Source: Blepharisma japonicum (Eukaryota > Ciliophora > Heterotrichea > Heterotrichida > Blepharismidae). Taken from it: a stretch of DNA of 64,000 nt. The notes under the pieces are model-generated. The model made no database searches, was not told the DNA's origin, and worked only from the letters and a program-made list of their open reading frames with translations. The position numbers and the translations under genes are program-made. Positions 1 through 64,000 of this stretch are shown here, piece by piece (the first letter of the stretch is position 1; each line of letters begins with the position of its first letter). The DNA lies in NCBI GenBank assembly GCA_949751835.1, contig CATKHK010000101.1, forward strand, positions 84,841 to 148,840, read 5' to 3'.

Positions 1-121
1 TGCTAAACACTGAATTAATTAAGAATTAAGATATTCAAGTTTTCCACTAGTAGCAGAGGAGGACTTAGAGTTACTTGGATTGCATAAAAATATTATAATT
101 ACCTCTAGACATAATGAGTAA
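1..121 (+). CDS. possible 3' end of a gene entering from the left, weakly SAM-domain-like
   Basis: An open frame runs from base 23 to a TAA at 119-121. It reads through an acidic, leucine-rich stretch (EEDLELLGLHKN) that resembles the end of a SAM domain. The frame is closed by TAA at 20-22, so an intron acceptor (AG at 22-23 or 29-30) would have to join it to an upstream exon outside the window. This is too short for a firm call, and it could be chance open frame. Confidence 0.2.
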
Positions 122-539
122 TTGAAAAAATTCATTTAGCTAAGGATTCTTAAGATTTGTATGGGTAATAAACACAATTATAATATTATAATGCAATTTC
201 CATATATTAGAGTTTTATTTTAAATATAGCATAATAACTTAGTAAATTAGTATAAATATATTTTTTAAATATCTTATTAAAAAAGCATTCTTTTATATTT
301 GCCATCTTTGTTTAAGAAATAATTCATTTCTCAAATCTTAAAATAAATCCATTGTAAAAAAAATGAATAATTAAAGACCAAAATGCATAATCAATTTTGA
401 TGGTAAAGTGAAAAGATAGAATTCTATAGAGCTAGCCAAATTTTTTAAAGAGAAAAGTATGCAATTGCACTAAATAGATATTTTTATGCTACAAATATGA
501 TTACAAATAAATAAATCGGGGGCAAGAGATTAAAAATAC
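122..539. other. AT-rich intergenic spacer
   Basis: This stretch of about 420 bases is AT-rich. The longest ATG-started frame I found is 20 codons (from 161). I see no RNA gene or repeat. Confidence 0.6.
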
Positions 540-881
540 ATGGACGACCGAAAATGTTATCAATGCACTCAAGCTTTAATTACTCCTCACGATTGCAAGC
601 TGAAGATATGCAATTGATGCAAATTGCCTGGACATATTTCAAAATTTTGTCCCTGAAAAACAGCTTCTAAATCTACCTATGAAAGCACCTTATGCAGCCT
701 TTGCCAAGCAAGAGGCCACACTCCTTCACTCTGCATTAAAAGGCCTACTCCTTTCACCTCCAAGCAATCCCGTAACTTTGAGAATATAAGATGCTACATT
801 TGCAAGCAGCCTGGCCATTTAAACTGCCTAGATAAAGTGACCAACAGTTCGATTTCATCTGATTCCTCCCATGATGAATAA
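540..881 (+). CDS. small CCHC zinc-knuckle protein, 113 aa
   Basis: The frame is open from ATG 540 to TAA 879-881 only if TGA codes for Trp. Two TGA codons lie inside it, one of them inside a knuckle (CNWCKLPGHISKFC). The protein has two clear CX2CX4HX4C knuckles (CNWCKLPGHISKFC and CSLCQARGHTPSLC). A third, shortened one (CYICKQPGHLNC) has only two residues before the last Cys. The tail is Ser/Asp rich. Zinc knuckles of this type usually bind single-stranded nucleic acid; that role is inferred from the family. There is no reverse transcriptase or gag context, so it is more likely a cellular RNA-binding protein than a retroelement remnant. It lies about 50 bases upstream of the NudE-like gene on the same strand. 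Confidence 0.7.
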
Positions 882-935
882 AACTAATTTCCTCTAAAAA
901 TTCCTAATTAGATTCTCCTAGAATAATTACTTAAT

Positions 936-1623
936 ATGGTCGATCTCCAAGAGCTGTTGAATGAAAAAGACAAGCAACTGTCCCAGCTCCAACAAGAATT
1001 CACAGAATACCAAGAAATGTCGAAGACCCTCGAAGAGGAACTCGAAAGTGAGCTGGAAACCCAACTTCGGCTGAATTCAGACCTGCAAGCCGAAAACCAC
1101 TCCCTAAAAGACCAAGTTGAAAAAATAAATGTAACCTTTATTGCAGAAAGACTACTATCATAAATTAATAGAAATGGAAAAAGCTGCTTATAAGCTTCAA
1201 AATGAATTAAAAGAAACACAAAATAAATTGAAGACGATTTTGAAATCAAATAAAGAACTGGAGACAGAACTGGATATTTACAAAAGTAAATTGAGGGAAA
1301 AAGAGTTTGAAATTGAAGAGCTGACAGAAACTTATAACCAGACCTTAGAAGAACTAGCAATCACCTGCTCTGAGCTTGATGGGCTGAAGGATTTTAATGC
1401 TGAGAGCACACATAGGCTGAAGGAGCAATTAAATGAACTCAGCCAGGATTTGGAAATAGCTAGAGATAAGACATTTAATCTTCAAAATCATTCTTCTAAC
1501 TTTGAAAAAACAGAGAAGCCAAAGCTGAAAGACTCAATGGTAGGTCAAAGTGCACTTACGATGGTTGATTTGCTACTCAGTGACCTGAATGGGAAAATCA
1601 AGCAGAAACAGTGCGATATTTAA
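936..1623 (+). CDS. NudE/NDEL1-like coiled-coil protein, 223 aa, one 16-nt intron
   Basis: Exon 1 is 936-1130, the intron is 1131-1146 (gtaacctttattgcag) and exon 2 is 1147-1623. Removing 16 nt joins the frames exactly. The product is one long coiled coil with NudE-like features: an EFTEYQEMSKTLEEELE segment near residue 22, then an LQAENHSLK segment, matching the order of the N-terminal NudE coiled coil. NudE/NDEL1 proteins bind LIS1 and cytoplasmic dynein and regulate dynein force production; applying that role here is inference. The length is shorter than animal NDEL1 (about 345 aa), and the C-terminal part is missing or diverged. A generic coiled-coil protein remains possible. Confidence 0.65.
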
Positions 1624-1719
1624 TATATTGCATTTATATATCAATTTAAATTAAATCATTAGTTAAATTCATGCTAAATTTAAAGTTAAATTTAAAGTTA
1701 ATTTACATGAAATAAAAAT

Positions 1720-2823
1720 ATGAGGCCTTCTTTCTCACAATTTTCATCATATCCATATAATGGATTTTTACCTGAAACCCAAGATTCAGCCCCCTCAAAT
1801 TTCTTCCACTTAGACTGCCCTGATACAGGGCTCTCCATTTGTTACTGTAAAAAACACAATCTCAATATCGTACACACCCTTGCCTTAAAAGCCCAAAACT
1901 ACGACCCATCCTCAGCCTACAAGAAGCGTCAATTCGACAAAGAGCATTTCCAAGCAATCCCAGTCATTTCTCCGCCCCCATCTATCTCAGCTGCAGAATT
2001 AAATGCAAAAATCTGCAGCTACTGTGCTAAAGTTGTATGTTTTTACCAAAAAGTCAACACTGGAACGCAAACCCTCCACCTGTGCCGAGACTGCTATAAA
2101 GCTGAGGACACAAACGTAAAAAAATCATTATCACTGTCGGCTCGTAAAAAAAAGTTCGGGAAATTGTTAATGCTTGGAACTACACAAACTGAATTAGGTA
2201 GAAGAGGAAGGCCAAGAATTCATGGAAGAGAAGAAAATGACTATATTCAATGCTATTTTCCTATATGTAAAAGAAGAAATATTAGGTTTCCAGGGGACCC
2301 TGATTTATTGACTTGTGGAAGCTGCACAAGGACTTTTCATGCGAAATGTGCAGAGCCACCACTGAGAGCTGAATATGTAAAAAGGTTTCCTTGGCTGTGT
2401 TTAGAGTGCAAAGTATGCTCTATATGTGGAAAATTAAAAGACGAAAGCCATTTGATGATATGTGATGCTTGTGATAGGGTTTTTCATGCAAAATGCATTA
2501 AAATTAATGGGTCTGGGAGTTTTGTGTGTAAAGATTGCTCGGTTTGTAGAGGCTGCGAAAAGGTATTGCCTTCTCCATTGTTAGTAGATGATCCTATTTT
2601 TGTGGAAGGGTATAGATTTTGCTTGGAATGCTATGGAAAAGTCCAAGAAAAATGTTACTGTCCTATTTGTGTAAAGATATACAGCGTTGACAGCCCTGAT
2701 GCTTTTGTGATGTGTGATAAATGCCAATTATGGGTCCATGCTGCTTGTGAAAAGGTCAAAGAAGATCAAATAGAAAATTTGCAAGGAAAATCGTTTACGT
2801 GTAGCAAATGCAGTAAAAAATAA
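1720..2823 (+). CDS. triple PHD-finger chromatin protein with AT-hook-like motif, 367 aa
   Basis: A single uninterrupted exon. The N-terminal third has two CxxC pairs (CSYCAK near 99, CRDC near 122). A GRRGRPRIHG segment (about 160-169) resembles an AT-hook. PHD-type Cys/His clusters follow at about 178-230, 233-273 and 312-364, with the typical CDACDRVFHAKC and CDKCQLWVHAAC cores. The close-packed first two resemble the tandem PHD of DPF/MOZ-type proteins. PHD fingers read histone H3 tails, so a nuclear chromatin role is inferred. No SET, bromo or acetyltransferase domain is present. A 12-bp tandem repeat (taaatttaaagt, about 2.5 copies) lies just upstream, at about 1674-1703. Confidence 0.8.
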   Translation: MRPSFSQFSSYPYNGFLPETQDSAPSNFFHLDCPDTGLSICYCKKHNLNIVHTLALKAQNYDPSSAYKKRQFDKEHFQAIPVISPPPSISAAELNAKICSYCAKVVCFYQKVNTGTQTLHLCRDCYKAEDTNVKKSLSLSARKKKFGKLLMLGTTQTELGRRGRPRIHGREENDYIQCYFPICKRRNIRFPGDPDLLTCGSCTRTFHAKCAEPPLRAEYVKRFPWLCLECKVCSICGKLKDESHLMICDACDRVFHAKCIKINGSGSFVCKDCSVCRGCEKVLPSPLLVDDPIFVEGYRFCLECYGKVQEKCYCPICVKIYSVDSPDAFVMCDKCQLWVHAACEKVKEDQIENLQGKSFTCSKCSKK

Positions 2824-2884
2824 CCTTAAATATATTATCTGCTACGTAATTGTAACAATAATTAAATTTATTTTTGAATATGAA

Positions 2885-4297
2885 TTAAAAAAGGTTTTCA
2901 TTAAATACTCTAACCTCTCTTGGTGTTAGGCCATCAACTTTCAGATCTTCAGTCAAGTTAAATCAGTAGTCTTCTACCTTTTGCCTGTGTTCAGGGTTAT
3001 CCGAGCTTAATTCCAATTTATCATAAAATTCAAAGCTTGGGTGTTCTACCATCTACATAAAATTTACTTCTTTTGGAATCCCTTTGCCTTTTCACACAAA
3101 CAATCCCATGATTTCCAAGTTTGGCTCATCCCCGTATACTCCCAGAATCCCAAAGCAGTTTTTTCGGAATGCCTCCATCATTTGCAAAAATCCATCAACA
3201 GCATTGCAAGTTATAAGAATTTTTTGGCATTCTCCTTCTAACTTTTGATATTTTATCCACCAAAGGCTGTAGATGTCTTCATCAAACCATTTCCAGAAAT
3301 AAGTCATTACACCTCGCTTGTCTTTTACATTTGCATAACACCTTTTGAAGTCTTCAAGCATAAATGAAGACTCAGGAAGCTCGTCTAGAGGGTTTTTGGT
3401 GTTTCGTACACTTATGATCCATTCATCTTCATCCTCTGTATCTTCTTTGACTTCTTCTTTAGGTTTTGATGTAGCTTTTGGCTTCGGCTCTGCTTTAGGT
3501 TTAGGCTTTGGCTCTGCCTTTGGCTTTGGCTCTGACTTTGGCTTTGGCTCTGCCTTTGTCTTTGGCTCTGCCTTTGCCTTCGGCTCTTCTGCATTCTTGT
3601 GCTCTTGTTTTTTCTTTTCTGCTTGCTGTTTCTTAGGCTTTGCTTCAGTTAATTGAAGCTGAGATGTACAGAATTTTGCATTACCCCAAACTAACTTAAA
3701 GTGTGGAAGCTCTGCCACTTTAGTAAATAATTCTACCACAGATTTAATGTTTTTTCTTTGATTTTCGTCTATAAGCATCCTAAATGGGTACACAAGTGCT
3801 GAAATCAGTGAGATATCTGCGATTGTAAGCTCATCTCCACAAAGATACCTGTGCCGTTTAAGAAGCTTGTCAATAGCTTTAAGGTGTTTTGTTACTTCTT
3901 TAGCCGATTTGTCTTGCAGAAGCTTGTCTAAAGGTGCTAAGCCAAAGTAAGGGTATATCCAATTACATAAAGCAGGCTCAATTTGGGTTTGAATGATTTC
4001 AAGCCATGAATCAATTTCCGCTAAAATTTCTGGGGAACCTGAATATAACTCAGACTGAGTTGCTTGGCAAATATATATCATAATTGCATTGGAATCTGTT
4101 AAATAAGTCTCGCTTGCAATTTCTAATACAGGGACTGTTTTGAAGGGTGATTTTGCTAGGAAATCTTTTGATTTTGTATCTTTTCAGGCAAATTCTGGGG
4201 TTTCTAAGGCAAATCCGCAGAGTTGAGCAGTCAAAAGTACTTTATTTCCTCTGAAATGACCTTTAGGAGACCACAGCTTCTAGCTATAATTTACCAT
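2885..4297 (-). CDS. EEF1G: elongation factor 1-gamma, 460 aa, two 15-nt introns
   Basis: On the minus strand, exon 1 is just the ATG (4297-4295). Intron 1 is 4294-4280 (gtaaattatagctag), exon 2 is 4279-3068, intron 2 is 3067-3053 (gtaaattttatgtag) and exon 3 is 3052-2885. The N-terminus is a GST-like domain (LWSPKGHFRGNK, FKTVPVLE, then SNAIMIYI). A Lys/Pro/Glu linker of degenerate AEPKPK repeats follows, then the conserved EF1G C-terminal domain (NPLDELPES ... FWKWFDEDIYSLW). Two in-frame TGA codons encode Trp. eEF1-gamma is the scaffold of the eEF1B complex, which recharges eEF1A with GTP during translation elongation. The length is close to other eukaryotic eEF1-gamma proteins (about 430 aa). 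Confidence 0.95.
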
Positions 4298-4552
4298 TAT
4301 TTAAATGACCAGATTATATTCATATTATCTCTAAGATAATCTCAGAGAGCGTCATAATTATGACGCCAAAATAAAATGGTAATTAAAATAACATAATTCA
4401 TTAAATATTTTTAGAAAAGAAGATTATTGATATGCATTTTTATCCTTATTTAATTTATAATGTTTTTACGGCAATACTCAATCCCTAAAGAAATCTAATA
4501 AATAAATAGAGCCTAAGTGAAGCTGCTTGAGGATTTAAGTGCATTCAAAAGC

Positions 4553-4906
4553 ATGAAATTCGATAAGGCGCCTATAATCATAGCAGGCTTCCTTCATCAT
4601 TTATCACAAATAACTTCTCAGAATGGTGAGGCAATTCTTCCGAATATCAGTAAGAAAGTTGAAATCCCAATTCGTATTCCTTTTATTTCAATTTTGCACC
4701 ATTTCAAAAACAGAGATCGTTTTGCTTCCTTAAGACATTATAATCGTACATACAACAATATTAGCAAACGAACCAAATATATAGCAAATAGGGTAACTCC
4801 TTTATCTTCATTTTATTATGTTATTGCAGGTTCTCCATTGCTGTTTAAATTTCCTATATTGAATTTTCATCATCTCAAAATGAATATTTTAAATAAGTAT
4901 TTGTAA
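4553..4906 (+). CDS. uncertain ORF, 117 aa, with a competing open frame on the other strand
   Basis: ATG 4553 to TAA 4904-4906 is open without any TGA. The product is basic and His-rich and I recognise no domain. The minus strand across about 4516-4760 also carries an open frame when TGA is Trp; it encodes a hydrophobic segment but has no good start or tiny intron. Either could be real, or the region could be non-coding. No function is suggested. Confidence 0.25.
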   Translation: MKFDKAPIIIAGFLHHLSQITSQNGEAILPNISKKVEIPIRIPFISILHHFKNRDRFASLRHYNRTYNNISKRTKYIANRVTPLSSFYYVIAGSPLLFKFPILNFHHLKMNILNKYL

Positions 4907-5171
4907 AGTGAATAATTCTTATAAAAAGATTTTAAATTAAAGAAGCTAAAAATTTTTTTATTTCAGAATCCTAAATAATTTGAAAAATAACAAAATGAGA
5001 TTAATTCCAGATTTAGCTATCGAAAATAATATATATTTTGGCTTTTGATATATTTAATATCAAATTCCTTATTTACTCTCAAAACTTTCTAGAATTTATC
5101 ATCACAAGATATTAAAAATTGATTAGAAATTACTAATTAATATGTAATAAGTTAATATAGGCATTTTAAGA
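4907..5171. other. AT-rich spacer
   Basis: This is a very AT-rich gap upstream of the small intron-containing gene at 5172. I see no ORF or RNA gene in it. Confidence 0.5.
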
Positions 5172-5501
5172 ATGAGTGTTTCAGTAGCGAGGAAAATAAA
5201 ATTACCAACTGTAAATTAGAATTAGGCAGACAAAATTCGAGAAAATTTAGCTAGAGAAAGAGCAATACGATTACAGTGCAAAAATCCTGATTTCTCTGGA
5301 AATATTTCCAACAATATATCAATCAATATTGAGACAAGTTTTCAAAACACTGCTGCAAATGCTGCAACAGAAGAAAATGAAATAAAGGCTTCAAAGAACT
5401 CCTGCTTTGCTAGATTTTGTTGCTTTTTATGTAATTTAAAGTCTACTAAACGAAAAGAGACACCCAAGAATGTTTCGAGCCTTGAAAAAGAAAAATCGTA
5501 A
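5172..5501 (+). CDS. small unknown protein with Cys cluster, 104 aa, one 15-nt intron
   Basis: Exon 1 is 5172-5210, the intron is 5211-5225 (gtaaattagaattag) and exon 2 is 5226-5501. The splice restores one frame of 104 codons plus TAA. The N-terminus is basic, the middle is Asn/Ser/Thr rich (NISNNISINIE), and a Cys/Phe cluster (CFARFCCFLC) lies near residue 72, followed by a Lys-rich tail. The Cys cluster beside basic residues could be a palmitoylated membrane-binding patch (inference). I do not recognise a family. The in-frame splice of the length typical for this genome is the main evidence that this is a gene. Confidence 0.55.
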
Positions 5502-5813
5502 TGTACAAAAATATATTAACAAAATTACTATTTATTAGAAAATTTTTACAATTCTTGAGTATTTTTATTTTAAAAGTTTTAATTCACATAAATTATGAAA
5601 ATAATTTATAAATGCTAATAAGAGCTTTGTCACCAGAAATTCACTATAATTTAATAAAGTAAACAACTAGCAATAAGTAAAGCAAATATTTTCTTAAATA
5701 ATTAATGCGTCATATATGACCATATAATTTTTTGAAATTTTTTGATATCTATCAATTTACTCTTATCATTATTCACCAAATTAGATAAGAATACGATTAA
5801 ATTTTCTTTAATC
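5502..5813. other. AT-rich spacer between converging genes
   Basis: About 310 bases of AT-rich sequence between the 3' ends of two converging genes. No gene or clear structure was seen. Confidence 0.5.
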
Positions 5814-7685
5814 TTAATAAACTCTCTTTGCAGGTGGAATTGTATGCATTTCTTTCAAATCCAAAGTGTCAGTTATGACAGGCCTATACTTGATGGTGAC
5901 ATTATCACCCAACTCCTTTTGCCATGACAGTGTATGCTTCATCCACTCCTGGTCATTCCTATCCTTAAAATCATCTCTTGCATGTGCTCCTCTGCTTTCC
6001 TTTCTATTTTCTGCACAAATAATCGTCTGTTTTGCACAAGTCAGCAAGTTTTCCAGCTCCAAAGTCTCAACCAAATCTGAGTTCCAAGTCAAATCTCTAT
6101 CAGTAGTCTTAACATCCTTAAACAATTTGCAAATATCAGTCATTTTTTCGCATCCTTGTTTTAAGGTTTCTTCAATTCTAAAGACTGCTGCATGAAGCTG
6201 CATGGTGCTTTGCATTTTATCACGAATTGATGCAGTGCTTAATGGCCCAGTTGCAGTTCTCAGGCGCTCGACCTTTTCTATTGATTCTTCACCTGCATGA
6301 GGAGGGAGATCAGGCTGGGTTTGGCCAGGCTGGAATTCTTCTTTGGTTGTTAAAGAAGCAGCTCTTCCAAAAATGACGATGTCAAGCAATGAGTTGGCTC
6401 CGAGACGATTAGCCCCATGAACTGATGCACAAGCAGCTTCACCTGCTGCCAGAAGACCTGGGACAATTTTATCCTTACCGTCTTTATCAAGAGTAATAAC
6501 ATGGGTTTTCCAGTCAGTTGGAATGCCTCCCATATTATAGTGCACTGTTGGGACAACAGGAATTGGTTCTTTAGTTACGTCAACTCCTGCAAAAATCATA
6601 GCACTTTCGCTGATACCTGGGAGTCTTGAATGCAAAATTTCAGGAGGCAAATGGCTTAAATATAAGTGAACATGATCTTTTTTCGGCCCAACTCCTCTTC
6701 CTTGGAATATTTCTAGTGTCATAGCTCTGCTAACTACATCTCTAGAAGCCAAATCTTTAGCGGTTGGTGCATATCTTTCCATAAATCTTTCTCCTTCTGA
6801 GTTCCTCAAAATCCCACCTTCTCCTCTGCAGCCTTCAGTGATCAAGCAGCCAGCTCCATAGATTCCAGTTGGATGGAATTGAACGAATTCCATATCCTCT
6901 AGAGGCAGCCCAGCTCTTGCAATCATCCCATGCCCATCTCCTGTACAAGTGTGTGCAGAAGTGCAAGACTGAAAAGCTCTTCCATATCCTCCAGTTGCCA
7001 AAATAGTTTGGTTAGCCCTCATCCTATGAATTGACCCATCAGCCATGCTCATTGCCATAATTCCTCTGCAGACTCCTTCAACCATGATTAAATCCAAGGC
7101 AAAATACTCTACAAAGAACATGCAATTATACCCAAGAGCTCTTCCAAATAAAGTATGAAGCATGGAGTGTCCAGTTCTATCAGCGACTGCTGCACATCGG
7201 TAAGCTTGGCCTCCTTTCCCGAATTCGAGACTTTGGCCTCCAAAAGCTCTCTGATAGATTTTCCCTTCTTCTGTGCGGCTGAATGGCATTCCGTAACTTT
7301 CCAGCTCATAGACGGCTTCGATAGCTTCTTTGCACATATAGTGAATGGCGTTCTGGTCGCCAAGCCAGTCACTTCCTTTAACAGTATCGTAGAAATGCCA
7401 TCTTCAGTCATCTTTTGTCATATTTCCTAATGCCGCATTGATTCCACCTTGAGCAGCAACGGTGTGAGATCTGGTTGGGAATAGCTTAGAGATACAAGCT
7501 GTTTTATATCCGAGTGAGGCAAGACCAAATGCTGCTCGAAGACCAGCACCTCCTGCGCCGACTACAATTGCATCGTAAGTATGATCGTAGACAGTGTATG
7601 ATTTGGGGGTCGGCCCTTGAGATGGGCCGAGATCTGGAGTGACTTTTGATATCACTGCAAAAGGCCTTTTTAGCAGTCTCAACAT
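5814..7685 (-). CDS. SDHA: succinate dehydrogenase flavoprotein subunit, 623 aa
   Basis: A single exon, continuous from ATG 7685 to TAA 5814 when TGA (7404-7406) is read as Trp. That codon falls at the invariant Trp of the DDWRWHFYDT motif. The protein has the dinucleotide-binding GAGGAG (about 43-48), His74 in SHTVAAQGG (the residue that covalently carries FAD), the catalytic HPTGIYG region and the C-terminal RPVI segment. The basic, Ser-poor N-terminus of about 25 residues is consistent with a mitochondrial targeting peptide. The enzyme oxidises succinate to fumarate in complex II and the citric acid cycle. The length is near the usual 620-660 aa. No intron is present. Confidence 0.97.
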
Positions 7686-8175
7686 ATTTTTAGATTATGG
7701 TTAATACATCTTTGAATGATTTAAAGATAGAATTTTATTCGCTTTATATAAAATGTGAGCAAAAATTAGCATATGAGGATGATAATATGTGAGAAATTGC
7801 TTACTATGATTTTATTTAATTATTTTCAAGCTTTTTAATCTAAATATCATTCTTGCTAAATATTTCCTCAATATAAATTATAGTAAATCAAATATTGTAA
7901 CAATTAAAGAGAGCCAAACAAATATACTTTATAGCCATATAAGAATAAAACTCTTTATATAATTGATATTTTTAATAATTTTGATTAAGAGTTTTGCATA
8001 AATTAATTTCTTTAGCAAATGCTATTTTAATAAGACTAAAATTTGTCAAGATATACTAATGATGCTAATAAGCAAAACCATACCTAATTGCTGTATAAAG
8101 ATTTTTTAATGGCAAACAAAATTAAATGCAGTATATTTATTCGATTTTTGTTTTGTTTTGTTTATTATTGCTTCC
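7686..8175. other. AT-rich spacer
   Basis: About 490 bases of strongly AT-rich sequence upstream of the SDHA start. It presumably contains its promoter, but no motif stands out and no ORF is credible. Confidence 0.5.
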
Positions 8176-9741
8176 TTAAGTTTTCCTCTTTTTTATAGAA
8201 GCAATTGTTTTGCCTCTAATTTTATTTCTAGAGCTCATTTTATCGCGGCTATCAAAAGATCTATTCATTTTCTTTTCTCCTCCAAAAGAAATAGATGTAT
8301 ACATCTTTTCTCTGTTATCTCAACTGCTAGATCTGTCTTTCTTATACTCTCTTTTATTCGAAAAATCTCTGCTCTTATGATTATTTATTTTTTTTTCTTT
8401 GCTATAGTTTGTTTTCTTGTCTTCAGATTTATTTTTCTTTTCGGAAGTCTTTTTATCTTCAGAATTTTTTTTATCTTCAGGATTTATCTGTAAAGATCTC
8501 AAATTTGCAGTGCTTACATTTTTTGTTTTGCTAGCCATATCACGAAGCTCTTTTGGAATTAACTGGTTTGCTTTTTCAAGGACTTTAATTAAATCTCTGG
8601 ATAAATCATAGTCGTCCTCTGTGATAAAAGAAATTGCGCTTCCTTTTTGTCCAGCTCTAGCTGTACGTCCAATTCTGTGTATGTAATCATTTATAATCAG
8701 CGGCATATTATAGTTTATAATCAAATCAATGTCTTTTATGTCTAATCCTCTCTGGGCAACATCAGTTGCTACTAAAATTTTGATAACTCCTGAACGAAAA
8801 TTCCTCATTAAGCTGTCTCTATGTTTTTGGTCCATATCTCCATGAATTGCATAGGCTCGGAATTTCATTAAGGTTAGGGTATTTGCTAAATTTTCTGTGT
8901 CTATTTTTGTTTTTGTAAATATTAAGACCTTGTAGTCTTCATCTAAGGTTCGCTTCAAGATTTCTTTGAGTTTTAAGATTTTTTGATCTTCCTCTTCAAT
9001 AAAGATAAATCTCTGGTCAATATCAGGGTTAGCAGATAAAACACTCGAACCAATAGTAATTCTGCTTGGAGTTTTAAGAAATTCATTTGCTAATGCTTCT
9101 ACGCCTTTTGGCCAGGTGGCTGTAAACATTAATGTTTGTCTTCTCTCGCCCAGTTTTGAAATAATTTTTCTTAGCTGATTTTCAAAGCCCATATCTAGCA
9201 TTCTATCAGCTTCATCAAGGACAAAATAAGAGATATTTTCTAAGCTAACAGAGCCCGAGTCAATAAAGTCAATTAATCGTCCTGGAGTAGCAATCAATGT
9301 ATGCAATTCTTTTTCTAAGTTTCTGCCTTGTACATATCTACTTGCTCCACCATAAACGCAAAGACTAGATGTTCCTGATCCTCTACTGAATTTGGTGTAC
9401 TCTTCCCCAATTTGTATTGTTAACTCTCTGGTAGGAGCTAAAATAAGACCGTATGGGCCTTTAGATTGCTCGAAACCGATAGTTGTTTTTTCTCTTGTAT
9501 GAAGAATTGCAGGGACTGTGAATGCTAAAGTTTTTCCAGACCCAGTCTGTGCAATCCCAATAAGATCTTTTCCTGAAATGATTATTGGCCAACATTGGGA
9601 TTGAATTGGTGTGGGCTCTGTAATTGCAGAGTCTCGAAAGTTCTTTAGCATATAACTTGGAAAATGAACCCCTCCAAAGGTCCCAAAAAAGAATTTAGTA
9701 AAATAGCCGAGAGAAATTTTACGTTCAAATTTAGCGAGCAT
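8176..9741 (-). CDS. DEAD-box RNA helicase of the DDX5/Dbp2 type, 521 aa
   Basis: All helicase motifs are visible: Q motif with PTPIQSQCWP (about 43-52), AQTGSGKT (64-71), APTRELTIQ (102-110), TPGRL, DEAD (176-179), TATWP (207-211), RGLDI and HRIGRTARAG. SAT/TAT followed by WP is typical of the DDX5/Dbp2 group. The C-terminal tail is Lys/Ser/Asp rich (repeated EDKK). It continues past one TGA (Trp) and ends at TAA 8176-8178. The N-terminus is very short before the Q motif, so an unseen upstream exon is possible. The family unwinds RNA duplexes in transcription and RNP remodelling. It is encoded on the same strand as SDHA. Confidence 0.93.
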
Positions 9742-9975
9742 ATATCTCTAAATTTTATCATTAAAATATTCCTGCTTAAATGGAAAAGTCCAGACCCGTA
9801 TTTATTTGGGCATAACTTTATTATTCCTTCTGAAACACACTAATGCATCTGAGAAATATCGTAACTTTGATTTAAAAATAAGTTTAAATACTTTCAATAC
9901 GTTGAACTGCCTGCAATCTAATAAGAGATTTCTTTGATCTTTAAATATTATTTTTAATCCTAATTTGGTTAAACT

Positions 9976-10680
9976 TTATTCTAATTGTAATCTTTGGTGA
10001 ATATAGACTGTCGCTTCACCCCAACTCATATTTTTTCTTATACTTTCAAAAATCCTCCACTTCGGCGAATTGAAATTCTTGGTCAAAGTTAAAGCCCAAG
10101 TTCCAGGCTGCACAGGTGCATTGGCAATGGCTTCCATCATATGAATATCAAAACAAGTAGAATTTGCAAAAATTACAGTAGCATCAGCCCATCCTTGCGC
10201 GAACATATCATTTTTATAGAATTCTACTTCTGGTTTATTTTCAAATAAATCAGGGTTATTTTTCACCTCATCAGGGAAAATTCTATCATATTCTTGTTTT
10301 TGCTGAACCGAAACGTCATAAAGTCCTTCAAGAATTTCTATCCCTACACATTTCGTAAAATTATGAAGTAATGCTCCAGCTATAACTCCTTTGCCAGTAC
10401 CTGATCCAAGGTCATAGAAGACGCCACCTGATGGGATTGCCCCATATCTTGCTTTTATTGTTTCAAAAATTTCCCCAATTGAGACAAACTCCACTTCACC
10501 ATAAGTTAAAGTGCTGCTTGTGTTCCCTAGCTCTTCTCTGTCTTTTTTACTCACATCTTTTCCAAGGGATACTGGGAAATTGCCTGTTATTTGCTGAAAT
10601 ATTGCATATTTTCTGTTTAGGACCTCTCTTACTTCAGGCGGGAGGAGGTAAGCGTCTTCCATTCTGTAGCCATGATCCAT
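9976..10680 (-). CDS. DOT1-like SAM-dependent methyltransferase, 234 aa
   Basis: A single exon from ATG 10680 to TAA. The SAM-binding motif I is FYDLGSGTGKG (about 88-98), followed by CVGIEIL (about 111-117), whose acidic residue would contact the ribose of SAM. FANSTCFD (171-178) sits where DOT1 proteins have their V(F)xNN-type catalytic-loop motif. The order YGEV, motif I, GIE, then NSTCF fits the DOT1 histone H3K79 methyltransferase fold. The short length and lack of other domains mean that the substrate cannot be assigned. A different lysine methyltransferase is possible. Confidence 0.75.
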   Translation of the reverse strand: MDHGYRMEDAYLLPPEVREVLNRKYAIFQQITGNFPVSLGKDVSKKDREELGNTSSTLTYGEVEFVSIGEIFETIKARYGAIPSGGVFYDLGSGTGKGVIAGALLHNFTKCVGIEILEGLYDVSVQQKQEYDRIFPDEVKNNPDLFENKPEVEFYKNDMFAQGWADATVIFANSTCFDIHMMEAIANAPVQPGTWALTLTKNFNSPKWRIFESIRKNMSWGEATVYIHQRLQLE

Positions 10681-11199
10681 TGCGCTGATTTATAAGTATT
10701 AATATTTAATCATTTTTATTAAGAGTGTTTTCTAAAACTGGAGTACACTGGCCAGCATCAGAACAGCAGAAAAAATGAATCTCGTTATTGATAATGAATA
10801 GCTATTTGATATTTTGATAAAATTGCAAAGATATTAAGATTAAGCTTACAGTTGCATTTATTTTTATCATAATTTGCATATTTAATAGTCAACTATATTT
10901 TCTATTATCTTAGTAAATAATCTTGAGCAATAATTATTTGCTTCTCTTAATTGAGTTTTTATGTTGCATAGAAATTATTTTCTTAAAACTTAGAAGATAA
11001 TAATATCATCTTAAGCATCAAATTGGTTTTTCTTTTCAAAAATCAAATCAAGAAGAATTATTACGTTAAACAACAAATAATGTATGCTTAAGTCAAAATA
11101 TTGGCCACAATTTCTTTTAAATTTCAAATCTTTCATAATTAATCCAAATATTACTTTTCTAAATAAGCTATTTTATGAAAATACTAAGAACAGTTAAAA
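10681..11199. other. AT-rich spacer between divergent genes
   Basis: About 520 bases between the divergent DOT1-like and STPGR genes. Only very short ORFs occur, and I see no RNA gene. Confidence 0.5.
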
Positions 11200-11895
11200 A
11201 TGCCCAAGAAAAAATATTTAATTCCTCACCCTCCTCCTGCGAAGTCTCCCAGGAATCCTCCAGCAATATCTCTAATAGGAAAAGACTCATCCCACTGAAC
11301 ATTTGGGAAAGCATCTCGCTTTCGTTATTTAAAAAGATCAATAACCCCAGATTTCACAACACTTCCTTCTACCCTAGGAAAGCGTACTACAACCTTCGGA
11401 TACGGCAAAAGATGAATTCCTCAGAACTCTAAAGGAAGAGATTCTCCATCTCCTACCACTTATCATCCTCCCTCCTGTTTTGATATGGAGAAAAAAGCCC
11501 CTAGTTTTGGTTTTAGGTGTCAAACAGATCGTTCAGTTGAAACAAAAAAGGCAATCCCAGGCCCTGGATCTTATAATCCATATAGCCCTATGGGCCACCG
11601 AGGACCTAAGTTTACATTTAGTCCGAGAATAGAGCACCGAATGAAAGTATGCACCCCACCGCCTGACAATTATTGCCCAAGTTTTAACCTTGTAGAAAAA
11701 GCAAATTATTCAGCAATTGGCTTTGGGATTGGAGATCGAAGTAAATCTCCTTTAACTAGAAGAGAATCAAGCCCTGGGCCTGGAACTTATGAAATTCCTA
11801 GTGGATTTCGATCTAACAACTCACGACCAGGAAGTCCTACAAGATCAGTCACCCCGTTGCTGTCAAGAAGGCATTCTACTAAAGCAAAATGTTAA
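11200..11895 (+). CDS. STPGR/SHIPPO-repeat protein (ODF3/CIMAP-like), 231 aa
   Basis: ATG 11200 opens a frame containing two TGA (Trp) codons that runs to TAA at 11893-11895. The N-terminus has SSHWTFGKASRF. Repeats of the STPGR/SHIPPO type follow: SPSPTTYHPP, PGPGSYNP, a degenerate PPPDNYCPS and PGPGTYEIPSG. Such repeats occur in proteins associated with ciliary and cortical microtubules (ODF3 group, now called CIMAP). That suggests a microtubule-associated structural role, by inference. A longer-looking ORF from 11175 is in another frame and lacks the repeats. A second, larger member of the family lies at 17844-19082. Confidence 0.8.
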
Positions 11896-11904
11896 AAAAT
11901 GTTA

Positions 11905-12702
11905 TTAATACACATTAGAGTCCAAAGCAGATGTATTAAGTGACCGGTTAGAGTTTCTAGATGTGCCGTCAGTGTTTAATGCAGATCCGTTAAGAGATGC
12001 GGCTCCTCGGTGCGAGGAGGAGTTAAACCCTATATTAAAGCTGAATGAGCTGTTCGGGAACGGTTTTATGTCTTTTTTCATTGAAAAGGAGTCACGGCTG
12101 CTGTCAGATCTTCTTGACACATCTGTATTCGCTCTTATTAGATCCCTTGGCGCTTTTCCGTTGAATTTGCTTAGTAGATGGTCTCTATCTTTGCTGACCT
12201 TTTCATATTCTCTATTCAGATTTTTTATTTCATTGTCTCTAAGCTTTATAAAATTTTGCATTCCAGCAATTTCGTCTTTTACTTCTTCCAACTGAGTCCT
12301 CAAATTGGCTTGGGCAATTTTGTACTTGACTATTTGATTTTCTAAGTCTACTTTTTCATCCTCCAATTTCTGATACTGGTCGGATTCCTTGATTTTTGCG
12401 AGTTCATCAGATTTTAATTTGAATGCTTCATCTCTTTCGTTGACTGAGATATCAATTTGCTGGTTTAACTGAGAGATTTCTTTTTGAAGCTTCTTTACAT
12501 TGCTGTTGAAGAGCTCTTCTTGATCGTTGTAAGAAAATAATTGAGAATGGATTCGCATGAATTTGTCTTGGAGAAGATCGCTAAATTAAAAATACTTGTC
12601 AGTTGGCTTGCATAAATTATCTGAAGATGGAGAAGAGTCTTGCTCTGAAAAATATTCATAAGCTGCTTCTTGGAAAAACTCTTCGAAACTCGAGTCAGAC
12701 AT
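11905..12702 (-). CDS. coiled-coil protein of unknown function, 260 aa, one 15-nt intron
   Basis: Exon 1 is 12702-12606, the intron is 12605-12591 (gtatttttaatttag) and exon 2 is 12590-11905. The intron interrupts an Asn codon. The first 40 residues are acidic and Ser-rich. Residues of about 55-165 form a heptad-rich coiled coil with long Lys/Glu stretches. The last 90 residues are Ser/Asn rich and low in complexity. I do not recognise a family. The 3' end lies 9 bases from the end of the STPGR gene on the other strand, so the two genes converge tightly. Confidence 0.7.
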
Positions 12703-13234
12703 TTGATAAAAAAATAACTATTTGAAAATTGTAAATATGAGGACTGATGCAATGGAAGCCTTAAAAGCAGGAAGCTCAGAATTATTTCTAGCTGATAAAT
12801 TTCTGAATATGAAGTAGAGTACATAAAATTAATTTTTAAGAATCCTTATTATCCAGAAGTAGCAAGATACTTATATCCAAAATTTTTATTTTAGATAAAG
12901 AGATTTCTCATATTTAATTTAATGTACTATAAGTAAAAGGTTAAATAATACCAAGCTTATGAGGTTTGCTTCTATTATATTTTAAAAAATTTATTATGCA
13001 GAAAAAATTGATATAATTTAACATAATAAAAATAAAAGAGTCTTTCTTATAACGGCTATCGCTTAAAATGCAGTTATTTTTATTGATGATAAATTACTAT
13101 TTTATAATGCTTCTTAAAATCGAAATTATTTATTATACATATCTATAATTTTAATGGATTCTCTCTATTATAATTAATGCTGGTTTTTGCTAGAAAACAG
13201 ATTCCAATGCATTCATAATCCAAACAATATAAAA
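12703..13234. other. AT-rich spacer between divergent genes
   Basis: About 530 AT-rich bases. An open frame extends upstream of the next gene's ATG but contains no better start. Nothing else was seen. Confidence 0.5.
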
Positions 13235-14146
13235 ATGGGTTGCACAGATAGCCGATCTGGCTTAAGCAAAGAAGAAAGAGCAATCGTGGATATGGAAGAG
13301 CTCCTTCACTATTATCATAACAACTGCAAAGCCATTGATTTCTATATCCGCAAGTACTCGTACGCAGGGGAGATTAATCCAGAACAGTGGCGAGATGTTG
13401 TAAACCATCTTGGCCTCAAGGTAGAAAATACAGCTCAAAATCCAAAAGTCGTCGATTTTTACTCTTCATTTAAAGGACACGAAGGCAGATTGCCTCAAAA
13501 ACAAATGCTAATTCTTGGAATTATGCTAGGGTCTGGAGCATCTAAAGATAAGGCCAGGCTTTTATTTGAAACTCAAGATATCAGAAACTGTAAAAGTCTT
13601 TTAAAAACTGATATTCATGAGCTCGTTGACCATATGGTAGATATTGCAGTGAATAGGCTGCCTAATTTAGTAGTAGCTAATCAGCAAATAAGTGAAGCAG
13701 ATGTCAGAAACTACGTCACTCAGCTGCATCAGTACATTGATAAAGCTAAAGCTCTAATATCAAAAAAATTCATCGGAGAAGAGACAAAGGCTGAAGAATC
13801 TACAGTTACATTGGCTACCTTTGAAAAAAACTTTTTGGATGAGTCCAACGCAACACTTTTAACCCCCTATGGGTTAAGGATGTTCATTTGGAGACTTAAG
13901 CCACTTGAAATTAAGTCTAAAAAAACGAAGGAAGAAACGAAACCTGGAGAAGCTTCTAAAACAGGGGAAAATAAAGGGAAAGAAGATAAAAGCTCGTCAT
14001 CTTCGGCTTCATCTTCAAGCAGCAGCTCTTCTGATGAAGAAAAGCATAAGAAAAAGGTTGAAAAGGCTAAGCCAACAGCTGAAGCTGCACCAAAAGTAGA
14101 AAAAACGCCAGCAGAAGCTCCAAAAACTGAGAACCTAGCAGCTTAA
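13235..14146 (+). CDS. EF-hand-like protein with lipidation-type N-terminus, 303 aa
   Basis: I chose ATG 13235 because it gives MGCTDSRSGLS, a good N-myristoylation (Gly2) and palmitoylation (Cys3) signal. The frame is open 16 codons further upstream without a better start. Residues 15-215 are helical and look like degenerate EF-hand pairs of recoverin-like proteins, but no canonical Ca2+-binding loop is obvious. The C-terminal 80 residues are low complexity: Lys/Glu, a long Ser run, then Ala/Pro/Lys repeats. Membrane-attached signalling is inferred only from the lipid signal. Its stop codon is 20 bases from the Rab4 ATG on the same strand. Confidence 0.7.
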   Translation: MGCTDSRSGLSKEERAIVDMEELLHYYHNNCKAIDFYIRKYSYAGEINPEQWRDVVNHLGLKVENTAQNPKVVDFYSSFKGHEGRLPQKQMLILGIMLGSGASKDKARLLFETQDIRNCKSLLKTDIHELVDHMVDIAVNRLPNLVVANQQISEADVRNYVTQLHQYIDKAKALISKKFIGEETKAEESTVTLATFEKNFLDESNATLLTPYGLRMFIWRLKPLEIKSKKTKEETKPGEASKTGENKGKEDKSSSSSASSSSSSSSDEEKHKKKVEKAKPTAEAAPKVEKTPAEAPKTENLAA

Positions 14147-14154
14147 TTAAGTAG

Positions 14155-14778
<624 letters not shown>

Positions 14779-15100
14779 TCTTAAATTCAATTATTAAACA
14801 AATTTTGATATTTCAAGATAAGAAGACATAAATAAATCACTAAATAATAAGTCATAAATTCCTACAAAGAATAAGAATGAAATCTGCAGTAATATAAAAA
14901 AATAATTTTAATATATAAATATTTTCATTTCAAAAATAACAATTTTCCCTTTATTTTTTCATTACAATCCTTTGAATTTTCGAATAAATTTTCACTTAAC
15001 TATCAATTGTTTTAGTTAAGTATTAAAACAATAATCAGAAGCTCTCATAACGCATAGGTTTTTTATGACATATCACACTTATATCTGTTTTTTAATATAA
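14779..15100. other. AT-rich spacer
   Basis: About 320 AT-rich bases between Rab4 and the TTL-domain gene. Nothing was recognised. Confidence 0.5.
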
Positions 15101-16639
15101 ATGGTGGATTTGCGCAAAGTTATTGGAATTATCCTAGTTGTCAATGTAGCACTTCTTTTATTTTTTCACAGCTCGAGCCCAGCTGGGTCTCCTATATCGT
15201 ACCAACAAAATCTTGCTCCTTTATTTGAAGACAAAAAAACATGGCCAGTTTATCTATCCCCTCAATGGGATGAGTATATCTCCGTCTCTAACTTTACAGG
15301 AACATTCCAGAGCTTAATAAAAGACTCATCCTATTGTGACAAAGTTAAGGAATTCCAAGAAAAATATCCGATTCCTCTTGGTCCTGACAAAATGCCATCA
15401 AAAGAGAATCGAGTTATTTATGCTGACTACACAAGAACAATGTTCGTCCACAAAGTCGTCCAGGAGAAATCAAGGACTGTTCTGACAAACCATTACTCAG
15501 GAATGAAAGACATCCCTGATAAAGACTACTTGAGGCCTGACATCACAATGTTTTATCACCTCTCAAGTGGATGGCACAGGAACTTCAAAATTGGCAGCCA
15601 ATTTTTATGTCCTGGGCAACTTTATAACCATATCCCTGGAAATTCTTATTTAAACTTCAAAGATTTAACTGCTTTAGCATTCAGAGAGTATGGGAAATAT
15701 TATGAAGGAAGAGATGAATGCTTTAATCCTTGGGCAGTGACGCCTCACACATTGGTATTAAATGACAAAGAACAATGCGAAGAATTCGTAGAGACATTGA
15801 AAAATGATGATAACCCTGACAAAATCAAATGGATTTATAAGAAAGCTAGATACAGCCACAATGGCAGTGGGCTACAAGTAGTAGACTCACAAATTGCAAA
15901 AGAACTTTTAGAGCTCTACAGCAAGCCTCAAGGCTGTGACAACAAAGATGACAAGTATCTTGCTCAAAAATACATCCCAAACCCTTTCCTTATAAATGGT
16001 AAAAAATTCGATTTCAGAGCTTACATGTTTATTGTTAGCACCGACCCTCTTATGATTCTATATCATGATGGATTTCTCAGAGTTTCAATGGCAGACTACG
16101 ACGAAGACTCTACAAATCCAGCAGCTTACCTTACAAATACCCACATCACTGAAGACTATTTGAAATCCCAAAATATGACCCAAGAAGAGTACAATCGATT
16201 CATGGAAGACCAAGGCTGGGACTTTGACCATTTCGAAAGGTACATGGTAAACAACAATTTCGTTGACAAAAACTGGATGAATAATTATGTGAGGAAACAC
16301 ATTAAATGGGCTATGCTTCATATAGTCAGGATGAATTTGGATCATTTATTAATCCACCCTGGTGTTTTTGAAACATATGGCTTAGATTTCTTATTAGACG
16401 AAAATTTCAAATTGTGGTTCATCGAGCTGAACCTGACACCTTCAATACAAGGGACTTCAAAAGAAAAAGAAAAAGTCAATAGGAAGTTTGTAAGTGACCA
16501 GATTGACTTGGAATACGCCAGAATGTATGGGGCAGATTTCGATGGGATTTTAGAGACCACAAATTTCCATTGGATTTTTGACGGCAGAAAAATTGGGATG
16601 GAAAGATATCATGGGCTGATTACTCCAAATTGCGTTTAA
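15101..16639 (+). CDS. TTL-domain (tubulin-tyrosine-ligase-like) protein with N-terminal membrane anchor, 512 aa
   Basis: Residues of about 7-23 form a single hydrophobic segment preceded by basic residues, so this looks like a signal peptide or signal anchor. The rest carries an ATP-grasp TTL domain: KKARYSHNGSGLQVV, AQKYIPNPFLINGKKFDFRA, HDGFLRVS, LTNTHI, and the metal-binding end FIELNLTPSIQG (about residue 440). Several NxS/T sites (NFT, NGS, NMT) would be glycosylatable if the domain is lumenal. TTL-like enzymes add Tyr, Glu or Gly to tubulin in the cytosol, so a secretory or type II membrane version would need another acceptor. Family membership is clear; substrate and topology are inference. 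Confidence 0.88.
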   Translation: MVDLRKVIGIILVVNVALLLFFHSSSPAGSPISYQQNLAPLFEDKKTWPVYLSPQWDEYISVSNFTGTFQSLIKDSSYCDKVKEFQEKYPIPLGPDKMPSKENRVIYADYTRTMFVHKVVQEKSRTVLTNHYSGMKDIPDKDYLRPDITMFYHLSSGWHRNFKIGSQFLCPGQLYNHIPGNSYLNFKDLTALAFREYGKYYEGRDECFNPWAVTPHTLVLNDKEQCEEFVETLKNDDNPDKIKWIYKKARYSHNGSGLQVVDSQIAKELLELYSKPQGCDNKDDKYLAQKYIPNPFLINGKKFDFRAYMFIVSTDPLMILYHDGFLRVSMADYDEDSTNPAAYLTNTHITEDYLKSQNMTQEEYNRFMEDQGWDFDHFERYMVNNNFVDKNWMNNYVRKHIKWAMLHIVRMNLDHLLIHPGVFETYGLDFLLDENFKLWFIELNLTPSIQGTSKEKEKVNRKFVSDQIDLEYARMYGADFDGILETTNFHWIFDGRKIGMERYHGLITPNCV

Positions 16640-16665
16640 GAGCAGAATAAATTAATTTACTAATA

Positions 16666-17703
16666 TTAGAGTTTAAGCAATTGAAGAGTTTTATTAAAAG
16701 CAATTCCTACCCAGTTCGGCTGAAGTGCTGACCAATTCAAGTTTACGATTTCTCCTTCTGAAATGTAAACCATCATGGGCTCCCTCACTTCTCCAAGATT
16801 CCTCCTCAGGTCCCAGATCAACGCTTGCCGGTCATCTCCAGCTGTGCAGACATAGCAGCTTTGATTTGGAGCCCAGGCAATGGTATTCACAAAATTCTGA
16901 TGACTGTGCAGCTCTGCAATTGGCATGCCTGGTGACCTAATATCAATTATTGTTACGCTCAATGAATCCATCATGATCGTTGCAATAAAGTTCGGGTCTA
17001 TTTTATTTCAAGCTAGTCTTAGCAAAGGGTTGTACCCTTGGCTTTCATACAAAATTGTGCATTGTTCTAAGTTTCTTAAATCAAATTTTCTAACTGATCC
17101 ATCAGCACCTACACTAGCAAAAGTAAAAGGGTCATGGCCAAATGCAATGTCATTCACTTCTTTTGTGTGAGTCAATATCTGTTTTTTCATGGCTTGTTTT
17201 TCTAAGTCCCAGATCGTACAGGTAGAGTCAATACTTGCGGTTCCTATCATGGAGAGGTCATGCTGGTTTCAATCAAAACTTGTCAAGGGTCCGCAATAGT
17301 CACTATGCCGGTTATTTATAAGAGTTGAAACAGGTATGGCTTGATTTTCTTCATATTTTCATAGGCGTAAATGATCACTAGAAGAGGCCATTAAGTTAGG
17401 ATGCTTGCCTTCTGTGTCAGGAACCCACATAATTTTGGTTGGGGAGTATGTATGTTGAATAGTCGTTTTCAGTTCAAATTTATTTTCTTCTGGATTCAAT
17501 TGAACTATTTGTATTTCATTATTTGTATCTTCTATGAATGAGCCTAATCCAAGCAAAAAGGGGTATTGAGGATTACAACAGAAATTAAATGCATACACAA
17601 ACCATGGTGCAGCATATGAAAAAACCTCACTTGAAGAGTTTGAGTTATTTTCTGTATTGGGATCTCTGCTATCTCCTGTAGATCTTTGTGAATTCTTCAT
17701 CAT
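16666..17703 (-). CDS. DCAF7: WD40-repeat protein, DCAF7/HAN11/TTG1 type, 345 aa
   Basis: One exon containing several TGA (Trp) codons, which mark conserved tryptophans of the WD repeats (for example LRLW and LLRLAWNK). YAAPWFVYAFNF, PLTSFDWN, ASIDSTCTIWDLE, ASVGADGSVRKFDLRNLE and IAWAPNQSCYVCTAGDD follow the human DCAF7 (WDR68) order closely. DCAF7 is a scaffold for DYRK/HIPK kinases and a CUL4-DDB1 substrate receptor. The N-terminal 30 residues are Ser/Asn rich and species-specific. Its 3' end is 26 bases from that of the convergent TTL gene. Confidence 0.93.
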
Positions 17704-17843
17704 AGATTATTATTCTGAGATATGAGTCTTAAAATGATATTTATTACATTAGTAAGCTAAATTATAGATTATCTATTATTATGAAATTTTGGTATAGGTC
17801 CTTCATTACGTAAATTTATTAAATAATCTAACTTGCAGAAAAA

Positions 17844-19082
17844 ATGAGTTTGGCAACATCCCCAGCGTGATCACTTAAAGGCCGCCCACGCACAGAAAAA
17901 TCAGCAGATATCCCTGGACCTGGCACATATGCTTCTTCAGCTGAACTTAAAGAAAAAGCTCCAAGCTATAGCATAAGCAAGGCTGAAAGGATTTCATCAG
18001 GGAAAACTGCCACTGCTGTTGGTCCTGGAGCTTACAATATTCCAGGCTCTCCTAAAGGAAAAAGAGCTGTTTTTGGATCAGCTAGACGAGTTACTGTTGA
18101 AATCACGAATAAAAATCCTGGGCCGGGCAATTACGAGCAAAAATCAAAAATTCAAGAAGGCCCACAATATTCAATATCAGGGAGAAAAGTTCAAGAAACA
18201 AAAGAAAGTCCTGGACCAGGGAATTATGACGCCAAAGATACAGTTCTTGAAAAATCTCCTTCCTATAAATTTGGAACAGATAAAAGACATGTAGAATTTG
18301 ATAAAAATAAACCGAGCCCAGGTCCCGGCACATATGAATTTAATCCAGAATTCACCAAAATGGGCTGTAAATTTGGAAATGCTAAAAGAGTTGTAAAAAG
18401 TAGAGAAAATGTTCCGGGTCCTGGGGCATATGAATTGCCATCAGATAGAGATAGAAGGGCATACTCGCTAACAAGCAGGTTAGAAGCTAAGCCAAAAAAT
18501 AACTCGCCTGGACCTGGAGCATATGAAAGTGCATCAGGATTTGAAAAAAGATGTTATACGGTTAGTAGAGCAAAGAGATTTATGTCGATGACTCAAACAG
18601 AGCTTCCTGGTCCAGGGGCTTATGACACTTTTCTTTATAAAACTTATCAACATACGCCAGGAACAAGGACAGGAAACCGTCCATCCATTCATCCTATAAT
18701 TGATACTCCTGCTCCGTGGGCATATAATGCGAATAAACAGGAATCCGGACCAGCTTTTAGCATTAAGCAAAAATATAAAATAAAGTCAGAACCCTATCCT
18801 GGACCCGGAGCTTATGAAGCAAAAAACAACCATAAATCACAGAATCCTATAATTGGGACTACTCAAAGATTTATGCTGAGTGATGAAGAAAAATTGAGAA
18901 GGAGTTTACCAGGCCCAGGAATTTATAATCCAGCTACTAGATCAGCGGAGTCGCCAAGATGGGGTTTTGGAAGTTCTAAAAGAAGCAGCATGAAAGAAAG
19001 TAATCTTCCAGGGCCTGGGCATTATGACTTTAAAAGCTTTATAGATGAAGGTCCTTTAGGAGCACTGAATAGAACCCAGTAA
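17844..19082 (+). CDS. STPGR/SHIPPO-repeat protein, 412 aa
   Basis: ATG 17844 is followed by one early TGA (Trp9) and then an open frame to TAA 19080-19082. About ten PGPGxY repeats are spread along the protein (IPGPGTYAS, VGPGAYNIPG, NPGPGNYE, SPGPGNYD, SPGPGTYE, VPGPGAYELP, SPGPGAYES, LPGPGAYD, YPGPGAYEA, LPGPGIYNP, LPGPGHYD). Each is followed by a short Lys/Phe-containing segment, the usual STPGR spacing. It resembles ODF3/CIMAP and ciliate cortical or axonemal proteins that coat microtubules. It is nearly twice as long as the paralogue at 11200-11895. The function is inferred from the repeat family. Confidence 0.85.
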
Positions 19083-19362
19083 TTTTAAATCTGATAAAAT
19101 ATTAATAGCATTACTTTTTCCTTTAGACTTTTACATGTTAAAGACTATTTCCAAGTGAGATCTTGGTCTTTAGAGTACAAACATGATTTTCAAGGGCAAA
19201 AGCCAAAAAAGACTACAAATATTTGATATACATTTGAAATATCTTAAAATGTCTATTATTTTGTCAAAATATTTATACCAGTAGATCCTTAAATTTTAGT
19301 AAAAAATCGATTTTTATCTGGATTTCTTCTTCTGCTATTTCGAATAAATATTATCTATTGAA

Positions 19363-19851
19363 ATGCATTCCATAGACAAAATTGATGAGCGAATTTTTCT
19401 AGGGAATGATGCAGTTGCAAGCAGCCTTGACATTCTCACAGAGCATGGTATAACACATATTCTTATAACTGCAAAAGAGCTTACGCCCCACTTTGAAGGC
19501 TCTTTTATGTACAAAAAAATTGATATCTATGATCAGTCAAATGCTGATATCAGGAAGTATTTTGGGGAATGCAACCAATTCATTGATGAAGCAATTTCTA
19601 ATAATGGCAGAGTTTTAGTTCACTGTTATCAAGGAATTTCAAGAAGCTGCACTATAGTAGCTGCTTATTTGATTTATAAGAGAGGCTACAGTTGTATGTA
19701 TACATTGGATCTGATTAAGAAAAAACATCATCAGTGCTGCCCAAATGATGGATTTATAAAGCAGCTAGATGAGTATTCACAAAATCTTAAACACATTAAC
19801 CCAGCACTTGAAGAGATAAAATTTGCAAAGTGCTACTGCGTTGTATTTTAG
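19363..19851 (+). CDS. dual-specificity protein phosphatase with C-terminal CaaX motif, 162 aa
   Basis: The compact DUSP catalytic domain has the signature HCYQGISRS (H87, catalytic C88, R94) and the general-acid Asp in DIYDQSNADI (54-63). The protein ends in CVVF, a CaaX prenylation box, so it is likely anchored to membranes. Atypical DUSPs of this size dephosphorylate Tyr/Ser/Thr on kinases or other proteins; the substrate here is unknown. No intron or TGA is present. The prenyl tail resembles that of PRL-type phosphatases, but the signature is DUSP-like. Confidence 0.9.
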   Translation: MHSIDKIDERIFLGNDAVASSLDILTEHGITHILITAKELTPHFEGSFMYKKIDIYDQSNADIRKYFGECNQFIDEAISNNGRVLVHCYQGISRSCTIVAAYLIYKRGYSCMYTLDLIKKKHHQCCPNDGFIKQLDEYSQNLKHINPALEEIKFAKCYCVVF

Positions 19852-20170
19852 ACAGAAAAGAATATCTAATTATCAATCATGTAAGCAAGTTCATAATATA
19901 TATGCTACCCAATATTAAATAATGAAAGGTCTATTATACTGTAGGGCATTTATAAATCAAAACTTGTTTAGAGCTTATATGTTTAACTGCAAATGGCCTA
20001 ATAAATGAATCTCCTGTCTACTTTCTTCGACAAATTGTAATTTCTTAAAACGATTGTGGAAGATAAATACACCAATATGATCCAAATGGCTATATATGAT
20101 GGTAAATTTGTTAGGTGTCTTCAAAAATAATAATTTAAACAATAATTAGAATCAATTAGTTTAAAATAGC
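19852..20170. other. AT-rich spacer between converging genes
   Basis: About 320 AT-rich bases. No gene or RNA structure was recognised. Confidence 0.5.
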
Positions 20171-20851
20171 TTAGAGAGCTACTAGAATAACAATCAATAA
20201 AGCAATCAAAATGACTATGCAGCAAAACATAAACCCATCAGCTGATTTTATAATCAATTCCTTCATTCTAGCAGTAGAGTTGTTAATTTTCAATTGGTTG
20301 TGGTCGACGTTTTTGTCCACATCATCAAGCAGCTGTGCATGGACGTCAAGTTCGTCTCCAATATTTTTTGCAGCCACCACAAGATTTTCGCTTGTCCCCA
20401 CAATGGCATCTTCTAGTGCACTTTGGTTTTTTATCATTTGTGATTGAGCTGATCTCAAATCCTTGTTGCTGAGATTTCTTGTGTCCTGAGTTTCTGAACT
20501 GCCATCTCTTTTAAAATTTACGCCAACCCCTGCCTGGACTATTTTTGTGCCTTGCCTGGTTTTTTCGTCTATTTTGGCAAGCTCTCTTTCAAGCTCAGCT
20601 ACTTGGGCTTTTCTTTTATCAATCTCTGAAGTGTTTAGCTTATAACGGGAGGGTTCTTGCTTGTAGGCTTCAATCATGCGAATCAGACCATCTATATCTA
20701 CAGCGAGCTCCTGTAAGCCACCACGAAGCTTTGCATCAAGCCGAGAAGTAACTTCTCCATTTAGAAGCTTGCGGTCTCTTTCTGCAAGGTCTATATTCAG
20801 CTGATTCTTTACACGGGTCGCTTTATCGAGGTCCTTTAAGAAATCATCCAT
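20171..20851 (-). CDS. Q-SNARE with C-terminal membrane anchor, 226 aa
   Basis: The N-terminal half is helical. The SNARE motif spans about residues 140-200 (MIKNQSALEDAIVGTSEN ... ELDVHAQLLDDVDKNVD), with a Gln near the expected zero layer (HAQLL). A hydrophobic C-terminal anchor follows (about 206-226, FCCIVILIALLIVILVAL). This order is typical of Qb/Qc SNAREs such as syntaxin-6/8 or the NPSN group. It would function in vesicle fusion on an endomembrane that cannot be determined from sequence. Confidence 0.8.
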   Translation of the reverse strand: MDDFLKDLDKATRVKNQLNIDLAERDRKLLNGEVTSRLDAKLRGGLQELAVDIDGLIRMIEAYKQEPSRYKLNTSEIDKRKAQVAELERELAKIDEKTRQGTKIVQAGVGVNFKRDGSSETQDTRNLSNKDLRSAQSQMIKNQSALEDAIVGTSENLVVAAKNIGDELDVHAQLLDDVDKNVDHNQLKINNSTARMKELIIKSADGFMFCCIVILIALLIVILVAL

Positions 20852-21653
20852 TTATTCTCCCTATTACAATTAATTTAAAGCTTAAAGTCATCTGCTACAT
20901 ATGCATTTGAGTTAATTTAAATTGAAAAAGATGAGATTTTGCTAAATTTTTAAGATTTAATATGAGCTGATTATTCAAATGGCATTTAAAAGACTTTTAG
21001 ATAGGATATGATTGTAAAGAAAAAAAGGAAAATTAAAATACATTGAAAAAGCTTCTAATGATTTTAAAAATATATCTTTGAAGAATAAAGCAATAGAAAT
21101 CAGATTTTTATATATATCCATCAAGTTTTGAAGCCAGAAAATCCATTACAAAATATCGAATCGATAAATTTTCCTCATTCTTATATATAATAAATTGACT
21201 TAAACTCTATAAAAATAGAAGATATAAGCTTATAATTATTCTTGAAGAATTTGCCACTTAATACAGATAGTCATAAGATAAGGACTTTTGTAAAATAATA
21301 TTAATATATCTCAATCAAAAATAGGAGAATTAAATATTAAAAAGAGCATAATAGTGTAGAAGCGAAAAAGACGATTGAGATATAATTTCTTAAATAACTA
21401 ATAATCAAAATAAAGCCGCTTAGCTATTTGTCGAGCTTAAAAAATATAATAATTTAATTTTGTTTCTTGATAAATTTAATTAGATTTTCAATCAAAATTT
21501 ATACAATTGAAGATTAGCTCAAAACAGCCCTTTGATATTGTGGTTTGTCATGCTAAAAAGGAATCTAATGTAATTAAGAGCCTATTGACTCTTTTAGCAT
21601 CCATAATTTTTCTTTGGCTAGATAAAATTCTCCTCATTTTTAAAGCAATAAAT
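20852..21653. other. long AT-rich spacer between divergent genes
   Basis: About 800 very AT-rich bases. The acyltransferase frame is open upstream of its chosen ATG (from about 21507), but the start at 21654 gives a proper signal peptide. Nothing else was recognised. Confidence 0.5.
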
Positions 21654-23570
21654 ATGAAGCTCTCCTCATTCCTATTTTTATATAGCATAGCTCAGGCAGC
21701 CTTAATAGAATGCCAAAACGAATGGGAATTAGCTTTTAATAGTAATGAAGCCGATTCCTCATCAAAATACTCCAAAATGATTGCTTTTTCCGGCTTTGAA
21801 ATCGACAGTTTTGGAAAATATCGTGAGTGTATATCAACGCCTGACCTCCAATATACAGTGATTAGGCTTACTGAGACCCCAACAAAGCTCATGACCTTGT
21901 GCAGTCCAAAGATCTGTGAAGTAGAGGACTACTATACGATTTTGCAAAATAATTCAACAATATATCCATACAAAATTAACGAAGTTATTCAATCTCAAAA
22001 AGAAAAGTTTCGCTTGCTTGCACCACTTGTATGGATTTCAAGAGAATTTAATGATATTTATTCAGATATCCCTACAGTTATTATGATTATTTTCATAATT
22101 TCAATAATCGTAATATCCTTATATGCTTCTATTAAAGACTACCAGTTATCTAGCAAAGAAAAGCCTTCAACTGTTTTAAAATATTTATTATGTTTTTCTC
22201 TTCTTCGCAATTTAAAAATGCTTCTTAGAAGCAGAAGCAGAGACAAGCTAGGTCAAAAAGATTCTTTAGAGTTGCTAAATGGGTTAAGAGTTTTGGCAAA
22301 TGCGTGGATTATCTTATATCACACAATACGCTATATATGGGTGGGTGGTGTTATTTCCAACACAAAAGAATTTGCAGGAAATGTAAGTCCCAAAACTATG
22401 ATAGTTGTTGATGCTTTGTTCGCTGTTGATATTTTCTTTTGGATTGCAGGATTTTTATTAGCCTTTTTACTGCTCAGTGAGCTTCATAAGACAAAAAAAA
22501 TGGATTGAAAAATGGTTTATGTCCATCGAATCTTAAGATATCTTCCATTGAATATCTTTATGATTTGGTTTATAATGTCCCTTTGGAAATATATGGGAGA
22601 AGGTCCACTTTGGAGCCTTGGGGAATATACATTTGAAGGATGTAAGGAAGTCTGGTGGTCACATATACTTTTTGTAAGTAACTTTTACCCACATGGATGG
22701 GGAAATTACTGTTCAGGTCCTTCTTGGTCGATTACTGTCGATATGCAATTCTTTATACTCACTATCCCTATTATATACATTTATACAAAAAATAGGAAAA
22801 TGGGATGGCTTTGCTTGATTTCTTATGTTTTGATTTCTGTCTTAAGTTCTGGCTATATTACATATGCATTGGATATGAACGCAGTGAATGGGGCACATGG
22901 GAATCATGATAAATGGTCATATTATTATTACAATAAGCCATACTGCAGAATTGCGCCATATGCTATTGGCACTCTAACTGCTTTTATTGTCTTTTCTTAT
23001 AGAAAGAATAGAGAAAACGGAAGTATTTATGATGAATACGCAGTTTCTATAGCAAAGACAATTAATAATAAAGTTTGGAGATACACTACTGCACTTGTTG
23101 GACTTTTATTAAATGCATTAGTTTTAATAGGCCTTTACGATACTTATAGATTTCCTGGAGAAAATAATGAATATCCATATTGAAATAAGTGGCAAAATAT
23201 TGCTTACGTTGCATTAGCTAAGCCTTTATTTGGATTCTCACTCAGCTGTATTTTTCTACCAGCATTTTTAGGCTACTTTAAATTTATCACAAAATTCCTC
23301 TCGTTAGATTTCTGGGCACCATTAGAAAGATTAACATTCTCTGTTTATATGGTTCATTATTTAGTCATGTTTTATTATTACAGACAACAGACTGAAGCCT
23401 ATTATATTAACGATAAAACAATAAATGCAAACTTTATGAGCTTTATGATGATTTCTTATATAATTGCAATACCTCTTGCAATTTTGATTGAAATGCCTTT
23501 CAATTCATTGGAAAAAACATATTTCTCAAAAGAAACGCCTCAAGTTCCAACTAATAAAAAGGCAGAATAA
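21654..23570 (+). CDS. NRF-6/acyltransferase-3 family multi-pass membrane protein, 638 aa
   Basis: The start at 21654 gives the signal peptide MKLSSFLFLYSIAQAA. An extracellular Cys-containing NRF-type N-terminal region follows (CQNEWELAF ... CSPKICEVEDYY). About ten or more transmembrane segments make up the acyltransferase-3 domain. LLNGLRVLANAWIILYHTIR carries the conserved Arg and His of the family's first transmembrane block. Two in-frame TGA codons (22506-22508 and 23181-23183) encode Trp. Relatives in worms and insects (NRF-6) affect lipid or drug transport; bacterial relatives O-acylate surface glycans. The substrate here is unknown. Confidence 0.88.
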
Positions 23571-24394
23571 TTTCATTTATTAAGAAACTAAATTAAGAAA
23601 TTTTATTAAAAATTAAATATAACCAAATCTTTATGGATAGCCAAAATCAATTTGGCCTTGGCATTGTTTAGAAGACAAATTTAGGATAGTTAATTTGTGC
23701 TTTTATTGATTTTAAACAATTTCTTGGAATGTGAATATGAATATGCTTGAGAATTACCTACGGAAATTCAATTTGGCTATGAAACGAATAGCCGGAAGCA
23801 AGATATAAGAGCGATTTAACGATATCGATTTTTTATTGAATAGAAAATACCGCAGCGCTGCAACTAAAAAAATTGTTCCAAACTCAAGTCTTTTAGTAAT
23901 ATTTTGAAAAAATTATAGCCTAGTGTAAAGTTTAATAAAGTTCTCAATTTTGAGCGGAGCTGAAAAGTTAATATATGAAATGTTCTTAATGATAAAAAAT
24001 TTAATATTTAATAATTTGAATTATTTTAATTTTTTATTTTATTATAAAATGGTAACCGCTTTCAAATGAATTTGAGATTAGCAGCTTAATAAGATTCAAG
24101 CCTGTTCTCTTTATATATATAAATTTCAGATTATTTTCTATATTAAAAGCCTAATCATTGAATTTTTATATAGTAATTAATTATTAATTGATAACCTTTA
24201 TATTCTTAATTGAAATAATTCAATAATGCCCATTATTTTAAAATATCCACTCTTTGCATAATTTATTACAAAATTAGTATATAAAATTAAAAAATTTAAT
24301 AATAATAATTTTCTACACAGAGCTTTTTAGCCAATTTAATCCAAGAATCCTTTAAATCTTAAATAATTCACCTATTTTGATATTATTAAATATA
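23571..24394. other. long spacer, no gene found
   Basis: About 820 bases. The block of about 23640-23950 is less AT-rich and more complex than the rest, but on both strands it gives only short frames (at most about 25 codons), with or without TGA as Trp. An undetected non-coding RNA or a decayed gene cannot be excluded. Confidence 0.45.
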
Positions 24395-26545
24395 ATGCTA
24401 AAGGATTACGATAAATGGTGGGAAGAAGAGGTCAACGAACGATATACAGTCTTCAAAAAATATTTATTAGGAACATTTTGATTAATAGCTATTGGTTGGG
24501 GAACTTATGTGGTTCTTAATCCAGAAAATTTGAGAATTTTCTGGGATATGACACCTCATGTTATGGTCAATTGAGGAATGGTATGGCTATCAAGAATAAT
24601 TGACAAAAAAGGAACTTATGAAAAATCTGCATACTCAGTATTTCATACAGAATATTCGTGTATTATCCTTTGGTATTTATCAATAACCCAATTAAAGAAT
24701 TATTTAGTTTTATGCGAGATTCTGTCAGGTATTTATATCAATGCATTTGAGCTTGCATTTATTCAAAGAGCATGGCTTAGAAATTTAATTATCGCGAAAC
24801 ACATGATTATGTGGCATTACATTAAATATTTTACAGGGGAATTGATATTAGATGCTGATATTACTCCTCACACTATAGCAGCAATCTGTTTCCTGCTTTA
24901 TAATTTTATTTCTTATTATCAAATATTAACATCGTATGAGAGGTACCTTAACCGGATACAAAAGAATTCTGCAGAGAGTCATCTAGAAGTAATAATAAGC
25001 GCGTTCCCTGATGGAATTCTAATCTTATCAGATTTATTTTCAGTAGAATACATTAACTCCAATTTGACTTCTTTATTGAACTGTTCCTCTGAAGAAATTA
25101 AAGATATACTTATAAATATAAAATATTGCGAAGGCAAAAAATATTCCAATGTATCAGAATCGAGCAATTTATTTGATGACATCGAAATAATGCTTAAACA
25201 AGATTTAAGTCAACCAATAATGCTTGGTGTATCAGTATGCAATGGAAATAATATTGAGTGGAAAGGATGCAAAATAAGATGAGGTGAAAAAAATGCTCTC
25301 TCTTTAACTGCTAGAAACGTGAATCATATAATTCAGCTTGAACAGTCCATTTCTGACAGTAAGCTTAAAACTGTTTTACTAAGATCTGTTTCTCATGAAT
25401 TGAGAACACCTCTAAACGTTATTTCGTTTATTGCTGACGAGCTCTCTCAAAACCTTGACTCATATTCAATAGAGATATCAAAAGAAAAGTTAAGAATGAT
25501 ATCAATTTCAACTAAACTTTTATTGACTCTTGTAAATGATTTATTGGATTATTCAAGAATGCTAGCAGGGGTTTTCTCAGTACACAAGTCAAGATTCTTT
25601 TTGAAAGATTTGATTCAAAATGCTATGGATTTAATTAGTATTCAGGCTAATAGAAAAAATTTATTATTATCGTTTCAGATAGATCCACTGCTACCCAAAT
25701 ATATATATTCAGATCCCTTCAGGTTAAGCCAGATTCTTTTAAACTTTTTATCCAATGCTTTAAAGTTTACCTTAAAAGGATCAATTCAAGTAATTTGTGT
25801 GTCAACAATCACAAACAAATTGAAAATTATAATAAAAGACACAGGCTTAGGTATTGACAGCACAAAGCTTAGCACTTTATTTAATGAATTCAATACCGTT
25901 TCAAACCAAAATCTTAATCCTCAAGGCTGTGGACTTGGATTACATATTTCTAAAATGATTTTAAAAGAGCTTGGTAATGATATAATCTCAGTAGAATCTA
26001 AAGTTAATGTTGGTACAACTTTTTCTTTTACTATTGACATTGCAGAAAGCGCTGGAAACTCTTGATCGGATTCTTCTAATCTCATTATGAATATTTCTGA
26101 AGACTTTGATGGCTTAGGGAAAATTTTTTCAAATTATGATGTGAAAAAAGTGTCTCGCCGCCAAGTGCTCATAGTAGATGACAATGATTTCAACAGAATT
26201 GTACTCGCAACAGTATTAAGCAAAAATGGGATCACCTTTACAGAAGCTTGCACAGGAAGAGAAGCGATAAGCTATATTGCTTCTCAAGATATCAAAGGAA
26301 CCCCATATAATCTTGTGATTATGGATGGGGACATGCCTGAAATGACGGGCTGAGAAGCAACTCGGGAAATTGTAAAAATGAAAAGTAATGGAAAACTTTC
26401 ACATATACCTGTCGTTATTGGATATACTGCATACAGCTCAGAAGAGGATCTAAAGAGGTGTATAGATAGTGGAATGGTGGAGTGCTTGACAAAGCCATGT
26501 GATCCAGAGCTTTTGCTTTCAACAATTAATAAATATATTAGTTAA
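24395..26545 (+). CDS. hybrid sensor histidine kinase (paralogue 1), 716 aa
   Basis: Continuous from ATG 24395 to TAA 26543-26545 through several TGA (Trp) codons. The order is: short cytosolic KWWEEEVN motif, a membrane domain of about six segments (about 25-195) containing KHMIMWHYIKYF, a PAS-like domain (AFPDGILILSD ... CEGKKYSNVS), HisKA (SVSHELRTPLN, phospho-acceptor about H334), HATPase (LSQILLNFLSNALKFT; DTGLGID; GCGLGLHIS), then a receiver domain (VLIVDDNDFNR; phospho-Asp about D644 in VIMDGDMPEMTG; TKPC Lys). It would autophosphorylate on His and pass phosphate to its own receiver. No HPt domain is present. It shares this architecture with the genes at 29490 and 35104. The sensed signal is unknown. 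Confidence 0.93.
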
Positions 26546-26906
26546 TTTTGTATAAATATGGTTTGATATTAGATTTATTATTGATAATTTAGAAGGGATC
26601 TAAATAATTAATAATAGTGCAATATAATAATATGATTTTTAAAAAATATATGTATGCTTATCCTCTATGCGTGACGTCTTGAGTACTAAGATCTATTAAG
26701 AATCTCTATGCATAAATATAAATAGTTAACATTATAGCTAAAGATAGACATTAAATCAAAAAAAATCAATCATAAATAGCTATTTTATTTTAATCAATTT
26801 TTTAATTTTGCATCTTTTTAAATGCTTAAAGCCATTGATATTATCATTTAATGCTAGTTAAATGCAATCACATCTGATTTTATTCTTATATTAAATCAAA
26901 ACCAAA
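26546..26906. other. AT-rich spacer between converging genes
   Basis: About 360 AT-rich bases. Nothing was recognised. Confidence 0.5.
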
Positions 26907-29084
26907 TTAAAATTCATCTGTGGGGCTCATTGCTTCACAAAACGATCCATTTCTAGGCAGCCTTATTCTCCTGGCCAGTAAAGCTTCCCAATCTAATTTT
27001 CTGAAGAATGGGTGTCTTTTAATTTGAGAAATTTGAGGCCTCTTAGCTGGATCCCTGTTCATTACTTGAGTTATCAAATCTCTTGCAGTTGTGCTTACAT
27101 GAGACGGAAAAGACAATCTCGCTTGCTTTATGCTTTGGAACAACACATCAATATCTTGGGAATAATAAGGAGGAGCTCCCGTTAAGAGTTCATACAATAA
27201 TGGTCCAATTCCATAAATATCTGAAGCCTTACTTGCTCCTTTTTTAGCTACAATTTCAGGTGGCAAATATGCAGGAGATCCTGCCATTGTCATTGCAGGG
27301 TTGTCTTTGCTTACGTTTTCTTTTGCAAGGCCAAAGTCTGCAAGTTTTGCATGCCCAGAGCTGTCAATTAACACATTGGCAGGCTTAAGATCTCTATAGA
27401 TAATTTCAAGCGAATGTAAATATTCTAAAGCTAGAATGACTTCAGCTAAATAAAACTTGGCAATATTTTCTTCGATTATTTTATTTGACTCTAATAATCC
27501 TAATAAATCTCCATTAGGACAATATTCTAGTATCAAGTATAAGTATTGAGTTGTCTGAAATGCATAATATAAAGTGACTATAAACGGGTGCTTTAATTGC
27601 TTCATAATTTTGCATTCACTAATGGCATATTTTAGCTGTTTTTGTCTTTGCAGATTAGCTTTGCTTAACGATTTCATAGCATATTCTTGCTGGTCTCCAT
27701 TTCTCTTTTGGACTTTATAAACAGTGCCGAATGATCCACTTCCTATTTGGTCTAGAATCGTGAAACTATTGAAGTTTATTACTTCATCATTTACCAAGAC
27801 AGAAGGATTTTCACTGCTTACTGTTTCATCTTCAGCAACATCTGAAGCAATGCTTTCAGTGTTTTTCTTAAGCACAGAATCTTTAGATCGGTGAACCAAA
27901 CAATAGCTGACCCCTTGTTTAATCCTATTGACCCATTCTTTAGTCAAATCTTGATGCTTTGTATAGTATTTATAAGAGTTTCTTGCTGTCTCAATACTGA
28001 AAAAGAACTGCGTCTTGTTTCCGCCAATTACTCTGACATCTTGGACATCTGAAAGATTAATAATACACTCTGGCTCGACCTTATCTAAAAAATCTTCTTT
28101 ATAAGTGTACCTATCCAATGCACCTTTATCAAGATCCATATAAAGAAAAACAAGCCTATCATGAATAAATAGTGAGCCAGTCATCCAAATTTCTCCACAA
28201 AATGGAGGCGGTGTTTCAGACTCCTGCTGATATTTTCGTAATTGGCATTCGCCAAGATAAACTGGGAGTAATGTTAAAATTTCATGGTCTTTTGCTAATT
28301 CAATAGGTGTTTTTCCTCTTGGATCTTCAAGGGACATGCAGGCATTGGCTTTTAATAAAGTCTTTGCAATATCAGCATGTCCTCTTTCGCAAGCCAGATG
28401 AAGGCCTGTTCCTCTAAATTTAGTCATTTTATCTAGCTGCAAATTGGGGTGTTCCATTAATGCTTCTACACAATCAGTATGCCCTTGGAAACAGCAGAGT
28501 TGAAGAGGAGTCCATTCGTCTATTGTCACCTTATTAGAGTTCACTCTTCGGCCTACTAAATATGAAATAATTGCACTGTTGCCATAACTGCAAGCATAAT
28601 GAATCGGTGCTCATAGACATGGCTGTGCTTGGTTGAGCAAATCTTCATCATCAGGAGACTCAGATTCATAAATTTCAACTGTTCTCATAAGTTCGGAAAG
28701 ATTTCCAGTCTTGCACGCGTCTATGGCTTTTTCTAAAGGTCCATATTCTCTTGTAATTGGGAGATAGTTTTCAAAGCCTAAACTTTCCATATATGTAGAA
28801 CCACGGTTTAATTTGCGTTTGTTAGGCGATGGGCAACTGAATTCAAGCTGTTTTACTTCTATTTTAGAGTTTGGCTCAAGATGATAGAAACTTATTGGCC
28901 AGCTATCGCTCATCAATATTTTTATTCCACAGATTTCTGTGATTAAATTGATTTTTACTTGTACAGGACCCATCAAACTTATAATGGTTTTTTTAAGTTG
29001 CGAAATTTCTTGGTGAGGATCAACATCTATAACGAATTGGTTTCTTTTTGAACGTTTACTTGAATATTTCACCAATATTTTCAT
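26907..29084 (-). CDS. ubiquitin-like/ankyrin/PH/AGC-type protein kinase fusion, 725 aa
   Basis: ATG 29084 to TAA 26907, joined across one TGA (Trp) at 28611-28613. Residues 1-80 look like a beta-grasp, ubiquitin-like fold (inference). Ankyrin repeats span about 110-280 (APIHYACSYGN, TPLQLCCFQGHTDCVEAL, TGLHLACERGHADIAKTL). A PH-like domain covers about 295-395, ending in the helix KEWVNRIKQGV. The kinase domain spans about 440-705: GSGSFGTVYKV, Lys in YAMKSL (about 471), YRDLKPANV, DFGLA and SPAYLPPE. Subdomain IX reads SDIYGIGPLLYE rather than the usual DxWxxG. This combination would allow phosphoinositide recruitment plus protein binding. It sits between histidine-kinase paralogues 1 and 2. 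Confidence 0.9.
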
Positions 29085-29489
29085 TTTGATAAAGGAACGT
29101 CATATTGAAATACAAAAATTAATAGTAATTTTTTGAAAAATTTAGCTTTATAATGCTCATGAAATTTGTTAAGCTAATTTATTAAAAAAATTGGCTAAAG
29201 AATATTTTAATTTTCATGTAGGAAATTTTATTATATTAATCTTATAGTCTAATATTTTATTGATTAAATGGCATCACCAAAGGAAAATCTATTAGATTCG
29301 CGAACGGCAGTTATAATCATAACTGTTAACTAATTTTCTCATTTTTGCAATTATTAGACTTGCTGAATAAATCATTATATTAAAATATAATGCATTGCCA
29401 CAAATACTTATTACTTTATTAATGCTTTATAAAGTTTTTTTATGCTGTTGCATTTCTTACCATAACTACTTAAAATTATGCACTTATAA
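29085..29489. other. AT-rich spacer between divergent kinases
   Basis: About 400 AT-rich bases. A 20-residue ATG-started frame at about 29268 is the longest; it is probably chance. Confidence 0.5.
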
Positions 29490-31625
29490 ATGGGAGAGAG
29501 CTCTTATAACCTTTGGTGGGAAGAAGAAGTCAACCAGAAATTCCCAATCTTCAAAAAATATTTGGAATCTGCCAGGCGATATTTCACGATTTTTTGAATC
29601 ACATACCTCATAATAACTCCTGAAAATTTATCTGTATTTATCAAAACCTTGCCTTACACAATAACTCACTATACAATTTCTTTCGCTGTTAGCCTTCTAG
29701 AACATAAAAGTCCAGCCAAAAAATTTTGGTTCCCAGTGCTTTATGTCGAATATTGTCAAGCGGCGTTATGGGTCTATTCTTTAAGTTTTTGCTCAAGCCA
29801 CCCTATATTATTCGAAATGCTTGGGAGTTTGCTGATGGGATACTTTGAGCTTCCATTCATAAAAAACAAGTTTATCACAAATTTAATATTGATTAAGCAT
29901 GTTATATTATGGCACTATTACAAGTATTTTTCTGGAGATTATAATGATAGCGAAGATATGATTGGTCATATTGTAGGATTTTTGCATATTCTTGTATATA
30001 ACTATATCTTACACCAAACTGCTCAGGCAGCCCATGAGAAATATCTTTATAGGAAAGGGAAAGAAAAAGCTGAAAATCAGTTAGAAGTGATTATTAACGC
30101 CTTTCCTGATGGATTTTTTGTTATTTCAGAAGGCAATGCTATTGAGTATGCAAATACAAAAATGCTTAGTTTATTATCATGCAGCCAACATGAGCTGCTG
30201 CAAATTCTTTCTTCAATTATTTTTTGTCCAGGTAAAAAGTACAGCAATCTCTCACAAGCCGAATCCTTAGCAGACCACATGCATGCAATGTTTGATTTGG
30301 AATTTAACCTTGAGATAATGCTTGGAATATCAATATCCAGCAATATTAATCTTGAATGAAAAGGGTCCAAAATTTTATGGGAAAGTAAACCAGCACTATT
30401 AATTACTGCAAGAAATGCAAATAATATTATACAACTCGAACGGACTATTGCTGAAGATAAATTTAAAACTGTGCTTTTGAGGACTGTTTCCCATGAACTT
30501 CGAACGCCGTTAAATGCAATTGCATTATTAACAGAAGAGTTAAGCCAAGAGCCAAGCACTTCTGAAATTTGTAAGGATAAGCTGAGCATGATTTCTGTGT
30601 CTACAAGGTTGCTCTTAACCCTAGTTAGTGATTTACTTGATTTTTCAAGAATGCTTGCAGGAGTATTTTCAGTCCAAAAATCTTGGTTTTCTTTACAAGA
30701 AGCAGTCAAAGGGGCATGTGACCTTATACATATCCAAGCTAAAAAGAAAAATATTGCTTTAGTTATGAGAATTGATCCTTCTCTTCCCAGAATTGTATAT
30801 TCGGATCCGCTCAGGCTTAGTCAAGTATTATTGAATCTATTAAGCAATGCACTTAAATTTACAATGAGTGGCTTTATTGAAATTATTTGTTTACTTGATA
30901 AGAAAAATCACTTGAAAATAATAGTCCAAGATTCAGGGATTGGAATAGATAAAGCGAGCATTGTCCATTTATTTGATGAGTTTTATACATCTTCATTGCA
31001 AGCAATCAACCCTCAAGGATGTGGCTTAGGGCTGCCAATTTCTAATAAAATAGTAAAAGAGCTTGGCAATGGTCACATAGAAGTGGAATCTGCTAAAGGA
31101 AAAGGGTCATCTTTTTCTTTTAGAATCTCGATTTTTGAAGACAGTCAAAACATAGATTCATTTCTTTCTGATACAGAAAATAATACTTGTGAAGAAATTA
31201 ATTTTCTGCAATTAAATACCTCGACAACTAATATTTCGAATCCTCAAGTCCTTATAGTGGATGATAATGATATGAACCGGGCTATTGTGTCATCATTACT
31301 TAGCCATAATAAAATAAATATATCTGAGGCATGCACTGGAAAACAGGCAATTAATATGATCATTCAGCAAGATCACAGCAAAAATCCTTTTAAGGTTATC
31401 ATTATGGATGGAGAAATGCCTGAGCTAGATGGATGGGAAACAACTAAAATGATTGTTGAATTAAAAAGAACTGGCGAAATTAAATTTATGCCAAATATCA
31501 TAGGATATACTGCATATAGCTCTGACGAAGATATAAAGATGTGCATTCAATGTGGTATGAAAGAATGCTTAACAAAGCCATGCACCTCTGAGGCATTGAT
31601 ATCAACAATTCTTAAATATTTGTAA
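29490..31625 (+). CDS. hybrid sensor histidine kinase (paralogue 2), 711 aa
   Basis: ATG 29490 gives MGESSYNLWWEEEVNQ, aligning with paralogue 1; an in-frame TAA lies just upstream. It has the same order: a multi-pass membrane domain with KHVILWHYYKYFSGD, a PAS-like domain (NAFPDGFFVISE ... CPGKKYSNLS), HisKA (TVSHELRTPLN, about H335), HATPase (NLLSNALKFT; DSGIGID; GCGLGLPIS), then a receiver (VLIVDDNDMNR; about D640 in IIMDGEMPELDGW; LTKPC). Two TGA codons encode Trp; the one at 30357-30359 aligns with TGG in both paralogues. The gene is probably intact and functional, because all catalytic residues are kept. Confidence 0.93.
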
Positions 31626-31743
31626 GTATGCTATTTTAACAATAAGCTTTTCATATGCTAAATGAAAATTAAAAATATAAAGAATTCAATTATATTGAAG
31701 GGCAGTTACACTTTACAACTTATTACTCATAATTCTTTATATA

Positions 31744-32454
31744 TTAATTTACATCTTTCATTCCATGTGTTTCCTCTGAAAGATCAAGCCTATGCACTTT
31801 TTTACTATGAAGCATATCTGACTCATTATGTCTCATAAAGTTGAAACGCTCATCATTTTCTTCAGTTATATGTGAAGGTCTCATATTATCTTCCTGTCTC
31901 ACATTATTATTATCCTTTGCCTCTGCAAGCTGTGAGAAATCAATCATTTTCAGTGCTGTAAGCTGTGCTTTTTGCTGGTTTTTCAGAAAAATGATAACTC
32001 TCAGAAACTGTAAAATGGTTCTCAAAATCATCGCGATTTCCCCGCCAATCCCACCGATGTCTTCATCAATGTCTGAATCCCACAAGCCTGCTCCAATTGC
32101 AGTTATGCATACAATAACAATTATTAAATCGAAAATATTGGAAAAAGACTTTCAATACGCATGACAGTTTTGAATATACATACGAACGAAAACTTCGAAG
32201 ACTACAAGTACTGTAACTAAGCCTTCAAGCAGCCAAAACCACATATTGTCTGGAAATCGGCATTTTGAAAGTAAAGTTCAAACGATGCCGATTCCACAGA
32301 GAATGATAACAATTATGTATCCAATTCTGGTATATTTTGAAAAGTAAGCTCTATTCATACACAGCTTACAGTGGTTTTGGCTGGTTTTTAAGAGTTGGTT
32401 TGTAGACAAGACGTCACTGGGACTGTAGAGGCCAAGATCTTTTCCATTGTTCAT
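31744..32454 (-). CDS. voltage-sensor-domain-only membrane protein, 236 aa
   Basis: ATG 32454 to TAA 31744 with two TGA (Trp59 and Trp101). There are four hydrophobic segments: S1 about 44-62, S2 about 71-92 (VVFEVFVRMY, acidic E87), S3 about 106-122 (SNIFDLIIVIV, D109) and S4 about 141-158 (MILRTILQFLRVIIFLK), with Arg145, Arg152 and Lys158. The S2-S3 spacing, with Trp and NxFD, is typical of cation-channel voltage sensors. No pore helices follow; instead there is a short, charged cytosolic tail. It may be an Hv1-like proton channel, or a sensor without its own pore, as in TMEM266. The S4 charge spacing is sparse, so voltage sensing is inference. Confidence 0.65.
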
Positions 32455-32803
32455 TTTATAAGTGAAAAGTCAACTGAGTCTTCTTATCCCACCAAAAAGA
32501 CAGCCGAAAGCTTTAGGAATAGCTGAGCACTGCGCATTTGCAGGTGAAAATTCTGCGGCTTAGGCTTAGCTATACGATATAGAAATTATAAAATTAAAGA
32601 ATCAGACTACGAACATTCATCAGTGTGCAGATGACCGTCGTGATAGTTTCATCAGAAATAAATATAAAAATCAGTTTAACTATGACTCTTGAGTACTTCC
32701 ATCGAGAAAACCTCTCAAGGCTCAGAAAATTCATCATGGAAATTTTTATTATGGTAATTATTTATCCATTTTACCCCTAACGTAATCATATTTAAATTAA
32801 TTT
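32455..32803. other. spacer between divergent genes with unexplained complexity
   Basis: About 350 bases between two divergent starts. Part of it (32465-32660) is GC-richer than most spacers. A plus-strand frame there is open for about 77 codons if TGA is Trp, but it has no ATG and no tiny intron linking it to one. The minus strand has a 46-residue ATG frame. No call is made. Confidence 0.4.
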
Positions 32804-33250
32804 ATGAGTTATTCAACTAAGCGAAGGGTTCAACGATCTACTATTGGCTTGCCTATAAACGACTTTTTAGAAAGTCTGGACACAAAATATGGCTCAGAAA
32901 TGACGCTTGACGACGTATTTGATGATTCCAGAGATTTCAGAGACCAATATCAAAGGGATTTTATGAAAAATTCAACCCCTATTAAAGAACCGACACCAGC
33001 AAAAATGTATAAAGAAAACTTATATGACACGTTAGGACTAACTCCATCTTGCACAGCCAAAGATATGAAAGCTGCTTATAGAAACTTGATTATGAGGATG
33101 CATCCAGATAAAGGAGGAGATGGTGGTGTGTTTAATAAAATTCAGCTTGCTTATAAAGTATTGTCAGATGAAGAGTCAAGAATGCTTTATGATGAGTTTG
33201 GCGAGAGCGCGATTGATATTATACAATCATTTAGCCAAAGGCTGTATTAA
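32804..33250 (+). CDS. J-domain (DnaJ-like) co-chaperone, 148 aa
   Basis: The C-terminal J domain spans about residues 71-135 (LYDTLGLTPSCTAKDMKAAY), with the HPD motif at 100-102, which stimulates Hsp70 ATPase. The N-terminal 70 residues are basic, then acidic (DDVFDDSRDF), and unique. There is no Gly/Phe-rich region, zinc finger or membrane segment, so it is a class III (type C) J protein. The Hsp70 partner and compartment are not evident. It ends 22 bases before the 3' end of the convergent MORN gene. Confidence 0.9.
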   Translation: MSYSTKRRVQRSTIGLPINDFLESLDTKYGSEMTLDDVFDDSRDFRDQYQRDFMKNSTPIKEPTPAKMYKENLYDTLGLTPSCTAKDMKAAYRNLIMRMHPDKGGDGGVFNKIQLAYKVLSDEESRMLYDEFGESAIDIIQSFSQRLY

Positions 33251-33271
33251 TTTATTTAAAAATATATTTAA

Positions 33272-34300
33272 TTACACATCTATCCAGCGGGCTCTTTTGC
33301 CATCTTTCCAATCGCCTTTTCGTCTTGTTCCGTCTGGAGTCATTATCCATCCTTCGCCATGTTGTTTTCCATTCTTTCAATACCCTTCATATTTTCTTCC
33401 ATCAACCCACAAATAGACCCCGTATCCATGTTTTTTATCATTTTGGTACTCTCCTTCATACTTTCTTCCATCTTTTCATGCATAAAACCCTCGTCCATGC
33501 ATAGTCCCATTTAGCCAATCGCCTTCATATTGTCTGCCATCATACCAAGTATATGTGCCTTTGCCATTGATTTTATTATCAATTCATTGTCCAGTATACT
33601 TCGACCCTTCCTTCCAAATATAAGTCCCAAAGCCATGCTTTTTGCCTGCTTTATAGTATCCTTCATATTTACTTCCGTCAATTCAAGATTCCTTTCCAAA
33701 GCCATCTTGGATATCGTCTTTTCATTCTCCTTCATACATTGCACCGTTAGCTTGTTTGTAGGTTCCTTTTCCATTAGCTTTGTCGTCTTTTCATTCTCCA
33801 TCATATATGTCGCCATCTACATGCCAAAATTTGCCTTTCCCATGAGCTTTGTTATCTTTTCATTGGCCTTCATATCTTGCTCCGTCAGGCCACGTTTGTA
33901 TGCCGTAGCCATCTCTGAAGCCTCCTTTCCATTGGCCAACGTAGACAGCTCCGCTTTTAAATCTATAAGGAGGCCTGTCTTCTCGTTCAGGAATTCCAGA
34001 TTGTTTCCCTAAAAGGGTTTCTTTGGATTCTTCAGCAGTAAAGTACTTGCCATTCATTCTTTGTTTTTTGCGGAGGTGTGAGACTAATTTTCGGTCTTGG
34101 TGTCCTCGTCACATGGCTTGGATTTTTATGATCCTTGGGGTGTACTTTTTAAGTTTTTGCAGTAAATCATGTGGAATTTCAGATTTTGCTTTGCTTTTAC
34201 TTCTGGCTGTTGCAGTGGTTTGATTTTCTAGTATTTCAAGCTCAGTTTTGAGCTCATTTTCTCTGTTTGCGCATGAGCACCCAGAACAACTAACTCCCAT
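33272..34300 (-). CDS. lipid-anchored MORN-repeat protein, 342 aa
   Basis: The N-terminus [10 protein letters not shown] fits N-myristoylation at Gly2 plus palmitoylation of nearby cysteines. A short coiled coil with an IQ-like basic stretch follows. From about residue 105 to the end there are about ten MORN repeats with the pattern YEGxWKxxxxHGxGxxxWxDG. Many of the repeat tryptophans are encoded by TGA, so the frame is broken under the standard code. MORN repeats bind acidic lipids or scaffold cortical and ciliary structures. A membrane-cortex scaffold is inferred. The repeated structure also creates long shadow frames, which were ignored. Confidence 0.9.
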
Positions 34301-35103
34301 TTACTTAATATAGCGGGTGGTTTTAAGAAATGGAATTCAAATGTTATTGAAAAAATGTTGTTTATTTGAGGATTGAATCTATGTATAGCTAATATTGAGA
34401 TAGCTTTTGAATTTTATTATTTCCTAGATAATTAAATAATAAAAGAAAATTTGGCTAGATCTAAATTGAATGATAGCTATTTTACTTATATTAGTGTACT
34501 GAAGCTCCAAGTAAATGGCAATATTTTAAAAGCATTTGCTTAGATTTGTGAGATTTCGTACTAAATTGATTAATGAATTGTGCTTTATAAGCCTATCATT
34601 ATTGGCTGGAAAAGCATTGAAGACTGATCTCCTCGGAAATAATAATAATAATAACAGCAAGAATAAATTTAAAGACTATGATGTCAATTAAGTCTAAAAG
34701 CGGAAATTATCTCAGCAGCCTAAAGAAAATAAATCGTTGACAAAATACAAAATTAAATAAATATAGACTCATTTATCCGTTTAAATCTTTAGTAATCAAC
34801 TTAAACACTGTTTCAGATTAGGCTATATCAAATAAAAATAATAAATAAAGTGATTTGTGAATTTCGTTCGATCCAAATAATTTAGAAAATTCTGGAAAAT
34901 TATTAGAATAATATATTCTTTATATCTATTATTCTCTATTTTGAACGATAAAAATTTAAAACTGCTAGCTGGATTAGCTTTGATTAATTAAAATGCTTCC
35001 CATTCTTCAAAGATAAGTATTTGCCAAATTAACATAATCAGAAAATAGATTAGTCAATTACATAATAAAGAGTTTATATGTTTTAAATTATTTTATAATT
35101 ATA
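34301..35103. other. long AT-rich spacer with short AAT microsatellite
   Basis: About 800 AT-rich bases between two divergent starts. A short (AAT)n run, about five copies, lies near 34638-34655. No gene was seen. Confidence 0.5.
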
Positions 35104-37263
35104 ATGATGCCTAAAGAGCTTTTAGAAGAATGGTGAGAAGAGGAAATAAATCAAAAATTTTCTATTTTAAACTTTTTCATTCACAGAAATATAGCTATCT
35201 TTATGCTTATAGTTCCGATTTTTGCTATTTATGACCTATATAACTTTAATTTCTGGCTTCAAATATTGATACTCATGATTTTTCAAGCATTATTTTGCAT
35301 ATTAGCTGACTATATTAACATAAAGGATGCAAGTAAAAAAGCTTTTTTTGCAGTATTTTATTCTGAGTTCTGCTGTTTTGGACTATTTTATCTTTCATAT
35401 AGCCAGAAGAGAGACCATGCAATCCTTTTTGAAATGTTTTGCGCAATTCTAATGATGTGCTTTGAAATTCCTTTAGTCCGATGCAATTGAAAAAAATATG
35501 CAGTAGCAGTCAAGCACGTGTTTATATGGCATTATATAGGCTATTTTAGGGATAGCGTGGTTTATGATGGGAATATGATTCCTCATTTTTTTGCTATAAT
35601 ATGTGTTTTTATGTACAATCACATGACTAATATAAGATCTAAAAGCTCTATTGAAAGGTTCCTAAATAAAAAAGGAAAATCAAAAGCGAAGATGAGATTT
35701 AGCGTTATTGTTAATGCTTTTCCAGATGGTATCTTTATCATTTCGGATAATCTTGAAATTGTATATACAAATGACAATTTATTGAAACTCCTAGATTGCC
35801 AGTCAGAAGAGTTAATTAGAATTATTTCTGAAATAGTTTATTGTGATGGTAAAAAATATTCGAATTTTTCAGACTCGAATTTATTGATGGATGATTTGCA
35901 AGCGATTTTTAATCAAAACGATAGAAATGAATTTATGCTTGGAATTTCTTATTTTAAAGGCAACAATATTGAGTGGAAAGGACTAAAGATAATGTGAGAA
36001 AACAAGCAGGCATTGGCAATTATTGTTAGAGATGCAAATCAAATAATACAGCTAGAGAGATCTATTTCAGATAGCAAGGTTAAAACGGTTATATTGAGAT
36101 CAGTTTCTCATGAATTGAGAACTCCAATTAATGCCATTTCATTTCTTGTTGAGGAGCTTTTAGAAAAGCAAAATGATAATATAACAGAGGACTGAAAAGA
36201 AAAATTGAAAATTATTTCTATTTCAACCAAGCTACTGCTTACACTGGTTAATGATTTGCTTGATTATAGCAGAATGCTTTCTGGTGCGTTTTCTATTAGA
36301 AAATATGAATGCGATTTAAGGAATATAATAGAAAATGCTTGAGAACTTATTAAACTGCAAGCACTGAAAAAAAATATTAGTTTGACACTAAGAATTGATC
36401 CGACTCTTCCTGTCTATATATACAGTGATCCTCTAAGATTAAGTCAAGTTCTGCTAAATCTTCTTAGTAATGCACTTAAATTCACATTATGTGGATCAAT
36501 AGAAGTTATATGCATCTCTACATTATCAAGCCAATTAAAAATTACAGTTCGGGACACTGGCATCGGAATTGAAGAAAATAAAAAAAATAAATTATTCCAA
36601 GAATTTTGTTCAGAAGTCTTACCTATTGTTAATCCTAATGGATGCGGTTTAGGCTTGCATATATCAAATAAAATTGTAAAAGAGCTCGGAGGAAATATTA
36701 TCACAGTTGAGTCCGAAGTCGGTTATGGATCAACTTTTTCTTTCGAAATAAACATGTTTCACAACAACTCAACTTTTGAAATAGTATCTAATGACTATGA
36801 TGATCTCTTAATGGATGAAAACCCTAACCTCGAAATTACGCTCAGTAAGTCATTAATTATCAACAAAATAAATCTTCCTCAAATTCTGATCGCTGATGAT
36901 AATGACTTCAATCGACTCATTTTAATATCATTATTATTGAAAAATGGAATCTCAGCACTAGAGGCTTGCACAGGTAAGCAAGCTGTTGACCTAATTTTAA
37001 AGCATAACATAAAAGAGCATACATCAATAAAAATAATTATTATGGATGGAGAAATGCCTCAGATGAATGGCTGGACAGCTACTCAAAAAATCCATGATAT
37101 GTATGCTAAAGAAGAAATCAGAGTTCTTCCAAATATAATTGGATATACTGCATATAATACAGATGAAGACATTTCAAATTGCTATAAAAGCGGCATGAAA
37201 GAATGCTTGATAAAGCCTTGCACAGCAGAAAAAATAATTTCGACAATTTTGAAATACTCTTAA
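35104..37263 (+). CDS. hybrid sensor histidine kinase (paralogue 3), 719 aa
   Basis: ATG 35104 (tandem ATG ATG) to TAA 37261-37263. The first TGA is in the EWWEEEIN motif (TGG TGA), which matches WW in the paralogues; other TGAs are also Trp. The membrane domain contains KHVFIWHYIGYF. The PAS-like domain has AFPDGIFIISD and CDGKKYSNFS. HisKA is SVSHELRTPIN (about H336), HATPase has NLLSNALKFT, DTGIGIE and GCGLGLHIS. The receiver has ILIADDNDFNR, with about D648 in IIMDGEMPQMNGW, and IKPC. All phosphotransfer residues are kept. Of the three it has the most TGA codons visible as breaks. Confidence 0.93.
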
Positions 37264-37322
37264 ATTGTGGTACTTTAATAGCTTTGTAAAATTTGTATAA
37301 TTATGCCTTATTAGCAGCATAC

Positions 37323-38399
37323 TTACAATGCTAGCACATTTCTCTTTGCTGAGCATGAACGAGCTGCATTTAATATAATATCTTTGTATTCCAAAGGAAG
37401 TTTCCATTGCTGCAGGGTTTCATTTGTATGTGCAATGATGAAACTATTTGTTTTATCTTCTTCAACTTTGGTTAATTTTGATAGAGGAATCCTACTTTCC
37501 AGTATGTGCTTCGGTCCGAGGGTATAAATAGCTGCATCCGTAAGAAGAAAGAAGCAAGTCGCCTTCTGGAAAAAGCCTGGATCTTTGGTTGTTGGCTCTA
37601 ATATCAAAATCTTCTCACCTATATCCCCATTTTTCACAATTGCTTCAATAATTTTAGGATCTTTTTCAAAGTTTTTTAGCACAAAAAGTTCATCATCTTT
37701 CCCCTTTTTCAGTAATTTCAGAGTTTTTTTTCATTCACCAATTATATTTCATGGCAAATATTCATTTTTCATCTCTAAAGCAAGCTGCTGAATCCCTTTA
37801 AGCAGATCTCCCATTCTCTCACATTTTAAACATAAATAGCTTTTATCTTGAATTTTTCTTAGAAATTTAATAACGAGAACTTCTTTGTTCTCTGTCAGAT
37901 GAAACGATTTTAGTGTTTCAATAGGAATCCTCTGAATAAGCTTTAAATGATTCCTGAGATCTAAGACATACACAGCACAAGTGGTAAACATCAATAGCCT
38001 CTCTAGTTCGTCTTTATGACTGACCTCAATAGCATGCAAAAATCCATCCAGCTCTTCAGCTCTTTCTCCGTTACCCATAGTTTTACAACTATCAAGGATA
38101 TCAGCTACTGCTGATTTCTGGTCACGTTTAAGGTCAGCTACTGAGTCAAATTCATATTCTAAGCATACCTCAAAATTTTCTGGTGATTTTGATTCAACAC
38201 TTTTAGGCTCATAATCAGTGGTTTTCACTTCAGTTTTTTCTTCATGTTTTGGCCAGTTTAAAGGACCTACATATCGGTCCCAAAATGACTTGGGTTCGTC
38301 ATGCGAGATATCTATTTTCTTCTCATCTTTATTGATTTCATAAGATGACCCATGCGAGTCTTTAGAGTGAGCTCTTCCGCTGCAACAGACGTTTCCCAT
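37323..38399 (-). CDS. lipid-anchored protein with two PH/TH1-like domains, 358 aa
   Basis: The N-terminus MGNVCCSG fits myristoylation plus dual palmitoylation. Two similar domains follow (about 120-215 and 240-350), each with a pattern like FLLTDxAxYxL then RIPxxxL, as in myosin-I TH1 and other PH-like lipid-binding domains. Two TGA codons (Trp) link the domains. A peripheral membrane protein binding phosphoinositides is inferred. No motor or enzymatic domain is present. The family assignment rests on weak pattern similarity. Confidence 0.65.
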
Positions 38400-38426
38400 T
38401 AAAATTAATTTAAATTTCTAAATTGC

Positions 38427-41400
38427 CTATCTAAAGAACTGGCGAGTTGGGCTCGAAATTGTGCACTCATCGCATCTTTTTGCCCTGCCTGGAATTAGAG
38501 GGCCTCTAGGTGTATATTTTTTGCCACATTGGATGCATGGGACCATATCACTGTATCCTGCAAATTCAAGATTCCAAGGCATTGGATCTATCCATAGCGA
38601 ATGAAGAGTGATGTATTGGCTTGAAACTGCGCTTTTAAACTCATCAAAAGACATTTTCCCATCTTTGTCTCTATCAAATATATCAAAAATTCCTCTGACT
38701 TGGCTAGCAATTTCATCATCTGTAAGAGCCAGACTTTTTGATGCACTTGCCGATTTAAGTAAATTAAAAAGTTCTTCTCTTTCTATTGCACTGTTACTAT
38801 TCAAATCATGGGCTCTAAATGCAAACCAAAGCCTTTGCTCAATTGTTCCATTTCTAAGCACATTTAGTCCTATTATGAAATTTTTGTAATCTACATATCC
38901 AGTTCTTTCCAAGTCCAGTGCATTGAAAATTTCTGCTGTGATTCCTATAGCCCTAGGGAAGATCTTCCTTATTATCTCTGAAAAGTCCTGAAAAGTAACT
39001 TTGCATTCCTGCCCTCCTTTTTTAATTGAATAATTGAAAAATTCATTGTAAATAGACTCGAGGTCTTGAATTGAAATATTGAATTTATTTTGAAGCTCCC
39101 TAATTACAGCTTCTTTCCCATACCGCATAGAAGTGCGATCTAGCTGCGATATCCAATCGTATCTTCCAGGACATAAATAGAAACTTACTGGTTATCCCTG
39201 AAAAATTGGGGAGTTGATAGTTGTAGCCAGAAACTATGAGCTTGATTTCTGCATAAGGTAATATAAGAGGAGAAGGTATTGGCTTTTGCAGAGATTGTAA
39301 TGACTTGAGATAGTCTTCAAAGCTCTGCTGGACTGATAAGAAAATTGCGTGCTCGAGGACTTCTTGGTTGTTAATAGTAATTTTATCACCTCTTGAATCA
39401 ATAAATTCAAGGTTTTTGTCAAATCCATAAGCATTGCCTATCTACATATAATTTACCATTCGTTTTAGTGTGAAGTAATTTAGGTCATCTTTTTTGAGAT
39501 TCTGCAGAAGACGGTTATCACCGTTAGGATATCCGTCAGCTTCCATACATTTTATGTGCTAAATAAGCTATACATAGGTTTGGACACAGTTCAATATAGT
39601 TTCTGCAGTTATTTGGTTTTGAACAAGTAGAAAATAATTGGCTTGATGAAGATGAGTTTTAAAGAATGTTAACACGTTGGTCAAATAGTCAACTATAAGT
39701 CTGCTGCGGTCATCTCTATACGCTTGATATATCTTAATGAACTTTTCAAGAAGTCCAGATAAGCTTGCTTCGAGCTAATTTGAAATTACGTTCACTTCTC
39801 CATGGTTTACTTGATATAGATCATGACTTCCTTTTTTTACTTCTTCAATCAGAATTTTTACAATCTCAAAAAGCTTTGTCGCTTCATCTTGTGTGAAATA
39901 TTGAGCAAATATGTTAGACATGTTGAAGTCTCCTGTTGGCCAACCCCAAATCAAAAATTTTTCTAGGACTTGGACACAGTCATGGAGAAATGCAAAGTTG
40001 TAAGTGACACAATTAACTCCGTATATATTATAGATAATTGGGGAAAGCTCTCTAAAGCACATAAGATGCTGAAATATTGTGCGGATAACTCCTGTCCGAG
40101 CCATATCTCTAATTATTGGTTACTCTACTGCCATTCTTGAGTTTGATTCTATCATCATCTTAATGATCCTCACAGCTTCCCATCTAACTTCTGGGTCTGA
40201 CGCAATTAAATACTGAAGGTGTGAGCTGAGTCTTGAAAGATTGACGATTTCCCATGTGTAGCCTTTTTGTATCAGATATCTCATCACATTACAAGTATCA
40301 AGCTTTACCAACGAATCTCCAGAATTAAATAGCAAATCACTAAGCCTTGCAAATAGACCAGCTTCAGCTAATAATTGGCACTGTCCTGCATTAACCCAGA
40401 TAATATTTCTAATCGTTTGCAGAGCTGCTCTTTTTACACTTATTTTTGGATTCAATAGCAAAGCAACTAATCGGTCTAAAAATCTTCTATTAAATTCATC
40501 AATAGCAAGAAATGGCAAAACAAATGATAATGCTATCAAGCTGTTTGTCAAAAGATTTTCTTCTTCTTGGACTTGGAAAAGCTGTACAATAACATCTGCA
40601 ATTTCTACTAACTCCTGCTGACGAAATGAAGGCTTTGCATATTCTCTAGGCATGGTAGCGCCACATAAGATGGAAAGAACCCAAGCCGCCCTCACTATTG
40701 TGGTTAAATCAACGGTGAACATTGAAGTTCCTCTCATCAAGATTCTTAATATCAAAGGTAGAGCTCCTAATGAGAGAATATAATCTCTTATGTCAAAATC
40801 ATGCCTAGCCATAAAACCAATTGCTAAAAGGGCTTGGTCTCTTACTTCTATACAGTCGCTTTCACATAATTCAAGGATCTTAGGCACACTTCCAGTCTGC
40901 ATTATAAGCTTCTTTGTAAATTTTTGGCATGGATGCAGATAAAATGCTTCAGGAAGCTCTGGGATCCTTGGGCCGGGAGCAAAAAAGGTTATAATTTTTA
41001 AAGCTTCCCATTGAATATTTTTAGAGGTATCAAAATTCAAACATTGTAAGCATCTTATTATTACATTGTGGTTTATAAGCTGCTCAAATAGCTTTAAAAG
41101 ATATGGGCTGATTTTCATCCTATCATTAGGTGTTTGATAGACTGTGAGAACTCCGAGCATATCTCTTATGTTCTGAAGCCCAGAAAGAATAATATCTACA
41201 TCTGTATGAAAGATCTGCTCAACTAGCTTCAAGAATTGCATATCATCTATTAATTTCTGAGAAACCTCGTTATAATAAGTTTGCTTTTCAATTTCTGTAA
41301 AAACTTGGCCTTCTCCTAAATAATCCCACGTTTCAGTGCGATTTTCCAAGCTATCAGTAGGCAATAAGTTAAACTCAAAGGTTTTATGATTCAGAGAGAA

Positions 41401-41751
41401 TAATTGAGCCATTGCTTTGTGAAGAGCTTCTCTTTCAGAAATGGTATTTGGGAGATCGGTTCTCAGCTTTGATCTGACGGCTCCATGCTCATGCAGCCAC
41501 TTGCAAACGTATTCTAAAAAATCATCCCAAGTGACCTGGCCGTCACGGTTTGAATCAAGTTGAGTGTGCAAAAAATAAGCTTCTTCAGCAGTGATGTTTA
41601 TATCATGGGTAAGAGCTGTTGCTATTTGCCTTATTTTGTCCATAGTTAAGAAGCCTGAACCATCAGTATCAACCATTACGAAAACTCGATGAATTTCTTC
41701 AATCTCTTCTTGAGATAAAAGACCTTGATGTAATATTGACTGCTCGACCAT
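38427..41751 (-). CDS. large EF-hand / armadillo-repeat / EF-hand protein, about 1080 aa, five or six small introns
   Basis: Exons on the minus strand are 41751-40124, 40108-39790, 39774-39574, 39558-39457, 39441-39185 and 39162-38427. The first four introns are canonical 15-mers (40109-40123, 39775-39789, 39559-39573, 39442-39456). The last join (39163-39184, 22 nt, starting GTTTCT) is unusual but restores the frame exactly. The N-terminal EF-hand pair has loops DTDGSGFLTMDK and DSNRDGQVTWDD. A long ARM/importin-alpha-like helical repeat region follows (about 230-560), for example RDQALLAIGFMARHDFDIRD. The C-terminus has EF-hand-like loops DLERTGYVDYKN and DRDKDGKMSFDE and a CxxC...CxxC tail (CIQCGKKY, RCDEC). 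The start at 41751 is the first in-frame ATG. A Ca2+-regulated scaffold is inferred. The C-terminal part could instead be a separate gene starting at 39128. Confidence 0.75.
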
Positions 41752-42145
41752 TTTATTATAGTCACTTTCGTTAGTGATCTCGTTGGCATTAATAAACTCC
41801 ACAATGACCAATATATTACGAATTTTTTATCATTTCGTAGAATGAGTTAAATTTTGAACCCTTTTTTATCAATATAAATAATTATTTAAAACATTCATTA
41901 ATCTATTGATATAATATTGCAAAGTCCATATCAAATCTTTTTACGCAGTGATTAGTTAAGACATTATTATCATAATATCATATTTTTTAACTACTTTGAA
42001 GATTTTTTTTAAAAATTCAAGTAAAAATCTCCTATTTTTAAAAGAAATAGCAAGCATCTTAATAATTAATTTAAATTTCCTTTAATTTTATTTTTAATTA
42101 CTTACTATTTTCAGCTCCAGAACTCTCTCAATTCTCCTTGGGCAT
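41752..42145. other. AT-rich spacer
   Basis: About 390 AT-rich bases between two minus-strand genes. Nothing was recognised. Confidence 0.5.
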
Positions 42146-42790
42146 TTAAAATAATTCTCTATTCGGCGAAACTTCTTCAGCAAACACTCCTTTCGCAAGC
42201 TGCAGTTGCAATGCATAATTCTTAATCTTCTCCTGTCTCAGCTGCTCTCTAAGCTCTTCACACGCTTTTTCTTTTTCAGCAGCTATTTTCAATTTTTTAT
42301 GCAGCTTTAGCACAGTCTTTTTCAATGTGGCTGCATCTCGTTTTTGGCTTTCAAACTGGCTTTCAAGCTGATTGTGTTCTTGTCGCAGCGCAGATAAATA
42401 CATATTTGAAGTGTGTTCAGTGTGGCGCTTTAAATACATAAATGCTGTTTGAATTGCTGCGTTCTCAGATCCGCTCTGGATCAGATCGTTAATTAAACCT
42501 GCAGAATGGGTAGTAGTAGCTTGCTCTATTGATTTTTCTAGCTCGAGCTTTTGGATGAAGGAAATGCTGGCTTCAAAACAGTTTGAAGTCTGGTCTAAAA
42601 CATAAGAAAGGTCCTCTCTTCTTCTATTGGGGAAAAGATTGTGAAGACGGGTAAGGTTCTCACTCCTGGAGGGAGTGACGAGCTCTACTACTTGAGGAAT
42701 TTGGCCATTTGTAGACCTGCAAATTCGTTTAGCGGAGAGGTCTTCGGCGTCTTGCTCGATTCTTAGCCTTTTTCCGATTTCAATTGCCAT
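42146..42790 (-). CDS. CUE-like ubiquitin-binding coiled-coil protein, 214 aa
   Basis: Residues of about 46-82 (LTRLHNLFPNRRREDLSYVL) fit a CUE domain: the pattern of a hydrophobic residue plus FP, and a later LxxxxxNxxxAI-like helix. From about 120 to 205 it is a coiled coil. The N-terminus contains a basic cluster (GKRLRIEQ, SAKRICR) that could act as a nuclear signal. CUE domains bind ubiquitin; that role is inferred. No other domain was seen. Confidence 0.6.
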   Translation of the reverse strand: MAIEIGKRLRIEQDAEDLSAKRICRSTNGQIPQVVELVTPSRSENLTRLHNLFPNRRREDLSYVLDQTSNCFEASISFIQKLELEKSIEQATTTHSAGLINDLIQSGSENAAIQTAFMYLKRHTEHTSNMYLSALRQEHNQLESQFESQKRDAATLKKTVLKLHKKLKIAAEKEKACEELREQLRQEKIKNYALQLQLAKGVFAEEVSPNRELF

Positions 42791-43248
42791 TTTATAATCT
42801 TTTGAATAGGATTTAATTATGTGATGTTTAGATATTTAAAATAAAATTTACTTTTGTTATATAAATCAATGCAGAAATCCAGTTAGGATTATTAAATTCA
42901 AAATTTTTATTAAATTTTTATTACAATTTAATTTGATATATAATTTAAACAATCTTTTGGGTTTCACTCACTAGTCAGAGTTTATATACTTTAACCTAAT
43001 TTTCACTTATTTTACCTTTAAATTTAAAATAATTTAGCCTTATTACTTATTGAAACTAATTAATTATATTAAAATCACTTCAAGCATTTGCAGAGCTAGA
43101 GCATGCATTAGCCGCTAAGCATAATTATTTATAGGCAAAATATTTCAATTTGGAAATCATGAAGTATTGATTTGCATATCATAATTTGTTTATAATTCTA
43201 TCATAAAGAAATTATTAAACTCAATTTTTAAGCTATTTTTTAGCTTTA
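42791..43248. other. AT-rich spacer
   Basis: About 460 AT-rich bases. Nothing was recognised. Confidence 0.5.
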
Positions 43249-43845
43249 TTAGGCCTGGATTGGTACTTTTACCTTATATTCCCTTACAAGGTTATATTTC
43301 TTCGCAAGTCTTTGAAGTTGGCCAGATTTGCTGATGTAATCATAGAATTCAGGTTCAGAATCAGGGTCATCCAATAAATTCTTAATGACAGCTCGTCTTC
43401 TTAGATGCAATTCCATGAAGGTTTCTCCAACATAAAGAACGTGGTCCACACCTCTTCTATAACCACGGTATACGGAAAGGGAGAATGGAATCATTCCCAC
43501 AAAAAACCTTGCTCCAAGAGGATACCCACGCCATGCTGGTAAAAGTGCAAATAAAGTACCCCATGCTGCTCCAGTCACAAGTCCAAATTTGAGCTCGTAG
43601 TCTCTAACGATGAAGGACTTTTTCAGTTTGTCATCTACTACTGGATCGCCTGATAAGAAGAAATAGGAGAAAGCTTCGAGCAATTTGGTATGCTTCCAAT
43701 TAGAAATAAATTTCCCTATCAAGGGGAGGTCATCTTCCTCTTCAAGGTTTGTACTTTCCAGAATAGCCCTATACTTTTTCACTAAAGGTTCTCGTTCTTG
43801 CCTTAGCTTCTCTAGCTGCTTTGGTGTAAAATGATTGACTGCCAT
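43249..43845 (-). CDS. unknown protein with two membrane segments, 198 aa
   Basis: A single exon with no TGA. The N-terminal 80 residues are charged and helical. Two hydrophobic segments follow (about 88-108, FGLVTGAAWGTLFALLP; about 112-130, LGARFFVGMIPFSLSVYRGY). A basic region (RRGVD, LRRRAVIK) and a soluble C-terminus complete it. I do not recognise the family. The pattern resembles accessory subunits of mitochondrial membrane complexes, but that is only a guess. Confidence 0.65.
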   Translation of the reverse strand: MAVNHFTPKQLEKLRQEREPLVKKYRAILESTNLEEEDDLPLIGKFISNWKHTKLLEAFSYFFLSGDPVVDDKLKKSFIVRDYELKFGLVTGAAWGTLFALLPAWRGYPLGARFFVGMIPFSLSVYRGYRRGVDHVLYVGETFMELHLRRRAVIKNLLDDPDSEPEFYDYISKSGQLQRLAKKYNLVREYKVKVPIQA

Positions 43846-44338
43846 TTATTAGCACCATAATCAATAATTTTAGATTGAACGAATAGATATACTGATTAAG
43901 CACAGCGATTAGTTAGTTTGCAAACCTATAGGGCTAATCTTTTTACATAAGAAATTAATAAATTGAATTTGTTATTTTAGATTAGTATCAATTAAGAAGA
44001 AGTAGAAGAAGAATATCCACTGTGAATTATTTCCCGATTTAAATTGCTATGAAATTTTAAAAAATTCATTTTGATCTTTAAATTTCAATTATTAAAAGCT
44101 ATCAATCTATTGAGAATTAAATCTTCATTTTGATTATCATTCACTTTCCCTGCTAATCTGCTTCTTCTATTAGCATCCTTCTGCAAGCCTTTTCAATTTC
44201 CTGTTACCTATCTGCAATTTATTCCAATTTTCAATCTTAATTTAATACCAATTTTCTTTCATTTTCTTCATAAATAGGACAAAAAATCATGATTAAGAGG
44301 AATGCATTAAGTTACATCAGAAAAAATCTTCCTTTTTA
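43846..44338. other. AT-rich spacer
   Basis: About 490 AT-rich bases. Nothing was recognised. Confidence 0.5.
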
Positions 44339-44770
44339 TTATTCTAACATTGACTTCCTATCAATAGGACACCTTGCATTTTGTTTAAGCCAAATATCGA
44401 TGCACGCTTTATGATAAACGTGGCCGCACGTCAGTGTTCTCACCATTTCTTCTCTCTTGATGTCAATCATGCAAATGGGGCAAGTTATACGGCTTTTCCT
44501 CAACAATAAATAACTAGGACTGCTGTCTTCAATCTCATATTCAAAATCTCTTGCTCTGTGCTGGGTAAATGAATTAATCCGATGTGTTGAAATCCCACTC
44601 GGCCACTTCTCATTCCGTTCAAAATCTTCATGGAATCGCAAATACATTTTTACTTTACTTTCGTAGGTCTCGTTCTGGTCAGGGATATATCGTTGGGGGC
44701 AACTCAGTTGGAATTCATTTTGATTGTTGGCTCGGCTCAGAATAGCATTCAAAATATTTGGCTGACTCAT
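44339..44770 (-). CDS. RING-H2 zinc-finger protein (probable E3 ubiquitin ligase), 143 aa
   Basis: The C-terminal RING-H2 finger spans about 97-135: CPIC, then CGHVYHKAC, then CP. The Cys/His order C3H2C3 is typical of RING-H2 E3 ligases, which bind E2 enzymes. The N-terminal 90 residues have no recognised domain. ATG 44770 is the first in-frame ATG; the open frame extends three codons upstream, to a GTG. No transmembrane segment is present. Confidence 0.88.
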   Translation of the reverse strand: MSQPNILNAILSRANNQNEFQLSCPQRYIPDQNETYESKVKMYLRFHEDFERNEKWPSGISTHRINSFTQHRARDFEYEIEDSSPSYLLLRKSRITCPICMIDIKREEMVRTLTCGHVYHKACIDIWLKQNARCPIDRKSMLE

Positions 44771-45166
44771 AATATTCACCCAAAAAATTATAATTAATAA
44801 AAAATGAGATTTTATGATAACAATATTGGCCCCTGCTAGCGGCTGAAAGATAGAAGAGAAAACTCAAATTTTGGGTAGATTAAGCTAATTTTGAGTTTTC
44901 ATGCAATATTATTCTTAATATTTAGCTTATTATAATATAAAAAGAACTAAAAAGCATGTGCAGTATGCGTAACTATTTTTACTGCCAAATTTATTTTAAT
45001 ATTATATAGCCAATTGCATTTTCTATATTTATATGCATTTTGAATTTAAAGCACTTATTCATGGATTCTATGATGTACTTCTGTTTTAGCATTGTTGCGT
45101 TTAATATTCTATTAAGCACCTTAGTTATCAAACATTTCAATATCTAAATCTATACTCTAAGTTAAA
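44771..45166. other. AT-rich spacer containing an inverted repeat
   Basis: About 400 bases between two minus-strand genes. It holds the inverted repeat described separately; otherwise it is AT-rich with no ORF. Confidence 0.55.
44858..44900. repeat. perfect 11-bp inverted repeat with 21-base loop
   Basis: Arms gaaaactcaaa (44858-44868) and tttgagttttc (44890-44900) are perfect reverse complements. It lies about 90 bases upstream of the RING gene start and 270 bases beyond the IDH stop, so it could form a hairpin in either transcript. A role is not evident. Confidence 0.6.
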
Positions 45167-46453
45167 TTATAGTTTAGGGGATGGGCTTCTGATTGCTCTT
45201 CTTAAGTTTTCCTCAATAGCAGTAATGAAATCTTGTGTGTTAAGCCAATGTTCTCTTCTCATGTTACTACCATGAATACATAAAGCCAGATCCTTAGTCA
45301 TCTTTCCCCCCTCAACTGTCTGTATCACTACTCTCTCAAGTGTTTCACAGAAATGCTTCAATGGCAAATTATTATCAAGTTGTGCTCTATATGCTAAACC
45401 TCTTGTCCATGCAAAAATACTAGCAATTGGGTTTGTTGAGGTTTCTCTTCCTTTTTGATGTTCTCTATAATGTCTCGTTATAGTTCCATGTGCTGCCTCA
45501 GATTCCAAAGCGCCTGTAGGTGACGTCAAAACACTTGTCATTAGTCCAAGTGACCCATACCCTTGTGCTACAATATCACTTTGAACATCTCCATCATAAT
45601 TTTTGCAAGCCCATAAAAAGCCTCCAGAGCTTTTAATAGTTTGGGCAACCATATCATCAATAAGTCTATGCTCATAAATCAGCCCTGCAGAGTCAAATCT
45701 TGCCTTATATTCTTGCAAATAAATTCTTTCAAAGATATCCTTAAATCTCCCATCATATTTTTTAAGAATTGTATTTTTGCTGCTGAAATAAAGCGTATAT
45801 TTTCTTTCAAGGGCGTAATCAAAGCAAGCTCTGGCAAATTCTTGTATTGACTCGTCTGTGTTGTACATCCCCATTACAACACCAGGAGCCTTAAAATCGA
45901 AAATTTCGTGGGTTTGAGCTTGACCATTTTTAGGAGTGACTACAAGTTGGACCTTGGCAGGGCCTGTAACTACAAGATCAGTTGCTCTGTATTGGTCAGC
46001 ATGTGCATGCCTACCAATTACAATAGGTTTAGTCCATCCTGGGACCAATCTTGGGATGTTTTTCATGATAATTGGTTCTCTGAAGACTGTACCTCTAAGT
46101 TCATTTCTGATGGTGCCATTTGGAGACTTCCACATCTTTTTCAGCTTGAACTCTTCAACTCTTTGTTCGTCAGGGGTTATCGTTGCACATTTGATGCCAA
46201 CTTTGCATTGAAGAATTGCTCTTGCAGATTCTAATGTCACATTATCATCTGTCGCATCTCTGTTTTCCATACCTAAGTCAAAATATAAAATTGGTACGTC
46301 AACGAAAGGAAGAATAAGTTTTTCTTTGATCAGACGCCAGATGATTCGTGCCATTTCATCTCCATCGAGCTCAGCTACAGGATTCCTGACTTGAATTTTC
46401 TGGACCTCCATTTTATCAACAATACCAGGATTAATTTTTTTAAGAGTTAGCAT
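45167..46453 (-). CDS. IDH: NADP-dependent isocitrate dehydrogenase, 428 aa
   Basis: The single exon encodes a complete eukaryotic [19 protein letters not shown] near the N-terminus, [19 protein letters not shown] (substrate phosphorylation-loop Ser), [14 protein letters not shown], the metal-binding [11 protein letters not shown], and [11 protein letters not shown] with the cofactor-binding His. It converts isocitrate to 2-oxoglutarate, making NADPH. The N-terminus is only about 20 residues longer than cytosolic enzymes and has no clear targeting peptide. The C-terminus is SPKL, a weak PTS1-like ending. Compartment: cytosolic or peroxisomal (uncertain). Confidence 0.96.
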
Positions 46454-46646
46454 TTAACTTATAGCAACAAGAGACTATGTAAAATACCTCTAATTAGAAA
46501 AAATAATTTATGGGTATTATTATCTAATCAAATATTAATGTATTGAGCTCATCCTGTCAATAATATATTTTCTAGCTTAATTAATTTAATAAAAGTCGAG
46601 GTTAATACTTTGTAGGGTTAATTAAATATTTAAAACATCAGCAGGT

Positions 46647-47951
46647 TTAGTCGAATAAACCTCCAAAATCAATATCCTCGATATTATCCTGTGCTGGATT
46701 ATCAATTCTTACTTCTTCAGCCCCATTTTCTACTTCATTAGCATCTTCTTCAAATAAGTTTGCGAAAAATACTTCTTCATTGGCTTGCTCATTTTCAGCA
46801 GGAATTTCATCCCCTTCTTCAGCAAACATATTTGGTACATAGAAAGCCTCAGGATTGTGGTTATGTACATGTACACGGTTAACTCTAGGTCGAGGTCTGT
46901 TAACTCTTTGAGGAGCAGCTTGTGGAGCTTGCTGTGGAACTTGAGCTTGTACTGGCTGGGCAATATCCTCATCACCTTCTTCTCTGAACCAGTCAGGATT
47001 GAAAGGTTCAATATCAACGTCTCCTTCTACGCCTGGTCTTTTAATTAGATGTTTATGTCTTGCATCATTATAATGTGGCCAATGATTGTATGGAACATAA
47101 GGGTCAGGAATACCCTGAAGAGTATTGCAGGTATTGCCAAAAGGACCCTCGGTCTTATAGTGATTCCAATGCAAATCTTCACATAAAATTTTACCACACT
47201 GATAACAAAACGGAAATCGGCCTTGGCACATTGGAGATTCACAAGGAATAAAGTTGCAGCCATCAATTCTCTCAACAGGGACACCACAGCATGGGCACTG
47301 TTTCCATTCCATGCTGCCAAGAACATCTTGAAGCTCATTATCTTTTTCATGGTTTTCGCATTCGACACCAGGATGCACATCACCTTTGCATTTTAAGCAA
47401 AAAACTCTTTTGCAAGCATTGCAAGCCCCATTAGGCACATTTTCTATAATGTGAGCAAAACCTACGCAGTCTGGCTTAACACACCAAGCAGCCAAATTCT
47501 GGCTGACGAGGTCGAGACCGATTTTTCTTTGCTTAAATTTGTTGTATCGTACTTTTTCTTCTTCTGCTAACAGTGACAAGACAAAATCTTCTTTTAGGTC
47601 AATATTGCAGTCTGGGCATTTATTTTCCAAAACGGATGAATTTAAGTTATTTGTGATGATTGCAATGACACAAGCTTTGCAAAACTTGTGGGTGCATTCT
47701 AATGTAAGTGGGTCTTGCTCTTCACAGTAGCAAACTCTGCATAGGTTTTCTATTGGGATGACTGGGGCTGGAATTGGCTCTTGATGGGCTTTGACTTCAG
47801 TGAGGATTTCAGAAATCTCGGCCAAAAGCTCTGGAAGTTCTGCACTGAAACCTTTCTGTAGAATTGGAAGCTGAAACTCAGCTTCGTTGAAATCTGAAAA
47901 TTGCTCATAAGCAAGATCGATTTTTGGTATGTAATTGCTATGAACTAACAT
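46647..47951 (-). CDS. RBR (RING-in-between-RING) E3 ubiquitin ligase, 434 aa
   Basis: RING1 spans about 71-115 (CRVC ... CTHKFCKAC ... CPDC). The in-between-RING region covers about 138-198 (CVKPDC ... CNACKRVFCLKC). RING2 covers about 219-260 (CPCCGVPVERIDGCNF), where Cys232 is at the catalytic position that accepts ubiquitin from E2 before transfer. The C-terminal 150 residues are acidic, Pro/Gln/Asn rich and low in complexity. The layout resembles ARIH/RNF-type ligases without an Ariadne domain. The substrate is unknown. Confidence 0.9.
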   Translation of the reverse strand: MLVHSNYIPKIDLAYEQFSDFNEAEFQLPILQKGFSAELPELLAEISEILTEVKAHQEPIPAPVIPIENLCRVCYCEEQDPLTLECTHKFCKACVIAIITNNLNSSVLENKCPDCNIDLKEDFVLSLLAEEEKVRYNKFKQRKIGLDLVSQNLAAWCVKPDCVGFAHIIENVPNGACNACKRVFCLKCKGDVHPGVECENHEKDNELQDVLGSMEWKQCPCCGVPVERIDGCNFIPCESPMCQGRFPFCYQCGKILCEDLHWNHYKTEGPFGNTCNTLQGIPDPYVPYNHWPHYNDARHKHLIKRPGVEGDVDIEPFNPDWFREEGDEDIAQPVQAQVPQQAPQAAPQRVNRPRPRVNRVHVHNHNPEAFYVPNMFAEEGDEIPAENEQANEEVFFANLFEEDANEVENGAEEVRIDNPAQDNIEDIDFGGLFD

Positions 47952-48551
47952 ATTTCTGATACCATATTGACTACTATTAATTTTTTAAAACTGGGCAGCC
48001 AATCAGATTTGAGATAAGAATTAAATTCTGGCGAGAAAAATGGCACCTTAGAGATCCCATGATTTCTGAATAATTTTTACAGGTTAAAACTGTTTCAATT
48101 TATAATAAATTTTACAAATATTATTTTATTTTGGATTTGTTTTAATTTAAAACTATAGTTTATCACTTTTGTGCATGAAAAAATATTTTTAAATTCTTTA
48201 AGAAGTAAATTTATGGCTTTTTTGGTGGATTATTCAAAAATCACCTATATATAGTTAAAACTTATCAAATAAGAAATAAATACTTCAGCAGTTTAATAAT
48301 CTTAAACAAAATTTTTCAATAAAATAAAAAGAAAGCTATCAAGGATATTATTTATTAAATGCATATCTTCTATATATAAAAGAAAAGTCCAATAATAAAT
48401 TTGCAAAGCATTTTAATTTTAAATTTTGATAAATAATGCAATATTTCTTAGTTTCTAGGCTTAAAAATATTGAGCAGAGCATTATAAAACTTTTCATGCT
48501 TTATACCTATTTACTAATTCTAATATATTATAATAAACATCAATATAATAT
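47952..48551. other. AT-rich spacer
   Basis: About 600 strongly AT-rich bases. Nothing was recognised. Confidence 0.5.
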
Positions 48552-50246
48552 TTATTCAATATTTCTAGTTTTTCTCGAAGCTGCACTTTGCGTTCGCTTC
48601 CCTTTAAGCCCTCTCCCAAGTTTTTCCGTTCTAATCAATTGTTCTCTTTTAGCTTTATCTTTATCTCCTAGCTTATCCTCAATCTCTTCATCAATTCCTT
48701 CATCCGAGAGCTCCTCTTCTTCACGATTTTGCATCTTAACCCTACAATTATTAGTATTCCCTCTTTCCAAAAATCCTTTCGAGCTGCTGAGTTCAGGGAT
48801 TGAATAAATAGCTTGCAAAACTGACACATTCCTTTGCGCTGTGTCAGTAAGTTTCGAAATAAGGCTACCTTCCTTTTCAAACAGCTTGAAAACATCAGAA
48901 TTCTTAACCTGCCCATAAATGCCCATCATCTTCTGCTTGATCTGCACCAAAGCTTCTATCAAATTATCATCCGTCACAGGTATATTAGCTTGTCCTTCTA
49001 TTTTTACTCCTTCTACTAAGTCAAAAATATGTTCAACGCCTGCTTTAACATTTGTTACAATGCCCATCAGCCTTTGAAACTTTGCTTTATTTTTATCATA
49101 TTTCCCTGATGCTTTATTTACATCTTCTTCAAGGTCATCAAAATGTTTTCTGCTTTCAGTTTCACTGACAGCTGAATACTTTAAAGAATCTACAAGCTTT
49201 TTAAGCTCTTGCTTTTGCTTGCTTAAATGCTCCAGCTTTTTTTGATGCTCACTTCTTAAGCTTTCAAGATTTGCAGCAGTGTCTTCTTGGGTCATGAATT
49301 TTTGGATGACTTCGTTTACGTCAGTGACGCCAGTTGATTCCTTTATCCTTCTAAAAGCATCTTCATAGTCTTTGATTTTTTGTTTTTCTTCACGAGCTTG
49401 CTGATGGTGAAATGCTTCATTGGCGATCCCTGCTGAAAGCCGACTCATGAACCCTTTAGATTCTTGCTCATCTTTTCCAGCTTTCTTGCGCTCTGCGATT
49501 TCTAGCTTTTGGGTCATTTCAATTCTTTGGGTGACTTCGTCTTTTTTTTCTTCAACGTTTTTTTCTCTTGTCATTCTTTCTACAGTTATTTGAGCTTCAA
49601 ATCTGCAAAGCTCAGCTTCTGATGTTTCTTTGGCGTGGTCTGCGTCATGGCTTAGTAGCAAAAGCTCTTCAAAATCATGCTCTTTTCCTTTTAGTGACCT
49701 TTCAATAGCTGCAAGTTGGTTGTCATAAGCAACTCTTTCTTCTTTTAGCTGCTTAACGATTTGTTCATAGGTTTTTCTGATACTTTGAGCTTCATTGTAT
49801 TTTATCATTGCTTTATCTAAGCGATTTTCTAAAATTCTGATTTGCCTCATTTGAGGAGCATCTTCATTTAGCATATTTCCTTTTTGATCAGAGTTCATTT
49901 CTTTAAGCTTATCTTGAAGAATTTTAAGTTGGCTTTCTTTATCAGTTCCAAATCCTTTGAGTTGATCAAGCCTTCTTCTCATTTTTATTCCTTCAACAGT
50001 TTCATCTGACTGAAGTAAAGTTCCAGCAGATGTGGGCTGCTTTGCCGAAGCCTTAAGTTGAGCACGGAGTTCTTTGTGTTCTTTTTGAAGTTGAATGATA
50101 GTTTCTTCGTTTTGTTTTTTAGTCAAATTGAGATTTTCAATTGCCTTTTTGCGCTCGCCTTCCAAGTAACTTACTCTTTTTTGCAATTCTTCAAGCTCAT
50201 CTTCTGGAGCTCCTGATTTTTCATTTCTTGAAGGGGATCGATCCAT
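48552..50246 (-). CDS. outer-dynein-arm docking-complex-like coiled-coil protein, 564 aa
   Basis: A long coiled coil with a conserved block (AFRRIKESTGVTDVNEV ... KFMTQEDTAANLESL) that matches the CCDC151/ODAD3, CCDC114 and CCDC63 families in order and composition. In those proteins it lies in the central coiled coil. The C-terminus is acidic, then basic (KGKRTQSAASRKT). These proteins anchor outer dynein arms on ciliary doublets. No TGA is present. ODAD3 is the closest fit, but the subfamily is not certain. Confidence 0.72.
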   Translation of the reverse strand: MDRSPSRNEKSGAPEDELEELQKRVSYLEGERKKAIENLNLTKKQNEETIIQLQKEHKELRAQLKASAKQPTSAGTLLQSDETVEGIKMRRRLDQLKGFGTDKESQLKILQDKLKEMNSDQKGNMLNEDAPQMRQIRILENRLDKAMIKYNEAQSIRKTYEQIVKQLKEERVAYDNQLAAIERSLKGKEHDFEELLLLSHDADHAKETSEAELCRFEAQITVERMTREKNVEEKKDEVTQRIEMTQKLEIAERKKAGKDEQESKGFMSRLSAGIANEAFHHQQAREEKQKIKDYEDAFRRIKESTGVTDVNEVIQKFMTQEDTAANLESLRSEHQKKLEHLSKQKQELKKLVDSLKYSAVSETESRKHFDDLEEDVNKASGKYDKNKAKFQRLMGIVTNVKAGVEHIFDLVEGVKIEGQANIPVTDDNLIEALVQIKQKMMGIYGQVKNSDVFKLFEKEGSLISKLTDTAQRNVSVLQAIYSIPELSSSKGFLERGNTNNCRVKMQNREEEELSDEGIDEEIEDKLGDKDKAKREQLIRTEKLGRGLKGKRTQSAASRKTRNIE

Positions 50247-50377
50247 TAAAGTATTTATATTAGAATTTCATAAAGGAAAAATTCTTTTATTTAGTAAATA
50301 TGTTCAAATGTTTAATAAAAATGCTATTAAATAACTAATAAGCATTGATAAATCGTATTAATGCTTTAAATCTTTAT

Positions 50378-51937
50378 TTAAACCCTGTTCTCAACTGCTT
50401 CTACATTTGTTGATGTCATAAGAACAGATGCATCCTCAATTTCATTAGGTTCTATATGAAAATTACTATCAAAAATCATGCAAAAAGCTTCAAAATTGAT
50501 TGGCTCGTTTTCGCTGAGTCCAAGATCATTTAACATATTTTTGATATCTTCATCAGTAAGTGTCCACCCAGCCCTTCTCATGGCTACTTTCAGCTTCTCT
50601 TTTGTAATTGCTCCTTCATTATGAATATCAAAACTTTTAAACGCTAGCCACAAAGCGTCTTTATTTTGAAGTAGTTTTTTATCCAAAGTGGCAGCTAGAA
50701 AATCTGAGTAATTTAGCATCCCTGCTTCAGTCTGATCCAAGCCCTTAATCAGATCTACATAAAGTTTACCCTCAACATCTTCATCACTCAAATTTATCCC
50801 AACTTTTCTCAATCCTACTTGTAAATCATTAGCTGTAATACGTCCAGTGTGCTGTGTGTCAAGCTCTCTAAAAATCTCATTTAATTGGTCGATTTCATTG
50901 ATTTTTAAATATCGAATACAAACGTGCATTGTTTCTCTTATCAACTGATTTGCTTTGTTCCTTTGCCTTAAGCGTTGCATAACCTTTCTATGAATTTTTT
51001 GAGTTGTATGGCTAGCTCTCAGATCAAATCACGAATGATTAAGGGCTTCTTTTGAAGTGATTCTCAGTTTCGTCCTTGGCTCCAAAAGTCTTTTCAAAAG
51101 GTCTTTGGCTTCAGTTGAAAGACTATCTCAATCTTCTCCTTCATGAGGGTATTTACAGTTTGAAATTTTTTTATAAATTGACGCATCTGAGTTTCCTTCA
51201 AAAGGAGCTCTTCCTAATAGCAGCATATACATGATAACCCCAATACTCCATTCATCACATTCAGCTCCGTATTTATCATTCAAAACTTCAGGTGCCACAT
51301 AATAAGTGCTCCCAACAATAGTGTTCTGTCCAGCTTTGTCACTCTCTAACTTTTTAGCAAGCCCGAAGTCTATAATCTTGATTTCGGCGTCTTCACTTTT
51401 GGAGCTCAGCATGATGTTTTCAGGCTTCAAATCTCTATGAATGATATTAAGACAATGCAGATGGCTAATTGCACTCATTATGCAATAAATAATTTTCGCT
51501 GCATCTGCTTCTTTATATCTATGCTTCTTCATTAGCTGCTCAAACAGCTCTCCTCCAGCACAATGCTCCATAACCATATAGATACACCTGTCATCTTCAT
51601 AGACTTCGTATAATTTTACTATATTTGGGTGGTTAACTGTCATTAATAAAGAAAGCTCTCTCTGCAAGAGATCATTTTGGTGGAAAACTGTGCGTTTTTC
51701 AATGCATTTTATAGCGTATTCTTGTGAATCTTTGGTATCTTTTCTCACAGCTTTGTTAACAGACCCGAAATGCCCTGTGCCTAATAACTCTTGAATGTCG
51801 TAGAATTTATGAATATCTAAATTAGGGTTACTCTCATTGATAATTTTGATGCCTGCTTCTTCACCGACTGTTTTCTTGCTTGGCAAGGTCTTTCGGATTG
51901 GTTTCTTTTTTTTATCTTTTGAAATGCAACATCCCAT
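50378..51937 (-). CDS. calcium-dependent protein kinase (CDPK), 519 aa
   Basis: MGCCISKDKKKK predicts myristoylation plus palmitoylation. The kinase domain (about 46-300) has GTGHFGSV, the lysine in YAIKCIEKR, HRDLKPEN, DFGLA, the activation region GSTYYVAPE, and DEWSIGVIMYMLL. Two TGA (Trp) codons follow, one in DWDSL at the end of the kinase domain and one in SWFDL. A junction region leads to four EF-hands: loops DTQHTGRITAND, DQTEAGMLNYSD and DIHNEGAITKEK look functional; the fourth (GLSENEPINFEA) is degenerate. This is the classic CDPK order of plants and protists. It would phosphorylate Ser/Thr substrates at membranes when Ca2+ rises. Confidence 0.95.
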
Positions 51938-51966
51938 TTTAGTATAAAGCTAGTTATTCTAATAGA

Positions 51967-54519
51967 TTACTCAGGCACGAAATTAGGGTTTTTCTTCAAA
52001 ATGATGAAGTTTTCTAAGACTTCTGCATATGGAATATATTCCTCGGAGGCTAGTTCTGCACGCTCGCCGTATGCAAGGAGGACAGGAGTTGTGTGTGTCT
52101 GGAAACCTGTAATTGTGCGGGGGTTTCCGGCCTGTCCTACAGTATCAACAGCTTGGCCGACTCGGACTTGGACTGAAAGAGGTTGGAGGTTTTCATCAAG
52201 GGTTACAAGCATTCTTGGGTAAATTGCACAGGCTAAATAAAAGAGAAGATATTGCCCATGACCATGGATTAGCTGATCTGTATTAAGCATTGTGTGTAGA
52301 ACTGTCAGAATCCCGCCTAACGCAACTGGAGATAATAAATATCTTTCAGAATGATAAGGATCAAGCGTCATAAGTCCTTTACCCATATGCAAAAGCCCTT
52401 GAGCGATCCTAACCATGAAAAGCTGGTTATCTTCATTAGCATAAAACCCTGCAAGCTGTCTTAAAGTACCTGCAAGTCTTGAATTATTTGTCCCAGCCCC
52501 AACCATTCCAATGGCAAATATTGCAGCTTGAGCAACTTGGGAATCTACATCATGTGAAAGTTTTACAAGGAGATCAATAACGTTGACTTTAGGATTGCTA
52601 ATGCATAATAAAGCAATAGCTAATGGAGTGGCACGTCTGATATTTAAATCCCCGTACTGTAATAAATGGTCAAATGATCGGAGAGCCATCTCAATTCCTA
52701 CATTTTCTCCCATTGCTATTAGGGAAAAGCCAAGGACAGCTACCATTTGATGCTGCCATTCTTTTTCGTCTAGATGCTCGGCGCAAGCTTGCAACATTTC
52801 TTGGACCTTAAGGACGTTTCCTGAGCCAGCATAAGCGCAGCTTTCAGCAGTCAAAAGTGTGTACTTTTTCATAGGAGCAGGAACAAATTCTTCTATGATT
52901 GTTAAAGTGGTTTGAACCCTGTCTTGCTGTCCTAAGAACACTAATCCTATGCCTAATGCAAAGAAGCGGGAATAGGGGCTTGAAAGTTCAGTTTCGCTTC
53001 TTTCCATAAGGGTTTGCAAAATTACTTGAGCAACGTCATCATTACAAGTCCCGACAAATACAAGGCCAAGACCTAGAGCTGCAAGAGCTGAGGACTCTAA
53101 AGATACAGAAGTATCAATTACAAGTGGGCTTAGCACTTCTAATACGTCTTCTCTTCCTGATCCAGCATATGCCATAGACAGCCCAGATATAATTCCTACC
53201 CTAAGTTTATCGTTTGCAGCATCTAAGCCTTCAGTCAGCAAAGCAAAAGCAGGGTCGCATTCATTTTTGATCCCTGCATTTACCATGCCAAAAGCCATGA
53301 GTGCTCCAGACCTAATAAAATCGTCTCTTGAGTACTGATATTTATCAATTCTGGTCATTCCTTCATCTACATTTCACAATAAAATAAGTCCTAACGATGC
53401 AGCTGCAGTCATGAGGCCCCATTCTTTGTGTCTAAACACCCATTTTTTCTCCTCATTAAAGACAAGAGCATCATTGCAATATCCAGCATTCACAAAAGCA
53501 TTAACTATAGTCGATGCCAAATTCTGCTTGTGGGAGTCGAGTTGTCCTCCTTGAGCTCCTCTTCCCCTTTCTTCTAAATGGGATTTATAAATATCTTCAG
53601 GGATCTTAGGCTCTAGGACTTCAAGATCTGCGGCCAACTTAATAAAAGCTTCATTCATAAACTCATTTGAAATAATTTTTGTTAAATCGTCATCATCTAT
53701 CTGATAGTTCACCCTTTGTCTGGCCAACTGATAGCACATTTGCTTCTTTGCAATGGGATCTGTGCAAGACTCCATTGCCTCGTTTATTACTTCTGGTCTG
53801 TTTATTTTCAAAGCAATTCTTAAAGCTTCTGGAAACTTTCCAGCTTTTATATAACATTTAAAGCAGACATAAAGGGTTTTATACATTTCATCAGGATCCG
53901 CTGCATAGAGAGCCATGCCTTGGTTGTACTGACAAATTCGCTTATAGTTGTCTATTTCTATATATTCGGATAGCTTTTCAAGACAATCAACTTCAGATAA
54001 AAGGTCAATTGCTTCAAATTCAGAACTGTGCTTTACTAAGAATGGAACAATGATATCTACAATCCTTAATAAATCTGCTCTGTCCTTTTCTTGGTCCAGT
54101 TTTGATAAATATTCATCTCTAATCTCCCCACACAAATTCCTGACATATTCTTGACCCCATTTGGTGGCGGCATCTTGATTGCCCTGAAGAAGGAATTGGA
54201 GACTTTCTTTTTCATCTGGGGCACTCATAGTGACTGCAAGAATGGAAAGAAAGTTGGCAAGCTCTTTTTTGAATGGAGAATTGGATAAGCCCGAATAGAA
54301 AGTTTTTATAGAAGTATAATGAGGTTTTAAGAATTTTAAAGGCTTTGGAATTGAGGTCATAGAAGTTGTTGCGTTCTGCACTTCTGTTTCGAGAGCTTTT
54401 AGTGAAGATTCTGCTGATGAAAGATCCTGCAATTTTTGAACAAGTAAATCAAGCTTGTCTTTTAGTGCTTGGTCTTCTTCAGAGAGATCAGAAGTGATTT
54501 TATCTTTTGAGTCAGCCAT
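51967..54519 (-). CDS. RPN1: 26S proteasome regulatory subunit RPN1 (PSMD2), 850 aa
   Basis: Joined across a TGA (Trp) at 53374-53376. I prefer ATG 54519 (MADSKDKITSDLSEEDQ); an in-frame ATG at 54573 would add 18 residues. The protein has the RPN1 N-terminal region, proteasome/cyclosome helical repeats (GALMAFGMVNAGI, SALAALGLGLVFVGT, AAIFAIGMVGAGTNN) and the conserved C-terminal end with YGERAELA and PNFVPE. It is shorter than yeast (993) and human (908) RPN1, mainly in the N-terminal region. The base subunit binds ubiquitin-like shuttle factors and USP14/Ubp6. Confidence 0.95.
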
Positions 54520-55080
54520 TTTTATAAGAAAGCTTATGTGAAAGTTTAGATGTAAATTTTGGGCTGAGTTCATAAAATTAAGGGAAAATAAATTGATTTT
54601 ATAATTGGAGGTAGGATAAATAGATATTCATCAAAGATTAAGGATTATAAAAAAGATAAATAAATCAACGAAAACTTGTGTCTGAAAATTTTATAAAGTA
54701 GCTAAAGAAATGCATGCTAAGTTTATGGATCAGAACTAAATTCCTCAATAATCAGATCAGGTCTGTGGGGTTCATCATAAATCATTTTCAGCATTTTAAT
54801 TATTATAGCCATTTTATCAAATATCTATCATACAAATTTTATCAAGATAACTTATGAAGCTCTTTTTATTAGCATGCTTAAACGATTACAGTTTTGACTG
54901 AGGTTATTGTTATTGAGCAAGATATCTGTTAAGATTATATTTTTTTAATATAGGTGCATCTTTTGGAGCATTTATTGTAAAAAATAAAAGTTGCTTGTCT
55001 CGAACCAAATATTCTAATGTTATAAATTTATTTCCATACCGAATAATTACTGGAAATCTTGATTTTTATTGTTTATTAAT
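54520..55080. other. spacer between divergent genes
   Basis: About 560 AT-rich bases with one possible micro-ORF (see separate entry). Nothing else was recognised. Confidence 0.5.
54723..54812 (-). CDS. possible micro-ORF, 29 aa
   Basis: ATG 54812 to TAA 54723-54725. The product is unusually non-AT-biased for a spacer (DEPHRPDLIIEEF near the end), but there is no homology I know and no adjoining tiny intron. It could be chance. Confidence 0.2.
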   Translation of the reverse strand: MAIIIKMLKMIYDEPHRPDLIIEEFSSDP

Positions 55081-56039
55081 ATGAAGAAAAATCTAACATT
55101 ATCACCACCCAAGAAGAAGTTTCAAATATTGCAAAGACACACCCCTGAGCCACCAATACTAAAGGAAGATGGAGAAATCGAGCATATTAAGCAGTTAGAT
55201 ACCAGAAGATATTCAAATCGATTAATGTAAAAGTTATTAATAGACGTTATCAATCGAAAAAGCAAGAAAATCTAGCGAGGCAAAAACGCTTAAAAGCTGA
55301 AAAGATTAATTTTTTGAATGTACCCCCTATATCAAAGTTTCAAGATTCAGAGGCTGTTGAAAATACTATATTTTTAGAAAACGATTATTCATATGATAAT
55401 TCATTTGATGATTCTTTCACTTATATTCCAAGAACAAATATAATTAAGGCAATAAAAGAGAGAGAAAAAGAATATGAAGCAGAAATAATCCAATTTCTTG
55501 GAAAATTAAAAGAACCTCCAAAATTGCTTGAGGTCTCAAGAGCCCGAACAGAAGTATCACCATCAATTATGATTAAAAAAGAAATCAAGCCAAAAATCAA
55601 AACGAGTAATACCCCATCGCCAATATCAAAAATTGTTACATCTACTCCATCACCTCAGCCTATAGAGAAAACTAAGCTTAAAAAGCAAGCTTATAAAAAA
55701 AAGAGATCTAAATCATCAATGGATTTCAGAAATAAAAACAAAAGCAAGCCTTCTTGAGCAGAAGATCTTGTAAAAATTGACAAAGAGGAGCTAAAACTCA
55801 AGAAAACTATAAAGCAGCTTAATAATAAATGCAAAATGATAATAGAGAAAACAAAACACCACACCCCTCCACCGCTATCAAGCACAATTATTGATAAAAA
55901 GCAAGATTTACTTGACAAATCTATTTTAAATATTAGTCGAACTATCAGAAATCTTTCAAATAAATGTAAACTTAAATTCGATAAGCTCTCTCACATCATA
56001 AAGAGCCCAAAGCGCAACATAGTTCGGCTTCGAAAATAA
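55081..56039 (+). CDS. Lys/Ser/Pro-rich unknown protein, 313 aa, one 17-nt intron
   Basis: Exon 1 is 55081-55226, the intron is 55227-55243 (gtaaaagttattaatag, 17 nt) and exon 2 is 55244-56039. Only this removal joins the two long open frames. One TGA (Trp) lies at 55755-55757. The protein is basic and low in complexity (KKKRSKSSMDF, IKSPKR), with a short coiled coil near residue 225 and probable phosphorylation sites (SPxP, TPSP). I do not recognise it. It converges with the DHHC gene, 29 bases apart. Confidence 0.65.
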
Positions 56040-56068
56040 TTAGCTAATTAAATAACGCTTACTTTACA

Positions 56069-57049
56069 TTATTCTCTGCTGCTGTCACTCTTACTCATTT
56101 CAATTTCTATTGAATTTGGACTCAAATGTTTAGCTTGCTCAGAACTGAGAAGTGTTCTTAGGCTGAATCTACTGTTTTTATTCCGCCAAAACATATATTT
56201 CTTTGATCCTTTTTTTCCTCTAATTCTTTCTTTTGTCGTTTCTCCTGTCAAGCACAAGGAAAAATGAAAAATGCATAAAATACCAATTAATATTGTCAGT
56301 ATAAACAATGCCAAACTTAAAATTACAGTAATTATAAGAACAACTTCTGTTTGGTTTATAACTATATAGTATTTACTTGTGTCATCGTAGTCTCCTGGCT
56401 TATAAAAGAGAAAAGCCAAAAATCCTGAAATATCAACAAGCCCCAGCATCATTAAGTGAGTTACAAAAACAAAGAAATAAAAATAATTTCTAGCACCTAT
56501 ACAATTGTTCAGATAGGGACAATGATGATCAAAATGCTCTACACAGTTATTGCATTTCGTGCAGTGATGAGATCTAGGGGGTCTATAAATTTCACATGTT
56601 TGGCAAAATTTGTACAAAGGCCCGTCTTCTGTAAAAATCACATCCGCTGTAAATTCCTTTGGAACTCCTCCTAGAGCCTCAAAAACATTTCGTCGTGGGA
56701 TTATTCCTGGCTCTGTAAATACGGTGAGGAAATAAAAGAATATGCAGGCAACATAAGTGTAGCCTGAAAGAATTGGTATTGCTATGCTAACATTTTCTCA
56801 GAGATAATTTGTGGTTAATAGAAAAAAACCTGACGGAATTACAATGAGAACGACTATTGTGCAGTAAAAGTGGAGATTATCGCAGTGAGGCCCAATCATA
56901 AATTTTCCCTTAAAGAGAAATCGATTGTTTCCAGGCCAAAGTTCTCATAATTGCTTACTGAATAATTCTGGAGGGAGAGAAGGAAAGTCGAATGTTTTGT
57001 TTGTATTTGGCTCTCTTTGCTCAAGATTATCATCCTTGCTTATGCTCAT
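56069..57049 (-). CDS. DHHC palmitoyltransferase, 326 aa
   Basis: Read from ATG 57049 through three TGA (Trp) codons. Two membrane segments (about 64-82 and 90-112) precede the cytosolic Cys-rich domain (CQTCEIYRPPRSHHCTKCNN, then VEHFDHHCPYLNNCIG), with the catalytic DHHC at about 174-177. Two further membrane segments follow (FYFFVFVTHLMM and VVLIITVILSLALF). A TTxE-type motif (TGETTKERIRG) lies after the fourth segment. DHHC enzymes S-palmitoylate cytosolic proteins; several proteins in this window have MGxxC N-termini that would be candidate substrates (inference). Confidence 0.93.
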
Positions 57050-57260
57050 ATATTTGTATTGTAATTTAATATAAAAATTATTTAGCAGCTTATATGGCAT
57101 TTATTAAGTACCAAAAAATGTTTTAAAAAATGCGAATATAAGGAAAATCTATTCTGGAGAAATTGGCAATTTATTAATGTTTATTCTCTAATGGAATATT
57201 TTTGCGATTAATAAAAAATGAAGATAATAAGGATAATATAATCATTCATATTTGGGACTG

Positions 57261-58067
57261 ATGAAAATAACCCATAAGAGAACTAATTCACTTAATGAAA
57301 GTACAATTTCTATGATGCAGCCAATAAAAAAGCAAGATATATCGATATTGATGCAAAACGAAATACTCACACAACATAAAAACCAATCCCCAAAAAATTC
57401 TTCCAAAAGTTCGCTTCCTTTTCTTCATAACATCCCAAGAGAAAAAGAAGAAATGCGAAATAGAGAAAAATCAATAAGAAAGCATATTTTAAAAGAAATG
57501 AGCAAGCTTCAAACCATTGACAAAGAAATTGTTTCAAGTCGTTTTATGCATATTTCCAGTAATTCAATGACAAATATTTCTCTTCCTAGAGTAAATTCAA
57601 TAATTTCACCAATTAAATGTTTAGGTCCAGAAAAAACTTTTGAGTCGATTGCTACAGAAAAAAAAAATAGTAAGTTTAAACTTTCATTGAGTCCTAAAAA
57701 AGGAAAGTCAATTAAAAGGTTTGAAGTCAAACCGAATTCCCTTTTAAATAAACTTGATAAAACTATTGAAGATTTTAGTTATAAATCAAGTAATATCAAT
57801 ACGGAGCTGAATCTAATTGACAAAATTGGGAAAAGATTGTCTCTTCCTGATTTAGATGAAGTAGATAAATATGAAGTTCCAATCAAATACTTAAAAGAAA
57901 TTGAAAAAACTATGAAAGGTGATTTTCTGCAACTGATTTTTGAAGAAAAAGATGCGAGCTATTCAGCAAAGATGGCGAAAAAGAAAAATATTTGAAGACA
58001 GGATATAAAGCTGCTTAAAAAAGATACAGATGCAGTTTTGAATGCAGTAATGAAAAGAAATCAATAA
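57261..58067 (+). CDS. basic unknown protein, 268 aa
   Basis: ATG 57261 to TAA 58065-58067, crossing one TGA (Trp). The frame is open three codons further upstream but has no ATG there. The protein is rich in Lys, Ser, Asn and Ile, with short helical stretches (REKEEMRNREKSIRKHIL) and no recognised domain. Its composition resembles the protein at 55081-56039, but I see no clear alignment between them. Confidence 0.6.
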
Positions 58068-58452
58068 TGCGCAATTTTTATATTTTTAATATCAGTAAAA
58101 CATATTTCAAATATTTTAATTAACTGAAATGATGTAATAAAGAATTCAGAATATATTAAAAACTTAGAGCTATCGATAAAGTATATATGCAATTGCATTC
58201 TAATAAATCAAAATTAATAATTTATATAAAATAAATCTGTAACCTATCTAGTTAATTAATCAATAAATTCGTTAAAACTATAATTTACTATATTAATGCT
58301 ATGACATTTTTATTCTAGTATGATTTTGAGTAAGCCTTGAATAAATTGTTAAAAAATGCCTTAATTTATTAATTAGTGATATTATGAAACTGCTTTTAAT
58401 ATAATCCAATCACATAAAGCAAACAATTTGAATTTTTTTTAAAATATTAAAT
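58068..58452. other. AT-rich spacer
   Basis: About 385 strongly AT-rich bases. Nothing was recognised. Confidence 0.5.
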
Positions 58453-59478
58453 ATGAGAAGAGTCTATTCCCCTTCACCTAGAGAACGATTGCAATCAGGT
58501 AGCATAGAAGCATCTGAACTTCAAAAAGAAAACGGTTCAAAATTGTCTTTGGACCAATTTCAAATACTTCGAACAATAGGAACAGGATCTTATGCAAGAG
58601 TTCGCCTTGCCCTTCACTTGAGTACTAATGAGCTGGTTGTTATCAAAATGATAAAAAAATCTTTTGCAGCCACAGAAAAACATTTAAGACACGTTAAGAA
58701 CGAAAGACAAATTCTCCAGCAGCTGAGATGCCCGTTTGTAGTAAAACTATTAGGAACTTTTCAAGACGCAACTTATTTATATATGGTTCTTGAATTTGTT
58801 CAAGGAGGAGAACTCTACAGAGCCCTTAAGCTCGAGCGCTTTTTTAGAGTAGATAAAACAAGGTTTTTTGCAGCTGAAATTGCATCCACTTTCTCCCATT
58901 TGCATACAAGGTCAATTATTTACAGAGACTTGAAACCAGAAAATGTACTTTTCACAGCCGAAGGGCATATTAAATTAGTTGATTTTGGGTTCGCAAAGCA
59001 TTTGAAGGATGGCGAATTTGCATATACAATGTGTGGAACTCCTGATTATTTAGCACCCGAAATGATTAGACAGACAGGCCACGAATTTTCTTTGGATTGG
59101 TGGACTTTAGGGATTCTTATATTTGAGCTGCAGACTGGTAAAACTCCTTTTTACCATGAAAATCCTTATGCTATGTATGATAAAATTCTGCAGGAAAATG
59201 TTCAGTTCCCTGAAGACTTCGATGTGGAGTCAAAAGATTTGATTGAAAAACTTTTAACGAAAGACTACAGAGAAAGGATCAAATTGAATGATATTAAAAG
59301 GCATGGATTTTTCAAAAATATTAATTGGCGACATGTAGAAAAGCTTACTCTGCCTCCAGTTTATATTCCTTGTGTCACTTCGAAAATTGATTCATCAAAT
59401 TTCGATAGATATGAAGAAGAAAAGCAGAACGAGCTTTTGGTGCCGGAAGATGTGCCTGATCTATTTCCTGAGTTTTAA
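58453..59478 (+). CDS. PKA-like AGC protein kinase catalytic subunit, 341 aa
   Basis: The kinase domain has GTGSYARV (43-50), Lys65 in VVIKMI, the αC Glu in KNERQIL, YRDLKPEN (157-163), DFGFA (177-181), a CGTPDYLAPE activation segment with Thr, and DWWTLGILI. The C-terminal tail ends exactly in FPEF, the FxxF-COOH hydrophobic motif typical of PKA catalytic subunits. The length matches PKA-C (about 350 aa). No PH, C2 or cyclic-nucleotide domain is present. It is probably activated by release from a regulatory subunit (family knowledge). PKG-like kinases are less likely because they carry their own cNMP domains. Confidence 0.92.
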   Translation: MRRVYSPSPRERLQSGSIEASELQKENGSKLSLDQFQILRTIGTGSYARVRLALHLSTNELVVIKMIKKSFAATEKHLRHVKNERQILQQLRCPFVVKLLGTFQDATYLYMVLEFVQGGELYRALKLERFFRVDKTRFFAAEIASTFSHLHTRSIIYRDLKPENVLFTAEGHIKLVDFGFAKHLKDGEFAYTMCGTPDYLAPEMIRQTGHEFSLDWWTLGILIFELQTGKTPFYHENPYAMYDKILQENVQFPEDFDVESKDLIEKLLTKDYRERIKLNDIKRHGFFKNINWRHVEKLTLPPVYIPCVTSKIDSSNFDRYEEEKQNELLVPEDVPDLFPEF

Positions 59479-59614
59479 AAACAGTAAAATCCTTTTTTGA
59501 CAAAACTATAATAAGCTTACTTATGAATTTTCACAGTAGATAATATTTATATTTAATCTGATTTTTGATCTTTGCTTAATTATTATTAAATTTGAAATAT
59601 TTTAACAAAAAATA

Positions 59615-60200
59615 ATGTCAAGGGAAAATACTGCAGAACGATGTGTGTTCGGTATTACTCTATATAGTTGGAAATATTCCTTACGATGCCAAAGAAGAAG
59701 ATTTAAAAACATTTTTCGAAAGAATTGGCCCAGTACTTAGTTTTCGGCTGATCAGAGATCGAGAATCGAATAAGCCAAGAGGATATGGATTTTGTGAATT
59801 CAAGGAAAAAGAATATGCTCGATCTGCAATCAGAAACATGAATCAAATCGAATTTTCTGGGAGATCTCTTAGGGTTGATTATTCTGAAAAGCACAGAAAT
59901 GCTCTCTCCTTACCTGAAGGTCCTAAAATGCAAAACTCCTTGCAAGATTTATTTTCAAGATTAGCATCTCAAGAATCTCTATATCTCTTTTCACTATTGC
60001 AGCAATATGCCTACCATGATGAAGAAGAATTATACACGATCCTCAAATCTCGGCCTTACTTGCTTTTTGCTTTATTAAAGCTCATGTATAGAATGAATAG
60101 TGATTATTCATCATACAGATCTCACTCTCAAGAAGGATTGCTTCCATTGCCAATTGATGATATGATGATTTACCCATACTTCCAAAACAGACCATTCTAA
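59615..60200 (+). CDS. CSTF2: short CstF64-like RRM protein, 189 aa, one 16-nt intron
   Basis: Exon 1 is 59615-59651, the intron is 59652-59667 (gtattactctatatag) and exon 2 is 59668-60200. Splicing creates the RNP2 motif CVFVGNIPY exactly. RNP1 is RGYGFCEF, and the RRM (about residues 10-86) matches CstF64/Rna15 closely (SFRLIRDRESNKPRGYGF). A helical region of about 105-155 resembles the CstF64 hinge domain that binds CstF77 and symplekin. The Pro/Gly-rich region and C-terminal domain of animal CstF64 are absent. The family binds the GU-rich downstream element in 3' end formation. Confidence 0.88.
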
Positions 60201-60348
60201 TAATATTCTCATAAATAATATAGCAATTGACCTATAAACCACTATTTTTTAATTTATTTTGCTCTCTATAATTTTATTATAATTAAATATCTATTTTCTG
60301 TTATTATGCCAACTACCAGTATATTTATTGATCGAATCGTAAGTTAAT

Positions 60349-60759
60349 TTATAGCTCGTCTCCTGAATAATCGTCAGGGATCTCCGAAATCTCGATTTTT
60401 TTGTCAAATAGACCGGAAAAAATTTCTTTTTTTAGCATTAATCTTCTTTGTGCTTTATACTTCTCATCTATTTCAAAAGGGACATTTGGCATAAAATAAG
60501 GTTTAGTAGAGCAGCAATCGGGCTGAATTGTTTTTGAATCCTTCGTAATTACTTTAAATGACAAGTTAGTGTCGTCATTTCTCTGTGCAGAATCTAAATT
60601 ATTTTTTCTTTTGCCAACGTCACGTGATTTATTTCCACAAGTTGTTTTATTTGTTTTTTGTGGTTTTGACATAAAAAAATACTTACCTTTCTTTTCCGTT
60701 ATAGCTTTCTGTGGCTTTTCGATAAGAAGCTGCTTATTAGCTCCTGATGAATTCCCCAT
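60349..60759 (-). CDS. myristoylation-signal protein of unknown function, 136 aa
   Basis: MGNSSGANKQ is a good N-myristoylation signal (Gly2, Ser6-type context). The rest is basic and Lys/Asn rich, with an acidic C-terminus (EIPDDYSGDEL) and no recognised domain. There is no TGA or intron. It is probably membrane-associated (inference). Confidence 0.6.
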   Translation of the reverse strand: MGNSSGANKQLLIEKPQKAITEKKGKYFFMSKPQKTNKTTCGNKSRDVGKRKNNLDSAQRNDDTNLSFKVITKDSKTIQPDCCSTKPYFMPNVPFEIDEKYKAQRRLMLKKEIFSGLFDKKIEISEIPDDYSGDEL

Positions 60760-60847
60760 TACTTAATTTATATTTTCCATCTTTTTTAAATAAAATGAAC
60801 AAGAATTATTATCAGTAAAATAATTGATTAATAACAAATGATCTATT

Positions 60848-61909
60848 TTATTCATTTTTTTCTTCTATAGTGACCCAAGCATCCTCGCCTTCTTGGATTT
60901 CAAATTTCGGTAGTTCTATTTTTATCCAATCTCCGTCTTCTTCAAAAGTTGCTGAATCTGCAATATACTGGTCTTCATCGAATTCCTGTTGAAAAACTGC
61001 TCCTGGCTGAGTTTTATGCACAAGAACCTCATTTAAATGATCGCTAAGCTCTATTTGAGCCTTTTCTTTATCACTGACTGTTTGAGCTATAAAGCAGTTT
61101 GCAATCAGATTTTTGCTTTCTTCATTTCTTTGCATGAGATCTCCAAGCATTACCTCAAAATGATTTTTAAGTTCGTTGATATGGTACATAATTTGAGCTG
61201 ACGTCAATCTATGGCTAATTCTATTTCCAATTCTTGTCACCATCCATGCAGACAACATTCAGCTCAGCTGCGTTCCTAAAAGGGCTAGAATAGGCCAAGG
61301 AAAGCAGCCACTAAAATAAGCGTAAATAATTCCAGATAAAATTTGTCCTTTTGAGTTTACTAGGTTTGCTGAAATAATCCCAGTAATTGAATGCTTCACA
61401 GAATTTGAAATTCTTCCCGCTCCATAGCTAAGAACTTTTAAAAAAAATCGATAAACTTTATCACTAAAAGGCTCATGCTTTTTTCCCCACTCAGCTTGAA
61501 GCTCTGAATAAATGTTCTGCAGGCCTTCTGGGATTTGATACAAATTGTAGAGTTTGGCTCTTTCTATGATATCTACTGCAAGCTCAACTTCTGTGCTCCA
61601 CCGAGCTAAGACGGCAGCTAGTTCTGATATTTCAGTTTTATACTCTGCGGATTTTATGGCTTCTTCTTCCAAGTCAATGTCTAAATTGCTTCTGATATAG
61701 TCCAAATAATACCTTTCAGTGACATTTTTTAAGAAGTAAGGCATCATTTCTGAATCTACAACTTGTACAAATGTCAGTGGATCGGATGAGTTGCTTTTCC
61801 AAAGAGATTCTCTCCACTTGGTATAGGAGGAACCTATAAGGGGTGGTTTTGTTCTATCGAAGTTTGCTTCTCTAATTGCTCGTTCTAAATATACAGATAT
61901 TTCTTCCAT
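60848..61909 (-). CDS. unknown protein with central membrane segments, 353 aa
   Basis: Continuous across one TGA (Trp) at 61259-61261. The N-terminal 150 residues are helical, with many acidic residues. A hydrophobic centre (about 178-235, including IISANLVNSKG, GIIYAYFSGCFPWPILALLG and LSAWMV) probably forms two or three membrane helices. The C-terminal part is soluble and acidic, ending in EEKNE. I do not recognise the family. Confidence 0.7.
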
Positions 61910-61973
61910 TTTATAAATTGTCTAAGTTAATTCAGAACTTCTTTTAGGGTGATAATAATATTCAAAATAGAAA

Positions 61974-63128
61974 TTATTTAGTTTTTTCAAGTATTGTGTC
62001 TAAAAACTCCAGTGTTGGATAAGAGTACCATCGAACTGGCGTCCTCATTCCCGTGAACCAACCTACATGCCCACCACTTCTTGTCAAGGCTAAAATCAAA
62101 TTTGGATTTGAATTGAAGGAGCTATAAGGAATGCACTCACTTGTCACAACAGGGTCATCTCTTGAGCTGAGTGCTAATACAGGAACCTTAATATTATGCA
62201 GCACGTTGTGGCAGCTTAATTCATCATAATATTCTTCTGGGTCCTGATACCCCAGTACTTTGACTGTAAAAGTTTTATCAAACTCAAAAGTCCTTGTAGC
62301 ATCTACAGTTGAATTTATATCGATTCCCAATTTTTCCCAATGGTCATGGAAATTTGTATGGCTTCGAACTAGGTCAGTTAAACCTTTGGTCAGATACCGA
62401 TCTGATATTGATGCAAGTGAATAGTTCGCTCTCAAATGTCTACTGCAAGACACCACATCAAAAGGGGCTGAGATTACTGAAATTCCTTTTAATAAGCATT
62501 CATTCCCTAGCTCGCCAGCATACTTCAATATTAAATTTGCGCCCATTGATGTTCCTAATCCCACAAGCTGTGCTTCAGGGTATCTAGAATGAATGGTATT
62601 TATTGCGAAGTCTAAATCACTAGGAAGTCCCAAATGATTTGCCCTTGGAGTCTAAATAGAAGTTACTGTAAGAGGGGTCCCACTTATTCCTCTCCCATGA
62701 AAAACAGCAACACGGAAGCCTTTAGATTGAGCTAAATGGACTAAATCTTGAATATAATAAGCTTCACTACCTCCAGTTAGCCCAGGTACAATAATCAAAA
62801 TTTTGCTGTCAGGTTTCAAATTTTCAGAATGTACCCAATCAATAGAGATCGTGCCGCCACATTCAAGTGTTAACATTTCTCTGTCATAATTAGGCTCGTT
62901 TAGCACTTCTAGCTTCTCATTTAAAATTTTGGCTCCAATTCCATATATCGTTTGAAGTGAACCTGACGATAGTCAAGGTGTTGGATAGAATGCACCTTGA
63001 GAAAGGCTAGGCACTGATTGTACTAAATTTCGGTTTTCTGGAGTGTCTGCATGATGAATTGTGATTTTATTGTCATATAGAGGGTATACCATATATGCTC
63101 CAGCTCCTGCAAATGCTACCCTTAGCAT
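61974..63128 (-). CDS. alpha/beta-hydrolase of the ABHD1/3 (YheT/UPF0017) family, 379 aa, one 15-nt intron
   Basis: Exon 1 is 63128-62667, the intron is 62666-62652 (gtaacttctatttag) and exon 2 is 62651-61974. One TGA (Trp) lies in exon 1. An N-terminal hydrophobic stretch (LRVAFAGAGAYMVYPLY) may be a membrane anchor. The oxyanion region is VPGLTGGSEAYY. The nucleophile elbow is GLGTSMGAN (Ser about 189); the acid is in SSRDDPVV and the catalytic His in GGHVGWF. GLTGGS and NFRGxxG-like HGRGISGT are typical of ABHD1/2/3 proteins, which hydrolyse phospholipids or medium-chain acyl groups. The substrate here is unknown. Confidence 0.92.
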
Positions 63129-64000
63129 TTTTTAATTATATTAAATAAAAAAGTTTAGTTAAAATACTGTGATTATCATAAAAAATAAAGTTAAAAAATA
63201 AATTCAATTTTACTGTTGATTTTCATAAACAAGATTTTATTAATAAATAATCTTATAATTTAATTTTTGTTTAAGTGATTCTCTCATAATAATTTTTCAA
63301 ATGAATTAAATCAAATAATAATATTTGAATTTAAAGTTAAATTATTGTACTTTTTAAGGATGTTTAATCAAAATAGCTATAATTTTATATTTTTAAGTGA
63401 ATTATCTTTTTCTTAGTATAATATTTGCGCACTAAAAATATAATAAATATATTCTAAATTTTAAAAGCTCTATACGAAATTAAATGACTAAAACATTTTA
63501 TGTGATTTAAATAATTACTTTCTTGGATAAATTGACATAAAGACTAATTTTTACTTTTCAATGGGAAGCTAAGCACCACCATTTTTAAGGCCTTCTTCTT
63601 CCACCATCTTTAATAATTTCTGCCAATTTGACTTAGTCATTTTTCCAAAATGGCTCCATAGCAAAAAAGTAAGGAAAAAAATTTTTTGTATATATAAGAG
63701 GAGTCGAAAAGAAAAATGGAAATAGAGTAAGAGTGCAAGTACCCTTGTGTGGAACGTGCTAAGAAAATTTCCTTATTCTGCTGCAGAATAGCCTTTTTTA
63801 TGAGGGTTTTACTGCTACGACCTCTAGAATCCACAAATGAGTTTTGACCTCCAGCTGTTTCGCGGTCAGAGACGCAGCTGTTTGCCTGAGGGTTATTGTG
63901 CCAATTGCCTGAGTATGACTTTTGAAAGAAAGTGCAGTAACTTAGGGCTGCTCTGTAGTTGACCTAGCTATACTCGTATAGCGAGTCTCAATTAGATAGA
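63129..64000. other. terminal region: AT-rich spacer, then unexplained GC-rich sequence
   Basis: 63129-63540 is ordinary AT-rich spacer. From about 63540 the composition changes: I count 57 G/C in the 120 bases 63841-63960, against roughly 10-20% in other spacers. Short ATG frames occur (63800, 63837, 46-52 codons), but none looks like a known protein. It contains the direct repeat cagctgttt (twice, near 63851 and 63875) and an inverted repeat gctata/tatagc near 63967-63983. It may be the edge of a gene, a non-coding RNA or an element remnant continuing to the right. Confidence 0.45.

Follow-up and report, generated by a model that had tools for sequence, protein, structure and literature searches.

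Three hybrid histidine kinases of Blepharisma japonicum belong to a genome-wide family that suggests an undescribed chemical-sensing system

The window, that is, the whole stretch of 64,000 nucleotides of Blepharisma japonicum DNA that was analysed, carries three genes for hybrid histidine kinases on its forward strand, referred to here as kinases 1, 2, and 3. Their open reading frames of 716, 711, and 719 amino acids run from an ATG to a stop codon when TGA is read as tryptophan (table 4), with five, two, and five in-frame TGA codons, respectively; under table 11, all three genes are broken. The proteins can be aligned from end to end, the identity to kinase 1 being 49% for kinase 2 and 45% for kinase 3, and they share one domain order: six-helix membrane domain, PAS, HisKA, HATPase, and receiver. 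Pfam matched HisKA (E 4.4e-12 to 7.5e-14), HATPase_c (E 5.1e-19 to 1.1e-23), and Response_reg (E 7.7e-17 to 2.4e-21) in all three. The reading frames, Pfam matches, and alignment thus confirmed the positions and the common domain order that an earlier note on this DNA had given. The features are as follows; elsewhere in the text, residues are numbered as in kinase 2 (P0002).

24395..26545, + strand: hybrid histidine kinase 1, 716 aa, P0001 (table 4 ORF; Pfam HisKA, HATPase_c, Response_reg)
24395..24985, + strand: kinase 1 N-terminal WWEEE segment and six-helix membrane domain, aa 1-197 (AlphaFold2)
24797..24832, + strand: kinase 1 KHxxxWHYxxYF motif in helix 5, aa 135-146 (alignment)
24977..25339, + strand: kinase 1 PAS, about aa 195-315 (family profile against WalK PAS structures, E 3.3e-4; without a Pfam PAS match of its own)
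25370..25567, + strand: kinase 1 HisKA, aa 326-391 (PF00512, E 4.4e-12)
25712..26041, + strand: kinase 1 HATPase_c, aa 440-549 (PF02518, E 5.1e-19)
26165..26527, + strand: kinase 1 receiver, aa 591-711 (PF00072, E 2.4e-21)
29490..31625, + strand: hybrid histidine kinase 2, 711 aa, P0002 (table 4 ORF, 2 TGA as Trp)
29490..30083, + strand: kinase 2 six-helix membrane domain, aa 1-198 (alignment to kinase 1, gap-free within the helices)
29895..29930, + strand: kinase 2 KHxxxWHYxxYF motif in helix 5, aa 136-147 (alignment)
30075..30437, + strand: kinase 2 PAS, about aa 196-316 (PAS_8, E 3.4e-4 with the whole protein, below cut-off; 2.8e-5 with the segment alone, above cut-off)
30471..30659, + strand: kinase 2 HisKA, aa 328-390 (PF00512, E 2.3e-13)
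30804..31127, + strand: kinase 2 HATPase_c, aa 439-546 (PF02518, E 1.1e-23)
31248..31610, + strand: kinase 2 receiver, aa 587-707 (PF00072, E 1e-20)
35104..37263, + strand: hybrid histidine kinase 3, 719 aa, P0003 (table 4 ORF, 5 TGA as Trp)
35104..35703, + strand: kinase 3 six-helix membrane domain, aa 1-200 (alignment)
35512..35547, + strand: kinase 3 KHxxxWHYxxYF motif in helix 5, aa 137-148 (alignment)
35695..36057, + strand: kinase 3 PAS, about aa 198-318 (PF00989, E 3.2e-4, below cut-off; family profile)
36091..36282, + strand: kinase 3 HisKA, aa 330-393 (PF00512, E 7.5e-14)
36427..36750, + strand: kinase 3 HATPase_c, aa 442-549 (PF02518, E 3.2e-21)
36883..37248, + strand: kinase 3 receiver, aa 594-715 (PF00072, E 7.7e-17)

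In the assembly, the CCCTAACA triple repeat occurs at overlapping places, 77 on the forward and 91 on the reverse strand, against none in the reversed control. These repeats and the reading of TGA as tryptophan agree with Blepharisma as presented in the available text of PMC9942806.

The three genes were then placed in the 45.2-Mb genome, the membrane domain of kinase 2 being among the queries. HisKA was located at 67 places, and a membrane and PAS region lies directly upstream at every one of them; together with three incomplete loci, the family comprises about 70 genes and, as far as could be detected, seems to account for every histidine kinase of this heterotrich ciliate. Some members are clustered and some are singletons, and kinases 2 and 3 are each more closely related to a member on another contig (C72) than to any on their own. 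The family is spread over the genome and is more than the local array that had been proposed. Of the 67 places, 56 lie in the sequence that was read and 11 outside it. Conservation was counted over 47 aligned full-length ORFs, nine of the 56 places having been omitted since they do not hold a single full-length ORF (C75:4388, C15:284693, C46:234519, C4:333919, C5:36234, C21:218662, C40:57869, C46:231242, and C46:242457). The membrane domain is the most variable part of the members, yet it is under purifying selection, as judged from a dN/dS table of close pairs from which regions without a computable dS were excluded.

The catalytic residues, noted earlier as intact in the three genes, proved to be so, and the key ones are invariant throughout the family. 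The phospho-accepting His, Asn 453, Asp 481, and Gly 483 are present in 47/47 members, as are the receiver acids D591, D592, and D640 and Lys 696, while N449, G485, and G510 are retained in 46/47. The HisKA His, the N, G1, and G2 boxes, and the receiver acids and Lys, by which a hybrid histidine kinase is recognised, are thus found on one chain. WWEEE(V/I)N, KHxxxWHYxxYF, CxGKKYSN, and (I/L)EWKG are likewise present in all three window kinases, as had been claimed, but the last three did not hold as traits of the family. KHxxxWHYxxYF is complete in only 7 of the 47 members, which led us to reject the idea that the whole family is marked by the His-rich motif; the shorter forms KHxxxWHY and KHxxxW occur in 12 and 29, CxGKKYSN in 5, and (I/V/L)EWKG in 10. 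The KHxxxWHYxxYF, CxGKKYSN, and EWKG motifs are subgroup markers, not family markers. Loss of KHxxxWHY in orthologues had been named beforehand as an outcome that would count against the proposal; among the 47 paralogues the motif is incomplete in 35, although K136, H137, and W141 are mostly kept (each in 39-42 of the 47).

With whole proteins, Pfam PAS_8 or PAS was matched in two of the three window kinases, below Pfam's own cut-offs. A profile of the 47 members matched WalK PAS structures at E 3.3e-4, with profile positions 4-70 of 144 covered, and 18 of the 47 single members matched Pfam PAS at E<=0.01; the segment suspected of being PAS-like is therefore accepted as a PAS domain.

For the membrane domain, AlphaFold2 predicted six helices from the three window sequences (pLDDT 74.7, pTM 0.65), which in kinase 1 span residues 2-41, 43-69, 74-98, 101-122, 126-146, and 157-197, the sixth continuing towards the PAS. 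The full-length model, with a pLDDT of 51.5, was too poor for any use except helix positions. Pfam contains models of MHYT, 7TMR-DISM, and CHASE; a Pfam scan of the 47 N-terminal domains at E<=0.1 gave 12 families, none of them these, and any one family was matched by at most 2 of the 47. The scattered matches were judged to be chance: S_4TM in 2/47, and VPS11_C (0.0017), DUF6594, MASE8, and eight others in 1/47 each. An NCBIfam scan of the membrane domains gave two single matches only, a profile of the 47 membrane domains matched none of the PDB sequences at E<=1, and Foldseek with the predicted domain found nothing in the PDB at E<=0.001. MASE3 and MASE8 were rejected (Pfam and NCBIfam; MASE8 in 1/47 at 0.0074, MASE3 in 0/47). 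The NCBIfam model MASE3_PAS_HK, which whole proteins matched at 130-157 bits against a cut-off of 560, was discarded as well, the match not being repeated by the membrane domain alone. The earlier note was accordingly right that, by its sequence, the domain matches no catalogued sensor, whereas its fold may be less unfamiliar than supposed, since the predicted model perhaps resembles a cyclase-type 6TM bundle. Absence from the list of structural matches was not taken as evidence against a family.

Two further candidates were tried for this domain. Microbial rhodopsins have seven helices and a retinal Lys in the last one; a microbial rhodopsin kinase was rejected, as six helices are predicted and no rhodopsin is among the Pfam matches. 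A cytochrome-b-like heme domain was rejected because the four conserved intramembrane His of such a domain were not found: H137 (39/47) is the only His column above 80%, and the second best is H60 (29/47).

When prokaryote genomes were scanned with P0002, 11 stretches at three loci were matched, all confined to the kinase core (residues 326-550), so that the membrane domain could not be traced to a bacterial source in this way; the scan relied on six short peptide patterns, which distant relatives would escape. On the downstream side, the HPt partner expected elsewhere in the genome does exist, and apparently it is the only one: a single HPt gene was found, on C41. Few receivers occur outside the kinases; one of these forms part of a fusion with a NEK-type kinase that also carries DEP and DUF547.

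Taken together, the family of these three genes suggests an undescribed chemical-sensing system. We consider it somewhat more probable than its negation (about 55%) that the members are receptors for small or lipophilic ligands, CqsS-like in build, which feed one phosphorelay from a single kinase family. Because the predicted loops are short, the ligand would sit among the helices, and it would be small and probably membrane-soluble or amphipathic. Its binding may shift the sixth helix, which is predicted to continue as a signalling helix towards the PAS, and through the PAS may alter HisKA autophosphorylation. The phosphate would pass from HisKA to the attached receiver, as the intact residues would allow, and from the receivers of the kinases through the one HPt to the small receiver set including the NEK-type fusion. 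Many sensors would thereby converge on one relay, and the NEK kinase could act on cilia or the cytoskeleton.

A regulatory role in encystment or stress, in which a lineage-specific phosphorelay expansion reads osmotic or membrane stress and not chemicals, appears unlikely to us. Six hypotrichs have expanded sensor-kinase families, which the available text of PMC10946202 links to encystment, a link that rests on enrichment; according to the accessible part of PMC3341644, Tetrahymena and Ichthyophthirius are among the ciliates with expanded histidine kinases. About 70 diverged membrane domains, however, are hardly needed for one stress. Blepharisma has two gamones, for which we know of no receptors. 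Part of the family could serve as pheromone or mating receptors for these or other self-made signals, as CqsS does in bacteria, and the 6TM histidine kinases of Vibrio and Legionella are quorum sensors in the portion of PMC4821796 at hand. This proposal is less probable still, as about 70 diverged members far exceed the need of two gamones and the eight neighbouring genes scanned revealed no mating link.

Binding of heme b or a metal by membrane His residues, which would make the proteins redox or gas sensors, goes back to the His-rich motif of the earlier note and looks improbable to a further degree. H137 is well kept, but H60 and H137 occur together in only 22 of the 47 members, H60 is missing from two of the three window genes, no four-His pattern exists, and designed proteins match as generic bundles. 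That part of the earlier proposal is weakened. We regard as least probable, and very doubtful, that the kinases are photoreceptors with a chromophore in the membrane domain that serve the light response of the cell. Blepharisma is a light-responsive ciliate, and K136 (40/47, helix 5) and E87 (47/47, helix 3) are a possible Schiff-base pair.

To our knowledge, little has been settled about the receptors by which ciliates detect chemicals. A single family that apparently makes up all histidine kinases, with one receptor domain in common and one HPt to pass through, makes the question testable. If the cyclase-type likeness is true, a large eukaryotic kinase family would join the idea of such 6TM bundles as receptors; moreover, the receiver-NEK fusion would bring cytoskeletal kinases within a short step of the phosphorelay. 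A bolder version of the chemoreceptor reading is tentative and, on balance, doubtful: a repertoire resembling that of olfactory receptors, with about 70 genes, clusters in tandem, a diversified receptor part, and a constant output part that is gene-converted in at least one pair, may have been built from a bacterial-style phosphorelay, with a 6TM domain of the adenylyl cyclase or CqsS kind, one HPt, and a receiver-NEK bridge to ciliary kinase signalling. The accessible literature on Blepharisma, Stentor, ciliate histidine kinases and two-component systems, and 6TM kinases yielded no described counterpart of the family, and that on receivers with NIMA and DEP no described receiver-NEK fusion.

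CqsS is a hybrid kinase with a receiver, and its layout of 6TM domain, histidine kinase, and receiver is that of the window kinases, with a PAS added in the latter. The CqsS family is marked besides by the sequence of its 6TM domain and by binding of CAI-1-type ketones. As far as PMC4821796 was available, the CqsS and LqsS kinases of Vibrio and Legionella have, like the present ones, six short membrane helices joined by short loops and a histidine kinase in the cytosol. Unlike them, the Blepharisma kinases have an inserted PAS, about 70 paralogues, and a eukaryotic host, and the likeness is one of architecture. No sequence similarity to the family was detected for the 6TM domains of class III adenylyl cyclases such as AC9 (7pde) or for that of ImcA, a diguanylate cyclase (8wcn; L47-E231 in the part of PMC10904736 seen), and the effector of these proteins is a cyclase rather than a PAS-histidine kinase.

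Compared with other ciliates, the family resembles the kinases of Tetrahymena, Ichthyophthirius, and hypotrichs in being a large lineage-specific histidine-kinase expansion (available portions of PMC3341644 and PMC10946202). Histidine kinases are up-regulated in symbiont-bearing Paramecium bursaria, as stated in the available text of PMC4029085, and the Paramecium and Tetrahymena kinases described in the part of PMC3019232 at hand are without the PAS that is present here. A relay that includes RdeA enters the comparison with Dictyostelium and Physarum, and the general proportion of many sensor kinases to fewer separate receivers is shared with these organisms. In the consulted part of PMC4758236, their sensor architectures are varied, in contrast to the single one of this family, and the output of RegA is a phosphodiesterase, whereas this ciliate joins one receiver to a NEK-type kinase.

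The window holds three hybrid histidine kinase genes, the first two of which are separated by an ankyrin-protein kinase gene on the opposite strand:

24395-26545, kinase 1, 716 residues
26907-29084, minus strand, 725-aa protein in which Pfam matched ankyrin repeats, a protein kinase domain and, weakly, PH
29490-31625, kinase 2, 711 residues
35104-37263, kinase 3, 719 residues

As the earlier note had described, the three kinases share a common makeup: HisKA, HATPase_c and Response_reg were matched in all of them (Pfam), and kinases 2 and 3 were 49% and 45% identical to kinase 1 in a full-length, end-to-end alignment. PAS matches fell below the cut-off in the single window proteins. The PAS-like domain was borne out at the family level, where the family profile matched WalK PAS structures (E 3.3e-4) and Pfam PAS was matched in 18 of 47 members; judged from these matches, the PAS part is real.

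On translation, the three genes were broken under table 11 and open under table 4, and TGA encodes Trp in this genome. A repeat search found CCCTAACA repeats in the assembly; both features agree with what a passage of a published account of Blepharisma describes (PMC9942806). The eight neighbour genes scanned with Pfam encode products of ordinary eukaryotic types (SHIPPO-repeat, acyltransferase, ankyrin-protein kinase, ion-transport, MORN, myosin-tail-like, EF-hand and armadillo). Therefore, the kinases were taken as host genes and not as bacterial contamination.

The genome searched comprised 45,185,585 bases in 224 contigs, with the window at G000:C101:84841-148840, and all place counts are lower bounds. 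When the membrane and PAS region of kinase 2 was used as the query, 71 places were found. HisKA was matched at 67 places (68 candidates, every one scored), and each of the 67 was immediately preceded, in the same orientation, by a membrane-PAS match; the genome search revealed no HisKA kinase built in any other way. Two further N-terminal places (C64:212314 and C3:727556) had a receiver downstream and no HisKA match, and a locus at the end of contig C54 retained only the HATPase-receiver portion, so the family has about 70 members. The membrane domain alone matched 57 places, every one at a kinase locus, 56 of them within 1.3 kb of HisKA and the other on C64. Clusters occur on C15 (nine members), C46 (eight), C81 (seven), C75 and C97 (five each), and C4, C13, C72 and C101 (three each), and the remaining members occur singly. 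The local sensor array proposed earlier thus exists as a cluster on C101, but the family is genome-wide. In one family member on C4 (L045, G000:C4:332519-335419), the PAS part is encoded on the other strand, while the membrane domain before it and the kinase after it both read forward, a local inversion that is either real or an assembly error.

Conservation was assessed in the 47 single full-length ORF members among 56 loci read. Mean pairwise identity was highest for HisKA (57%), followed by HATPase (51%), the receiver (50%) and PAS (40%), and fell to 23% for the membrane part. The catalytic positions, noted earlier as intact in the window, were invariant or nearly so. In the membrane part (kinase 2 numbering; kinase 1 is one lower), the conserved residues were W9 (46/47), W10 (42/47), E12 (43/47), K78 (43/47; K/R 45/47), E87 (47/47), E120 (36/47), K136 (40/47; K/R 43/47), H137 (39/47) and W141 (42/47). 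The KHxxxWHYxxYF motif, reported as strikingly conserved, held as a subgroup feature and failed family-wide, being complete in 7/47. If the predicted helices are right, E87 (helix 3) and K136/H137 (helix 5) would lie at similar membrane depth, and E87 could contact K136/H137.

By region, dN/dS in 13 close pairs was 0.06-0.25 where computable, with some members recurring among the pairs and dS above 1 in many cases; in 10/10 pairs with both values computable, the membrane part exceeded the kinase part. Purifying selection therefore acts on the membrane domain, which nevertheless changes faster. In the tree of the 47 members, contig mates clustered beyond chance: there were 20 label changes, whereas shuffling gave 28.1 on average and reached so low a value in 0/200 trials. 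The signal came from C15, C46, C4 and C97; the other eight groups did not outperform the shuffles. Kinases 2 and 3 each paired with a C72 gene and not with each other, so the C101 and C72 clusters may be an old block duplication. Between C15:274817 (L035) and C15:278333 (L031), DNA identity in 40-residue windows was 66-93% where the window began no later than residue 301, and 96-99% from residue 321 onward, from the HisKA start to the end; dS dropped from 1.31 (membrane) to 0.07 (kinase part). Because of this jump and drop, the output half of the pair is read as recently gene-converted, with the sensor half left different. Only this pair gave a clear pattern, the C97 and C4 pairs showing weaker, partial rises.

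A candidate for the separate HPt partners anticipated earlier was found: a single match genome-wide (C41:215069-215278, E 6.9e-9, above the Pfam cut-off) in a 243-residue protein containing HSLKGSS. Its HPt segment matched no PDB sequence at E<=0.01. Used as a query, the protein recovered, besides itself, two weak matches (E 0.003 and 0.03), whose coverage is confined to residues 182-242 and lies outside the HPt domain (53-120).

A single receiver query gave 79 places, 11 of them not positionally assigned to the 69 kinase loci. In that list a receiver was missing from a single kinase, C46:221763, and another search placed one at C46:222555. The 11 include C8:576217 and C15:364630; gene content was sorted for the other nine. 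C54 was the kinase fragment itself, C23 a stand-alone receiver of 119 residues, and C3:307374, C24, C37 and C48 had a receiver at the protein end. In the last three (L085, L084, L089), the upstream stretch resembled by eye a degenerate histidine-kinase core, and these proteins may form a pseudokinase branch of the relay. The other three lay on C124 (L040, G000:C124:77500-87000), in a fusion protein and a double-receiver gene:

L040 2409-4826, receiver-NEK-type protein kinase-DEP-DUF547
L040 5395-6261 and 6384-7032, two tandem receivers

Among the PDB matches listed, NEK1 was closest to the C124 kinase domain (3.4e-52); 15 of the best 16 were NEK1, NEK2 or NEK7, and one had a partial fusion name. 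This protein may link His-Asp phosphorelay directly to NEK signalling. The tandem receivers were 93-94% identical to the NEK-fused receiver, the scattered frames after them looked by eye like the NEK gene's C-terminal portion, and the region looks like a rearranged partial duplicate of that gene.

In its anatomy the family matches a set of receptors that combine variable input with constant output. Taken as a whole and by analogy with CqsS, we give a probability of roughly 0.55 to a receptor family whose likeliest stimuli are small or membrane-soluble ligands; light, heme and pheromone readings have less support. Histidine-kinase expansion in ciliates is already known, according to passages of PMC3341644 and PMC10946202. 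Within the literature searched, what is new is an entire detectable histidine-kinase set of one architecture, an uncatalogued 6TM domain that may resemble cyclase anchors, the sole HPt found and the receiver-NEK fusion. Sequence similarity of the membrane domain to cyclase 6TM domains was tested and none was found; on sequence grounds, the domain is not classed in the cyclase or CqsS family. By analogy, it may work like the 6TM domains of cyclases and of CqsS, and the CqsS 6TM domain, as PMC4821796 describes, can take the place of a cyclase 6TM anchor, bringing with it regulation by the lipophilic CqsS ligand.
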